A DNA stretch of 42,568 nt. Origin: a virus. The first letter of the stretch is position 1, and every line of letters begins with the position of its first letter. The stretch spans positions 1 to 42,568 of IMG/VR virus record IMGVR_UViG_3300036766_000613, one strand, 5' to 3'. This document shows positions 1 through 42,568 of this stretch, piece by piece. The notes under the pieces are model-generated. The model worked only from the letters and a program-made list of their open reading frames with translations, was not told the origin of the DNA and did no database searches. The position numbers and the translations under genes are program-made.

Positions 1-54
1 TATGATAGTTAGATTTTATCGCCAAGAAGGAAAAAATAGAAAAATAATGAAAAC
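1..54. repeat. Left copy of terminal direct repeat
   Basis: These 54 bases recur at 42515-42568 with one difference, C at 22 against T at 42536. Joining the ends restores an open reading frame, and the difference is a silent change in an Arg codon. This is the mark of a circular or terminally redundant molecule opened at an arbitrary point. The mismatch suggests population variation or read error. Confidence 0.9.
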
Positions 55-157
55 AGGTTTGACGTTAAAACAAGCTCAGGAACATTGCAATGACCCAAAA
101 ACAAGAAAAGAAAATGTTTGGTTTGATGGATATACATTACAAGATAACTTAAGATAA
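2..157 (+). CDS. Small conserved phage protein, 3' part of a gene split by the window ends
   Basis: This is the 3' portion of a gene whose ATG lies at 42504. Across the joined ends it encodes about 55 residues, starting MEKYMIVRFYRQEG and ending WFDGYTLQDNLR. The pattern 'IVRFY...GLTLKQAQEHCNDP...WFDGY' matches, from memory, a small protein seen in many unrelated phages, and its function is not known to me. It is the fifth in a run of short rightward genes beginning at 41629 and is followed 5 bases later by the gene at 163. A/T-rich sequence rather than a Shine-Dalgarno site precedes its start. The family call is moderately sure; the join is well supported by the repeat. Confidence 0.85.
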   Translation: MIVRFYRQEGKNRKIMKTGLTLKQAQEHCNDPKTRKENVWFDGYTLQDNLR

Positions 158-162
158 AAATT

Positions 163-333
163 ATGAAAACATATTTAATTCAATTCAAATGGTCAGACCC
201 CTATCCGAAGGACGCGAGTTACAGAAAGACGGCCACATCAATGGCCACAGCTGCAAATAGGGGCATTAAGGAGTGGAAGAAGGAACATGGTCGTGGAGTA
301 AAGACATTATCAATTAACATATCAACACTATGA
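163..333 (+). CDS. Small hypothetical phage protein (56 aa)
   Basis: Reads MKTYLIQFKWSDPYPKDASY and ends in TLSINISTL. The 'W-x-x-PYPKD' start and a basic middle (IKEWKKEHGRG) resemble a widespread small phage protein of unknown role. The ATG sits after A/T-rich sequence (aaaaattATG), the usual start context in this genome. Its stop overlaps the next start in an ATGA arrangement at 330-333, implying translational coupling. No catalytic motif, membrane segment or cysteine cluster is visible. Confidence 0.7.
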   Translation: MKTYLIQFKWSDPYPKDASYRKTATSMATAANRGIKEWKKEHGRGVKTLSINISTL

Positions 334-515
334 AAGAACTTATAAATGAGTACGTTGGGAAGGAGGCCGTTGTCGTGCTGGGTGGGCTTGATGTCAAGGT
401 GAATATAGTGGACGTCAAGTTTAGCTGGGGCAATAAGAGGTTTCAAGTTGAACCAGTGTATGGAAATGGTCGTGTATGGGTAGAGAGAGTAGAATTATTA
501 GATAATAAAAAATAA
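330..515 (+). CDS. Small hypothetical protein (61 aa)
   Basis: A 61-residue, mostly beta-predicted sequence (MKELINEYVGKEAVVVLGGL). It overlaps the preceding gene by ATGA and is followed one base later by the gene at 517, so it belongs to the same transcript. I recognise no family. A small barrel fold with alternating hydrophobic and charged residues is possible but not shown. Confidence 0.65.
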   Translation: MKELINEYVGKEAVVVLGGLDVKVNIVDVKFSWGNKRFQVEPVYGNGRVWVERVELLDNKK

Positions 516-516
516 A

Positions 517-876
517 ATGAAAAAGAAAAAAATAGATTATATAGAGTTTATAGAAAATCACACAATAGATTGTGATGTGAGTTATCGCGGTGGAACCTTG
601 AAGGTTGACGTAAGTGAGTTGTTTCCAGAAGTAAGTGATGCGGTCATGGGCGCATATCAGAACTATCTTGGTGGTGGAATGGCTGGACAAATAATAGGTG
701 CAGCTAAGTTTGACCCAAGTGAACTGAATAAGAAAGACCAGAAAGTGTTTTATGAACTGAAAGAAGTCATTAAGAAATACTTTTATGACCTAAATCAAGG
801 TGGTGGTGATGAGTACATGGTTGAAAATGTAAATAGCTACAAGAAGAATCAAAGTCTTTCCGTGAGTGGTTACTAA
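517..876 (+). CDS. Hypothetical protein (119 aa)
   Basis: A 119-residue soluble protein with a Lys-rich start (MKKKKIDYIEF), a Gly-rich stretch in the middle (YLGGGMAGQIIG) and a charged C-terminal half. I recognise no family or catalytic motif. The start is one base after the preceding stop, with A-rich sequence upstream. Its stop codon overlaps the upstream element of the promoter that drives the next gene, so it closes the first rightward transcription unit or is read through. Confidence 0.65.
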   Translation: MKKKKIDYIEFIENHTIDCDVSYRGGTLKVDVSELFPEVSDAVMGAYQNYLGGGMAGQIIGAAKFDPSELNKKDQKVFYELKEVIKKYFYDLNQGGGDEYMVENVNSYKKNQSLSVSGY

Positions 877-925
877 CACTTTATTAACATACAGTATGTA
901 CATTGTTTACGAACTATGATATACT
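872..925 (+). promoter_or_regulatory. Early-type promoter with ACTAACACT upstream box
   Basis: ACTAACACT (872-880) is followed by AGTATGTACATT (893-904). TGTACA (897-902) can act as the -35, then 17 bases, then TATACT (920-925) as the -10, placing a start near 932, 13 bases before the ATG at 945. The same elements recur at 41531-41576 with the same 17-base spacer. The shared layout supports a phage-specific promoter class. Confidence 0.55.
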
Positions 926-944
926 TAATGAGTAAAAAATTAAC

Positions 945-1505
945 ATGAAAATAGTCAATAAGACAAAATTCAATACTAGTGACCTTAGAAAGATAGTTCA
1001 ATTATCTTTAACAAAGTTTAGGTCTGGAGAAAAAGGTAATCCTCTTGTTAGGAAGAGTTACAATGTTACATTTGAAACTCATAAAGGACAAGGTTGGACA
1101 GGTGGGTGTGCTTATTATAACTCCGGGCACCTAACAATAAAACTTCCGTTAAAATATGCGGGACACAAATTAACTTTTGCTCAATCAATAGCCGATGTAT
1201 TCTTTCATGAAGTCGGACATTGCATTGGAGTGAAGCACAATAGTGGTAATGATACCATTGAAAGATACTATCGTGATTGGATATTGAAAACTATTACATC
1301 AGATTTCAAAGTGAATGATGTTGGGAAAATTATCAAAGATAAAGTTGATATTCAATTACACAGATATAATCTTGTCTCAAAGAATATAGAGAAGGCAAAG
1401 ACCCGATTAAAAAGAGCTAAGACTATATTTGATAAGTGGCAAAGGAAGTTAGTCTATTATGAGAAGAGTTTAATCTTGGTTGGCAAATTGCCGCCTAAAA
1501 AATAA
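945..1505 (+). CDS. Putative zinc metalloprotease (HExxHxxGxxH)
   Basis: The 186-residue protein carries HEVGHCIGVKH at residues 88-98, the full metzincin-type motif with zinc ligands His88, His92 and His98 and general base Glu89. Ahead of it is a beta-rich part (WTGGCAYYNSGHLTIKLPL); after it comes a long Lys/Arg-rich helical tail likely to form a coiled coil. No signal peptide is visible, so it should act in the host cytoplasm or as a virion component. It is the first gene after the promoter at 872-925, which suggests early expression and a role in altering host proteins. The substrate is unknown. The motif is seen directly; the peptidase role is inferred. Confidence 0.65.
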   Translation: MKIVNKTKFNTSDLRKIVQLSLTKFRSGEKGNPLVRKSYNVTFETHKGQGWTGGCAYYNSGHLTIKLPLKYAGHKLTFAQSIADVFFHEVGHCIGVKHNSGNDTIERYYRDWILKTITSDFKVNDVGKIIKDKVDIQLHRYNLVSKNIEKAKTRLKRAKTIFDKWQRKLVYYEKSLILVGKLPPKK

Positions 1506-1506
1506 A

Positions 1507-1704
1507 ATGGAAACATCAAAATATATGTGGATAGCAATTGGATTAGTTGGAATAACGTTTGCGGTTGCGGCCGGAATGTCTGATATACAGAATAGTAAAA
1601 GCAGAACTGAGATATATATTAAGTGTGTTGATGCAATGATAGAAGCAATTCCAGACCCAAACGATGATGGTCGTGCATCGTTCTTAAAAGAATGTCAAAA
1701 ATAA
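1507..1704 (+). CDS. Small membrane-anchored protein (65 aa)
   Basis: METSKYMWIAIGLVGITFAV starts with one hydrophobic helix of about 18 residues, followed by a soluble tail with two cysteines (IKCVDAM and LKECQK). The ATG at 1507 lies two bases after the previous stop, in an A-rich context. An in-frame ATG at 1480 would overlap the protease gene and is less likely. The orientation would put the tail outside the membrane if the helix is an uncleaved anchor. Function unknown. Confidence 0.65.
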   Translation: METSKYMWIAIGLVGITFAVAAGMSDIQNSKSRTEIYIKCVDAMIEAIPDPNDDGRASFLKECQK

Positions 1705-1705
1705 T

Positions 1706-1885
1706 ATGATTGAATTATCTTACATAGGAAGTCCAAAAGGTTTGATGGACTATATAGGTAGTCAAATATGTGAGTATTGTTACGGAAACGGAGTCGTGTA
1801 CTTTATGGAGCAAGATAGAGATGGCAATTGGGCAGACACAGGAGTTAAAACTTGTCAATGTCAGATGATAGATAATGAAGAATAA
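1706..1885 (+). CDS. Small zinc-ribbon-like protein (59 aa)
   Basis: The 59 residues include CEYCYGNGVVYF and a C-terminal TCQCQ pair, a CxxC...CxC layout like the zinc-binding modules of DnaJ or small phage zinc ribbons. It starts one base after the preceding stop. I know of no specific function; metal binding is inferred from the cysteines. Confidence 0.6.
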   Translation: MIELSYIGSPKGLMDYIGSQICEYCYGNGVVYFMEQDRDGNWADTGVKTCQCQMIDNEE

Positions 1886-1889
1886 TTTT

Positions 1890-1979
1890 ATGGGAAATAT
1901 AATTATATTTTTTATAGGGTTCATAATTGGCTTAGTCGTAAGTCACTATGTTAGAAAAATTAATAGATTAACAAATTAA
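1890..1979 (+). CDS. Very small single-helix membrane peptide (29 aa)
   Basis: MGNIIIFFIGFIIGLVVSHY is a hydrophobic helix followed by a basic tail (VRKINRLTN), giving a positive-inside anchor. An in-frame ATG at 1875 would add five residues (MKNNF) and overlap the upstream gene by 11 bases. It fits neatly between genes ending at 1885 and starting at 1984. It could be a small phage membrane effector; function unknown. Confidence 0.5.
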   Translation: MGNIIIFFIGFIIGLVVSHYVRKINRLTN

Positions 1980-1983
1980 AGTT

Positions 1984-2379
1984 ATGGCAAAGAATGAACA
2001 AGAAGAATTATTAAAGAATGCACAATTTAGAAAAGCCCTTCCAATGGCATTCCTAAATTCTAGGAATAGCGCGATAGAACTTTTGAAGTTAAACGGTAAG
2101 CCAAAGGTTAAGAAGGGGAAAAAGCCGGTATCACTTATGACGATTCTTAAAAAGAATACGAATAACTTAATGGCCGATTACATGGAGTTCTACGCTAGGG
2201 ACGTCGCAACAGTTGGAGTGAACTTTAAGCCAGAAGAAAGTATTGCAAAATTGAATGCAGCAAAAAATCTTCCAGACCTACAAAGTACATGGCGTTCACT
2301 TTCAGAAGATGAGAGACACAATGATGATGTGAGAAAGGTCGCACAACAATTGAGAGACAAATACAATGATAAAAAATAA
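1984..2379 (+). CDS. Hypothetical protein next to the exonuclease (131 aa)
   Basis: A basic N-terminal half (KPKVKKGKKPVS) and an acidic helical C-terminal part (LQSTWRSLSEDERHNDDVRK) are visible. The tail resembles, loosely, the C-terminal helices found in phage recombination proteins of the RecT/Erf type, but the core of those families is not present. It overlaps the YqaJ-type exonuclease gene by 14 bases, so the two are probably co-translated. A recombination accessory role is an inference from context only. Confidence 0.6.
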   Translation: MAKNEQEELLKNAQFRKALPMAFLNSRNSAIELLKLNGKPKVKKGKKPVSLMTILKKNTNNLMADYMEFYARDVATVGVNFKPEESIAKLNAAKNLPDLQSTWRSLSEDERHNDDVRKVAQQLRDKYNDKK

Positions 2380-2983
2380 CATTGAACAAGGTACAGGTGA
2401 ATGGCATCAACTTAGGAAAGGAAAAGTTACTGGCACCGTTCTCAAAGATATTATGGGTACACCAAAGAAAAGAGAGGACGCATTCTATGAAATAATTGCA
2501 GAACGTTTGACAGTCGGTGTTGAGACTGATGTTGAATATGAGAATGCAATGGACCGTGGACTTAGACTAGAACCAGATGCTATATCAGCATTTGAATTAG
2601 AGATGGCTTTGAAAGTTGAGAGAACAGGATTTGCACAAGATGATACTAATCCTCTTATTGCAAACAGTCCTGATGGTCTTATCGGTGAGACAGAAGCAGT
2701 TGAAGCAAAATGCATGGGTGGAAAGAACCACTTGAAGATGTGGTTAACCAATGAGATACCGGACGAGTATAAGTGGCAAGTCGTACAATACTTTGTAGTA
2801 AATCCAAAACTTGAAAGACTTTATTTTGTTGCATATAATCCAGATATTCCAGTTCACCCATTACATATCATTGAAACCACGCGTGAAGAGAATGCGGGTG
2901 ATATTGAAAAAGCAAAGGTCGCGCAAGAAACATTTCTTGCGGAAGTTGAAGAAAAATTAAAAGAATTAATTAAGGAATTGTAA
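2366..2983 (+). CDS. YqaJ/lambda-Exo family recombination exonuclease
   Basis: The 205-residue protein begins with the family signature GTGEWHQLRKGKVTGT (residues 9-24). It keeps the metal-binding core Asp103 (SPDGLIGE), Glu113 and Lys115 (EAKC), followed by WQVVQYF near 137-143, as in lambda exonuclease and YqaJ. It should resect double-stranded DNA to 3' overhangs for annealing-based recombination or genome end processing. The SSB-like gene lies close downstream. No clear annealase of the Bet/RecT type is present, so the partner is unknown. Confidence 0.88.
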   Translation: MIKNNIEQGTGEWHQLRKGKVTGTVLKDIMGTPKKREDAFYEIIAERLTVGVETDVEYENAMDRGLRLEPDAISAFELEMALKVERTGFAQDDTNPLIANSPDGLIGETEAVEAKCMGGKNHLKMWLTNEIPDEYKWQVVQYFVVNPKLERLYFVAYNPDIPVHPLHIIETTREENAGDIEKAKVAQETFLAEVEEKLKELIKEL

Positions 2984-2987
2984 AAAC

Positions 2988-3311
2988 ATGGAGGAAATAA
3001 TAAATAAAAGTAAAAAAAGCAACCAGTCAACGGTATGGGACGAAAAAGTTGACAAGAGGTTAGCTGAAATAAAAAAAGTAGCAAACAAGAATGGCAACCA
3101 CATGATTTTTGTTCTTACGTCCGAAGACTTCAAGAACAAAAAGGGCTCAAGTGCAAAGATGACAGGTATGATGGTGTCGCACATGTTTAGTTTGACTAGG
3201 GGAATTGAATTATTTCTGGATTCAGTACCGCAAGAAGCGGTTCAAGTGGTTATGATGAAGAAAGCATTAGGGGGTATTGGAAAAATATTATCAAAATCAA
3301 AGCATAAATAA
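2988..3311 (+). CDS. Hypothetical protein (107 aa)
   Basis: A basic 107-residue protein with Lys/Ser-rich ends and a helical middle (SLTRGIELFLDSVPQEAVQV). It lies between the exonuclease and the SSB-like gene with gaps of 4 and 12 bases, so it is in the recombination operon. I recognise no domain. DNA association is possible from its charge but unproven. Confidence 0.6.
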   Translation: MEEIINKSKKSNQSTVWDEKVDKRLAEIKKVANKNGNHMIFVLTSEDFKNKKGSSAKMTGMMVSHMFSLTRGIELFLDSVPQEAVQVVMMKKALGGIGKILSKSKHK

Positions 3312-3323
3312 AAGAATTAAAAT

Positions 3324-3785
3324 ATGATATTCACAGCAAATACCACCACAGGTGGTTGGTTAGACAAAAAGACATTGAAGACCGGTGATGTTTTGAAGTT
3401 AGTGTCGGAGGCAATAGAGGTGCCAAGCAATCAAGGTGGCATGCAAATTGTTGCTAAGTGCAGAGTTAGGGGACAAGCAGGAGAACCAACAAATATATCA
3501 ATAAACAAGCCATCAAAAAATGCACTTATTTCTGCTTTTGGAGATGATTCAGTTAATTGGACAGAAAAACATTTAACTGTTCATGTTGAAAAAACAATAA
3601 TTGCTGGTAAAAGAGGACTTGCTTGTTATCTTATTCCAGATGGATATGAAGTTACAGAAGATGATGGTGGATATGTGGTTGTAACAAAAATAGGTGCTAA
3701 GACAAATGTAGTGACAAAAGAAAAAGATGAAGACACAATAGAATACCCCGATGAGAAGATTGACCCAAATGATATTCCATTTTAA
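3324..3785 (+). CDS. SSB-like single-stranded DNA-binding protein
   Basis: The 153-residue protein has a beta-rich body with OB-fold-like strand spacing and an acidic tail ending DPNDIPF. The last residues match the conserved SSB tip (DDIPF) that recruits partner proteins. It most likely coats single-stranded DNA made by the adjacent exonuclease. The tip is seen directly; the OB fold is inferred, since the body is divergent from classical SSB. It lies in an operon with recombination genes on both sides, 2 bases before the next gene. Confidence 0.7.
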   Translation: MIFTANTTTGGWLDKKTLKTGDVLKLVSEAIEVPSNQGGMQIVAKCRVRGQAGEPTNISINKPSKNALISAFGDDSVNWTEKHLTVHVEKTIIAGKRGLACYLIPDGYEVTEDDGGYVVVTKIGAKTNVVTKEKDEDTIEYPDEKIDPNDIPF

Positions 3786-3787
3786 CT

Positions 3788-4318
3788 ATGAAATTTACAA
3801 CAGACCACAAAATTAAAGAAAAACCGCCTAAGTTTAATGGCAGATTTTCTGTTGATGGTGGTTTGAATTTCGGAAGTAGCACAAAAAGATGGTTAAAGGA
3901 ATTCATAAAAGAAAATCCAAATATGCCATTTGAATTACGACCCATATTTCCAGAAAGTACACGGCAGCGAGGTTGGTTTGAAGGTGCCTTAGTTCCATTG
4001 GTCACATTCTATCAAGAGGGAATGGACCATAGGAATTCTAAGGATAGAGACAAGGTACGTGAATGGCTCAAAATTGAGTTTAATGGAGAGTTGGTGACCA
4101 TAGGTGATACAGTACATAGGGTTGCCCAAAGCACGTCCCAGAAGCTAAATTTGGGCTTTCTGGAGCGTATAACTGACTGGCTCATGACTAACTATGCCCC
4201 ATCAAATGAAGCATTGGACCCAAAAGCATATAAACGTTGGCATGACAAGGTCTTTCCATATGGAGGACCAGAGACATATATTGATTACTTATTAGAACTT
4301 AACTTATTGAAAAAGTAA
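3788..4318 (+). CDS. NinB-like recombination-associated protein (putative)
   Basis: The segment 'ESTRQRGWFEGALVPLVTFY', then 'KVREWLKIEFNG' and 'STSQKLNLGFLERITDWL', follows the order seen in phage NinB-like proteins: an R-Q-x-G-W-F start, a middle helix, then S-T-S-x-x-L-x-x-x-F and a final tryptophan helix. Lambda NinB (Orf) helps RecBCD-independent recombination and binds ssDNA. Context (exonuclease and SSB upstream, NinG elsewhere) fits. The homology is remote and recalled from memory. Confidence 0.5.
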   Translation: MKFTTDHKIKEKPPKFNGRFSVDGGLNFGSSTKRWLKEFIKENPNMPFELRPIFPESTRQRGWFEGALVPLVTFYQEGMDHRNSKDRDKVREWLKIEFNGELVTIGDTVHRVAQSTSQKLNLGFLERITDWLMTNYAPSNEALDPKAYKRWHDKVFPYGGPETYIDYLLELNLLKK

Positions 4319-4322
4319 ATAT

Positions 4323-4640
4323 ATGGGATTACATTACTTTGAATGCAAGAAGTTAGAAAAAGGAATGGTTATCATTTTTGATTACCGATTAAATCAATGT
4401 TATAAAGCAGGAGATGATTTAGTATTAAAATTCAAAGGAAGAGAAATGGTCGTACCACATAAAGAATTGAAAAAGCGAGCACTGAAATTATCAAGACAAA
4501 TATTTCAATCGCAGTTTGGAGGTGGTGGTAACACATATGGAATATATCATTTTAAATGGGTGCCAACAAATAAACCAAAAACCCCGCCAATTCAAACAAC
4601 AATTTTTGATGCATTAAAAGCAACAGAAAAAGAGAATTAA
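4323..4640 (+). CDS. Hypothetical protein (105 aa)
   Basis: A basic protein with a beta-rich first half (GMVIIFDYRLNQCYKAGDD), a Gly-rich loop (FGGGGNTYGIYHFKW) and a polar tail. The ATG lies in the context aaatatATG four bases after the previous stop. No family recognised. It is co-transcribed with recombination genes. Confidence 0.6.
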   Translation: MGLHYFECKKLEKGMVIIFDYRLNQCYKAGDDLVLKFKGREMVVPHKELKKRALKLSRQIFQSQFGGGGNTYGIYHFKWVPTNKPKTPPIQTTIFDALKATEKEN

Positions 4641-4643
4641 ATT

Positions 4644-4874
4644 ATGAAAAAAATAGAACCAAATGAATACTATACAGCAAGACAAGTCAGCCAGATGGGT
4701 ATTTTGCCATGGAAAAGTCCATATACTTTTAATCTAAAGTTAAATAGTAAAAGGGGACAAGCAGTATTCAAACCATTGATTGAACAACACAAGCACAATA
4801 AAACATACAAGATAAAAGGTGAAAATATTATCCGATTTATTAGTGACCTTGAAAGAGGAATAGTAATTATATGA
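4644..4874 (+). CDS. Small HTH/excisionase-like DNA-binding protein (putative)
   Basis: 'EYYTARQVSQMGILPWKSPY' followed by 'YKIKGENIIRFI' has the shape of a small winged helix (MerR/excisionase type), in which a helix-turn-helix is followed by a short beta wing. The length (76 residues) fits such regulators. It overlaps the next gene by ATGA. It may regulate early genes; no integrase is present, so a true excisionase role is unlikely. Confidence 0.5.
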   Translation: MKKIEPNEYYTARQVSQMGILPWKSPYTFNLKLNSKRGQAVFKPLIEQHKHNKTYKIKGENIIRFISDLERGIVII

Positions 4875-5182
4875 AGAAATTAACACACAAAGTTTATGAT
4901 AGTGGTTTGAAGAAAGAAGTAGCACCAAAAATTCGCTTTGATTTAATTCCAGTTGAATTAATAGAAAGAATTGCAAAACAATTTACCCATGGGGCAGAAA
5001 AATACGGTGAGGGTAATTGGAAAAAAGGTAAAGGTATTGAAACACACATTTTTATGGAGGCCGCATATCGGCACTTCATAAAATGGGTCGGTGGTGTTGA
5101 AGATGGAGAAGACCACGGAATAGCTTGCGTGACAAATATAATTATGTCAGAATGGCATTCCAAGCACAAAATTAAAAATTAA
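4871..5182 (+). CDS. Putative dATP/dGTP pyrophosphohydrolase (MazZ-like family)
   Basis: The 103 residues contain IRFDLIPVELIERIAKQFTH, then GAEKYGEGNWKKG, AAYRHFIKW and GEDHGIACVTNI, in the order typical of the phage family named dATP/dGTP diphosphohydrolase (all-alpha NTP pyrophosphohydrolase type). The Glu, His and Asp residues in 'EAAYRHF' and 'EDH' are the expected metal ligands. Such enzymes hydrolyse dNTPs to dNMP. In some phages they prepare pools for 2-aminoadenine DNA, but I see no PurZ here, so a general nucleotide-pool role is more likely. Confidence 0.7.
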   Translation: MKKLTHKVYDSGLKKEVAPKIRFDLIPVELIERIAKQFTHGAEKYGEGNWKKGKGIETHIFMEAAYRHFIKWVGGVEDGEDHGIACVTNIIMSEWHSKHKIKN

Positions 5183-5201
5183 CAAATAAGAATTAACAAA
5201 A

Positions 5202-6083
5202 ATGAACACGTTAAAATTAACACAAATAGTGCCAGACCCAAATCAACCAAGAAAGTATTTTGCAGTTGAAAAAATGGCATCCTTAAAGGATAGCATAAAA
5301 AGAGTTGGCATGAAGCAACCGATAGTTGTGTATCAGAAAGGGGATAAATACTTTATCACGGACGGTGAGAGACGTTATAGAGTTGCGAAAGAATTAGGTT
5401 TTAAGGAAATTGCGGTGGTTATAGAGCCGGCAAAAAACGATTTTGACCGTCTTATAGAACAGTTCCATATTCAAGAACAGCATGAGTCATGGAGTCCGAC
5501 TGAAAAAGCGATGGCTATAATGGACATATCGGAGATGTCAAAGAAGTCAATGAAAGAGGTCTGTGAATTATTGTCTGTGAATGAAAGAATGATTCGGTAT
5601 TACATAGCATTTGGTAAGCTGCACAACAAGGCGAAATTCATAGAATACCAATGCAGTCTTGAGAACGCTGAAAAGATAAACGAAGTAAAGACATTCGTAA
5701 GGAAAATAAAAGAGCAAGTATTGACAGAACCATTCACGAAAGCAGAGGAAAATACTCTTGAAAAAGTGCTGATTGACAGAATCCACGAAAAACAAATAAC
5801 TGAGCGCGGGGATTATTCTAGGATAAAAGACTTGTTCCGTACCGAACCAAAACTCATTGACAGGTTCATGAAGGACAACAAATTTGATGTCAATACGGCA
5901 TTTGTAAGCACTAAAGCGGCTGGGGCACGGTTTATCAGAAATATGATAACATCATCTAACTATGTAATATCAAATGGTATGGGATTTCTTAAGGACCCAA
6001 ATGTGAAACTTGCGGATATGGATATTCAGACATTGAAACGTTGCAAAAAAATCTGTGATGAAGTTGTAAATCTTGTTGAATAA
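5202..6083 (+). CDS. parB: ParB-family DNA-binding CTPase-like protein
   Basis: The 293-residue protein begins with a ParB N-terminal domain: PDPNQPRKYF (11-20), then DGERRYRVAKELG (54-66) with the GERR phosphate/CTP motif. The third box is altered (HIQEQ in place of the usual ENIQR). A helix-turn-helix follows at about 113-140 (MKEVCELLSVNERMIRYYIA), then a long helical C-terminal region. This is the layout of chromosomal and plasmid ParB that binds parS and slides as a clamp. No ParA is seen in the window. Two parS-like sequences lie 1.4 kb downstream and a third at 31540. The role could be segregation, DNA condensation or gene control. Confidence 0.85.
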   Translation: MNTLKLTQIVPDPNQPRKYFAVEKMASLKDSIKRVGMKQPIVVYQKGDKYFITDGERRYRVAKELGFKEIAVVIEPAKNDFDRLIEQFHIQEQHESWSPTEKAMAIMDISEMSKKSMKEVCELLSVNERMIRYYIAFGKLHNKAKFIEYQCSLENAEKINEVKTFVRKIKEQVLTEPFTKAEENTLEKVLIDRIHEKQITERGDYSRIKDLFRTEPKLIDRFMKDNKFDVNTAFVSTKAAGARFIRNMITSSNYVISNGMGFLKDPNVKLADMDIQTLKRCKKICDEVVNLVE

Positions 6084-6084
6084 T

Positions 6085-6318
6085 ATGAAGCAAAAAAGAG
6101 TAAAATGTCCAGTGTGTAAGGAAACATACTGGTCACATACAATTAAAGGCCACATAATAAATATGGGTTCACGGGAAGTATATAGAGCTGCTGATACTAT
6201 GATTCAATATGCAAAAAACAAACCGTATACTTTCTCACCATATGTATTATTACGAAATTGTCCCCATTATCATTACCGAAGACAACACATTAAAAATAAA
6301 TTAATCTTTGAATTATAA
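6085..6318 (+). CDS. Small zinc-finger-like protein (77 aa)
   Basis: Starts MKQKRVKCPVCKETYWSHTI, giving CPVC followed by His residues (WSHTIKGH), with CPHYHYRRQH near the C-terminus. Metal binding by two Cys and two His is plausible. The ATG at 6085 follows the parB stop by one base (TAATATG), better than an upstream in-frame ATG inside parB. Function unknown. Confidence 0.6.
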   Translation: MKQKRVKCPVCKETYWSHTIKGHIINMGSREVYRAADTMIQYAKNKPYTFSPYVLLRNCPHYHYRRQHIKNKLIFEL

Positions 6319-6319
6319 T

Positions 6320-6499
6320 ATGGAATTCAAATTCAACGTAGGAGATAGAGTAGATAAAATAGTTGGTTATAAATTTCCGGGTACAGTTGTTTCAATTTTT
6401 GAAACACTTACCGGAAAGGTGAGAATAGTTGTAGAAATGGACGAGTTTCATGTTCTCCATATATTCTCCGAGGACGGGCTAACAATGCTTGAGAAATAA
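6320..6499 (+). CDS. Small conserved SH3-like phage protein (59 aa)
   Basis: MEFKFNVGDRVDKIVGYKFP with 'GTVVSIFETLTGKVRIVVEM' and a final 'LHIFSEDGLTML' matches, from memory, a small beta-barrel protein found in many phages and Gram-negative accessory regions. The start is one base after the preceding stop (TAATATG). No function is established. Confidence 0.65.
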   Translation: MEFKFNVGDRVDKIVGYKFPGTVVSIFETLTGKVRIVVEMDEFHVLHIFSEDGLTMLEK

Positions 6500-6500
6500 A

Positions 6501-6893
6501 ATGCCTTCAGGAATATACAAACATAATAAACTTACAAAAATACACAAGCAAAATATAGGACTAGCTATATTGGGTAAAAAACACACTAAAAAAAGCAAGT
6601 TGAAAATGGGTGTAAAAGGCAAAATTCATTGGAATTGGAAAGGTGAAAAAGCAAAGTATTTCGCAAAACATGAATGGCTTAGATTAAATCATGGAAATGC
6701 GACAAAATGCGAGAATAGAGAGAAAAAGATATTCAACTTTGTCTGCAATGAAAAATCAAGGATATATCATTGGGCAAAAAAGAAAAGTAAAAGTTATGCT
6801 AAGAAAATAGAAAATTATTATCAGTTATGTGCTAGTTGCCATGCAATATATGATGGCAAAGGAAAAAACCAATATGAAAATAAAAATACTTAA
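6501..6893 (+). CDS. HNH homing-type endonuclease with NUMOD3 motif
   Basis: The N-terminus (GIYKHNKLTKIHKQNIGLAI, then LGKKHTKKSKLKMG) is a NUMOD3-type DNA-binding repeat of homing endonucleases. The C-terminal half has an HNH-type zinc site: KCENREK and CNEKSRIYHW, then CASCHAIYDGK. ATG 6501 is chosen for the A-rich context one base after the previous stop. The gene overlaps the dUTPase start by 20 bases and sits inside the nucleotide-metabolism run, consistent with a free-standing mobile endonuclease that has become part of the operon. Confidence 0.8.
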   Translation: MPSGIYKHNKLTKIHKQNIGLAILGKKHTKKSKLKMGVKGKIHWNWKGEKAKYFAKHEWLRLNHGNATKCENREKKIFNFVCNEKSRIYHWAKKKSKSYAKKIENYYQLCASCHAIYDGKGKNQYENKNT

Positions 6894-7287
6894 TATACAA
6901 ATGCATGAACCAACAAAAGGAAGCGAGTTCTCAGCGGGAATAGATGTTTATTCACCTGTTGACTTTATTCTTGAAGTTGGTGAAACGAAGAAAATTGTTT
7001 TAGGAATAGCTATTGAAATAAATAATGATGAAGTTGTCATTATGTCTGAAAGAAGTTCAATGGGTAAGAAAGGAGTAACCTCGGTTGGAAATGTGATTGA
7101 CCCAGATTATAGAGGTGAAATTTCTATAGTTCTACAAAATAATTCTAAAGAGATTCATTCATTTGTTAGAAATGATAGAATTGGACAAATTATAGTTCAT
7201 AAAATGGGTAATAATAAAATTGAATTTGTTCAAGAATTGCCTGAAACAATTAGAGGGTCTGATGGATTTGGAAGCACTGGAATCTAA
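6874..7287 (+). CDS. dut: dUTPase (trimeric type)
   Basis: All five motifs of trimeric dUTPases are present: SAGIDVYSP (20-28), ERSSMGKKG (59-67), GNVIDPDYRGE (72-82), NDRIGQ (100-105) and RGSDGFGSTG (127-136). The enzyme converts dUTP to dUMP and pyrophosphate, keeping uracil out of DNA and feeding dUMP synthesis. The start at 6874 gives a 137-residue protein of normal family length; ATGs further upstream lie in the endonuclease gene. It ends in a one-base overlap (TAATG) with the next gene. Confidence 0.95.
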   Translation: MKIKILNIQMHEPTKGSEFSAGIDVYSPVDFILEVGETKKIVLGIAIEINNDEVVIMSERSSMGKKGVTSVGNVIDPDYRGEISIVLQNNSKEIHSFVRNDRIGQIIVHKMGNNKIEFVQELPETIRGSDGFGSTGI

Positions 7288-7718
7288 TGAAATATATCCA
7301 AATAACAAAAGACAACTTCTTTATAAACCAAGCAAGATTAGAATCGCTTAATTCAACTGACCTTAGAAAATCTATAGGTGTTGTGATAACTGCCGATGGG
7401 TATATAATAGGAAGGGGTTCAAACCAAGCAACGTTTACATGGAAATGGTTACAAAGGTTTCACGTGAAACATTGTATTCGTAAGATGTTTCACATGAAAC
7501 GCCATGATTTTTATTGGCTTTGTCCGGGTTGCGCTTTGTTTAAGAATCATAGTGAAATAAGAGCCATTAACAATATCAACAGTATCAACACGTTTACCAA
7601 CACTAGTAAAGGTGCTGATATATATATTTTTGGACATAATTGTTGTTGTGAAAGATGTCTTGATAAAATGGTTAAAGTTGGAATTAAAAAAATATATATA
7701 ACAAATGAAAAAATATAA
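7287..7718 (+). CDS. Cytidine/dCMP deaminase-like protein
   Basis: His88-Ser-Glu90 (in KNHSEIRAI) and Cys121-x-x-Cys124 (in CCCERC) reproduce the deaminase zinc site H-x-E...C-x-x-C, with 'ADIYIFG' and 'VGIKKIYITN' as the surrounding strands. An extra CPGC lies just before the His. Known family members deaminate dCMP to dUMP or deoxycytidine. The usual Pro before the first Cys of the second motif is replaced by Cys. Two parS-like sites fall inside the gene and encode the repeated FHVK/FHMK. Substrate uncertain. Confidence 0.7.
   Translation: MKYIQITKDNFFINQARLESLNSTDLRKSIGVVITADGYIIGRGSNQATFTWKWLQRFHVKHCIRKMFHMKRHDFYWLCPGCALFKNHSEIRAINNINSINTFTNTSKGADIYIFGHNCCCERCLDKMVKVGIKKIYITNEKI
7456..7501. 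promoter_or_regulatory. Two parS-like ParB-binding sites
   Basis: GGTTTCACGTGAAACA (7456-7471) differs from the widespread bacterial parS consensus TGTTTCACGTGAAACA at one base and contains a perfect 14-bp palindrome. TGTTTCACATGAAACG (7486-7501) differs at two. They are 30 bp apart, about three helical turns, and lie inside the deaminase gene downstream of parB. By rough count a match this good is expected about 0.01 times in a genome of this size. Confidence 0.75.
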
Positions 7719-8205
7719 AACAATTTTAGCTGACCCTCCTTGGAAATATGGTCAAGCTTGGGGACATGGAGCAGGAATACATTATCCTTTAATGAAGTTA
7801 GAAGATATTTGTAATCTTAAAGTTCCTTCTGCTAAAAATTCTCATTTGTACTTATGGTGTCCAAATGGAATGTTGCGTGAAGGTTTAACTGTAATGAAAT
7901 GTTGGGGCTTTGAATATAAAACTTGTATTACTTGGGTAAAACATAGGTCAATCTTTGGTTATTACTTCAAAGGACAAACAGAGCAGTTATTGTTTGGAGT
8001 AAAAGGAAAACTCGCTCCGCTTGATAGAAAACAAACTACTCTAATAAATGCTAAAATAAGAAAGCACTCACAAAAACCAAATGAAGCTTATGAAGTAATA
8101 GAAAAAATTTCCCCTATGCCAAGATTAGAATTATTTGCAAGATGTAAAAGAACAAATTGGCATACTTGGGGAAACGAAATTAAAAATGATATAGAAATAA
8201 AATGA
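7705..8205 (+). CDS. MT-A70-family DNA N6-adenine methyltransferase
   Basis: The 166-residue protein starts KTILADPPWKYG, with the DPPW catalytic motif at residues 10-13, followed by HYPLMKLEDICNL and LYLWCPNGMLREG, the usual MT-A70 order, and ends with RLELFARCKRTNWHTWGNE, which carries the SAM-site Leu-Phe-Ala-Arg. Members methylate adenine at N6, and in phages they often protect DNA from host restriction. It overlaps the deaminase end by 14 bases and the next gene by ATGA, so all three are coupled. Confidence 0.88.
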   Translation: MKKYKTILADPPWKYGQAWGHGAGIHYPLMKLEDICNLKVPSAKNSHLYLWCPNGMLREGLTVMKCWGFEYKTCITWVKHRSIFGYYFKGQTEQLLFGVKGKLAPLDRKQTTLINAKIRKHSQKPNEAYEVIEKISPMPRLELFARCKRTNWHTWGNEIKNDIEIK

Positions 8206-9020
8206 ATATAAATAAATTCTATAAACAAGTTGTTTGCAAAGATATTCTTTCACAGAATCCTGAAGTAAATAAACGTACCGACACGCTGACATATTCACTT
8301 CCCGGAGTGACGTTTCAGACCGACTTGAAAAAGGAGGGGTTTCCGCTGCTCTCACTGCGGTCGCTTCCGTTCTCATTCGTATCGGAGATGATGTGGTTCC
8401 TGTCTGGGTCAAGTAATATAGATTGGCTCAGCAAGCACACGAAGATATGGAATTTCTTTGCAGAGAGTAATGGAATTGTGACGAGTGCCTATGGATTTCG
8501 CTGGAAACATAGATTCGGTTTTGACCAGTTGGAAACAGTGTTGAATAAACTTAAGGAAGACCCATCAACAAGACATGGAGTAATTATGATGTGGCATCCA
8601 AATGAAGATTTGCTTATCCGTCAAAAAAATATCCCATGTCCATATACATTTACATTAAATATAATCGGTGGCAGACTTCATTTGCATTTAATTATTCGGT
8701 CAAATGATATGGTGCTTGGCTTCCCGACAGATGTGGCCGGGTTCGCATTATTGACTCATATACTAGCACAAGAATTGAAAGTAGAGGTTGGAATACTCAC
8801 GGTGTCAATTTCAAATGCGCACATTTATGATAATCAAACAGATGCGGTAGTTGAGATGCTTAATAGGACTGATAGTTTTTTTCCAATTATTTTTGAACTG
8901 CCCAATGACACATATAATAGGGCTTGTAAACTAGATGATACTTTAATAAAAGAAATAAAAAAGGGATTTACAAATTACACTCCACATGTTGCAATAAAAA
9001 ATATACCTATTGCTTTATAA
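8202..9020 (+). CDS. Thymidylate-synthase-family enzyme with dCMP-type active site
   Basis: The 272-residue protein aligns with E. coli ThyA with matching numbers around the active site: Cys146 nucleophile (IPCPYTF), Arg166-Ser167-Asp169 (RSNDMVLG), His207 and Tyr209. Position 177, Asn in dUMP enzymes (PFNIA), is Asp here (PTDVA). Asp occupies this place in T4 dCMP hydroxymethylase, and the Asn-to-Asp change in ThyA is known to favour dCMP. His147 is replaced by Pro. So it probably makes 5-methyl- or 5-hydroxymethyl-dCMP rather than dTMP. No matching kinase is seen. The start overlaps the MT-A70 gene by ATGA. GC is high (about 55%) near 8280-8400 and low afterwards. Confidence 0.85.
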   Translation: MNINKFYKQVVCKDILSQNPEVNKRTDTLTYSLPGVTFQTDLKKEGFPLLSLRSLPFSFVSEMMWFLSGSSNIDWLSKHTKIWNFFAESNGIVTSAYGFRWKHRFGFDQLETVLNKLKEDPSTRHGVIMMWHPNEDLLIRQKNIPCPYTFTLNIIGGRLHLHLIIRSNDMVLGFPTDVAGFALLTHILAQELKVEVGILTVSISNAHIYDNQTDAVVEMLNRTDSFFPIIFELPNDTYNRACKLDDTLIKEIKKGFTNYTPHVAIKNIPIAL

Positions 9021-9025
9021 AAAAG

Positions 9026-9069
9026 AACGACCCCCTAGGTCTAGGAATCGTTTTGTTGTTTTCTTTTCT
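9026..9069. terminator. Bidirectional intrinsic terminator between converging blocks
   Basis: AACGA (9026-9030) pairs with TCGTT (9048-9052), enclosing CCTAG/CTAGG. Rightward it is followed by TTTTGTTGTTTTCTTTTC; leftward the complement gives CTTTTTTAT. It sits just past the last rightward gene and beyond the last leftward gene, where both transcripts should stop. Confidence 0.75.
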
Positions 9070-9241
9070 CGTGCCCATTTAGGAAGCCAATATCCACCAA
9101 GATATTTTCTTCTTACATGTGCACGTTGACCTTGATTGTGTCTTTTATAGTTCATTACACCGGGGCGAGACATAGTGGGCTGGGGTCTAGATGGTGAATC
9201 TTAGTCCAATTGTTTTCATCTCACCGCCCAAAGAAATCATA

Positions 9242-9721
9242 TCACATTTGCCGATATTCGTTAAGTAATCTGGTATAATGTTCTAAAAGTGAAACTTGTA
9301 AAACAAACTTATTCTTCATTTCAAAAAGATGGTCCACGTATTCCTGACCTTCAACTTCAACTAACTTTCTATAAAAGACTGCACCATTCCCAGATAAGTC
9401 TATGTTGCACCTGTAACATTGTGGCCGGAGATTCATAAGTTCATATCGCAAGATTGCTCCTCCAACTGCGTTAGGTATAAAATGTCCAGTATGCCATGAC
9501 GAACCAACAAGACCAGTTTTTCCGCACGTGTAACACGTGTTGCCATACGTTGCACGAGTGATACGTTTACATTCCTCCCAAAGTAAATCTTGAACTTTCC
9601 TTATAATACTTTTAGATTTTCTTTTTAATGGAGTATGCTTCATTGGAACAGTAAGTTTCTGTTTGAAACCACTTCTTTTCAATGGAACAGTTTTCTTTCT
9701 TTTCCAAAAACTTCTTTTCAT
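9242..9721 (-). CDS. ninG: NinG/Rap-like recombination endonuclease
   Basis: The 159-residue protein has a strongly basic start, then CYTCGK (63-67), WHTGHF (76-81), LRPQCYRC (98-105) and NIDLSGNG, the zinc-ribbon and HNH-like core of the lambda NinG (Rap) family. Those are structure-specific nucleases that cut recombination intermediates. Length and motif spacing fit the family. It is the last clear gene of the leftward block and is separated from the holin by a terminator, so it probably has its own promoter at 9728-9736. It complements the exonuclease, SSB-like and NinB-like genes of the rightward block. Confidence 0.88.
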   Translation of the reverse strand: MKRSFWKRKKTVPLKRSGFKQKLTVPMKHTPLKRKSKSIIRKVQDLLWEECKRITRATYGNTCYTCGKTGLVGSSWHTGHFIPNAVGGAILRYELMNLRPQCYRCNIDLSGNGAVFYRKLVEVEGQEYVDHLFEMKNKFVLQVSLLEHYTRLLNEYRQM

Positions 9722-9727
9722 AAATAT

Positions 9728-9736
9728 ATTATATCA
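9728..9736 (-). promoter_or_regulatory. Extended -10 promoter for ninG
   Basis: On the leftward strand the sequence reads TGATATAAT, an extended -10 (TGnTATAAT). The expected start would fall at or next to the ninG ATG (9721), so the mRNA may be nearly leaderless. No good -35 is seen, which extended -10 promoters tolerate. Confidence 0.4.
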
Positions 9737-9748
9737 CATAAAAAGCAA

Positions 9749-9780
9749 AACACCCCCGCAAACAAAAGAATAGGGGTGTT
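9749..9780 (-). terminator. Intrinsic terminator after lysis genes
   Basis: AACACCCC (9749-9756) pairs perfectly with GGGGTGTT (9773-9780) around a 16-base loop. Read leftward the stem is followed by TTGCTTTTTATG. It would end the late transcript after the holin gene. Confidence 0.7.
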
Positions 9781-9834
9781 GCCGCGATAGTCCCAGAAAA
9801 TTAACAAAACCAGAACGTCGCTGAGTTTATTATA

Positions 9835-10077
9835 CTACGGATTTGTAAAAGTCTTCTTAACTCCTGAGTATAAACCAGAAGCAGATAATCCAACAACCAA
9901 TCCTTCTATAATTAAAGGACCAGATAAGGTAAATGCTTCTACTAAATAAACACCAAGTACACCAAGCACCAATGAAAGTAATGGTGCCCATTTGCTTGAA
10001 ATACCAGTTTGTTTTAGACCTTCTACAACACCTAAAACAATTGGAACCAAGACCATAAATTGCGTTGATATTTCCAT
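9835..10077 (-). CDS. Holin-like membrane protein
   Basis: Eighty residues with about three hydrophobic segments (FMVLVPIVLGVVEGL, APLLSLVLGVLGVYLVEAF, LIIEGLVVGLSASGLYSG) and a short basic tail. 'FMVLVPIVLGVVEGLKQ' with 'KWAPLLSLVLGVLG' resembles small phage holins. It would form the membrane lesion that releases or activates the lysin encoded just upstream (18-base gap). A terminator follows. No antiholin start signature is evident. Confidence 0.75.
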   Translation of the reverse strand: MEISTQFMVLVPIVLGVVEGLKQTGISSKWAPLLSLVLGVLGVYLVEAFTLSGPLIIEGLVVGLSASGLYSGVKKTFTNP

Positions 10078-10095
10078 AATAATTTTAATGTTAAA

Positions 10096-11037
10096 TTATA
10101 ATTTATTTAATTCTGCGTTTGTCATTGGACCAACAATTCCGTCGGCGACTAAGCCATGTGAAGTTTGAAAACTTTTCACAGCTCTTAACGTAGCTAATCC
10201 AAATATTCCATCTGTCGTTAATCCACCAAGTTTTATCTGTAACATTTTTACCTCTATACCCCTACTTCCTTGCCTAAGAGTCTTTTTGAAAACATATGGG
10301 ATTTCAGTTAAATCCTTAATCAAGTACATTGCATTATCCAACCTAATACTATTAAAGGTCTCAGTCAATATCCTTCTTCCTTTACCGTCAAAAGAGTTAA
10401 AGTGACCAGTAGAATCCTCAACTAAAATTGCTTTTTCTCCTTTGTAAATGAAATAATCAATACCACAAACTTCATGATGAAAGTCTATTGCTTTTCCATT
10501 GTATTTTGGTACAGCTGTCCATTCAAAGCGATTACACCTTACTAAAAGCATACAATGCTTATTTAGTTCTATGGCTTGGGCAATCTCATCTATTACTTCA
10601 TGTTTAGGAAAAGCATATCCTTTAGTTTTAATCGGGGTCTCAATTCCCACATCTCTATTTAACAAAGTCTCATTTTGAAACTGTGAAGGGTCAAGAGTTT
10701 CCGTTGTAGTTCCAATTGTTCTAAATATTTCACCACAGTTTTGTGGCCACATTCCACCTGAAGGATAATTAGCCCTTGGACGGTAAATTGGGTGAGCCGA
10801 TAAAACTTCTCCATTACCTAGTCCTAATGTCTCTCCACCTTTAGCAGCAGATTGTGCTACACATGATAATGAGCCATCTTGTTCCCGTGGAGTATATTTC
10901 TTCCACTCACTTTCCGGTTTTTCCCTCCAGTTAATAATGACACTACCCGCTAAATCTGCATGCTGATAGTCTTTTGCCTTTGCCTCTTCACTTCTAAGAT
11001 CATCTGCAACTCCTAAATTTATATTTATTTCTTCCAT
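10096..11037 (-). CDS. Papain-like cysteine peptidase lysin with peptidoglycan-binding domain
   Basis: With the start at 11037 (AAATATATG context, 7 bases after the preceding stop) the protein has 313 residues. The papain-like domain shows Cys59 (SLSCVAQSA), His187/188 (DFHHEVCGIDYF) and Asp208 (VEDSTG) as the third active-site residue. Residues 255-313 form a PG_binding_1 domain (RQGSRGIEVKMLQIKLGG, TTDGIFGLATLRAVKSFQ). Catalytic C1-type peptidase plus cell-wall binding, between a membrane protein and the holin, marks it as the endolysin. A peptidase that cuts peptide crosslinks is inferred rather than a muramidase. Starts further upstream would overlap the previous gene. Confidence 0.82.
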   Translation of the reverse strand: MEEININLGVADDLRSEEAKAKDYQHADLAGSVIINWREKPESEWKKYTPREQDGSLSCVAQSAAKGGETLGLGNGEVLSAHPIYRPRANYPSGGMWPQNCGEIFRTIGTTTETLDPSQFQNETLLNRDVGIETPIKTKGYAFPKHEVIDEIAQAIELNKHCMLLVRCNRFEWTAVPKYNGKAIDFHHEVCGIDYFIYKGEKAILVEDSTGHFNSFDGKGRRILTETFNSIRLDNAMYLIKDLTEIPYVFKKTLRQGSRGIEVKMLQIKLGGLTTDGIFGLATLRAVKSFQTSHGLVADGIVGPMTNAELNKL

Positions 11038-11044
11038 ATATTTG

Positions 11045-11476
11045 TTATAATCCATTACTAAATAATCTAATAGCATTTAGGACAAGTGCGACAATTGCCC
11101 CAATTAATGTTATACTACCTACCACCCAAACATAAACCATATTGATACCCTTACTTTGACCCTGATTTTTCCCATCTGCAATTTCAATTTTTTTCTCTAA
11201 ATTATCTAATTGTTTTTGCAAAAGGTCATGTCTAGCTTCATAAACATCTTTGCTTAAAAAAGTTAAAGCTTGGGTGTCAAGTTGCCTTCTTATCTCATTC
11301 ATTGACTCAAGTCGTTTGTCTATCAAGTTTGCTGCTATAATTCGTGCCTCATCAAGATTTTTGAATTTATTATCATTCAGTTCTTTATTACCTTTTGTTT
11401 CCGCTCGTAAGACAGCAAGTTTTGCATCAAACAAGTCATCTAATTCCTGAAGGTCTTGTTTGCAAATTTCATTCAT
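11045..11476 (-). CDS. Coiled-coil protein with C-terminal membrane helix (lysis accessory)
   Basis: The 143 residues are mostly a long charged helix (LDDLFDAKLAVLRAETKGN..., LLQKQLDNLEKKIEIA) followed by one membrane segment near the C-terminus (VYVWVVGSITLIGAIVALVL). The layout matches small phage proteins annotated as holin- or spanin-like (XhlA type). It lies directly upstream of the lysin. An accessory lysis or envelope-linking role is inferred from topology and position. Confidence 0.65.
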   Translation of the reverse strand: MNEICKQDLQELDDLFDAKLAVLRAETKGNKELNDNKFKNLDEARIIAANLIDKRLESMNEIRRQLDTQALTFLSKDVYEARHDLLQKQLDNLEKKIEIADGKNQGQSKGINMVYVWVVGSITLIGAIVALVLNAIRLFSNGL

Positions 11477-11477
11477 T

Positions 11478-11672
11478 TTATTTTAGTTTCCCAACCCCCT
11501 TTTTCTCCCGAACTTTGTCCATTACTTTAGCCATATTTTCAGCGGTTAATTTTGTATCAGATGGCATAGAATCAAGCGCATCAATAAGTATTTGCAAATC
11601 TTCCGCAGAGTTTATTTCACCTGTTCCAAGGACTTGTTCCAATATAGGGGTTATGTTTGTTAATTTTTTCAT
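11478..11672 (-). CDS. Small hypothetical protein (64 aa)
   Basis: A helical 64-residue protein (MKKLTNITPILEQVLGTGEI, then 'DLQILIDALDSMPS') ending in basic KKGVGKLK. It is one base from the next gene and 12 bases downstream of the 978-residue virion gene. No family recognised; it may be a virion or lysis-timing factor. Confidence 0.6.
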   Translation of the reverse strand: MKKLTNITPILEQVLGTGEINSAEDLQILIDALDSMPSDTKLTAENMAKVMDKVREKKGVGKLK

Positions 11673-11684
11673 GTTAATATCATA

Positions 11685-14621
11685 TCACTTTTTATTGATT
11701 TTGTAAAGTATATTATCTACCAATTTCTGACGTTCCTGCAGAGCAACGGTTCCTTCCACTTTTCCTGTTCCCCTTCTCCAACCGACCATAGATTTGAAGT
11801 TTTCAAGGTCAAAGCTTTCTATTTGGTTTGACATTTTATGAAGTGTTCTTGCTTCTGATGCAAGACTTTTATGAACTGGTATTACCACATCAAGATATGT
11901 TGTCTTTGTGGATTTATCGTACCAACCACCCATTGCATATCCTTTTTTCTGTAATAAATCAAAGTTCTTTCTAAGAAAATCAGCAAGATGTTTAACACTG
12001 GTCTCACCTTTGTAGGTTATGGTTCTCTCTGGATATGGCGAAACAGCAATGTGTGGTGTTCCTGAGTAGTCTATGTCGTGAATCAAATTGCGCGTGAATC
12101 CTCCCTTGTTAGCACCTTTAGCGGCTAAATTAAATGGTGATTTTATTACAGAATTATATATTTCGTCCATTCTTTCTGTAAGAACTTTGACCAATCTTTT
12201 TGGGGTCTTTTCACCGCGAACTATATTATACAATTCTTCACCGCCACCTTTTAATTTTGCATCCCACAATGCTTTTGTGGTTAATTGTATTTCAGCAGTT
12301 CCATGTGGAAGTGGAATATTTATTAATACCTTATTATAACTTGGAGTTCCAAGGGTCATCTTAATGCGACTAACACTACCGAATTCATCAATAGCATGTT
12401 TGCGAATATCAAACAAAGTTTTCCCAATATTATCCAATGAATCCACAAACATAACAGAGCGATTTATATCAGTTATTTTACTAAGGTCACCACCATAGTC
12501 TGTCTTTACTTTTTCTGCAAGACGTGTTGCAGTTTTAACTGGTCCGTGTTCTACTTGAAGCCCCATTTTGTCTGCTATGGATTGAACCTTTGCTTGAAAC
12601 TTTGGTTGATGAGCAGATGCTTCTTTTGAAAGAGATTCAGCTGTCAGTTGTTTAATACTAACAGTCTTTCGTCCCATTTCCTTCATTGCTTGAAGAGTTG
12701 AATTGCCAGATACAACTTTATTGTTCTTGTCTACGGTTATTGGTTCTCTTGCTGGTATCTTTCCAGCTTCTGCTTTTGCAATTAGGTCTCTTGCTCTTGC
12801 AACCTTTGCTGGGTCTGTCGCCTCACGTGCTTTTATAGACTTAATTGAAACTTCTTTTCCACCCGGAGTGAATGCCGACTTAACTAGGTCTTTTTCTGGA
12901 TTTTTACTTGGACTTATCTCCAATTTTAAGTTTTTTTTTGGCTTAATCTTAAGGGGGTTTACATTCTTTACAGTACGTGGTATAATAGGGGATATGTTAA
13001 TAGGCTTCTTTTGGGGCATGGTTATATTCTGGTCTTGGAAATTCCTTTCCAAATAAGGCTTATTTCCCGTTCTTATTGCCTTTTGAAGTACTTTGTTCTC
13101 AGGCGCGACAAAACCAGACTCCCCACCAAGCGTCCTTGAAAGAGCGGAACCCCGCAGTCTTGAAGCTATTTCACCCCCGACAACCGTGCCGACAGCAGAA
13201 CCCGGTATTCCACCGACCGCGCCCCCAGCTATTCCACCGGCGATGTTTCCGGTTATTTGGGCAAAATACTTTCCAAGTTTTCCACCCTTAACGCGCTTGC
13301 CATCAAGTCGTTCAAGAAACGAGATGTCATCGAGGTACTTGCCTATCTCCACGTTCACCTCTTTTGTGTTGAACGAACTCGTGTCCTCTATGATTTTTCT
13401 CAATCCACTCGCGATGGCCTTTCTTGACGTCTTTATTTCTGGCGGCGTGAGGTAGTTGATTCCATTTGTCGTGTTTATCTTGGCGTCATGTATGAGCGTC
13501 AAAGGGACATCCCCATTCGCATCGGCTTTTAATTTATACCCTGATATTTCTTTCTTTATATTGTTCAAGGCGGTCTTCAGGTCTGCCCCTTCGAGACTGC
13601 TGCTGTTCACCGACTTTGTGAGTTGTTTCTCAACGGTATTCAAATTGACTTTCTCGCCGAGCCTTTCTAGGTTTTTTCTCACTACCTGTTCCGCGCCGTC
13701 GAGTGTCTGTGCCTTGTACTGGTCTATCGCCCCCCCGGGGGTCTGAGTGCGTATTAATCCGTTTTCATCTACCGAACCCGCAAGGACGTCGGTGTTGGCT
13801 ATCCTCTTCCTGCTCGCCACACCTGCATCCTTAGAAAAACCACTAGCTTTGCGCATGTTGACATAGTTGCTATCTATGGCCGCCAGTTCTTTTTCTCTTG
13901 CGTTCACTATACTCTCTGGCGTCTTAATGAACGGTTTCTTTATCAAGTCACCAGCAACATTGAATGGCTTGTTTGCAATCGACTCCACTTTGTCGACACC
14001 CGCATTGAATGCCTTGCTTGTCGTCTCCGGCAATATATTGTGAGTGGCGGCAAACTCCGAAATTGCGCCGGCACCTTTGCTGGCTACATCCTTCAACACT
14101 TGCGGTGTTATCTTGCCTATAACCTTCCCCGCAGCGTCAAGAAGCGGTTTGCCAACCAAGTCTAGGACTTTTCCCGCCCCAAGGCCAAGAACTCCCTGAA
14201 ACGCCGTCTGAGTGCTGAACAAGTCATTACCCTGCTCAAGTGAATTACCAACACCAAATGCAGCACCGCCCGATACCGGCCCAAGGCCGAAAGCCGCAGT
14301 CTGAATTCCCCTTCCAACGTCTTTTTTGACGTCAGCTGCGTTTTGCGGCACGGGCGCAACAAAACCGCCAAGTTTCTCCCTAGAAAATTTATCCACCGAT
14401 TCAGACGATGCACCGAGCAATTCAGCAGCTGCCTGAAATGGTCTCGCAATCATTGTGAGTGGCGATTTAATGAGACTCTTGATGAATCCATCTTGCTGTT
14501 CCGGTTGCGCGATTGGTTGCGCTACAGAGACTGGTTTCACGCCATATTTGCTCAGGTCAAATGCTTGATTACTGACATTTGTACTTGCTGGTTTTACGTT
14601 GTACTTTGTTAGGTCTAACAT
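11685..14621 (-). CDS. Large internal virion / polyvalent-type protein with ParB-like and RelA/SpoT-like segments
   Basis: The 978-residue protein opens with two copies of DL(S/T)KYxVKP (3-11, 22-30). A hydrophobic Ala/Gly region (105-155) and a glycine-zipper stretch (455-490, GNIAGGIAGGAVGGIPGSAV) could cross membranes during ejection. Residues 598-660 resemble a ParB/Srx fold (EPITVDKNNKVVSGNSTLQA). Residues 675-805 resemble a RelA/SpoT-type nucleotidyltransferase (RLAEKVKTDYGGDLSKITDI, AEIQLTTKALWDAK). Residues 855-945 (GGWYDKSTKTTYLDVV, SNQIESFDLENF) resemble domains of phage polyvalent proteins. Such proteins are injected with DNA and act early in the host. Base composition shifts sharply near 13080, about 35% GC at 12181-12240 and 60% at 13141-13260, suggesting a mosaic gene. 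Confidence 0.75.
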   Translation of the reverse strand: MLDLTKYNVKPASTNVSNQAFDLSKYGVKPVSVAQPIAQPEQQDGFIKSLIKSPLTMIARPFQAAAELLGASSESVDKFSREKLGGFVAPVPQNAADVKKDVGRGIQTAAFGLGPVSGGAAFGVGNSLEQGNDLFSTQTAFQGVLGLGAGKVLDLVGKPLLDAAGKVIGKITPQVLKDVASKGAGAISEFAATHNILPETTSKAFNAGVDKVESIANKPFNVAGDLIKKPFIKTPESIVNAREKELAAIDSNYVNMRKASGFSKDAGVASRKRIANTDVLAGSVDENGLIRTQTPGGAIDQYKAQTLDGAEQVVRKNLERLGEKVNLNTVEKQLTKSVNSSSLEGADLKTALNNIKKEISGYKLKADANGDVPLTLIHDAKINTTNGINYLTPPEIKTSRKAIASGLRKIIEDTSSFNTKEVNVEIGKYLDDISFLERLDGKRVKGGKLGKYFAQITGNIAGGIAGGAVGGIPGSAVGTVVGGEIASRLRGSALSRTLGGESGFVAPENKVLQKAIRTGNKPYLERNFQDQNITMPQKKPINISPIIPRTVKNVNPLKIKPKKNLKLEISPSKNPEKDLVKSAFTPGGKEVSIKSIKAREATDPAKVARARDLIAKAEAGKIPAREPITVDKNNKVVSGNSTLQAMKEMGRKTVSIKQLTAESLSKEASAHQPKFQAKVQSIADKMGLQVEHGPVKTATRLAEKVKTDYGGDLSKITDINRSVMFVDSLDNIGKTLFDIRKHAIDEFGSVSRIKMTLGTPSYNKVLINIPLPHGTAEIQLTTKALWDAKLKGGGEELYNIVRGEKTPKRLVKVLTERMDEIYNSVIKSPFNLAAKGANKGGFTRNLIHDIDYSGTPHIAVSPYPERTITYKGETSVKHLADFLRKNFDLLQKKGYAMGGWYDKSTKTTYLDVVIPVHKSLASEARTLHKMSNQIESFDLENFKSMVGWRRGTGKVEGTVALQERQKLVDNILYKINKK

Positions 14622-14642
14622 GGTATAATTATTATATTATTA

Positions 14643-14687
14643 ACTTGGCATCGGGACGCTACATATTCTGCCAAGTGTATGTAGCGT
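14643..14687. promoter_or_regulatory. H-type pseudoknot in the leader of the 978-aa gene
   Basis: Two perfect stems interlock: ACTTGGCA (14643-14650) with TGCCAAGT (14669-14676), and ACGCTACATA (14656-14665) with TATGTAGCGT (14678-14687). The order 5'-S1, S2, S1', S2' is that of an H-type pseudoknot and holds on either strand. On the leftward strand it lies 21 bases before the ATG of the big virion gene. On the rightward strand it precedes the homing endonuclease, and S2 is followed by TTTT. Confidence 0.6.
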
Positions 14688-14701
14688 TTTGATATAAAAT
14701 T

Positions 14702-15226
14702 ATGCGAAAAAAACATGATATTGTGGGTATGAAGTTTGGGAGATTGACCGTGGTTGGAAACAAAGAAAGTCATATACAACCTTCTGGTCAAATTAAAAGT
14801 GCTGTTGAATGCCTTTGTGAATGTGGAAAAAAGATATTGTGCTTGTCTCATTCCTTGAAAAGTGGTAGAACTAGAAGTTGTGGTTGTTATAACATTGATA
14901 TTATCAAGAAAAGGGGAACGACTCATGGAATGTCTGAAACTAATTTTTACAATATCTGGGCTGCTATGAAAAACAGATGCGGCAATAAAAACACTAAAAA
15001 ATTCAAAGATTATGGCGGTCGTGGAATAAAGATAATTTGGAAGTCTTTTGATGAATTTAAGAATGATATGTACGAATCCTACCAATCTCACATAAAAAAG
15101 TTTGGCAACAAAAACACTAGCATTGACAGAATCAACAATGATGGTAACTATTCTTTTGATAATTGCAGATGGGCGACTCAAAAGGAACAGCAAAACAACC
15201 GAAGGCAGAGAACTGCTACTATTTAA
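14702..15226 (+). CDS. Homing-type endonuclease of the GRLTVVG/zinc-ribbon family
   Basis: The 174-residue protein shows GMKFGRLTVVGN, a zinc pair (CLCECGK, TRSCGC), 'THGMSETNFYNIWAAMKNRC', 'YGGRGIKIIWKSFDEF' and a C-terminal 'SIDRINNDGNYSFDNCRWAT' followed by EQQNNRR. This order marks a common phage HNH/AP2-type mobile endonuclease. It is the only rightward gene inside a 31-kb leftward block, sitting between two virion genes, which fits insertion of a selfish gene. No intron is implied, because the flanking reading frames are complete. Confidence 0.85.
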   Translation: MRKKHDIVGMKFGRLTVVGNKESHIQPSGQIKSAVECLCECGKKILCLSHSLKSGRTRSCGCYNIDIIKKRGTTHGMSETNFYNIWAAMKNRCGNKNTKKFKDYGGRGIKIIWKSFDEFKNDMYESYQSHIKKFGNKNTSIDRINNDGNYSFDNCRWATQKEQQNNRRQRTATI

Positions 15227-15243
15227 TTGTTCATGTTGTTTCC

Positions 15244-16608
15244 TCATTGGTATTCAACTATTAAATTGTCCGCGACCATATTTGCAATTGACTGACTGTT
15301 TGCGGAAACTATTTGTGATTGTTTTGTTTTAGGGTCAATAACTAGCACGTCAGCGTCTAACCCGTGTGAGGTTGCGATTACACCACGCACTTGCTTCAAC
15401 TGTCTGACGAACTCCTTGTCTGACAAGTTTGTGTCAAGTGAAGACGCCGCACTCTCCAAAGTCCTGCTCTCGAAGTCACTTACAGCACCAGACCCTTTTA
15501 GTTTGCTCCTGTTCTCTAATGCGAGCATACCCTTTATCTGCTTGAACTGGTTTTTTGCAAGTTGAGCATTAGTTCCCGGAAGGAAAGCAGTCAGAGCAGG
15601 AACTCCAGAAATTGCCCCGATAGATGAATTGCTTAGAAGACTGTTTATAACATTCAGACTACTTGCCGCGTCGGTGGCATTTTTATTTATATTGGTAGTC
15701 GAGTTCGGGTCTGTCTGGTTCGCCTTCTGCTGCTCTATCGCTACCTTTTTCGCATCAAGCGCATAATTCATTCCAAATTCTTTTGCATCTTGCGCGGCTT
15801 TCGCGGCCACACCTTCCTCTGTCGCAGTGTTATGTCTGATAGTTTCTGCTATTTGGGTATCAGCTTGACCAATTTTTTTATCCTCATTTGCTTGGTCCTG
15901 TACTGCTTTAGCGGCTGCAGTTTCAGCCTCAAACACGGACTTACCAGCCGAAATCATACTGTTGTATATATCGGTAACAGAACCTTTTGCTATCGCCAAG
16001 TCTGCGAGCGAGCGATTTGAGAGTCTCGCATTCTCTGTCAACTGATGTGCTTGTCCGATAGAACCCTGTCCAATATCGTTCTTTCTCAGCTCGTCCTCTC
16101 TGCTTCTTGACCTCAAAAGTTCGTCCGATGTCCTCTCGTTCAATTGGTCTATATTGCTTCTAGTAGTTTTAAGCGCCTCTGGGTCAAACATTGACTTAAG
16201 ATAGGTCATATAAGGGCTTTCAGGGGCCTTTAATGGAGCTGTGGCGTCCGTGGCTGATGTCCCGCCTCCCGGGGTTACTGGTTTACCACCCAGCATATCT
16301 TGGGCACCTATAGAAGTCCCATATTGGGTTCTAGCGCCAGTGATATTGTCATATGCCGGTTGGATTTGATTCTGTACAAATGTTTTCCCAGTTGGTGGAA
16401 GTGTTGGAGTGGTTTTAATTGGTGGAGTAATTACAGGTGGTTTTATCCCAGTCGCACTAGTATTTGCTGGTACCATTGAAGCATTTGAACTATTCATTCC
16501 ACTCACTGGCGCACCAGTAGGAGTAGGATAAAAAGGTGTCTTTGTTTTTGGCAATGGCACACCAAACTGTTTGTTTAAGAAATTATTTATACTTGATATT
16601 GGATTCAT
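15244..16608 (-). CDS. Internal virion (ejection) protein, coiled-coil rich
   Basis: The 454 residues begin with a Pro/Thr-rich low-complexity part (residues 18-75), then a long Ala-rich coiled-coil (about 130-290) and a helical C-terminal part ending VADNLIVEYQ. No enzyme motif is seen. Position between the tail adaptor and the 978-residue protein matches the ejection-protein cluster of short-tailed phages. GC is raised in the middle compared with the ends, as in its neighbour. The start has the AAATATATG context. Confidence 0.65.
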   Translation of the reverse strand: MNPISSINNFLNKQFGVPLPKTKTPFYPTPTGAPVSGMNSSNASMVPANTSATGIKPPVITPPIKTTPTLPPTGKTFVQNQIQPAYDNITGARTQYGTSIGAQDMLGGKPVTPGGGTSATDATAPLKAPESPYMTYLKSMFDPEALKTTRSNIDQLNERTSDELLRSRSREDELRKNDIGQGSIGQAHQLTENARLSNRSLADLAIAKGSVTDIYNSMISAGKSVFEAETAAAKAVQDQANEDKKIGQADTQIAETIRHNTATEEGVAAKAAQDAKEFGMNYALDAKKVAIEQQKANQTDPNSTTNINKNATDAASSLNVINSLLSNSSIGAISGVPALTAFLPGTNAQLAKNQFKQIKGMLALENRSKLKGSGAVSDFESRTLESAASSLDTNLSDKEFVRQLKQVRGVIATSHGLDADVLVIDPKTKQSQIVSANSQSIANMVADNLIVEYQ

Positions 16609-16627
16609 ATATTTATTTTATTATACA

Positions 16628-17608
16628 CTAGAAACCACTTGCTTGTGCCCACGGATACCAATACGGCACTGGAGACACAACATTGTTGGTTGACCCAAAC
16701 GGTGGAATCCAAGCACCTTCCTCGGTTTCTCCCTCGTTATCCAACATTTGTCCTATTAATCCTCCATATTCTTTATTGAATCCTGCTTCATTTCCACCAT
16801 CATATTGTAACCAATAAAGTTTTGCTTTTGAAGTTTCTTCATGATTCTGCCAATAAAGAGCCACAGCTCGGTATATTATTGCCATTTGGTATGCTTCTGG
16901 AATTACTGACACTTGTCCTATTGTATAAACAGCCGCACCAGCAGCAATTGATGTTCCTTCATAGGGCTTTAGCAAACCGATATGTGTTGCATCGGTAAAT
17001 GTTCCTATTTCATACCAGAATCCGTCACCACCATTTGCCGCGGTAGTTTCTGTTATTTGTATATATCTTCCAATCATATCAGCTGTCCAAGTTGTTCCAG
17101 ACCCAATCACCGCGGTAGCTCCATTTGCAATTGAGACAATAGTTCCAGTCGTGTAATCAGCTATTGTCTGGTCCTTGACTCGTAGTCTTCCACGTAGTGT
17201 AATGAGATTTCCAGAAGTTGCTGGAATTGGTTGAATCAAGTATTTTTGATTTTCAACATAAGTAAAATAAGGCACATCTGCAGTTCCAAGACGATATTGT
17301 TTAATTAATTTCCATTTTGTCGGGTCAAATATCATCTCCGGGGCGTAGATTGTATCACTTGAGATTCCTACACCACTATAAATATACATATCAATAAGTT
17401 TTCTAAATCCATTTGGAATCTGGTAACCTTCTTGATTTGCTACAGTCACCATGTCTTTTGTTGCTTCAAGGAAGCGAAGCTTGCCACCTTGTAGATTACA
17501 AATAGTTCTGATACTATCATTTATATATTGAGCTCCAACAGTTTGATTCTCAGTTGAATCATCTGTAAGTGTTGAATATGTTGAAAGTGATTTTGTAAAT
17601 GTTAACAT
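16628..17608 (-). CDS. Head-tail adaptor / tail tubular protein A-like
   Basis: The N-terminal 'AQYINDSIRTICNLQGGKLRF' starts a helical domain like the adaptor proteins of T7-like phages (gp11) and P22-like phages (gp4). Residues about 135-230 form a beta-rich insertion (TGTIVSIANGATAVIGSGTT, GTFTDATHIGLL), and a C-terminal helical part follows (AYQMAIIYRAVALYWQNHEE). The 326-residue protein sits 4 bases from the nozzle gene. It should form the ring joining portal to tail. Assigned by layout and neighbours rather than strong sequence identity. Confidence 0.65.
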   Translation of the reverse strand: MLTFTKSLSTYSTLTDDSTENQTVGAQYINDSIRTICNLQGGKLRFLEATKDMVTVANQEGYQIPNGFRKLIDMYIYSGVGISSDTIYAPEMIFDPTKWKLIKQYRLGTADVPYFTYVENQKYLIQPIPATSGNLITLRGRLRVKDQTIADYTTGTIVSIANGATAVIGSGTTWTADMIGRYIQITETTAANGGDGFWYEIGTFTDATHIGLLKPYEGTSIAAGAAVYTIGQVSVIPEAYQMAIIYRAVALYWQNHEETSKAKLYWLQYDGGNEAGFNKEYGGLIGQMLDNEGETEEGAWIPPFGSTNNVVSPVPYWYPWAQASGF

Positions 17609-17612
17609 ATAT

Positions 17613-19631
17613 TTATTTTTCTTTCGCCCCTAAGCGATAAGTATTATCTATTAATAATTCCTCAATACGGGTCTGAATTCCACGTAGTTCTATTTTCATT
17701 TGCAGAAACTTTCCCTTCTTTCCAAGTTGGTCTGATATAAAGTATTGTAGTGCGTTTGAATCTCCATATGATATTGTTTTCCATTTAATCCAGTTTCTAA
17801 AGACTGCTTTTCCAACATCTGTGGTAACATAATTATCATAATTATCATCTAAGGTTATTGTATAAGTTGTTCCCACAAGTGATATAGCTGTAATATGAGC
17901 CAATAATCCAGCTCCTGCTCCTTGTAATACTTCTACCTCATCTCCAACTATAGCAGTTGTCCAAAGTGGTTCTGTTGTTGTAAATGTATTAATTGAAGTC
18001 CAAGTAATGTCCCAACCACCCGTAATACCACCTGATACGTTTACATATTGTCTCATATCGTCATAATTTCTATATTTGATTATTATTTTATCTAATTCTG
18101 AAGTGTAAGGAGAAAACTTCAAACTAATTTTATTATACATATCAGTCACGTCAGTTGAAAATATCTTTGGAGTTATAAAGTAACCTCGTGATTCCACTCC
18201 AGTTGAAACAGTGCCTAATGTTTCAAGGTCTGCCATTGTTCTACTTAAAACTCCAGCACCATATATTAACTCTGTTCCATACTGCCTATTAGCTACCGGT
18301 CTTTCTATAACATTTAATGAAAAAGTTCTGTTTGTGAAGTATTGTCCATAATCTATATTTGGAAAGAATACCAATTTTTGTGAATTGTTTCCAGTTCCAG
18401 TTAAATCAATTGGTGTCCCAGCATTTGCATTTGCAAGAGTTGTCGCTAATTGAATATGAGTCGCGTCAATCCTTATAACAAAGTATTTAACATTATCCTT
18501 AAGTTCTGGTATCGTAGCCCCGGCTTCATCATTGTAATATACCTCAGTGCCAGTAACATAATTTCTTGCAACTGTTATCTGGTTCGTAGTTGTATTAACT
18601 GATGCAGTAGCTATTGTATCTGGTTGCACAAGAGAATTAGACAACGAGTAACGATGATATAGTCCGATATTTGGGTCATAACACCAAATTCCATCGGGTT
18701 GACTTAGTAATCGCACTGCATCATTTTCTTGATTAGTAAATAAAATATACAAAAGATTTCCATTAGCTTTCATTATATTTTTATACATATTCACATTAGT
18801 TTCATCTGTTAATGCTTGGTCTGTATAGAAAATTGGAAAACCAGCAAGAAGATTGAACCCACCACCATTGAATTGTAGTAAAGAACCATTTCCAGTTAAC
18901 ATTACAACTGAATCTTGATAAACACAAAGACTAAACATCATATTGGAATCAACTTCATAAAATTGTTGTGCCGCGGTTCCAAGTCCATTCCAAACAATAA
19001 GATAAGCGTGTCCTCCATAAATATGTTGCGTTCCAATATATAGATTTTGATTAAAATAACACATACTAGTTATTCTAAAATCTGTGCCTATAACAAGTGT
19101 TGTTCTAAGTGTTGGTGTTAGAGAAAGAGGAGATTCATATAATTTAACTGTATTCACATCTGCAATAGCCAAAGCAGTTAAACTAACAAAATTAACTTCT
19201 TGGTGTTGACCAGCGTTTGTTAAAGTTATGTTTGTGTCGGTCCAAGCATTTGCTACAGGGTCATAATAATCCACATCAGTATCTTGTGAAACAGGCATCA
19301 ACCCGCCGAACCATACAGCATCTGATTGTATATCCCCTAATGGAACACCCGCTATCTGGGTCGGGCGAACATAGAGAATTTGTTCATTTACCTCAAATGG
19401 CGAGTCCCAAGTCTCCACAAAATACCCGTAATTAGAACTGAATAAAATAACTGCTGGATTATCAAAATCAGCATCAATAGTTTCATCCATTGCTTCTCTT
19501 GGTGAATTAGACAATCTCAAATACCCTTCTGTATCAAAGGTTATGTTTTTAGTAACAGAGATATTACCAAACAAATCTGATTGGTTTGCTTGATTAAAAT
19601 CTTTTTGATTGTCTAAGGGTATATTTATCAT
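17613..19631 (-). CDS. Tail nozzle / tubular protein B-like, beta-propeller
   Basis: The 672-residue protein is almost entirely beta strands, with repeats such as YFNQNLYIGTQHIYGGHAYL, VYQDSVVMLTGNGSLLQFNG and GNLLYILFTNQEN typical of a propeller, as in T7 gp12-type nozzle proteins. A C-terminal beta domain ends IEELLIDNTYRLGAKEK. Together with the adaptor it defines a short non-contractile tail, and no tape measure or tail tube gene is present. The start is in TTAAATATATG context. Confidence 0.65.
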   Translation of the reverse strand: MINIPLDNQKDFNQANQSDLFGNISVTKNITFDTEGYLRLSNSPREAMDETIDADFDNPAVILFSSNYGYFVETWDSPFEVNEQILYVRPTQIAGVPLGDIQSDAVWFGGLMPVSQDTDVDYYDPVANAWTDTNITLTNAGQHQEVNFVSLTALAIADVNTVKLYESPLSLTPTLRTTLVIGTDFRITSMCYFNQNLYIGTQHIYGGHAYLIVWNGLGTAAQQFYEVDSNMMFSLCVYQDSVVMLTGNGSLLQFNGGGFNLLAGFPIFYTDQALTDETNVNMYKNIMKANGNLLYILFTNQENDAVRLLSQPDGIWCYDPNIGLYHRYSLSNSLVQPDTIATASVNTTTNQITVARNYVTGTEVYYNDEAGATIPELKDNVKYFVIRIDATHIQLATTLANANAGTPIDLTGTGNNSQKLVFFPNIDYGQYFTNRTFSLNVIERPVANRQYGTELIYGAGVLSRTMADLETLGTVSTGVESRGYFITPKIFSTDVTDMYNKISLKFSPYTSELDKIIIKYRNYDDMRQYVNVSGGITGGWDITWTSINTFTTTEPLWTTAIVGDEVEVLQGAGAGLLAHITAISLVGTTYTITLDDNYDNYVTTDVGKAVFRNWIKWKTISYGDSNALQYFISDQLGKKGKFLQMKIELRGIQTRIEELLIDNTYRLGAKEK

Positions 19632-19635
19632 ATAT

Positions 19636-19671
19636 TTAAGCCTCTGCTATTGGTGGAATTATTGGTGGCAT
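19636..19671 (-). CDS. Possible 11-residue micro-peptide MPPIIPPIAEA
   Basis: A 12-codon frame starts 7 bases after the upstream fibre gene stop. It has the sequence AAAAAATATATG, exactly the start signal used by the neighbouring virion genes, and ends before the nozzle start. It encodes a proline-rich peptide. It could be translated, or it could be a remnant of a longer gene. Size alone makes it uncertain. Confidence 0.25.
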   Translation of the reverse strand: MPPIIPPIAEA

Positions 19672-19678
19672 ATATTTT

Positions 19679-20770
19679 TTAAGCTCCATTATTGCTTCTT
19701 GAAACTTCAAGCCAATTACTTTGAGTCAAGATAAGCATAATGGTATCTTTTTTATTATCCATAGTAAAATCCGACCCCGCTAACTGTATATTACCTGTTC
19801 CATTTTTGACTACTACAGTTTCAGTTGAATTATCAGCAACAAGAACTATCAAAGAACCTTCGGGTAGACTTCCAACTGTAATAGTATCTAAATCATCCGA
19901 AGCTGCACCTCCTTCTGTTACAACCCTAACAAATCCAGTGACAGCATTAAGAACCCCAGATGCTAACATAAGTCCTGCTCCATCTCCAGCTTCAAGAAAT
20001 CCACCACCGCCACTACTAATTAAATGTGAAACACCAGCTTTATCTCTCCAATAAAGGTCACCAGCCGCATCCATATATAATAATCCATTCTGAGTATTAT
20101 TTGTTGACCCAACCCCAAATCTAACACCTCCAGTTGCTAATCCTTCTTCAACATAAAGTCTACGAAAAATAGTATCAGTTCTCCCAAGAAACACTGGAGT
20201 ATAAATCTTAAATGTTCCAGTTGTTGTAGCAAGCCAAGTTCCAACAATTGTGACTACAATTGCAGTATTTGACGCAATAGTTTGGGTCTCTATTAATACC
20301 CCGGTTGAATCAAATATATCTATATAAGCCCCAGCAAGTTCATTCGTAACAAAATTAAATCCTACTATAGTAACGGTATTACCAGCAGCGGTTGTTGATA
20401 TAGAAGTATTTTCAAAACTTAAAAATAATGGATTCCTCTCTGCTGTTAAGAAAGAAAACTTACTTGCTTGGTTTGGTATATGAGTTAATACCATTTGTAA
20501 GTTAGGAGATTTATTAGATGCTCCGGGGGTTGTATTTGTTCCAATTATTGTTCCAAGAATATAATTCCAACCATCAACAGAACTAAATGCCCGGAATGTT
20601 TGATGTTGACTATCTCCTATTATACCCGCTTGGTCATAATCAAGAAAAAAGTTCTTTCTTAGATGTAATGTTCCATCAGTATCATTATGTTGATGCACGG
20701 CATATTTTTCCTCAAGGGTTTTGAGTTTTTGTTCTAAACTATTTATTTTTTGTTCTAAGTTTTTATCCAT
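19679..20770 (-). CDS. Tail fibre-like protein with N-terminal coiled coil
   Basis: Residues 1-25 form a short coiled coil (EQKINSLEQKLKTLEEKY), followed by VHQHNDTDGTLHLRKNFFLD. Beta-rich repeats come next, including an IPT-like segment (GNTVTIVGFNFVTNELAGAY). The C-terminal part (YMDAAGDLYWRDKAGVSHLI, then a Gly loop and beta strands) resembles trimeric fibre or baseplate-tip proteins. It is in the fibre cluster upstream of the nozzle. Host-binding function inferred. Confidence 0.6.
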   Translation of the reverse strand: MDKNLEQKINSLEQKLKTLEEKYAVHQHNDTDGTLHLRKNFFLDYDQAGIIGDSQHQTFRAFSSVDGWNYILGTIIGTNTTPGASNKSPNLQMVLTHIPNQASKFSFLTAERNPLFLSFENTSISTTAAGNTVTIVGFNFVTNELAGAYIDIFDSTGVLIETQTIASNTAIVVTIVGTWLATTTGTFKIYTPVFLGRTDTIFRRLYVEEGLATGGVRFGVGSTNNTQNGLLYMDAAGDLYWRDKAGVSHLISSGGGGFLEAGDGAGLMLASGVLNAVTGFVRVVTEGGAASDDLDTITVGSLPEGSLIVLVADNSTETVVVKNGTGNIQLAGSDFTMDNKKDTIMLILTQSNWLEVSRSNNGA

Positions 20771-20775
20771 ATATC

Positions 20776-21870
20776 TTATACATTAGTATTTAATGTCTTT
20801 ACATTGGCTATCAGATTGGTATCAATCGTTTTGATATTCGCCGCTACATTTGTATTGTAAGTTTTTAGATTCGCTGGGCCGACTACTACTGTATAAGTAA
20901 CTACTAATTTAGGATCTTTCGTAGTTCCAGTTTCGTTAGCAAAATATCCACTGACTCTACCTGTCTTAATAGTTCCGGCGGCTGTTGGAGCAGAAGCCGC
21001 TACATCGTGATTTACATTTCTCGCTCCAAACTTTGAGATACCTGTTTTTGATACATTTGATATACCAGTTGCATTGAGGGTAAAATCATTGTAAGCAGTC
21101 GTTGAGAACCCTGCAAAAGTAATTGCCGTATCGCATTGAGCTGTTGAGCCAACTTGTGTGTAATCTGCATCTGCCTTTACTGTATTTGAAGCAGGGGTAG
21201 AAGTATATACATTTATATCAGGAGTTGATGGAGTAGCGAAGTCGTCAAGTTTACTTTCTCCGTAAAGAGAAATAACCGCCGCACTAATTGAAGCACTGCT
21301 AGTCAAAGCAGAAGTGTCAAAAAGGAAAATTGTCCTAATATTACTTCCAAACTGTGCGACTATACTAGACGACTGGAAACCACAAAACCAATCCCCACCT
21401 GCACCAACATACTGACTTCCATTTCCTGCACCTGCAATAATAGTCGCCCAAGTTTCACTTGTCACCACTCTATAAACCTGTTCATTCATAGCAGTTGAAG
21501 CAGGATTAGCTTGAGAATATACTGTTAAGGTATCAAAACCAAAACTTAATTTTGTAAGTGCTTCAACTCTATCTAACATAGCCCAGTCAAAAGCGTGGAG
21601 AAGATACCAGAGTGGTTTGAAGGCGTAATAAAGTCGTTTAGAAAACTTATCGTGGGTTCTAAAATCGGTTGTAATTTCTATCTTGTCGCCTATTTTTTTT
21701 GCTCCGTAAGAAAACGAATTGGGAGTGATTTGATTTATCTTCACATTACAATCATCTTTTCGTATTCGCATTACATAACGAAACCACACCCTAATAATAG
21801 GCGTATTCAAAAGCCAGAGAAGTTTCTGTTGATGTTTTGCAAACCAATTTTTGTCAAATACTATGTTCAT
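20776..21870 (-). CDS. Tail fibre / virion protein with C-terminal ten-residue repeats
   Basis: With the start at 21870 (AAATATATG context, four bases after the preceding stop) it has 364 residues; an upstream ATG at 21924 would overlap by 50 bases and is less likely. The N-terminal 120 residues contain aromatic/basic helices (QQKLLWLLNTPIIRVWFRYV). The middle is a beta sandwich-like region (ETWATIIAGAGNGSQYVG... PKLVVTYTVVVG). The protein ends with three tandem ten-residue units NLKTYNTNVA, NIKTIDTNLI, NVKTLNTNV. Similar short repeats occur in other fibre-like proteins. Adhesion or assembly is inferred. Confidence 0.6.
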   Translation of the reverse strand: MNIVFDKNWFAKHQQKLLWLLNTPIIRVWFRYVMRIRKDDCNVKINQITPNSFSYGAKKIGDKIEITTDFRTHDKFSKRLYYAFKPLWYLLHAFDWAMLDRVEALTKLSFGFDTLTVYSQANPASTAMNEQVYRVVTSETWATIIAGAGNGSQYVGAGGDWFCGFQSSSIVAQFGSNIRTIFLFDTSALTSSASISAAVISLYGESKLDDFATPSTPDINVYTSTPASNTVKADADYTQVGSTAQCDTAITFAGFSTTAYNDFTLNATGISNVSKTGISKFGARNVNHDVAASAPTAAGTIKTGRVSGYFANETGTTKDPKLVVTYTVVVGPANLKTYNTNVAANIKTIDTNLIANVKTLNTNV

Positions 21871-21874
21871 ATAT

Positions 21875-24800
21875 TTATGCAACTGTCGTCTGACTATCCA
21901 TTGAAGGATTGAAATATAACTCATCTGCTGTAAGTGCGTAGCCGACTCTACGAATCACATTGTCTGCTCCAGTTGGTATTGTAACTCTGAGTGCTCCTGG
22001 AGTTGTATCGTCAATATACATTGCCGAACCGATTGTCATAGCTGGGAATTTTGAAGCGGCTTGGATATTTCCCATCAAAAGCATTCTAGTAGCACTTCCA
22101 TCTCCAGCCGCTGCTAAAACACACATACCAAGAAGTCTATCTGATGTAGTAACTGAATCAGCGTCTGTAAGTTCCCAACGAGAATCAGCCGCCGCAAGAT
22201 AACATAGGTCTCCAAAAGCAAGAGTTGCTCCTGCTGTTCCAGTTCTAGTAATTCCTGTCCAAGTCTGGTCAGCTTGTGCTGGGTCAAGGTCAATAGAGGT
22301 GCTTTCAAGGAGGGTGACAATACCACTTATACTTGCAGCATTTATAACAGGAGCAGTCAAAGTTTTATTAGTGAAAGTTTGAGCTAAATCCAAAACCGCT
22401 AAAGTATCAGTTCCTGTAAGAAGTGGTAGATTTAGGGTTCTATCAGCCACTATTGCAGCAGCAGTTAAAGTATATTTGAAAGTATCAGCTGGATTTCTAA
22501 TTGTAAGCCCAGAACTTGAATGAAGAATAACATTAAGTCCTGACATCGTTTTTACCCCTGTAATGGCTTCAGCGTTCCCAAGGGTAACCGCTACTCCAGC
22601 ACTTGCAGGACCTGTAAGAACTCCTGCTCCAGCGGTAAATCCTGTAACAGTTCCAGCATTTCCTGATATAGAACCAGTGGCAGAGCCGATGTTTGGCGTA
22701 GTGAATACTGGACTTGATACTCTTGCAAATACTCCTGTGCCACTGCCTGTGTATTCAGCACTTGTCAAATGATAATACTCATTTGCTGTTCCACCTTGTA
22801 ATCCTGCGAGATTGTTATGAAGCGTGACTAGAGGAGTAGTGAAATTAGTATTTCTTGCTGTACCATTATAAGTGACAGTTACCACTCTACTTGCCGTGCT
22901 AGTTACGAAACTAATTGCTCCTAATTTATGAGCTGTTGTAATCGTATATGCAGCGACTGCAAGTGAGATATTTATTTCTTGATAGTTTCCTGAACCAGTT
23001 GTGGTGCTGATGTCTGGTGACTCTCCGCTATTTACTACCAGTTTCCAAACACTAAAGGCGATCGTTGTTTCATTCGTATAAGTTGTCGGCACGGCTATCG
23101 TTACTACTGTATCGGAAGTTCTAGCCGTAATTCTATAAATACCCTGTGGAGTTTTTAAGTATGAGTCCGTCAAAGCCGTTCCACCTACATTTATTTTAGC
23201 CACCGCAAATGGAGTTCCACCTGAAGCTGTAAATGTTCTTGAAGTTCCAGCACCCGTAGAAGCTCCAGTTACTCCGCCTACTTCGTCTAGGACTGCATAG
23301 ACACCTCTGCTTATTGTAGTTATGCCTGGGGCATTATTGATATTCGCCCACATTTGAAATGTCCAAACACCTCCGTCAATGACTGTCCTGCCTAAAGCTG
23401 TATCATAGAGCCAAGCGGAGTATGGAATTGGCGTAGAAGCACTATCTCCTGTGCCTGTGATAGTTTGTTCTGCTGTTACTACTGGAGTCTTTGAAAGAGT
23501 TAAAATCTGCGTGATGTTGTTTGTTCCAGCCGCTACCAAAGATGGTGTAGCGTTATAGAAAGCAATACCGGGTCCAGCTGAAGATGAACCGACAGGGCTA
23601 TTGACCCAAAAAGTGCCGTTATATCTTAAAAAATCATCAAGTAATGGAGTAGTAATAGTCACATCAGTAAGATTATCAAGAGACAATACTGATTGGTCGT
23701 GTATATCTAAAGTAATAGAACCAGTCACAGCGTTATCAACCATTACTGTTCCAACTTCAATAGTGAGACTAGGAGATGTTGGTGCAGTAGCAGTTAAAGC
23801 TCCAGCAACTGAATCAGATAAATATAATATGTCTCCTGCTGAAAAACTAGATGTATCTAAATTCTGTGCTAGACCATTCATTTGCACAGTCCCAAAACCA
23901 CCAGCAAGGGCTTCAGTAATTATTATTCCAAATATATTAGCAGTTGCTACAACATCAGATTTTGATAAATTAACAGAAGGAAATCCATTATCTTGTCCTA
24001 TAATATAGACAGCTTGTCCCTTTGTCATAGTAGAACCTGTTGGATTAAATACTCTTTGCACTAAATCTCTTGCATATGCTAATTGAAGACCAGATGAAGT
24101 AAGTTGAACTAATCTTGTTATTCCACCAGCGTCTTGACCGAAGAATCTGACAAATCCAGCAGCCGGGGTAGATGGAGTAGCAATACCAGCAAATTGTGCA
24201 TAAGACCCTATTGTTACAAAATCTGTAACCGCAACCGATGTTGGAGTAATAGCTCCAAGGGTCAAGGTAATTGCTGGAGTAGAAGTTGGGTTAGCAACCG
24301 AACCAGAGATACCATTTGCTGTTGTAACCGAAACCGAAGTTACTGTTCCAGCACCTGCACCATCAGCTCCTTTGGCACCAGACAAACCAATATTCCAATC
24401 TGTAAATGTTCCCGCACCCCCTATTGCCACAACATTTACTGTTACAGAAGGTCCTGCATAAGAAGTAATCTGTCCGGTCATGAAATTAGAAACATCGGCA
24501 TCGCTGGCAATTATAAGCCAATCGCCGACTATCCAAGCATTTGTTGCGAGCACTGAAAATACTTTAGAACCAATTCCAATAGTATTGCTCGTAACACTTG
24601 TATCATCTATAGTTGGAGTTGCACCCGTGGCTCCAATAGCACCGACATCTCCTCTTGGAATTGTAAAATCAAATATGGCAGCACTTGTAGTTCCGGAATT
24701 AACTACTGTGGCATCAGTTCCCGGAGCCCCCGTAGTTGTAGTTCCGACATCTACAGTTGCTGAAACAGCTATTCCTGTTATAGAAAGTATAAGTCGCCCA

Positions 24801-24907
24801 GTAACTGGGTCAACTCTTAACATTCTCACCTCTTGAGCGGCATCATCTGTGATTCCACCCAATACTGTGATAAAATTCTGGTCTCTTTTTAGTATTTCGT
24901 CTGCCAT
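21875..24907 (-). CDS. Large tail fibre / adhesin with collagen-like and beta repeats
   Basis: The 1010-residue Thr/Gly/Ala-rich protein starts with a KRD...MLRVDP module (residues 4-45) shared with the protein encoded at 24918. It has short collagen-like stretches (GDVGAIGATGATPT, GLSGAKGADGAGAG), a Ser/Thr-rich beta region, and a C-terminal domain with RLLGMCVLAAAGDG and RVGYALTADELYFNPSMD. It is the largest virion gene and most likely the trimeric receptor-binding fibre. Bases are A/T-rich in regular phase. The start has AAAAATATATG. Confidence 0.7.
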   Translation of the reverse strand: MADEILKRDQNFITVLGGITDDAAQEVRMLRVDPVTGRLILSITGIAVSATVDVGTTTTGAPGTDATVVNSGTTSAAIFDFTIPRGDVGAIGATGATPTIDDTSVTSNTIGIGSKVFSVLATNAWIVGDWLIIASDADVSNFMTGQITSYAGPSVTVNVVAIGGAGTFTDWNIGLSGAKGADGAGAGTVTSVSVTTANGISGSVANPTSTPAITLTLGAITPTSVAVTDFVTIGSYAQFAGIATPSTPAAGFVRFFGQDAGGITRLVQLTSSGLQLAYARDLVQRVFNPTGSTMTKGQAVYIIGQDNGFPSVNLSKSDVVATANIFGIIITEALAGGFGTVQMNGLAQNLDTSSFSAGDILYLSDSVAGALTATAPTSPSLTIEVGTVMVDNAVTGSITLDIHDQSVLSLDNLTDVTITTPLLDDFLRYNGTFWVNSPVGSSSAGPGIAFYNATPSLVAAGTNNITQILTLSKTPVVTAEQTITGTGDSASTPIPYSAWLYDTALGRTVIDGGVWTFQMWANINNAPGITTISRGVYAVLDEVGGVTGASTGAGTSRTFTASGGTPFAVAKINVGGTALTDSYLKTPQGIYRITARTSDTVVTIAVPTTYTNETTIAFSVWKLVVNSGESPDISTTTGSGNYQEINISLAVAAYTITTAHKLGAISFVTSTASRVVTVTYNGTARNTNFTTPLVTLHNNLAGLQGGTANEYYHLTSAEYTGSGTGVFARVSSPVFTTPNIGSATGSISGNAGTVTGFTAGAGVLTGPASAGVAVTLGNAEAITGVKTMSGLNVILHSSSGLTIRNPADTFKYTLTAAAIVADRTLNLPLLTGTDTLAVLDLAQTFTNKTLTAPVINAASISGIVTLLESTSIDLDPAQADQTWTGITRTGTAGATLAFGDLCYLAAADSRWELTDADSVTTSDRLLGMCVLAAAGDGSATRMLLMGNIQAASKFPAMTIGSAMYIDDTTPGALRVTIPTGADNVIRRVGYALTADELYFNPSMDSQTTVA

Positions 24908-24917
24908 ATATTTTTTA

Positions 24918-25199
24918 TTATGTAAATTGTCCTAATAAATTACCATCTTCATCTGTTCTTATTGGAACTAAAGTTACTCCGTCTACACTTGATATTCCGT
25001 AAAATGTTGGTTTATGATTTTCATCTCTTTTTACAACTGTTGCTGGTGTTGGTATCAGTGAATCTGCTATTGCTGCCACAAGAAGTCTATTTGTCGTTGG
25101 GTCAACGCGAAGCATTAAAATATCAGTTCCGGCCACATTATCAATTCCAGCCCCTACTGTTCTATGATTACCTTCTCTTTTAATGATTTCGCTTGACAT
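24918..25199 (-). CDS. Small virion protein with duplicated KRD...RVDP module
   Basis: The 93 residues consist of two related modules. The first is IIKREGNHRTVGAGI with LMLRVDPTTNRLLV (5-41). The second is VVKRDENHKPTFYGI with VPIRTDEDGNLLGQF (about 55-92). The same module begins the 1010-residue fibre encoded next. It may form an attachment collar through which the fibre binds. The relation is visible directly; the role is inferred. Confidence 0.6.
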   Translation of the reverse strand: MSSEIIKREGNHRTVGAGIDNVAGTDILMLRVDPTTNRLLVAAIADSLIPTPATVVKRDENHKPTFYGISSVDGVTLVPIRTDEDGNLLGQFT

Positions 25200-25200
25200 A

Positions 25201-25488
25201 TTATTTTTCTAAAACTACTAAATGAGCGGTAGCAGCTTCTTCAATAAAGTTTGCCGTTGTTGCTCCTGTTGGAATCACAAACAAAACCGTTGATTCTGGT
25301 GCAATGAACTCATCAAAAGCACTAGAACTCGCTGTTGCTCCCCATTTTAAGAAAATTCCTTTCAATAAAGCTGTAACAACTATATATTTAGTTGCAACAT
25401 TTAATGTAATTGCAGTTGAAGAACTGATTGATGCATCATATGTTGCTACTAATGTTGGACTCTTAACATTTGTATAGTATTTATCCAT
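25201..25488 (-). CDS. Hypothetical virion protein (95 aa)
   Basis: Ninety-five residues with alternating beta strands (TLVATYDASISSSTAITLNV, KYIVVTALLKGIFLKWG) and a final 'IEEAATAHLVVLEK'. It lies between fibre and coiled-coil genes, overlapping the latter by 8 bases. It looks like a small beta-sandwich decoration or fibre-accessory protein. No family recognised. Confidence 0.55.
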   Translation of the reverse strand: MDKYYTNVKSPTLVATYDASISSSTAITLNVATKYIVVTALLKGIFLKWGATASSSAFDEFIAPESTVLFVIPTGATTANFIEEAATAHLVVLEK

Positions 25489-26068
25489 TTTTTTGTTTCT
25501 TATTTAATAATTCTATTGCGACCTTAATTTGGCTTTGGCGGCTCTCAATAAGTGTCTTTTCTTTTTCAATCTTTTTAAGTGCTGCTTTAATTCCTTTCTG
25601 TTCATTTTCAATAATGGTTCTTTCGGTATTGATATTTCTTCTAATTTCGGCAAGTTCTCCGTGTTGTCTGGCAACTTCTCTATCCCAAGATTCACTTCTG
25701 GTGTTGAAATCAGTAAGGAGGTCTTGGAACTTTCCGTGGGCTTCCAAAACAAATCCCGTAAAGCTTGAAATAGTTTGGCAAAGTTTATGTATTTCATCGT
25801 AATTTTCATGGGTTTTAATTAATAAGTCCTTACTATCCTCAAGAATCTTCTCTATACCGTCTAACGCTTTCTTTTCTCTTTTATTTAGGTATGTACTTTC
25901 ATCTGTTTTTAATTGTGTAAGAACATTTCCAGCTTCACTGATTTTCAATCGGGTATCAGCCAATTCTTTCATTATATCCATTTTTTCTTTGTCTAATTCT
26001 TGAATGTTTAACATAAAGTTGTGCTGGGGCTTGCACCCAGTGTTGTCTCTGCACACAACTTGCGTCAT
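25481..26068 (-). CDS. Coiled-coil virion protein (195 aa)
   Basis: Nearly the entire protein is a charged coiled coil (ELADTRLKISEAGNVLTQLK, IRRNINTERTIIENEQKGIK). The start at 26068 makes a one-base TAATG overlap with the preceding gene. A downstream ATG (MLNIQELDKEK, residue 19) is a possible alternative that would drop two cysteines. A fibre stalk, scaffold-like or head-fibre role is plausible; nothing enzymatic is visible. Confidence 0.6.
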   Translation of the reverse strand: MTQVVCRDNTGCKPQHNFMLNIQELDKEKMDIMKELADTRLKISEAGNVLTQLKTDESTYLNKREKKALDGIEKILEDSKDLLIKTHENYDEIHKLCQTISSFTGFVLEAHGKFQDLLTDFNTRSESWDREVARQHGELAEIRRNINTERTIIENEQKGIKAALKKIEKEKTLIESRQSQIKVAIELLNKKQKNG

Positions 26069-26661
26069 TATGCGAGCAACTTTTCTAAATCTACTTTTTT
26101 ACTTCGCTTGTCGTGCTTAATTCCACGCTTTTCAAGCTCTGTGATAACTTCCTGTTTATCTTGGAAATTAAGCACATTATTAAGTGGAGGCATTACAACA
26201 GTTTGAGCACCTTCTGTTGATTTTACTTCAACCTTTGGAGTAAGTGAACCTAGTTTTTCTTCAACTAACTTCCTATACTCTTCAACTTTTGCCATTAGTT
26301 TGTCTGTTTCAGACATACCAGCTGGCTTCTCTTCAGCATAAAGTTCTTTTATAAACGAATTGGCAAGTTCGTCTAACCTTTGCTGACTCCAAATGGGAAC
26401 CCCAGTTGGAACACCTTTTTGGTCTACTGTCGCGGCTTCTGAGGTATTTAATACCCTTTTAGCTAAATTGCGTGACAATAGATGTCCAACGTGATAAGGA
26501 AGAATGAGAGTTTCCCCCGCTTCTATTCCCATACCACTTTTACCATTAATTGGCCGACCATCATACATACACCCCATTTCTGAAGTGAAACCAAATAACT
26601 CCGAGTTGTGAAAAGAGACAACTTTGAAATCATTTGGATTTGAAACTTGTGCGTTTTGCAT
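26068..26661 (-). CDS. Hypothetical virion protein with C-terminal HeH/LEM-like motif
   Basis: The 197-residue protein has a beta-rich first half (NDFKVVSFHNSELFGFTSEM) and a charged helical middle. The C-terminus 'DKQEVITELEKRGIKHDKRS' followed by KKVDLEKLLA is like the HeH/LEM helix-extended-loop-helix found in phage tail and head proteins. It follows a hairpin-containing gap in the capsid-to-fibre transition. Confidence 0.55.
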   Translation of the reverse strand: MQNAQVSNPNDFKVVSFHNSELFGFTSEMGCMYDGRPINGKSGMGIEAGETLILPYHVGHLLSRNLAKRVLNTSEAATVDQKGVPTGVPIWSQQRLDELANSFIKELYAEEKPAGMSETDKLMAKVEEYRKLVEEKLGSLTPKVEVKSTEGAQTVVMPPLNNVLNFQDKQEVITELEKRGIKHDKRSKKVDLEKLLA

Positions 26662-26709
26662 AAAGTTTTTATCCTACTTACTAATAATCAGGGCTTCGTC
26701 CTTCCCTGT

Positions 26710-26755
26710 ACAGAAACTAAATGTTCTGTGTCCGACTCTTCGCGTCGCCGAAGAG
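26710..26755 (-). other. Two hairpins in the gap after a virion gene
   Basis: ACAGAA (26710-26715) pairs with TTCTGT (26724-26729), and CTCTTCG (26736-26742) pairs with CGAAGAG (26749-26755). They lie in the 107-base gap between two leftward virion genes. No U-run follows, so they are more likely processing, stability or translation-modulating elements than terminators. Confidence 0.45.
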
Positions 26756-26768
26756 CCAAGACAAAACA

Positions 26769-27470
26769 CTAGCGAATAAAGTAACGTACGAGTGCACCTT
26801 GGTCAGCACCAGCATTAGCAACAATAGCATATCCAAGAGATTGTTCATCAAAATCTCCCTTAGCTGTTGTACCAACTTGAACTTGACCAACAACATCGTC
26901 TCCTGTTACAAAACTTTGACCTACAACAAGAGTGAAGTTACCTACTACACAACGCCCATCACCATTTGTCAGCAACCAACCATAATCACCGGCTGAAGCG
27001 ACAACTTGGTTTGAACCTTGAGCCATTTGTACTTTTGAAGTTACAGCGGCTGGGTCCACTTGTGACATATTCATGATAGTTATATCAGAATCTACCACAG
27101 AAAGCGCGGTTGCAAGAGCTGTCTCAGGATAAAGTGTCAACACTGTTGCACTATTTGTCCTGATTTTGAAAGTCTGACCTACACCAGTACCATCATCAAC
27201 AACTCCAATACCATCTTCAAATGCACCGACAGTAAATGCAGAACCTGCATCAGTAAGATACACAATTCTGTTTTGACCATCTATACTTGAAGACCAAGTG
27301 TCCGCAGAAACTACTGCAATAGGGACGCAAACGTCACTATTTACAGCGGCCACGCGAAACTTTACAAACTGCCATTCACGTCCATCGGGAGTAGAAGCTC
27401 GTTGTCCAAGCTTAAACTCACCTCTTTGCGTTATGGTCTGATAAACACTTTGAAACGAAATCTGATTCAT
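26769..27470 (-). CDS. Virion structural protein (233 aa)
   Basis: A beta-rich 233-residue protein starting MNQISFQSVYQTITQRGEFK, then LGQRASTPDGREWQFVKFRV, with ATG in AAATATATG context. The pattern 'G-x-R-x-x-x-x-DGREW' is common to small virion proteins encoded near capsids in environmental phages. It may be a capsid cement or head-completion protein. No catalytic motif. Confidence 0.6.
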   Translation of the reverse strand: MNQISFQSVYQTITQRGEFKLGQRASTPDGREWQFVKFRVAAVNSDVCVPIAVVSADTWSSSIDGQNRIVYLTDAGSAFTVGAFEDGIGVVDDGTGVGQTFKIRTNSATVLTLYPETALATALSVVDSDITIMNMSQVDPAAVTSKVQMAQGSNQVVASAGDYGWLLTNGDGRCVVGNFTLVVGQSFVTGDDVVGQVQVGTTAKGDFDEQSLGYAIVANAGADQGALVRYFIR

Positions 27471-27511
27471 ATATTTATTTCAGGTTTTCGGCTCTTAACC
27501 TAGACCCGTTC

Positions 27512-27526
27512 TGAGGCATCGCCTCA
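27512..27526 (-). other. Short hairpin in intergenic gap
   Basis: TGAGGC (27512-27517), ATC, GCCTCA (27521-27526) form a perfect six-base stem with a three-base loop in the 69-base gap between two virion genes. No U-run follows leftward. A role in mRNA stability or stoichiometry is possible. Confidence 0.4.
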
Positions 27527-27539
27527 TTAATTAATAATA

Positions 27540-28505
27540 CTAAGTAGCTGCAATTATCGCAAATCCTTGATTTGCAGTATTTACAACTGGCATCGTAACA
27601 AACAAATTAGTATACACATCTGTCCAGTCTGTAGCACCATAAACCATACAATCTTGTAGGAATATAGTTCCATTTCCTGTTGCAGACAACTTCATCGCTA
27701 TCGTCATTGCCGTAGAACTTGCAAGAATAGGATTTATAAATGAACAACCCTTAAAAATCAAAGAACGTTCATTACAATTTCCTGTATCTGCCTTCACAAA
27801 CAATGGTCCAGCATTATCATTGAATGTTGGAAACAAACAATTAACAAACTGGTTTCTTGGACAAGTGCCTGTAAGTTCAAGATTTGCACTAGCTGCACTT
27901 CTTGTAAAGGTATCTACTCCAATAGTACAACCTACAAACAAATTCTCTTCACCTGCTGTTAACACCAAAGCTCTCCAAGCTGTATCATTTCCAGCTGTGT
28001 CATTTGTTGACCCTTGAATATGACAACCTTCAAAATAGTTACGAGAACCAGTTACATTAAACATAACATTCATATCTTCCGATGTAGCAAATGTAATGTT
28101 CTTAAATATACAACCATTCTCTGAAAGTGTAAAACAAGGGGAAACAACCGCAGAACTGAAATTCATACCTGCTCTTGGGGCAAATGGAACAGGAGCCGCA
28201 TTACCAACTAAGTGGGTAAATCTCTTTGCCCAAACAATTGCTGCACCCTCTGTTGTTCTACCCGTACCGCCTGTTGGTGTAATTAACACCACATCATTTT
28301 GCCCACTAACTGCAACGCTATAAGCTTTAGCGACAGTTGCGAAAGCATCATTTTGTGCTGTTCCACCATTAGCAGTATCACTTCCAGCTGTTGGGTCAAC
28401 GTAAATTACATTGCCAACGTATGGAAGTCCTAACATGCCAGCAAGGTCTTGGGGCAAAATCTTTGCTCCGTAACGTAATGCTGGGACATAATCTCGTAGT
28501 AACAT
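27540..28505 (-). CDS. Right-handed beta-helix virion protein
   Basis: The 321-residue protein contains NVIYVDPTAGSDTANGGTAQ, DAFATVAKAYSVAV and short coils with a repeated hydrophobic/Cys rhythm (CFTLSENGCIFKNITF, YFEGCHIQGS, NLFVGCTIGV, NQFVNCLFPT, LIFKGCSFINP). Together these mark a parallel beta-helix of the pectate-lyase/DUF1565 type. Next to the capsid gene, it is likely a head-decoration or fibre-like surface protein, possibly carbohydrate-binding. Catalytic residues cannot be assigned. Confidence 0.7.
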   Translation of the reverse strand: MLLRDYVPALRYGAKILPQDLAGMLGLPYVGNVIYVDPTAGSDTANGGTAQNDAFATVAKAYSVAVSGQNDVVLITPTGGTGRTTEGAAIVWAKRFTHLVGNAAPVPFAPRAGMNFSSAVVSPCFTLSENGCIFKNITFATSEDMNVMFNVTGSRNYFEGCHIQGSTNDTAGNDTAWRALVLTAGEENLFVGCTIGVDTFTRSAASANLELTGTCPRNQFVNCLFPTFNDNAGPLFVKADTGNCNERSLIFKGCSFINPILASSTAMTIAMKLSATGNGTIFLQDCMVYGATDWTDVYTNLFVTMPVVNTANQGFAIIAAT

Positions 28506-28572
28506 ATAATTTTTTTCTCTCTGATGTAGTCTTGAAACTCACCGTAAAGAGTAATTATAAAACCTAATAATA

Positions 28573-28728
28573 CTAATCCACATCATGTGGAGGGGTGACA
28601 CTTCCACCTCCCACCACTTCTTCTGAAGGAGCAACAGGAACAGATTCCTCAACTACTGCCTCTTTAACTTCTTCCACTGGAGTTTCAGCTACTGCTTCAA
28701 CTTCAGGTTCTACTATTTCATCGGGCAT
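28573..28728 (-). CDS. Small acidic protein next to the capsid gene (51 aa)
   Basis: MPDEIVEPEVEAVAETPVEE continues with Glu/Val/Pro-rich sequence and ends GGGSVTPPHDVD. It is highly acidic with low complexity. The frame is complete and lies between the capsid gene and a decoration gene, with an A/T-rich start context. It may be a disordered virion or assembly factor. Function unknown. Confidence 0.55.
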   Translation of the reverse strand: MPDEIVEPEVEAVAETPVEEVKEAVVEESVPVAPSEEVVGGGSVTPPHDVD

Positions 28729-28751
28729 AGAATTAAAGATTAACTAATAAT

Positions 28752-29810
28752 TTAGGAAGCCCCTGCTAGCTGCCCTTGTAACCTACATGCCGTAGCACAG
28801 AAGTTACCTGCATAAATCAAGTAACCAACCTTTGTAAGCTGGTCAACTGGACTCATCATTTTTCTAAACTGAAAACCTCTCGTTGACTTAACATTTCCGG
28901 GTACTCCACTTGGAACAGCATCAGATGTTTTCTTGAAGTTAGCTGTCATGATATTTTCATCTTGATAGTTAAATCCAACGAAACCGAATCCTTTACTATT
29001 AACAAGGAAGAACTTACCGCTTGGGACTTGTTCGTCCTTTGCAATAGGCATTCCACGAAAAGCCAAATAAACGAAACCTTGCTGTGCTCCCAAACCCGGA
29101 GTAGCTGGTACTCCTCCCCAAGCATTCATTCTAGGATAACCTGAGGTTGAAAAGTTTGCTTTAACAGTAGGAGTCAAAAGAGACTCATATGTTGACCAAA
29201 TTGACTTGGTTGTGAAAGCGAGGTCTGGACTATCTACACCAATTGTTACAGCATCACTAGCTGTAGCAAGTTTAGCAAGAGTTAAAGTTCCTGTTGCGGC
29301 AAGATAATATCCTGACCAAACTGGATAAGTTGCACGTGCTAGACCTCCGTAAGAAGCAAATAATGTTGAATCACTTGCTGCATTATTAAGAGAATCCCAA
29401 TCATTACCTGTTCCGTTACCGGTATACAAGTTTTGAGCCATAAGATTCATAAGAGATTGGCCTTGTGAATCAAACTCTGTATCAAGAAGATTAACAATTT
29501 GTTCATCTCCCATATTTACAGTTGTTTCTGCAATAGCAACTACAACTGGTTTATTGGCAGCTTTCAAATTGAATTCTGCTTGCACACGAACATTCTGGCG
29601 GTCTGTATCTAGTTTGTCAGCAATTCCCATGTTACCACCGTTTGTGGTGTCTTGGTACTTGATAGCAAACTTATAGGAGGTACCACTTGTCCACTCCTTT
29701 GGTGTTTGAAGAAAAGTCATAAGACCCGGTGTACCAGTGGTAACTTGGTCAAAAACTTTCTTCAAGATGTACTCACGAGTTGTCGTGGTTACTGCTTGGT
29801 TAAAAATCAT
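28752..29810 (-). CDS. Major capsid protein
   Basis: The 352-residue protein begins with a helical arm (MIFNQAVTTTTREYILKKVF), then beta and helix blocks (GTSYKFAIKYQDTTNGGNMG, QAEFNLKAANKPVVVAIAET), 'EQIVNLLDTEFDSQGQSLMN', 'ATGTLTLAKLATA' and the C-terminal RGFQFRKMMSP. Size, the long N-arm and the adjacent scaffold-like and portal genes identify it as the HK97-type capsid subunit. Assignment rests mainly on position and overall pattern. The scaffold-like gene is three bases upstream. Confidence 0.75.
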   Translation of the reverse strand: MIFNQAVTTTTREYILKKVFDQVTTGTPGLMTFLQTPKEWTSGTSYKFAIKYQDTTNGGNMGIADKLDTDRQNVRVQAEFNLKAANKPVVVAIAETTVNMGDEQIVNLLDTEFDSQGQSLMNLMAQNLYTGNGTGNDWDSLNNAASDSTLFASYGGLARATYPVWSGYYLAATGTLTLAKLATASDAVTIGVDSPDLAFTTKSIWSTYESLLTPTVKANFSTSGYPRMNAWGGVPATPGLGAQQGFVYLAFRGMPIAKDEQVPSGKFFLVNSKGFGFVGFNYQDENIMTANFKKTSDAVPSGVPGNVKSTRGFQFRKMMSPVDQLTKVGYLIYAGNFCATACRLQGQLAGAS

Positions 29811-29813
29811 AAA

Positions 29814-30506
29814 TTATTTCAAACTACGCAAAAATTCTACTGCATTCCCAAAATCGCTTGGGTTTGGACTTGTACCTGTCGCACCGGGTTTAATACTAAC
29901 CGGGTCTGTTCGCTTTTGGATATTATCAGCAGTTACTTTTTGTGCCTTTTTAATATCCTCAGATATGTCTTTCATATTCTGATAAGCAAGTTTTAGGTCT
30001 CTAAATCCATATTTATTAGCATGTAAGAACAAAGCGTTTTCATTGAGTGTCGCATCAGTTGCTTTGAGTTCACTGAGTTGTCCTACAACCATGTCCTCAA
30101 TCTTCTTTTGCGCATCAACACGTGCCTGTTCTGTTGCCTCTAAATCACCCTTTACCTCTTCCTTAGCTATGGCTATTAGCTCAGCATAAGTTTTTGGTTG
30201 CCATTCTGGGTCTTCATAAACCTTTGGCGTAGGTTTATTATCTGGTAATATCTCAGTCTTTTTAGCAAGTTCCTGAGATTTGCGGGTATAGTCTGGCATG
30301 AATTTTTCTTTCCATTCCTGACTAAGTGTCGCCGCGTCTACCTTTCTACCATCAGGAAGTTCAAATAACTCCACCTCTGGCTCAGCGGGTTTCGCTGGTT
30401 CCTCTTTTTCGGCTGGAACTTCCGGTTTCGCTGGTTCACTTGGTGCATCAACTGGCACATTACCATTATCTGCACTGGGAGCCGCATCTACTTTTTCATC
30501 TTCCAT
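29814..30506 (-). CDS. Capsid scaffold-like protein
   Basis: With the ATG at 30506 (MEDEKVDAAPSADNG, A/T-rich context) it has 230 residues. The N-terminus is Pro/Glu/Ala-rich and disordered (PAKPEVPAEKEEPAKPAEPE), the middle has charged helices (TYAELIAIAKEEVKGDLEAT), and the C-terminus is short (FGNAVEFLRSLK). These are the usual traits of phage scaffolds, and it lies between portal and capsid genes. An upstream in-frame ATG at 30569 would add 21 residues of unlike composition. Confidence 0.72.
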   Translation of the reverse strand: MEDEKVDAAPSADNGNVPVDAPSEPAKPEVPAEKEEPAKPAEPEVELFELPDGRKVDAATLSQEWKEKFMPDYTRKSQELAKKTEILPDNKPTPKVYEDPEWQPKTYAELIAIAKEEVKGDLEATEQARVDAQKKIEDMVVGQLSELKATDATLNENALFLHANKYGFRDLKLAYQNMKDISEDIKKAQKVTADNIQKRTDPVSIKPGATGTSPNPSDFGNAVEFLRSLK

Positions 30507-30620
30507 AAGTTTATTGACTGATTTGCTTTCGCTTGGTCTAAAGACTGCGACAACAAAACTTGGTCTCAATTATGTTATTAAGAAGAAGTTTAACGACATT
30601 CTACAAGTCATATTTAATTA

Positions 30621-30746
30621 TTAAAGTCCTTTCTTTTTCGCATAACTGTACGCTATTGCTAGTTTCTGTTTTTGTGGACGATTCTCATTAGCCATAATAT
30701 GCATCTTACGGGATATGAACTTTTCTTTTTCACTTTGCTTTTTCAT
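30621..30746 (-). CDS. Small basic protein overlapping the portal gene end (41 aa)
   Basis: MKKQSEKEKFISRKMHIMAN continues ENRPQKQKLAIAYSYAKKKG and L. It overlaps the portal stop by 17 bases. The motif 'RPQKQKLAIAYSYA' matches a small conserved protein found beside portals in many environmental phages (usually K-S-R-K-Q-A-I-A-I-A-L-S). Function unknown, possibly an RNA- or DNA-associated virion part. Confidence 0.65.
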   Translation of the reverse strand: MKKQSEKEKFISRKMHIMANENRPQKQKLAIAYSYAKKKGL

Positions 30747-32787
30747 TACCTTTATTTTTAGCTGCTATCTCTGCTAACGACTGCGACTTTTCAGCCATTG
30801 TTTGTCCATGTTCTTGTCCTTGTTTTTTGAGTCCAAATTCACTCTTCTTACTTTCATTTTCTGCAATCTTTTCAGCTATTAAAATAGCAGGGTCAGCTTT
30901 AATCTCTATTTGAGCAAGTAATTGTTCTTGGGCATCGGGTGGTAAATCAGCGTAATTTATTGTAACATTTGGTGGTTTCTTTTCAGTCTGTGGAGGTTGT
31001 AATTTAGCAATTTCTTCTGGTGTAAGTCCAACCGCTACAACTGGATTTATTTTGAAAGCTATGGCATTTTTAGCAAGGTCCTTAGCATTATCATAATTCT
31101 CTCTTTCTAAATAATCAGTAAGTCCTAAAGCTCCTTTTTCAAAATCATTTTGAGCTTGCTCAAACTTAAACTCATCATCTACTGGCAAACTCTTACCAGC
31201 TATAATCTTTACTTCAGAACCAGTCTCAAAATCATCTTGTATAAGCTCTATAACCTCTCTGGCTCCTTCTTTTCCCATCCACTTAGCATAATGATACTCA
31301 GTGTATCGTGTCTTAGCCATCTGCATTCCCCAATCAAATATCTCCTTAGCAACATAATCCCCAACTTGAATAAGTTCATTCAAACGAAGATATGACTGCT
31401 GAATAAGTGCTAATCGTCCGGCTTTTGTTTCTTGACCCTCACGTTCACCTCTAAAAGCAGAAGAAGCAGCCATGATATTGTCAATCTCAGAACGAGAATC
31501 AATCATGTCATCAAAAACCATCTGTGGAAGTCCATTTGCTGTTTCACGTGTAACGCCATCTTTGACACCTTTACCCCAAATTATTCCACGTGTTTCCCAA
31601 CGAATTCTTTGAGCATCAGATTTACCCATAACTGAAGCATCAACCTTTACAATACCGTTGACTAGCTCACAGTTTTCGTCAATGTCCATTTTTCGCTTAT
31701 CTATTCCCTTCTGCAATTGAGCAGAAAGGGTAATCATATCAGTCCTACCTATTGGAGTATTCTCATTATTGAAAATTGTAGCAATTATGTATGGCTTTCT
31801 TGGGTTGTCAAAGTAATTGAAATAATACGACTTATATTTCTGGTCTTGACTCAGTGAAGTCGGCTCTCCTTCTGCTGGTGCAATAGGAGGTTGTTCACCT
31901 TCTACTGATTCAACGTTGGGAGAAGCCGCTACTTTTCTTTGGTCTTGTTCAAGTTTTGCCCGTTGTAACAACTGCCTACGAGCATCACCTTCTAAACCCT
32001 TATCTCCGGTCAACTGTGATTCCTCTTCTTCTGTTATCAAGATACCGTCCCAGTCCCAATATGGGTTCTTAATCGTATCTAAAATTATAGTGTCCAACTT
32101 AAAAATAACATATTCATTGTTAATCCAAGCTTCCTTGTATTTTACATCTGGATTCTTTATGTAAAGATTCTTCTCCCCTTCATCACCAACAAAACCATAT
32201 CTTTCCATTAATTCATCTTTCTTCTTAGGAAAACGTTCTATAACAGCACAAAGATTGTCCTTTATTTCCTCAATTGCAAACTCTGAGTCCTGTTCTTTAC
32301 GGGCATATTTAGCCACTCTTACTTTTCTTGGGTCTACTGCACGATAGTCAAAATCATTTATAATTGGATTCCAAAATGCCTTAATAACCATCAAACGAGC
32401 AAAATACAAATTCCTATAAGCCATTCGGGTTGTCTCTTTAACATTCAAATCAAGATATTTCTTTCTAAAAAAAGATTCAAGCTTACGTGCAAACTCTTGT
32501 GCTGTCTCACCATCTCTACTTGGTAAAATGTTTACACCGGGTGGATTAGCTATAAGTGAATTAATAACAGATTCCATATTCACAAAAATTCTGTTTGCTT
32601 GAACAGTGTATTTTAATCTTGGTGCAGGAATATGTTGTAACCAATCTGCTTTATTGGCGTATATTGCTGTATTTTGTTTATAAGTTTGTTCAACTATTTC
32701 CCAGAGTTCTTTAGAAGAATCCCAACGATTCTCAACAAGTTGAGCTTTTGCTGTATCATCTAAAGTTGTTATATCAATTTTACTCAT
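30730..32787 (-). CDS. Portal protein
   Basis: The 685-residue protein includes NRIFVNMESVINSLIANPPG, 'YRAVDPRKVRVAKYA', 'IATIFNNENTPIGRTDMITL', 'KRKMDIDENCELVNGIVKVD' and 'EREGQETKAGRLALIQQSYL', the core order of tailed-phage portals of this size. A Gln/Lys-rich helical tail ends it. It forms the 12-subunit ring for packaging and ejection. A terminator-like hairpin lies only 8 bases before the ATG, so expression may depend on read-through. A parS-like sequence falls inside the gene at 31540-31555. Confidence 0.85.
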   Translation of the reverse strand: MSKIDITTLDDTAKAQLVENRWDSSKELWEIVEQTYKQNTAIYANKADWLQHIPAPRLKYTVQANRIFVNMESVINSLIANPPGVNILPSRDGETAQEFARKLESFFRKKYLDLNVKETTRMAYRNLYFARLMVIKAFWNPIINDFDYRAVDPRKVRVAKYARKEQDSEFAIEEIKDNLCAVIERFPKKKDELMERYGFVGDEGEKNLYIKNPDVKYKEAWINNEYVIFKLDTIILDTIKNPYWDWDGILITEEEESQLTGDKGLEGDARRQLLQRAKLEQDQRKVAASPNVESVEGEQPPIAPAEGEPTSLSQDQKYKSYYFNYFDNPRKPYIIATIFNNENTPIGRTDMITLSAQLQKGIDKRKMDIDENCELVNGIVKVDASVMGKSDAQRIRWETRGIIWGKGVKDGVTRETANGLPQMVFDDMIDSRSEIDNIMAASSAFRGEREGQETKAGRLALIQQSYLRLNELIQVGDYVAKEIFDWGMQMAKTRYTEYHYAKWMGKEGAREVIELIQDDFETGSEVKIIAGKSLPVDDEFKFEQAQNDFEKGALGLTDYLERENYDNAKDLAKNAIAFKINPVVAVGLTPEEIAKLQPPQTEKKPPNVTINYADLPPDAQEQLLAQIEIKADPAILIAEKIAENESKKSEFGLKKQGQEHGQTMAEKSQSLAEIAAKNKGNEKAK
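31540..31555. promoter_or_regulatory. Third parS-like site, inside the portal gene
   Basis: TGTTTCACGTGTAACG differs from the parS consensus at two of 16 positions. It lies in the coding sequence of the portal gene, far from parB, so it may be a distal nucleation site or chance. The single-site evidence is weaker than at 7456-7501. Confidence 0.45.
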
Positions 32788-32794
32788 ATTTTAT

Positions 32795-32825
32795 AAAAAA
32801 AAGACGGACCGAACTTCGGTACGCC
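32795..32825 (-). terminator. Intrinsic terminator just upstream of portal
   Basis: ACCGAA/TTCGGT with flanking partial pairing forms a hairpin at about 32803-32825. Leftward it is followed by eight T residues (32802-32795). Only 7-8 bases separate the T-run from the portal ATG at 32787, so the terminator acts as a gate between the packaging and portal genes. Confidence 0.65.
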
Positions 32826-32869
32826 TTTTTGCTTTTGTAAGTTTAGGCAGAAATTATTTAATTGCTTAT

Positions 32870-32875
32870 ATTATA
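32870..32875 (-). promoter_or_regulatory. Candidate -10 upstream of portal leader
   Basis: TATAAT on the leftward strand (32875-32870) is a perfect -10 in the gap before the portal gene; the -35 (TTTCTT) is poor. A start near 32863 would give a leader of about 70 bases ending at the terminator at 32795-32825. Confidence 0.35.
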
Positions 32876-32931
32876 TGCCCATATGCCACACAAAGAAAGC
32901 TTTGTAAAGCATTTTTCATCATTTTAACACA

Positions 32932-33156
32932 TTAATTGGTATTAGTAAAGTTGACTGTTGATAAATATAACACATCTGCTCTTGTAATTGTCTTCAAAAA
33001 CCCTTTATTATCAAAGTGAAGTGTTACCGCGGCTCCTTTTTGTTCAAACACTTTCTTCTCTACCAGAAGATTAAAAATATCATAGTACCTCTGAAATTCC
33101 AAGAAGAGTTTTGCATCATTTGGGAGCATATATACTTGTACTTGTTCTTCATTCAT
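32932..33156 (-). CDS. Small hypothetical protein downstream of terminase (74 aa)
   Basis: MNEEQVQVYMLPNDAKLFLE with 'FQRYYDIFNLLVEKKVFEQK' and a beta tail. The ATG at 33156 overlaps the terminase end by 8 bases. Further upstream ATGs would run deeper into the terminase gene. Small proteins of this kind often follow terL in environmental phages; function unknown. Confidence 0.6.
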   Translation of the reverse strand: MNEEQVQVYMLPNDAKLFLEFQRYYDIFNLLVEKKVFEQKGAAVTLHFDNKGFLKTITRADVLYLSTVNFTNTN

Positions 33157-34717
33157 TGTTTTCCATAAATGCTTTAGTGATATCATAAACATTATCCGCA
33201 CCCAAAACTGACAGCAAATCTGATTTTATAACTTGTCCATAAAATACTCCAGCACCACTGCCCTGCATTGCGAGATATGAATACAAATCCGCAAAAACAT
33301 AGTGGTCCTCGCCTGTTGTACTTGCCCAGATGTACCTCTCAATGCCCTTGTTGTTGACCACCTTCTCACGTCTCAATGTTTCATAATGTTTGATATACAA
33401 TTGAAACTCAGCATCAGTCGCAAGTCCTATCAAATGTCTTGCTTCAACCATATCAGTTAAATGTCGGTCAAGGATTCTGTCTCTATGTGAATATACAATT
33501 CCTTTCTTATCACCTTCTCCCCACCACACAATTGTCTGTGGATTGTTTGCATTCTCCATGAAGAAAGACATCTGCATAAATGGATATTTATCCACAATAT
33601 ATTTTGCAAGCGTATTATCAGGCATCGCATCTATCACTCCAGCTGTTGGTTTCCAAAATTTTATAAGGTCATCTATCTCATCTGGATTTCTAAGTCGTCC
33701 TATTTTTAGTAAACCCTTCTCAGAACGAACAACATAATGCTTAATGTTGCCCACATCAATACCAAGAAATATATATTGACCAACTAATGACTTTGGTGTC
33801 CAAAGGTCTAGAATCGTCGTTCTGGACACACTCAAATCACCCGGACTATATGTCTTACCAAGTACAAAGTTATTAAAATATGCCGGGTCTCCTTGACTGT
33901 CCTCTATTAACTCTTCAGCACTAATCCAAGCACACATCAAATGGGATATGTGATAGCCAGATATTTTACTTCCGGGGTTCTGTGCTACCCAATCACCTCT
34001 TCTTCTAACATTGTCATCTATTGATTTCTTACAAGACCGACAAATATAACACTTCTTCTCCATGTCTAAACTATCAGGCCAAATAAGAAAATGTTTATCT
34101 TTGCAATGAGGACAAGTTATTATCCATTCTTTCTGGTCTGACTTCTGCCATGCTAAGTCCAACTCATCTCGCTCGGTTCCGGGGTTACTGAAGAGCCATC
34201 TACCTTTATACTGGGAAGCCTTAGTACGAGACCGATAAGTTTCAAGAGCCAACTGGTCGGACCGAGAAACCTCATCATGCACAAGTAAATCTGCAGTAGT
34301 AGAAATCGCAGCGGTTTTGGAAACTGTTCCTTTACAGAAAAGGAAACGGTCATTAATTTCTTTTCTTTCAATTGAATCAGTGTCCATTCCTTCAAATTCA
34401 TGTTTGTTTGCTTGAATTATTTTGTTAAGTTTTGAGGACACGAACTCTGAGGTGTCAGAATCAGTGGGGAAAGTGTAGATAACATTGAACCGCAAATACT
34501 TGATGGCAAAGAGAACTTTGAGGATAAAACTGATGGACTTACCAACCTGAGCACAAGCCATACACACAATGTTAGGACTAAAATCAGTAAGTATATCAAT
34601 GAGAAAAGGCCTATCTTTGAAATCAAAAGCTTCACCCTTTTCTGAAACGATACCTTCTGACGTAAGCCATTCAAGAATACTATAATACTGTTTTTCATTT
34701 TTGTTTGACATCTTCAT
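33149..34717 (-). CDS. terL: Large terminase subunit, GpA-like
   Basis: The 522 residues show a Walker A-like CAQVGKS (55-61), Walker B LLVHDE (144-149), a zinc cluster (Cys202, 205, 223, 226 and 229) typical of lambda GpA-type terminases, and nuclease acidic residues Asp321 (GIDVG), Asp363 (VIDAMPD) and Asp471 or Asp477 (GEDHYVFADLYSY). It drives ATP-powered DNA packaging and cuts genome ends. The start overlaps the groEL stop by 23 bases; a second ATG two codons later is equally possible. Confidence 0.92.
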   Translation of the reverse strand: MKMSNKNEKQYYSILEWLTSEGIVSEKGEAFDFKDRPFLIDILTDFSPNIVCMACAQVGKSISFILKVLFAIKYLRFNVIYTFPTDSDTSEFVSSKLNKIIQANKHEFEGMDTDSIERKEINDRFLFCKGTVSKTAAISTTADLLVHDEVSRSDQLALETYRSRTKASQYKGRWLFSNPGTERDELDLAWQKSDQKEWIITCPHCKDKHFLIWPDSLDMEKKCYICRSCKKSIDDNVRRRGDWVAQNPGSKISGYHISHLMCAWISAEELIEDSQGDPAYFNNFVLGKTYSPGDLSVSRTTILDLWTPKSLVGQYIFLGIDVGNIKHYVVRSEKGLLKIGRLRNPDEIDDLIKFWKPTAGVIDAMPDNTLAKYIVDKYPFMQMSFFMENANNPQTIVWWGEGDKKGIVYSHRDRILDRHLTDMVEARHLIGLATDAEFQLYIKHYETLRREKVVNNKGIERYIWASTTGEDHYVFADLYSYLAMQGSGAGVFYGQVIKSDLLSVLGADNVYDITKAFMENNE

Positions 34718-36260
34718 CTATTATTACGATAGCTGTTTCAATACTAACTAATGATGATGTAATTGCGACTGCAGATTCCAATGCAAGACGAAGAACTTTA
34801 TATGGGTCAATGATGCCTGCCTCAAACATATCCACTAATTCTTTTGTCATAAAGTTAACCCCGTAATTTGAATTTAACAACGGTTTATTTGCTTCTTGAA
34901 CCATTCCAAGAACTTTGTACCATTCCATTCCAGCGTTTTCAGCCATTTGTTTTATTGGAGCAAAGAGCATGTCCCTAAATAAAGGTTCTTTAATTTGTAA
35001 ATAAGCCAAAGCCACACCACCACCAGCCACGATACCCTCTTGTAAAGCCGCTTGGGTTGAAGCAATTGCATTGTTGAACTTATATTTCTTGGCATTAAAT
35101 TCTGTATCAGTATAAGCTCCAACTCTAATAACACCAATACCACCAGTCAAACGAGCCAATCTTTCACTTAAAATCATCTTCTCATATTCACTAATTGAAT
35201 CAGTAATTTCACTCTTCAATACTTCTATCCGAGTATTCAACACATTCTCATCTGATTTACCACCAATTATAATTGTACTATCTTTAGTGACTATTACCTT
35301 CTCTGCTCTACCGCATAACTTGACATCAGCTTCTTCTAATTTCATACCCATTTCTTCTGATATAACCGTGGCCCCAGTTAATGCCGCCATATCAAATAAA
35401 AAATCTCTAGCCCTTGATGCAGAATAAGGATTTGGTATACAAGCAATGTCTGCTATCTTTTGTTGATGATTAGCCGCAAGAGTTGCAAGTGCAACACCAT
35501 CTATCCCATCAGCTATAAATAAAATATCGTGTCCGGTTCCGATAGTATTCAAAAGATTCAAAACTTGCGGATTAGTGCTTATCTTTCTATCAACCAAGAC
35601 GATATATACATCCTCTAATACGCAGCTTTGTGCTTTGAAGTCATTAATAAACCAAGGAGAAATTAGACCTTTATCAATCTTAGCACCTTTGACCACCTCC
35701 TTGAAGTAACCGAGCTTAGGACCTTTCTCAACTGTTATCACGCCATTGATGCCAACGTCCTTGATTATTTCAGCGATTATCTTTGCTATTTCAGGGTCAA
35801 GGGACGATATAGTCGCAATCTGCTCTATCTCTTCTTCTGTCACATCACGCTTTATTTTAGATAATTCTCCAAGAATCTCGGTAAGTCCCTTTTCCAGTCG
35901 CTCTTTAACTTCTCTAATTCTTGACGAATCGTTAAATATCTCTCTAAATGCTGCTTCAACAAGGGTCTGGGTAAGGATAGTAGTCGTTGCAGTTCCATCT
36001 CCTCCTTCTTGCGAAGTTCTAAGCGCTGCCTTACGTAACTTTTGTAATCCAAGTTGCTCATAGTGGTCTTTGAACTTAAGATTTTTTAATATAGTAACAC
36101 CATCGTCACACTCTATCGGGTCCAGTCCCGGATATTCTATAATCGCTGACATGCCTACAACACCAAGAGTTGGCCTCACTGCGTTAGCCGCTTTGTCAAT
36201 ACCAGCTTTTATTCTAAGTCGTGCCTCATTACTAAATGTTATTTCTTTATTTGGTTCCAT
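34695..36260 (-). CDS. groEL: Phage GroEL chaperonin with altered ATPase residue
   Basis: The 521-residue protein keeps GroEL landmarks: GGDGTATTTIL (86-96, with Asp88 for Asp87), 'CDDGVTI' with Asp53, SPWFINDF, TLTGATVISEEMGM-like sequence, 'EGIVAGGGVALAYL' (408-421) and GIIDPYKV with Asp485. The residue matching E. coli Asp398, which activates water for ATP hydrolysis, is Asn397 (YKFNNAIA). TLGPKG is TLGVVG. The C-terminal GGM tail is absent. It is the first gene upstream of terL and 2 bases after groES, so it likely folds virion proteins. Slow or lost ATP turnover is predicted. Confidence 0.95.
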   Translation of the reverse strand: MEPNKEITFSNEARLRIKAGIDKAANAVRPTLGVVGMSAIIEYPGLDPIECDDGVTILKNLKFKDHYEQLGLQKLRKAALRTSQEGGDGTATTTILTQTLVEAAFREIFNDSSRIREVKERLEKGLTEILGELSKIKRDVTEEEIEQIATISSLDPEIAKIIAEIIKDVGINGVITVEKGPKLGYFKEVVKGAKIDKGLISPWFINDFKAQSCVLEDVYIVLVDRKISTNPQVLNLLNTIGTGHDILFIADGIDGVALATLAANHQQKIADIACIPNPYSASRARDFLFDMAALTGATVISEEMGMKLEEADVKLCGRAEKVIVTKDSTIIIGGKSDENVLNTRIEVLKSEITDSISEYEKMILSERLARLTGGIGVIRVGAYTDTEFNAKKYKFNNAIASTQAALQEGIVAGGGVALAYLQIKEPLFRDMLFAPIKQMAENAGMEWYKVLGMVQEANKPLLNSNYGVNFMTKELVDMFEAGIIDPYKVLRLALESAVAITSSLVSIETAIVIIDEDVKQK

Positions 36261-36262
36261 AA

Positions 36263-36532
36263 TTATAATACTGCTAATACATCTTTTCTATTAATAAACT
36301 TTCCTTTTTTACCTTCAAATATCTCTATCTCGTGAGTATCTGGAGAATACTTTGCAAAAATAACCGTATCACCTATTTCCACACGTCTATCACCCATAAA
36401 CAATGGAGCAGTTGATAAGCCGACAACTTTCGCTTTGTATATAAACTCATCTTGCACATTAACTGTCTTAAAACCTTCTGTTTTCTTTTCTTCTAACTTT
36501 TCCACTAAGATATATTCATTTGATATATTCAT
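36263..36532 (-). CDS. groES: GroES co-chaperonin with variant mobile loop
   Basis: The 89 residues end with EIGDTVIFAKYSPDTHEIEI and FINRKDVLAVL, the Cpn10 roof and base pattern. The mobile-loop IVL triplet (GGIVLTG) of ordinary GroES is not conserved; the aligned region reads EGFKTVNVQDE. So the loop may fit the phage GroEL rather than the host's. It is upstream of groEL with a 2-base gap, and its start overlaps the preceding gene stop by ATGA. Confidence 0.88.
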   Translation of the reverse strand: MNISNEYILVEKLEEKKTEGFKTVNVQDEFIYKAKVVGLSTAPLFMGDRRVEIGDTVIFAKYSPDTHEIEIFEGKKGKFINRKDVLAVL

Positions 36533-36969
36533 TGTCTTACTTTACCATAAAGCATATTAAATCCAGTTTCAAAAGGTTGAATTATATCCCTAAAATGATT
36601 ACCTCTATCAAGCGCAACAAATCTAGACTTCTGCCAAAATCCATCTCGCTGCTTATCGGTAATAAAACGAATACACCAATGACCTTTGAAACATTTTGTC
36701 TTGTAAAAAGCGATTAATTGATTAGATGACCAGTCGTCCTCAATTTGTTTAATCGCTATACTCTTGAAATCTTTTTTACACTCTTCACACCAGAAGTCGG
36801 TTAAAACTATATCTTTATTATCTCGTATGAGCTCATTTCTCTCTTCTATAGCTTTTATTCTGTTCTGGTGATATGTTCTATCATTTGACCGCTTTTCTTG
36901 CCCCTCAATCAATTCTTGAATGTGGTAATGGTCTTCAATTAAAGGATGTGGAGTTTGCTCAATTTTCAT
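36529..36969 (-). CDS. Hypothetical protein with zinc-ribbon-like motif (146 aa)
   Basis: An N-terminal helical part (DRTYHQNRIKAIEERNELIR) is followed by WCEECKKDFK and KCFKGHWC, giving a Cys4-type metal site, and a basic C-terminal half. Small phage proteins with this pattern are widespread and uncharacterised. It is coupled by ATGA to groES and to the small gene upstream. Confidence 0.6.
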   Translation of the reverse strand: MKIEQTPHPLIEDHYHIQELIEGQEKRSNDRTYHQNRIKAIEERNELIRDNKDIVLTDFWCEECKKDFKSIAIKQIEDDWSSNQLIAFYKTKCFKGHWCIRFITDKQRDGFWQKSRFVALDRGNHFRDIIQPFETGFNMLYGKVRQ

Positions 36970-37121
36970 AACTGGTCTATAACTAAAGTCAAATGATAAT
37001 TAAACGATTCTGGACATTGATAGATTCTAAACTTACGACTGCTTATTCTTGATATTTTCTTTATTTCTTTCTTAGCTCCAGCTTTACTATAACTTGCTTT
37101 CTCACATGTACATTTTTTCAT
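36966..37121 (-). CDS. Small Cys-containing conserved protein (51 aa)
   Basis: MKKCTCEKASYSKAGAKKEI, then KKISRISSRKFRIYQCPESF and NYHLTLVIDQL. The shape 'C-x-C ... Y-x-C-P ... HLT' matches a widespread small phage/plasmid zinc ribbon. It overlaps neighbours on both sides in ATGA style, strongly suggesting it is translated. Confidence 0.65.
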   Translation of the reverse strand: MKKCTCEKASYSKAGAKKEIKKISRISSRKFRIYQCPESFNYHLTLVIDQL

Positions 37122-37330
37122 AATCCAAAGATTCCTTTAATACCTTTCTGCTCATTCTCAAAATCCTTAAATTCTTCTTGTGTTCCTTGACCAATGAATA
37201 CGACCTTTTCATCTTCATTTGGAATATCCATCATGTCTTTATCTGAAAGCTTCATAAATTCTTCCATTGCAACTTTATCTTTTCTTGCAAGTTGCCAAAG
37301 TCGTTTTAATTGTTTGAATGGATTACGCAT
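37118..37330 (-). CDS. Small hypothetical protein (70 aa)
   Basis: MRNPFKQLKRLWQLARKDKV continues with an acidic part (LSDKDMMDIPNEDEKVVFIG). It overlaps the TerS-like gene at 37323 by 8 bases and the next gene by ATGA. A basic N-terminal helix with an acidic tail could bind the terminase or DNA. No family recognised. Confidence 0.6.
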   Translation of the reverse strand: MRNPFKQLKRLWQLARKDKVAMEEFMKLSDKDMMDIPNEDEKVVFIGQGTQEEFKDFENEQKGIKGIFGL

Positions 37331-38051
37331 TTGAATCTATAAGCTTTGCTTTAATTTCCTTATTGATAATTGCTATACGTTCCTGAGTATCTTTAGCAAA
37401 TAGAAAGTTATATGTAACCATTTGCGGGGTTCTAACTAGGTTAGCTTCATCTCCATAACGTCCTCTAATTTTGTATGCTTTATCTAAAGCTTTATCTCTA
37501 GCCATGTTATCTGCAGCCCAAAAATAAACATGTCTTGCTGTATTTCCGTGAACAATCCTTCTAACAACACAATTAACCTCTTTAAGCATTTCTATAATTT
37601 CAATATCTGTTAAAGTGGTTCTTTCTTTATATTCTTCAGGCAACTCATTCTCACCCATATCTTCTATATCTTCTTGTTTCCTTGTTACTATAGCACCAGA
37701 AAGATTTATATCATCTTCACCTTCTGGACCTAACGGAAACACCATGTGGTCCATTCTAGTTGCATTCATAAGTTCTAAATGCTTTTTAACAACTGTTTCT
37801 TCAGGTAAATGTTTATCAATTATTTGCTTAAATGTTTCTTCAGCTTCAATTACAGCTTCTATTATTTCTGACTTCTGCATAAGTTCAGTTGCAATACTAT
37901 GTGCTGTTCTCGGATTGATAGTATCAAAATTATTCATTACGGCTTGTTTACGGTCACCGGTAATAACCAAATCCTTTACGAATCCTTTTCTTTTCTTTGT
38001 CAATTTAGGTTTTTTGACCTTCTTCTGTTGTATTATTTTCTTTTCCATCAT
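37323..38051 (-). CDS. Terminase small subunit-like protein
   Basis: Residues about 17-68 (LTKKRKGFVKDLVITGDRKQ, then 'IATELMQKSEIIEAVIEAEE') form the helix-turn-helix of TerS proteins that recognise packaging sites. A long central region and 'YFWAADNMARDKALDKAYKI' follow. The 242-residue length and the position upstream of the terL region support the call. The intervening groES and groEL genes are unusual between the two terminase subunits. Confidence 0.65.
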   Translation of the reverse strand: MMEKKIIQQKKVKKPKLTKKRKGFVKDLVITGDRKQAVMNNFDTINPRTAHSIATELMQKSEIIEAVIEAEETFKQIIDKHLPEETVVKKHLELMNATRMDHMVFPLGPEGEDDINLSGAIVTRKQEDIEDMGENELPEEYKERTTLTDIEIIEMLKEVNCVVRRIVHGNTARHVYFWAADNMARDKALDKAYKIRGRYGDEANLVRTPQMVTYNFLFAKDTQERIAIINKEIKAKLIDSNA

Positions 38052-38202
38052 CTTTTACTAAAAACGGTGATATAATCTCTTCTCTCTTTAATAATTCAAT
38101 TTTACTTGAAACACCAATTTCAGCATTATGCTTAATTAATAATGTTTGCAAATCTTTACTTAATGCCTCAAACTCTTCTTTTGTCATTAGTCTTGTTTTC
38201 AT
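38005..38202 (-). CDS. Small hypothetical protein (65 aa)
   Basis: MKTRLMTKEEFEALSKDLQT then 'LLIKHNAEIGVSSKIELLKR' and an acidic tail. It overlaps the TerS-like start by 47 bases and is ATGA-coupled to the preceding gene. A helical regulatory or assembly factor is possible; no family recognised. Confidence 0.55.
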   Translation of the reverse strand: MKTRLMTKEEFEALSKDLQTLLIKHNAEIGVSSKIELLKREEIISPFLVKDDGKENNTTEEGQKT

Positions 38203-38597
38203 TGTAATTTTGCAATAACCTCATCTATTAATTCACTTTCACCAATTTCTGGTATGTATATAGTCGCTTCCAAAAACTCTTTTATTTTAGGTTGATTAGC
38301 AACTGGTACTTCCACCTCTTCTTCTTCAAGAATCTTTATTTCTTCTTGAGCTTTATCATAATCTTTTTTATCTGGAGGAAATTGATATTCATTACCCATT
38401 ACAATTGGTTCACCTTTATCATTTTTAACACAAAATTCAAGATATATCTTTTTACGAGCTTCTTCAAAATCATGTAAAGCATCAAAAAGACCTTTGGTAA
38501 GAACTTGGTCTCGGAGACGTGCATCAGCCAACTTGAGTGGTTTTGTTTGCCTTAAAGCTTTATAAAACGAAACGAGTAGTTTTTTCTTTAATGTCAT
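38199..38597 (-). CDS. Hypothetical protein, DUF1617-like (132 aa)
   Basis: A basic N-terminal helix region, then 'ARKKIYLEFCVKNDKGEPIV' and 'KAQEEIKILEEEEVEV', and a final 'FLEATIYIPEIGESELIDEV'. The order 'arms and kinases absent, K-D-x-G-x-P ... E-E-E-V-E-V' resembles phage DUF1617-type proteins of unknown role. It starts the small-gene and packaging run just after an extended -10 promoter at 38628-38636. Confidence 0.5.
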   Translation of the reverse strand: MTLKKKLLVSFYKALRQTKPLKLADARLRDQVLTKGLFDALHDFEEARKKIYLEFCVKNDKGEPIVMGNEYQFPPDKKDYDKAQEEIKILEEEEVEVPVANQPKIKEFLEATIYIPEIGESELIDEVIAKLQ

Positions 38598-38627
38598 TAT
38601 TTTTTATATTTTTGACTAATAATGTTT

Positions 38628-38636
38628 ATTATACCA
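38628..38636 (-). promoter_or_regulatory. Extended -10 promoter before the packaging run
   Basis: The leftward strand reads TGGTATAAT, an extended -10 (38636-38628). The start would be near 38621, 24 bases before the ATG at 38597. It lies in the 73-base gap that separates the Fic cassette from the packaging genes. Confidence 0.5.
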
Positions 38637-38670
38637 TAATTCTGAAAGTAAATACATAAATGTTAGTAAC

Positions 38671-39189
38671 TTATTTGAACCATTTATAATATATTTGTCT
38701 CTCGTTTGCTTTAACAATAAGGACCGGGAGACCGACCTGAATTCTCTCCCAGTTCATTATCATTCGTCCCGTTCTTCCATTTCCATCAACAAACGGGTGA
38801 ATCTTCTCATATTTAACATGATGTTCTTTGATTATTCTTTCAAGAAAGATTATTGATTCATTCTTAGTATGGTCAACAATATCATTGATATTCATTACAA
38901 GATTAGCAAGTGTTGTTGGAATAATACTTGCATTCAATGCCTCATGATTCGCGATATATACAGGTACAATTCTAAGATAACCCTTTTCATTTGGTCGTAA
39001 TCCGGGTTGATGAAGCATTAAAATCTTGTGGGTCTTAAGTATGTCGTGAACTGACAACTTTTTTACGTTTTTAAGATAGTTCCAAGCATAAAGAGCTTGT
39101 TGTAAAGAGTCCTCATCATGGACATCTTCAATTGCATTGCTCTCTTTCAAAAATTCTTCTATGTCATTGTCTATTTTGTTTGGTTCCAT
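38671..39189 (-). CDS. Fic/Doc-family AMP-transferase-like protein
   Basis: The 172-residue protein has the Fic motif HPFVDGNGRTGR at 131-142, with His131 as catalytic base. Residues 17-22 (SNAIED) resemble the N-terminal inhibitory motif (S/T)xxxE(G/N), with Glu21 in the inhibitory position. Fic enzymes transfer AMP or related groups to hydroxyl side chains of host proteins. It is the last gene of the SPFH / prepilin-like / HAD / Fic run and overlaps the HAD gene by 19 bases. A role in taking over or silencing host functions is inferred. Confidence 0.88.
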   Translation of the reverse strand: MEPNKIDNDIEEFLKESNAIEDVHDEDSLQQALYAWNYLKNVKKLSVHDILKTHKILMLHQPGLRPNEKGYLRIVPVYIANHEALNASIIPTTLANLVMNINDIVDHTKNESIIFLERIIKEHHVKYEKIHPFVDGNGRTGRMIMNWERIQVGLPVLIVKANERQIYYKWFK

Positions 39190-39506
39190 TCTTTTCGGCT
39201 TATGCCATTTTTAACTCTTTTAACCTTTATATTTACCTTTCCTAAATTCACATCACAATCATCAAATGCAATATCTATATCATCACTCTTTTGCTTTATT
39301 CGGACCTCGCATGGGTCAAGTCCGAGCTTCTCTGCCCAAGTAGCAGCCCAATCAAGCCCAGACCCGCTCCATACAACCATCTCACACCCTTGAAGCTGAA
39401 GCCATTTGTATACTAGTATTGTACCATAATTCGGAATATCCCGTTTGCTTTCTATAGCGACCCCGGGAATTATCAAACAATCATCAACATCAAAAGCGAC
39501 TTTCAT
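39171..39506 (-). CDS. HAD-superfamily phosphatase-like protein
   Basis: The 111 residues begin KVAFDVDDCLIIPG, the DxD motif (Asp6, Asp8). Motif II is VVWSGSG (44-50, Ser47), followed by WAATWAEKLGL and a final acidic pair (FDDCD, 81-85). These are the HAD landmarks at minimal length. The closest shape is small phage 5'-nucleotidase or phosphatase-like HADs. It overlaps the Fic gene by 19 bases and lies 2 bases after the prepilin-like gene. Substrate unknown. Confidence 0.75.
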   Translation of the reverse strand: MKVAFDVDDCLIIPGVAIESKRDIPNYGTILVYKWLQLQGCEMVVWSGSGLDWAATWAEKLGLDPCEVRIKQKSDDIDIAFDDCDVNLGKVNIKVKRVKNGISRKEWNQTK

Positions 39507-39508
39507 AA

Positions 39509-39658
39509 TTAACTCTTTGGTCCAATTTGCTCTCCGACCGGTACACCACCTTCTTTTAGTTTCTTTTCATCTGTCAACACAGCAAGCACAACAGAAGTAA
39601 GAATACTAATAATTACAATAACAACCATTAACTCAAGTACAGTAAATCCTTTTTTCAT
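39509..39658 (-). CDS. Type IV prepilin-like peptide (49 aa)
   Basis: MKKGFTVLELMVVIVIISIL then TSVVLAVLTDEKKL and a short polar tail. The start is a class III (prepilin) signal: Lys-Lys-Gly, cleavage before Phe, Glu at +5, then a 20-residue hydrophobic helix. A pilin head domain is absent, since only about 20 residues follow the helix. Pilin processing and insertion into a type IV pilus system of the host are inferred. It lies one base after the SPFH gene and 2 bases before the HAD gene. Similar sequences are common in Patescibacteria, from memory. Confidence 0.75.
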   Translation of the reverse strand: MKKGFTVLELMVVIVIISILTSVVLAVLTDEKKLKEGGVPVGEQIGPKS

Positions 39659-39659
39659 A

Positions 39660-40499
39660 TTAGTTATTTAGATTTATAAATGGAACACTGGAACCGGGAA
39701 TCATTTGCATAGGAAGAATTCCATTCCAACGTTCTATTGCTTTTAATTTCACATAATCTTCACCACCTTGAGCCGCAAGAGATTGAGATTGAATTCTTTG
39801 CGCTTCAGCTGTAGCTTTAGCAGTCTCAATTGTTTGCTGAGCTTCAAATTTAATTTGTTCTAATTTATTCTTTGCTGCTTCTGCATTTTGAACTGCTGTT
39901 ACTTTTGCCTCAATAGCTTCTGTAAACGACTTTGAGAATTCAAAATTAGTGATATTTACTCTTTCTATGGTAACAAACTGAGTTGAAAGTCTTTCGTTGA
40001 TGACAATCACAACTTTATCTGTGAACTCAGCACGCTTAGTAACAAGCTCTTCTGCTGTGAATTGAGATGCTACCGCTTTAACCGTGTCTCTCACTGCTGG
40101 TCTAATAATTCTCTCTTCATATTGGTCCACTGTTCCATATTGCTGATAGATTGTCTGTACTTTTGATGGGTCAAGTCTGTAATTGAGCACAATTGCAATC
40201 TTAACGTCCTGTAAATCTTTTGAAGCAGAATACAATGGGTCTTCTAATTCATACTTAACCGTTTTAGTCTGCACATTCATTACATTGACTTTTTCTATAA
40301 TTGGAAGTTTGAAATAAAGTCCTTGCTCTACTAATCCAACAACAGCACCAAATCTTGTTTTAACTCCACGTTCTCCGGCATTGATAGTCCCCATAGAACC
40401 AAATAACACAATTAAAATAATTAAAATAATTAAAATAATAATTGCGTGCCTTACAACTTTCCAAACATCTAATTGACCATCTGTTTTTGTATATTTCAT
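39660..40499 (-). CDS. SPFH/prohibitin-family membrane protein
   Basis: The 279-residue protein has an N-terminal membrane helix (about 19-36, AIIILIILIILIVLFG), the SPFH start INAGERGVKTRFG, then 'DLQDVKIAIVLNYRLDPSKV', 'RPAVRDTVKAVASQFTAEEL', 'VTIERVNITNFEFSKSFTEA' and an Ala/Glu-rich coiled coil (KLEQIKFEAQQTIETAKATA). Prohibitins and HflK/C form large membrane rings and hold proteases. A phage copy could reshape membranes or protect phage proteins. It heads the SPFH, prepilin-like, HAD and Fic run. Confidence 0.92.
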   Translation of the reverse strand: MKYTKTDGQLDVWKVVRHAIIILIILIILIVLFGSMGTINAGERGVKTRFGAVVGLVEQGLYFKLPIIEKVNVMNVQTKTVKYELEDPLYSASKDLQDVKIAIVLNYRLDPSKVQTIYQQYGTVDQYEERIIRPAVRDTVKAVASQFTAEELVTKRAEFTDKVVIVINERLSTQFVTIERVNITNFEFSKSFTEAIEAKVTAVQNAEAAKNKLEQIKFEAQQTIETAKATAEAQRIQSQSLAAQGGEDYVKLKAIERWNGILPMQMIPGSSVPFINLNN

Positions 40500-40551
40500 T
40501 TTCTTTTTAATTTCTTTTGTTAATTGCTTCTAATAATTCTTTGATGTCTTG

Positions 40552-40674
40552 TTACTTCATTTGTTCACATTTTGATATAACCTGTCCAGTCTTCCCAAGA
40601 TTGTTATCAACCACAGAAAGCAAGACTCCGTCCTTTCTCACAGTTAGTATAGGTTCTACTTTTATTTCATACAT
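40552..40674 (-). CDS. Small hypothetical protein (40 aa)
   Basis: MYEIKVEPILTVRKDGVLLS then VVDNNLGKTGQVISKCEQMK. A complete frame between the 94-aa gene and the SPFH gene, with no competing frame. It could form a small beta domain. Function unknown; support is from position and composition only. Confidence 0.45.
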   Translation of the reverse strand: MYEIKVEPILTVRKDGVLLSVVDNNLGKTGQVISKCEQMK

Positions 40675-40711
40675 TCTAGTATTGTTAATTTTCTTATAAT
40701 ATCCGACCTTT

Positions 40712-40996
40712 TTATTCCGAACCGTATTTCAGTGACCACCAGAAGCACTTCCCAAAACTCTTTGCATCATCGCAATATCTGTAGAACCAATAGAGGTCTT
40801 GATTCGTTTTGAGTCCAGCATCAGCCATCTTTATTGCGTACACAGAAGGCTTCAATGGATTAAACCCAGCAAAAGTTCTTTCTTGATTAAGACGGTCCAC
40901 AAACTTTTTGACTATCTCAGCCCTTTCACTTTGTTGAAAACCATCGTTCTTTTTTCCTATTTGGTATTCTTTAAATATATCATTAATTTGATTCAT
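40712..40996 (-). CDS. Hypothetical protein, first gene of the leftward block (94 aa)
   Basis: The 94 residues include 'FVDRLNQERTFAGFNPLKPS', 'VYAIKMADAGLKTNQDLYWF' and 'CDDAKSFGKCFWWSLKYG'. It resembles small phage proteins with the pattern F-x-P-L-x-P-x-x-V/Y-A-x-K-M ... D-L-x-x-x, of unknown function, seen next to replication or regulatory genes. It is preceded by a G-run (GGGGGG) nine bases before the ATG, the only strong Shine-Dalgarno-like purine run I see, which is part of a hairpin (CATATC/GATATG). Confidence 0.65.
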   Translation of the reverse strand: MNQINDIFKEYQIGKKNDGFQQSERAEIVKKFVDRLNQERTFAGFNPLKPSVYAIKMADAGLKTNQDLYWFYRYCDDAKSFGKCFWWSLKYGSE

Positions 40997-41123
40997 AAAG
41001 CATATCCCCCCTTATTATCCCTTGATATGGGGTAATTCCTGTAACTTATGTCGCGGCCAAGTCCTTATCTATCTATCAGTGGGGTTCCCAATTGTTGTCT
41101 GATAATATCTTTGGACAAAACTT

Positions 41124-41200
41124 ACTTCATAAAAAGCAGGCAAGGTCGCTGGTCGTAAGGGGGCAACGTTGCCAGCACTGTTGTCTACCTTCTATGAAGT
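41124..41200. promoter_or_regulatory. Nested stem-loop region, possible structured RNA
   Basis: Three nested stems can form: ACTTCATA (41124-41131) with TATGAAGT (41193-41200), AAGGT (41142-41146) with ACCTT (41187-41191), and GCTGG (41148-41152) with CCAGC (41172-41176). A perfect 12-bp palindrome GGCAACGTTGCC overlaps the inner loop. On the leftward strand it lies in the leader of the first leftward gene. No known RNA family recognised. Confidence 0.45.
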
Positions 41201-41254
41201 TCTAAGAAGAAGTTTTTTCGGTGATTCCCCTTATAGCACCGTTGGTCTGCTACA

Positions 41255-41292
41255 AAACAACAAAAAACCGCCCCTAATTTAATAGGTAGCGG
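41255..41292 (-). terminator. Intrinsic terminator closing a short leftward transcript
   Basis: CCGC (41268-41271) pairs with GCGG (41289-41292), and CCTA (41273-41276) with TAGG (41283-41286) around a six-base loop. Leftward the stem runs straight into TTTTTTGTTGTTTT (41267-41254), a textbook intrinsic terminator. Confidence 0.8.
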
Positions 41293-41308
41293 CTTCTCGC
41301 TTTTTCAT

Positions 41309-41381
41309 GTTGAAAGAAAAAGACAGATATATTTTGCCAAAACTTAAACACAATACATTTGTCTTTTCTTTTTCTATCAAC
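41309..41381. repeat. Inverted repeat of about 17-22 bases
   Basis: GTTGAAAGAAAAAGACA (41309-41325) is nearly the inverse complement of TGTCTTTTCTTTTTCTATCAAC (41360-41381); the inner four bases of the right arm have no partner. It lies at the predicted start of the leftward RNA and may be either an RNA stem or a protein-binding dyad. Confidence 0.6.
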
Positions 41382-41389
41382 ATTTGATA

Positions 41390-41419
41390 ATTATAATATG
41401 AATTGAAAACAAATGTAAA
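41390..41419 (-). promoter_or_regulatory. Strong leftward sigma70-like promoter
   Basis: TTTACA (41419-41414), 18 bases, TATAAT (41395-41390), with an ACTAACACT box just upstream on the same strand (41434-41426). The start is expected near 41383. This is the best sigma70 match in the window and points away from the rightward genes. Confidence 0.6.
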
Positions 41420-41447
41420 TAGGGTAGTGTTAGTATCTTTGTTGATA

Positions 41448-41476
41448 AGAGACTTTTAGAGACTTTTTTGGACTTT
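41448..41476. repeat. Three GACTTT repeats at exact 10-bp phase
   Basis: GACTTT recurs at 41451, 41461 and 41471; the first two sit in exact copies of AGAGACTTTT (41448-41457, 41458-41467). The ten-base spacing keeps them on one face of the helix, as in a regulator-binding array between divergent promoters. Confidence 0.5.
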
Positions 41477-41530
41477 CCAAACGGACCTTTGTTTATATGC
41501 TCCGTTTGACGCCATAGTGAGGTAACTTGG

Positions 41531-41576
41531 ACTAACACTGTATAGTATGTACATTATGTACACTATATGATAGTAT
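41531..41576 (+). promoter_or_regulatory. Rightward early promoter with ACTAACACT box
   Basis: ACTAACACT (41531-41539), AGTATGTACATT (41544-41555), TGTACA (41548-41553) as the -35, 17 bases, TAGTAT (41571-41576) as the -10. The layout copies the promoter at 872-925. A start near 41583 would serve the zinc-ribbon gene. Confidence 0.55.
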
Positions 41577-41628
41577 ATATATGGAGGCAGTGGTCGTGGC
41601 TTCCTTAAAAATAAGACCAATAAAAATT

Positions 41629-41865
41629 ATGAAAGATAAAAAATTTAAGTGTGTATTGTGTAAGAAAATGAGTGTTGGGTTTGGTAACAATCCGGCTCCA
41701 CTAAGTTTGAAGGGTCGTTGTTGCAATGATTGTGACAATAATGTTCTATTTGCAAGATTAAAGTTTCATGGGGTAGTATTAAGTGATAGTGATAAAAAAA
41801 ATATTGTAAAAATGCGTTTTAGCGGAAACAATCCAAAAGTGATAGTGATAAAAAAAATATTGTAA
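41629..41865 (+). CDS. Small zinc-ribbon phage protein, frame altered by a 56-bp duplication
   Basis: The ATG at 41629 (context aaaattATG) gives MKDKKFKCVLCKKMSVGFGN, then NPAPLSLKGRCCNDCDNNVL. The CxxC...CCxxC pattern with G-x-G-N-N-P-A-P is common in small phage zinc ribbons. An in-frame ATG at 41581 is too near the promoter to be used. A 56-bp tandem duplication (41781-41893) changes the reading frame, so the protein ends KVIVIKKIL. Removing one copy restores a frame that ends NMMDSRMRM at 41921. First gene of the rightward block. Confidence 0.7.
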   Translation: MKDKKFKCVLCKKMSVGFGNNPAPLSLKGRCCNDCDNNVLFARLKFHGVVLSDSDKKNIVKMRFSGNNPKVIVIKKIL

Positions 41866-41893
41866 AAATGCGTTTTAGCGGAAACAATCCAAA
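41781..41893. repeat. 56-bp tandem duplication
   Basis: Two perfect copies with a period of 56 bases lie at 41781-41836 and 41837-41892, plus one further matching base. The period is not a multiple of three, so the copy shifts the zinc-ribbon reading frame. It may be a real mutation or an assembly artefact. Confidence 0.85.
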
Positions 41894-41952
41894 TATGATG
41901 GATTCAAGAATGAGAATGTAAAAAATTGTATTATTAAATTAACTTAAAAATT

Positions 41953-42261
41953 ATGGAAATAAAAACAAAAGAAATGCCAAAGTTTAAGTTTGAAGATATC
42001 ACAAAAGTTTACTCTGGAAAAGAAGGTTCATGTATGTGCGGTTGTGCTGGAAAATACTTTTACACAAAGTTAGGTTTGAAAGAATTGAAAAGCACTGACT
42101 ATAGAATAGATATGTACAAGCCAAATCCAAAGATGGTGAAAAGCGTTTTCAACAAAATGAAAAAAATAGCAGATGTAGTTGGTTTAATTGTTTTAGAAGA
42201 TTATATCATCTACACTGACACAGGTCGGAATTATACAATTTATCTTAAGGAAACAAAATAA
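41953..42261 (+). CDS. Small conserved protein with CxCGC motif (102 aa)
   Basis: MEIKTKEMPKFKFEDITKVY is followed by SGKEGSCMCGCAGKYFY. The short run C-M-C-G-C after 'VYSGKxG' is the signature of a widespread small phage protein. The rest is alpha/beta. The ATG lies in A/T-rich context. No proven function; likely metal binding. Confidence 0.7.
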   Translation: MEIKTKEMPKFKFEDITKVYSGKEGSCMCGCAGKYFYTKLGLKELKSTDYRIDMYKPNPKMVKSVFNKMKKIADVVGLIVLEDYIIYTDTGRNYTIYLKETK

Positions 42262-42265
42262 ATCT

Positions 42266-42502
42266 ATGAAAAACACACAAGGTAAAATGGTCAATAGAGA
42301 AAATGCTTATGAGGTCTGGCAATCATTTGATGGAAGTTGGACTTGGTATGTTCTAAAGAAATATCAGAGTCCAGAGAATGAAGCTAAGAATGAGTATGCA
42401 AGATGGTTCTGTGATGTGACTAGTCCTTTTGTTGGTGAAGAGGGTGAAATGGGAGATACATACATTAAAGACATTAAAAGTAATGCAAGACGAATTAAAT
42501 AA
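42266..42502 (+). CDS. Small conserved phage protein (78 aa)
   Basis: The pattern 'SWTWYVLKKYQSPENEAKNE' followed by YARWFCDVTSPFV and MGDTYIKDIKS matches, from memory, a small protein found in phages of many unrelated hosts. It is 4 bases from the preceding gene and 1 base from the next. Function unknown. Confidence 0.75.
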   Translation: MKNTQGKMVNRENAYEVWQSFDGSWTWYVLKKYQSPENEAKNEYARWFCDVTSPFVGEEGEMGDTYIKDIKSNARRIK

Positions 42503-42503
42503 C

Positions 42504-42568
42504 ATGGAAAAATATATGATAGTTAGATTTTATCGTCAAGAAGGAAAAAATAGAAAAATAATGAAAAC
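42504..42568 (+). CDS. Small conserved phage protein, 5' part of a gene split by the window ends
   Basis: ATG at 42504 begins MEKYMIVRFYRQEGKNRKIM and runs off the end of the window. The frame continues at base 2 and stops at 157 when the ends are joined. It lies one base after the preceding stop. Confidence 0.85.
   Translation, partial: MEKYMIVRFYRQEGKNRKIMK
42515..42568. repeat. Right copy of terminal direct repeat
   Basis: Identical to 1-54 apart from T at 42536 (C at 22), which is silent in the Arg codon of the split gene. Confidence 0.9.

What the first reader, a model, noticed from the sequence alone, without database searches (positions are those of the whole stretch)
34695..36260. 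Phage GroEL with Asn in place of catalytic Asp398
The motif that reads VEDALHAT in E. coli is FNNAIAST here, anchored by AGGGVAL downstream, so the Asp398 position is Asn397. Asp53 and Asp88 (E. coli Asp52 and Asp87) remain. In E. coli, mutating Asp398 nearly stops ATP hydrolysis but not binding. A chaperonin with slow turnover could hold large capsid or fibre folding intermediates for longer, or work as a one-shot folding cage.
Basis: partly seen in the sequence, partly recalled or inferred. Interest (0 to 1): 0.75.

Follow-up and report, generated by a model that had tools for sequence, protein, structure and literature searches.

The report
Phage chaperonin with rebuilt ATPase site
A family of uncultured phages carries its own protein-folding cage (a GroEL/GroES pair) in which a key ATP-cleaving residue has been replaced, and the replacement is strictly conserved across dozens of related phages, so it is not a sequencing error and the cage probably runs on an altered, perhaps much slower, ATP clock.

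Summary
The ORF at 34695-36260 (-) is a group I chaperonin with Asn397 at the E. coli GroEL Asp398 position. All 43 distinct relatives in its clade (down to 49% pairwise identity) have Asn. It is written with both Asn codons (21 AAT, 22 AAC), with zero amino-acid changes against at least 12 codon changes on the tree. The Asn is therefore selected, not an error. Elsewhere Asp is nearly universal: 80/80 other viral contigs, 20/20 other GenBank phages, 78/79 cellular GroELs. Sister phages show the order: Lys51->Asp came first (L084 and L202 keep Asp398); Asp398->Asn plus Thr90->Ala followed in this clade. A second sister clade keeps Asp398 but has Asp87->Ser, Thr89->Arg and Ser151->Glu. A GroES gene sits beside GroEL, and the remaining ATP ligands are kept. 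Best explanation: a chaperonin that still binds ATP and its lid but hydrolyses slowly. Main rival: catalysis rewired around the new Asp. No activity data exist, so slow turnover remains an inference. New variant of a known kind.

The parts
34695..36260 (-). groEL-like group I chaperonin, 521 aa
   Evidence: AlphaFold2 model with 59 sequences mean pLDDT 90.9, pTM 0.83; matches GroEL/Hsp60 structures Z about 40-43 over about 505 residues
35070..35072 (-). codon of Asn397 (AAT) at the E. coli Asp398 position, on the helix equivalent to helix M (residues 385-408)
36105..36107 (-). codon of Asp52 at the E. coli Lys51 position
   Evidence: Asp in 40/40 clade members and in both sister lineages
35988..35990 (-). 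codon of Ala91 at the E. coli Thr90 position
   Evidence: Ala in 40/40 clade members, Thr in the sister lineages
36102..36104 (-). codon of Asp53 (E. coli Asp52), kept; probable remaining catalytic base
   Evidence: 40/40
35997..35999 (-). codon of Asp88 (E. coli Asp87, Mg2+ ligand), kept in this clade
   Evidence: 40/40
34872..34925 (-). hypervariable segment, residues about 446-463, where E. coli GroEL has the inter-ring residues 452-464
36263..36532 (-). groES-like co-chaperonin, 89 aa, directly upstream of groEL
   Evidence: Cpn10 26.8 bits against a cut-off of 21.1; PHROG co-chaperonin GroES; conserved mobile-loop motif in relatives
36529..36969 (-). conserved 146-aa protein of unknown function upstream of groES (WCxxCK motif); marks the module's border
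33149..34717 (-). terminase large subunit, directly downstream and overlapping the groEL end
   Evidence: next to groEL in the relatives
30730..32787 (-). portal protein
28752..29810 (-). major head protein

Best explanation
A phage-encoded GroEL/GroES pair whose ATPase has been re-tuned rather than destroyed. ATP still binds: the nucleotide ligands other than positions 51, 90 and 398 are kept. Helix M still closes over the site and the phage's own GroES still caps the ring. The nucleophilic water, held in E. coli between Asp52 and Asp398, now faces only one carboxylate of that pair, Asp53. Asn397 can hydrogen-bond to Asp53 and the water like a permanently protonated Asp398, so hydrolysis is slow and the capped cage lives long. 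Shown: conservation, selection, order of the changes, kept ligands, linked GroES gene. Inferred: slow hydrolysis, long encapsulation, and a role in folding head or tail proteins.
For: Asn in 43/43 with both codons, 0 amino-acid against at least 12 codon changes. E. coli positions 52, 87, 88, 89, 415 and 495 are invariant, 30 and 91 nearly so. The groES gene is next to groEL and keeps a conserved mobile-loop motif. Asn397 is on the helix M equivalent in a confident model. Literature: the attacking water lies between D52 and D398 (PMC10723157). D398A gives about 2% ATPase, binds ATP and holds GroES or HSP10 in stable football complexes; HSP60 D398A still folds rhodanese (PMC3813556; PMC5855711). 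Calculations find that a protonated Asp dyad switches hydrolysis off and that the D52 equivalent is the better base (PMC12557358). A sister clade independently changed another core ATPase residue, Asp87->Ser, which suggests that standard fast cycling is not needed in this lineage.
Against: No ATPase or folding data exist for any member. The effect of Asn, as opposed to Ala, at 398 is not documented in the papers I could search (none). Lys51->Asp, fixed before Asp398->Asn, could supply a new base or cation ligand and restore activity. The inter-ring segment is shortened and variable, so ring number, and with it the release mechanism, is unknown.
Confidence: 0.5

Rival explanations
1. Rewired catalysis: Asp at position 51, next to Asp52, takes over the role of the lost Asp398, either as a second carboxylate near the water or by binding an extra cation (changed K+ or Mg2+ use). 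ATP turnover is near normal.
For: Lys51->Asp is in every member of the lineage that covers the site and precedes Asp398->Asn: L084 and L202 have Asp51 with Asp398. It is strictly conserved (40/40, GAC and GAT). The sister clade shows a similar exchange of acids, losing Asp87 and gaining Glu151, and in simulations of E. coli GroEL Asp87 contacts Ser151 and Asp398 in the closed state (PMC3053311).
Against: In E. coli the Lys51 side chain is described as an ATP phosphate contact (PMC12954864; weakly in PMC3053311), so a carboxylate there would be repelled unless a cation bridges it. No coordinates were available to measure distances. Asp51 together with Asp398 also exists, so it need not be a compensation.
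Confidence: 0.27
2. The ATPase cycle has been given up: the protein is an ATP-bound or ATP-independent holding cage, and the active site is drifting.
For: Different core residues changed in two sister clades. Phage EL's chaperonin is proposed to work without encapsulation (PMC7185714).
Against: The site is not drifting: 0 amino-acid changes at positions 51, 52, 87, 88, 89, 90 and 398 against 10-19 codon changes each. A groES-like gene precedes groEL in nearly all members whose upstream DNA is held.
Confidence: 0.15
3. The Asn is structural only (for example for helix M packing or GroES coupling) and has little effect on the rate.
For: A chromosomal GroEL paralogue with otherwise canonical residues, L153, also carries Asn398, so Asn is tolerated in another setting.
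Against: Asp398 is nearly universal in other chaperonins, and Asp398->Ala costs about 98% of the activity in E. coli (PMC3813556).
Confidence: 0.07
4. Sequencing or assembly error, or a one-off mutation.
For: A single transition (GAT to AAT) would do it.
Against: 43/43 distinct sequences from many metagenome contigs share it with mixed codons.
Confidence: 0.01

Closest known systems
Canonical group I chaperonin GroEL (E. coli) and HSP60
   Same: Same fold over the whole length (Z about 40, about 35% identity); GroES partner gene; kept residues Thr30, Gly32, Asp52, Asp87, Thr89, Asp495
   Different: Asn for Asp398, Asp for Lys51, Ala for Thr90; shortened, variable inter-ring segment; no GGM tail
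Engineered GroEL/HSP60 D398A (slow-hydrolysis mutant)
   Same: Loss of the same carboxylate; the mutant binds ATP and its lid (PMC3813556, PMC5855711)
   Different: Natural Asn, fixed by selection, with Lys51->Asp and Thr90->Ala; activity untested
Phage EL, OBP and AR9 chaperonins (giant phages)
   Same: Phage-encoded chaperonins of the same fold; AR9 GroEL is a structural match; possible single-ring behaviour
   Different: EL keeps the catalytic Asp (Asp412), has about 8-fold higher ATPase than GroEL and does not respond to E. coli GroES (PMC7185714); this clade has Asn and its own groES
Other marine, Vibrio, Flavobacterium and Bacteroides phage GroELs
   Same: Phage-encoded, some with groES
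   Different: All sampled keep Asp398 and nearly all Lys51
Chlamydial GroEL2 and GroEL3 paralogues
   Same: Natural GroEL variants diverged in regions for ATP binding and hydrolysis (PMC1892554)
   Different: Cellular paralogues, not a phage head-module chaperonin; the residues named there are others

Membership tests
Group I chaperonin (Cpn60/GroEL) | Cpn60 sequence profile and three-domain fold | tested here: met
   Pfam 131.5 bits against 34.3; model pLDDT 90.9, Z about 40 to GroEL/Hsp60
Group I chaperonin (Cpn60/GroEL) | Partner Cpn10/GroES | tested here: met
   Adjacent gene above the Pfam cut-off; found in nearly all relatives whose upstream DNA is held
Group I chaperonin (Cpn60/GroEL) | Seven-fold ring assembly with GroES capping | not testable with these tools
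   Needs purified protein
Canonical GroEL ATPase | Asp52/Asp398 catalytic pair | tested here: not met
   Asp52 kept, Asp398 is Asn in 43/43
Canonical GroEL ATPase | Mg2+ ligand Asp87 and nucleotide ligands Thr30, Gly32, Thr89, Asp495 | tested here: met
Canonical GroEL ATPase | Measured ATP hydrolysis | not testable with these tools
   No biochemical data
Canonical double-ring GroEL | Conserved inter-ring contact residues (Arg452, Glu461, Ser463, Val464; Glu434 region) | tested here: not met
   About 12 residues missing near E. coli 425-440 and the 450-470 region variable in length and sequence; this does not show which ring form it takes
Giant-phage EL-type chaperonin | Kept catalytic Asp (EL Asp412) | tested here: not met
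   Asn at that position in 43/43; a groES-like gene is adjacent as well

The most novel reading that the evidence does not exclude
A natural phage chaperonin lineage took its ATP clock apart stepwise: first Lys51->Asp, then in one clade Asp398->Asn with Thr90->Ala, in another Asp87->Ser with Thr89->Arg and Ser151->Glu. It now works as a long-lived, lid-closed folding cage, or uses relocated acids for a new hydrolysis mechanism, and either state is kept by selection.
Probability: 0.35. Interest if true: 0.78.

Novelty: new variant of a known kind. Interest (0 to 1): 0.6.

Why it matters
The Asp398 carboxylate is taken as near-essential for the GroEL clock. Here a whole phage clade lives without it, with the intermediate states preserved in relatives and nearly 40 sister contigs of the same head-gene family lacking the chaperonin at that site. 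That makes it a natural experiment on whether fast ATP turnover is needed for chaperonin function, and it may offer slow-cycling cages that nature has already optimised.

Tried and rejected
Sequencing error: rejected. Neutral decay of the site: rejected by codon counts. More relatives of the two intermediates by single-protein scans: none beyond those in hand. First AlphaFold2 run with 16 close sequences was poor (pLDDT 70); repeated with 59 sequences. The original papers on D398A, on D52A/D398A and on the ADP-AlF3 complex are not in the library, so their numbers are taken from citing papers. No paper on GroEL D398N was found, but only openly licensed papers were searched. In some searches my script joined the GroES sequence to the end of the window GroEL; corrected from then on, with the same residues read at every site. 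Host: one relative (L100) lies on a contig of a Candidatus Scalindua MAG, which may be a binning artefact, so no host is claimed.

Full report
OBSERVATION. The - strand ORF 34695-36260 encodes a 521-aa group I chaperonin. Against enterobacterial GroEL its FNNAIAST is VEDALHAT, so Asn397 (codon AAT, 35070-35072) is at Asp398, with Asp53 and Asp88 at Asp52 and Asp87. The reading is correct.

TWO LINKED CHANGES WERE MISSED. At E. coli Lys51 this protein has Asp52 (the motif reads DDG instead of KDG), and at Thr90 it has Ala91. Both positions lie in the nucleotide pocket. Lys51 is described as a phosphate contact (PMC12954864; weak hydrogen bond in PMC3053311), and Thr90 is listed among the residues bound to the gamma-phosphate (PMC8440773).

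IT IS CONSERVED AND SELECTED. Scans of viral contigs with the protein and with an alignment of its relatives, plus one genome-collection hit, gave 43 distinct clade sequences covering the site, the window included. All have Asn, written 21 times AAT and 22 times AAC. Asp51 and Ala90 are each 40/40. On the clade tree position 398 needs 0 amino-acid changes and at least 12 codon changes; position 51 needs 0 and 10, position 90 needs 0 and 19; the neighbouring position 397 needs 11 amino-acid changes and the median column 5. Pairwise identity in the clade goes down to 49%. This excludes error and drift.

IT IS RARE ELSEWHERE. Asp398 is present in all 20 other GenBank phage GroELs sampled, in 80/80 further viral contigs (the search patterns there required the usual residues at 51-53 and 87-90 but not at 398) and in 78/79 cellular GroELs (mostly Actinomycetota). 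The cellular exception, L153 from an uncultured bacterium, keeps Lys51 and Thr90, and its genome has a second, canonical GroEL, so Asp398->Asn seems to have arisen more than once.

ORDER OF EVENTS. The terminase of a sister (L084) led to more relatives. L084 and L202 have Asp51 but keep Thr90 and Asp398. A second clade (L225, L234, L248, L250) keeps Asp51 and Asp398 but reads AGSGRTT for AGDGTTT, that is Asp87->Ser and Thr89->Arg, with Ser151->Glu. In the tree the Asp51 lineage is one group (support 99), the Asn398 clade one group (100) and the Ser87 clade one group (100) (SH-aLRT values, quick search, branching among L202 and the two clades unresolved). So Lys51->Asp came once and early, and two clades then altered different core residues of the ATPase.

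CONTEXT. In the window the gene order is 146-aa protein, groES, groEL, terminase large subunit, portal, then the head protein. The order 146-aa protein, groES, groEL, terminase recurs in the clade contigs long enough to show it. The groES-like gene passes the Pfam cut-off (26.8 against 21.1) and has a conserved mobile-loop motif in relatives. Short groES-like ORFs also precede groEL in L084, L202 and the Ser87 clade (by position and eye alignment). Nearly 40 sister contigs share the terminase, and mostly the 146-aa protein, portal and head genes, but have no detectable chaperonin there; in L182, for instance, the 146-aa gene match ends 56 bases before the terminase. The chaperonin module therefore looks gained or lost as a unit.

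STRUCTURE. With 59 sequences AlphaFold2 gives pLDDT 90.9 and pTM 0.83; Asn397 lies on the 385-408 helix, the equivalent of helix M. The fold matches GroEL and Hsp60 over about 505 residues (Z about 40). The region of E. coli residues 425-470, which carries inter-ring contacts (452, 461, 463 and 464 are the SR-1 positions named in PMC3813556), is shortened and variable in the whole lineage. A single-ring or weakly paired form is possible but untested.

MECHANISM. In GroEL the attacking water is placed between Asp52 and Asp398 (PMC10723157). D398A keeps ATP and lid binding with about 2% ATPase, and HSP60 D398A folds rhodanese inside stable football complexes (PMC3813556; PMC5855711). Calculations find the dyad inactive when it shares a proton, and the Asp52 equivalent the better base (PMC12557358). 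An Asn at 398 resembles a permanently protonated Asp (inference), so the most likely result is slow hydrolysis with normal closure. The serious rival is that Asp51 compensates; its early fixation is equally compatible with that. Which is right needs an ATPase measurement.

VERDICT. By fold and partner this is a group I chaperonin; it fails the catalytic-pair test for a canonical GroEL ATPase. New variant of a known kind.

Noticed in passing
L248:2600-4129, also L225, L234, L250: Sister phage chaperonins with the Mg2+ ligand Asp87 replaced by Ser, Thr89 by Arg and Ser151 by Glu (AGSGRTT motif) while Asp398 is kept; arguably stranger than the finding itself.
   Followed up: partly
L153:8001-9560: Chromosomal GroEL paralogue of an uncultured bacterium (MAG Dive96_bin1.51) with Asn398 but otherwise canonical residues; its genome has a second GroEL with Asp398.
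   Followed up: partly
L180-L215 (except L202), L217-L219, L221, L249: Related phages with the same terminase, and mostly the same 146-aa protein, portal and head genes, but no groES-groEL module in the interval; a natural comparison for chaperonin need.
   Followed up: partly
L251:126-1709: More distant terminase-linked GroEL with Lys51->Ile, Ser151->Ala and Gly415->Ala, Asp398 kept.
   Followed up: no
window 36529-36969: 146-aa protein with a WCxxCK motif found upstream of groES in these phages; no Pfam or PHROG match.
   Followed up: no
window 39660-40499: Band 7/SPFH-domain protein (Pfam E=1e-33; PHROG 'lipoprotein') near the head genes.
   Followed up: no
L100 (Candidatus Scalindua MAG contig): Clade member on a 40.6-kb contig binned with Candidatus Scalindua; the cellular GroELs of that MAG keep Asp398, and two have Ala at Ser151.
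   Followed up: partly
window 8202-9020 and 5202-6083: Thymidylate synthase and ParB-like genes on the + strand, opposite to the head and tail genes.
   Followed up: no
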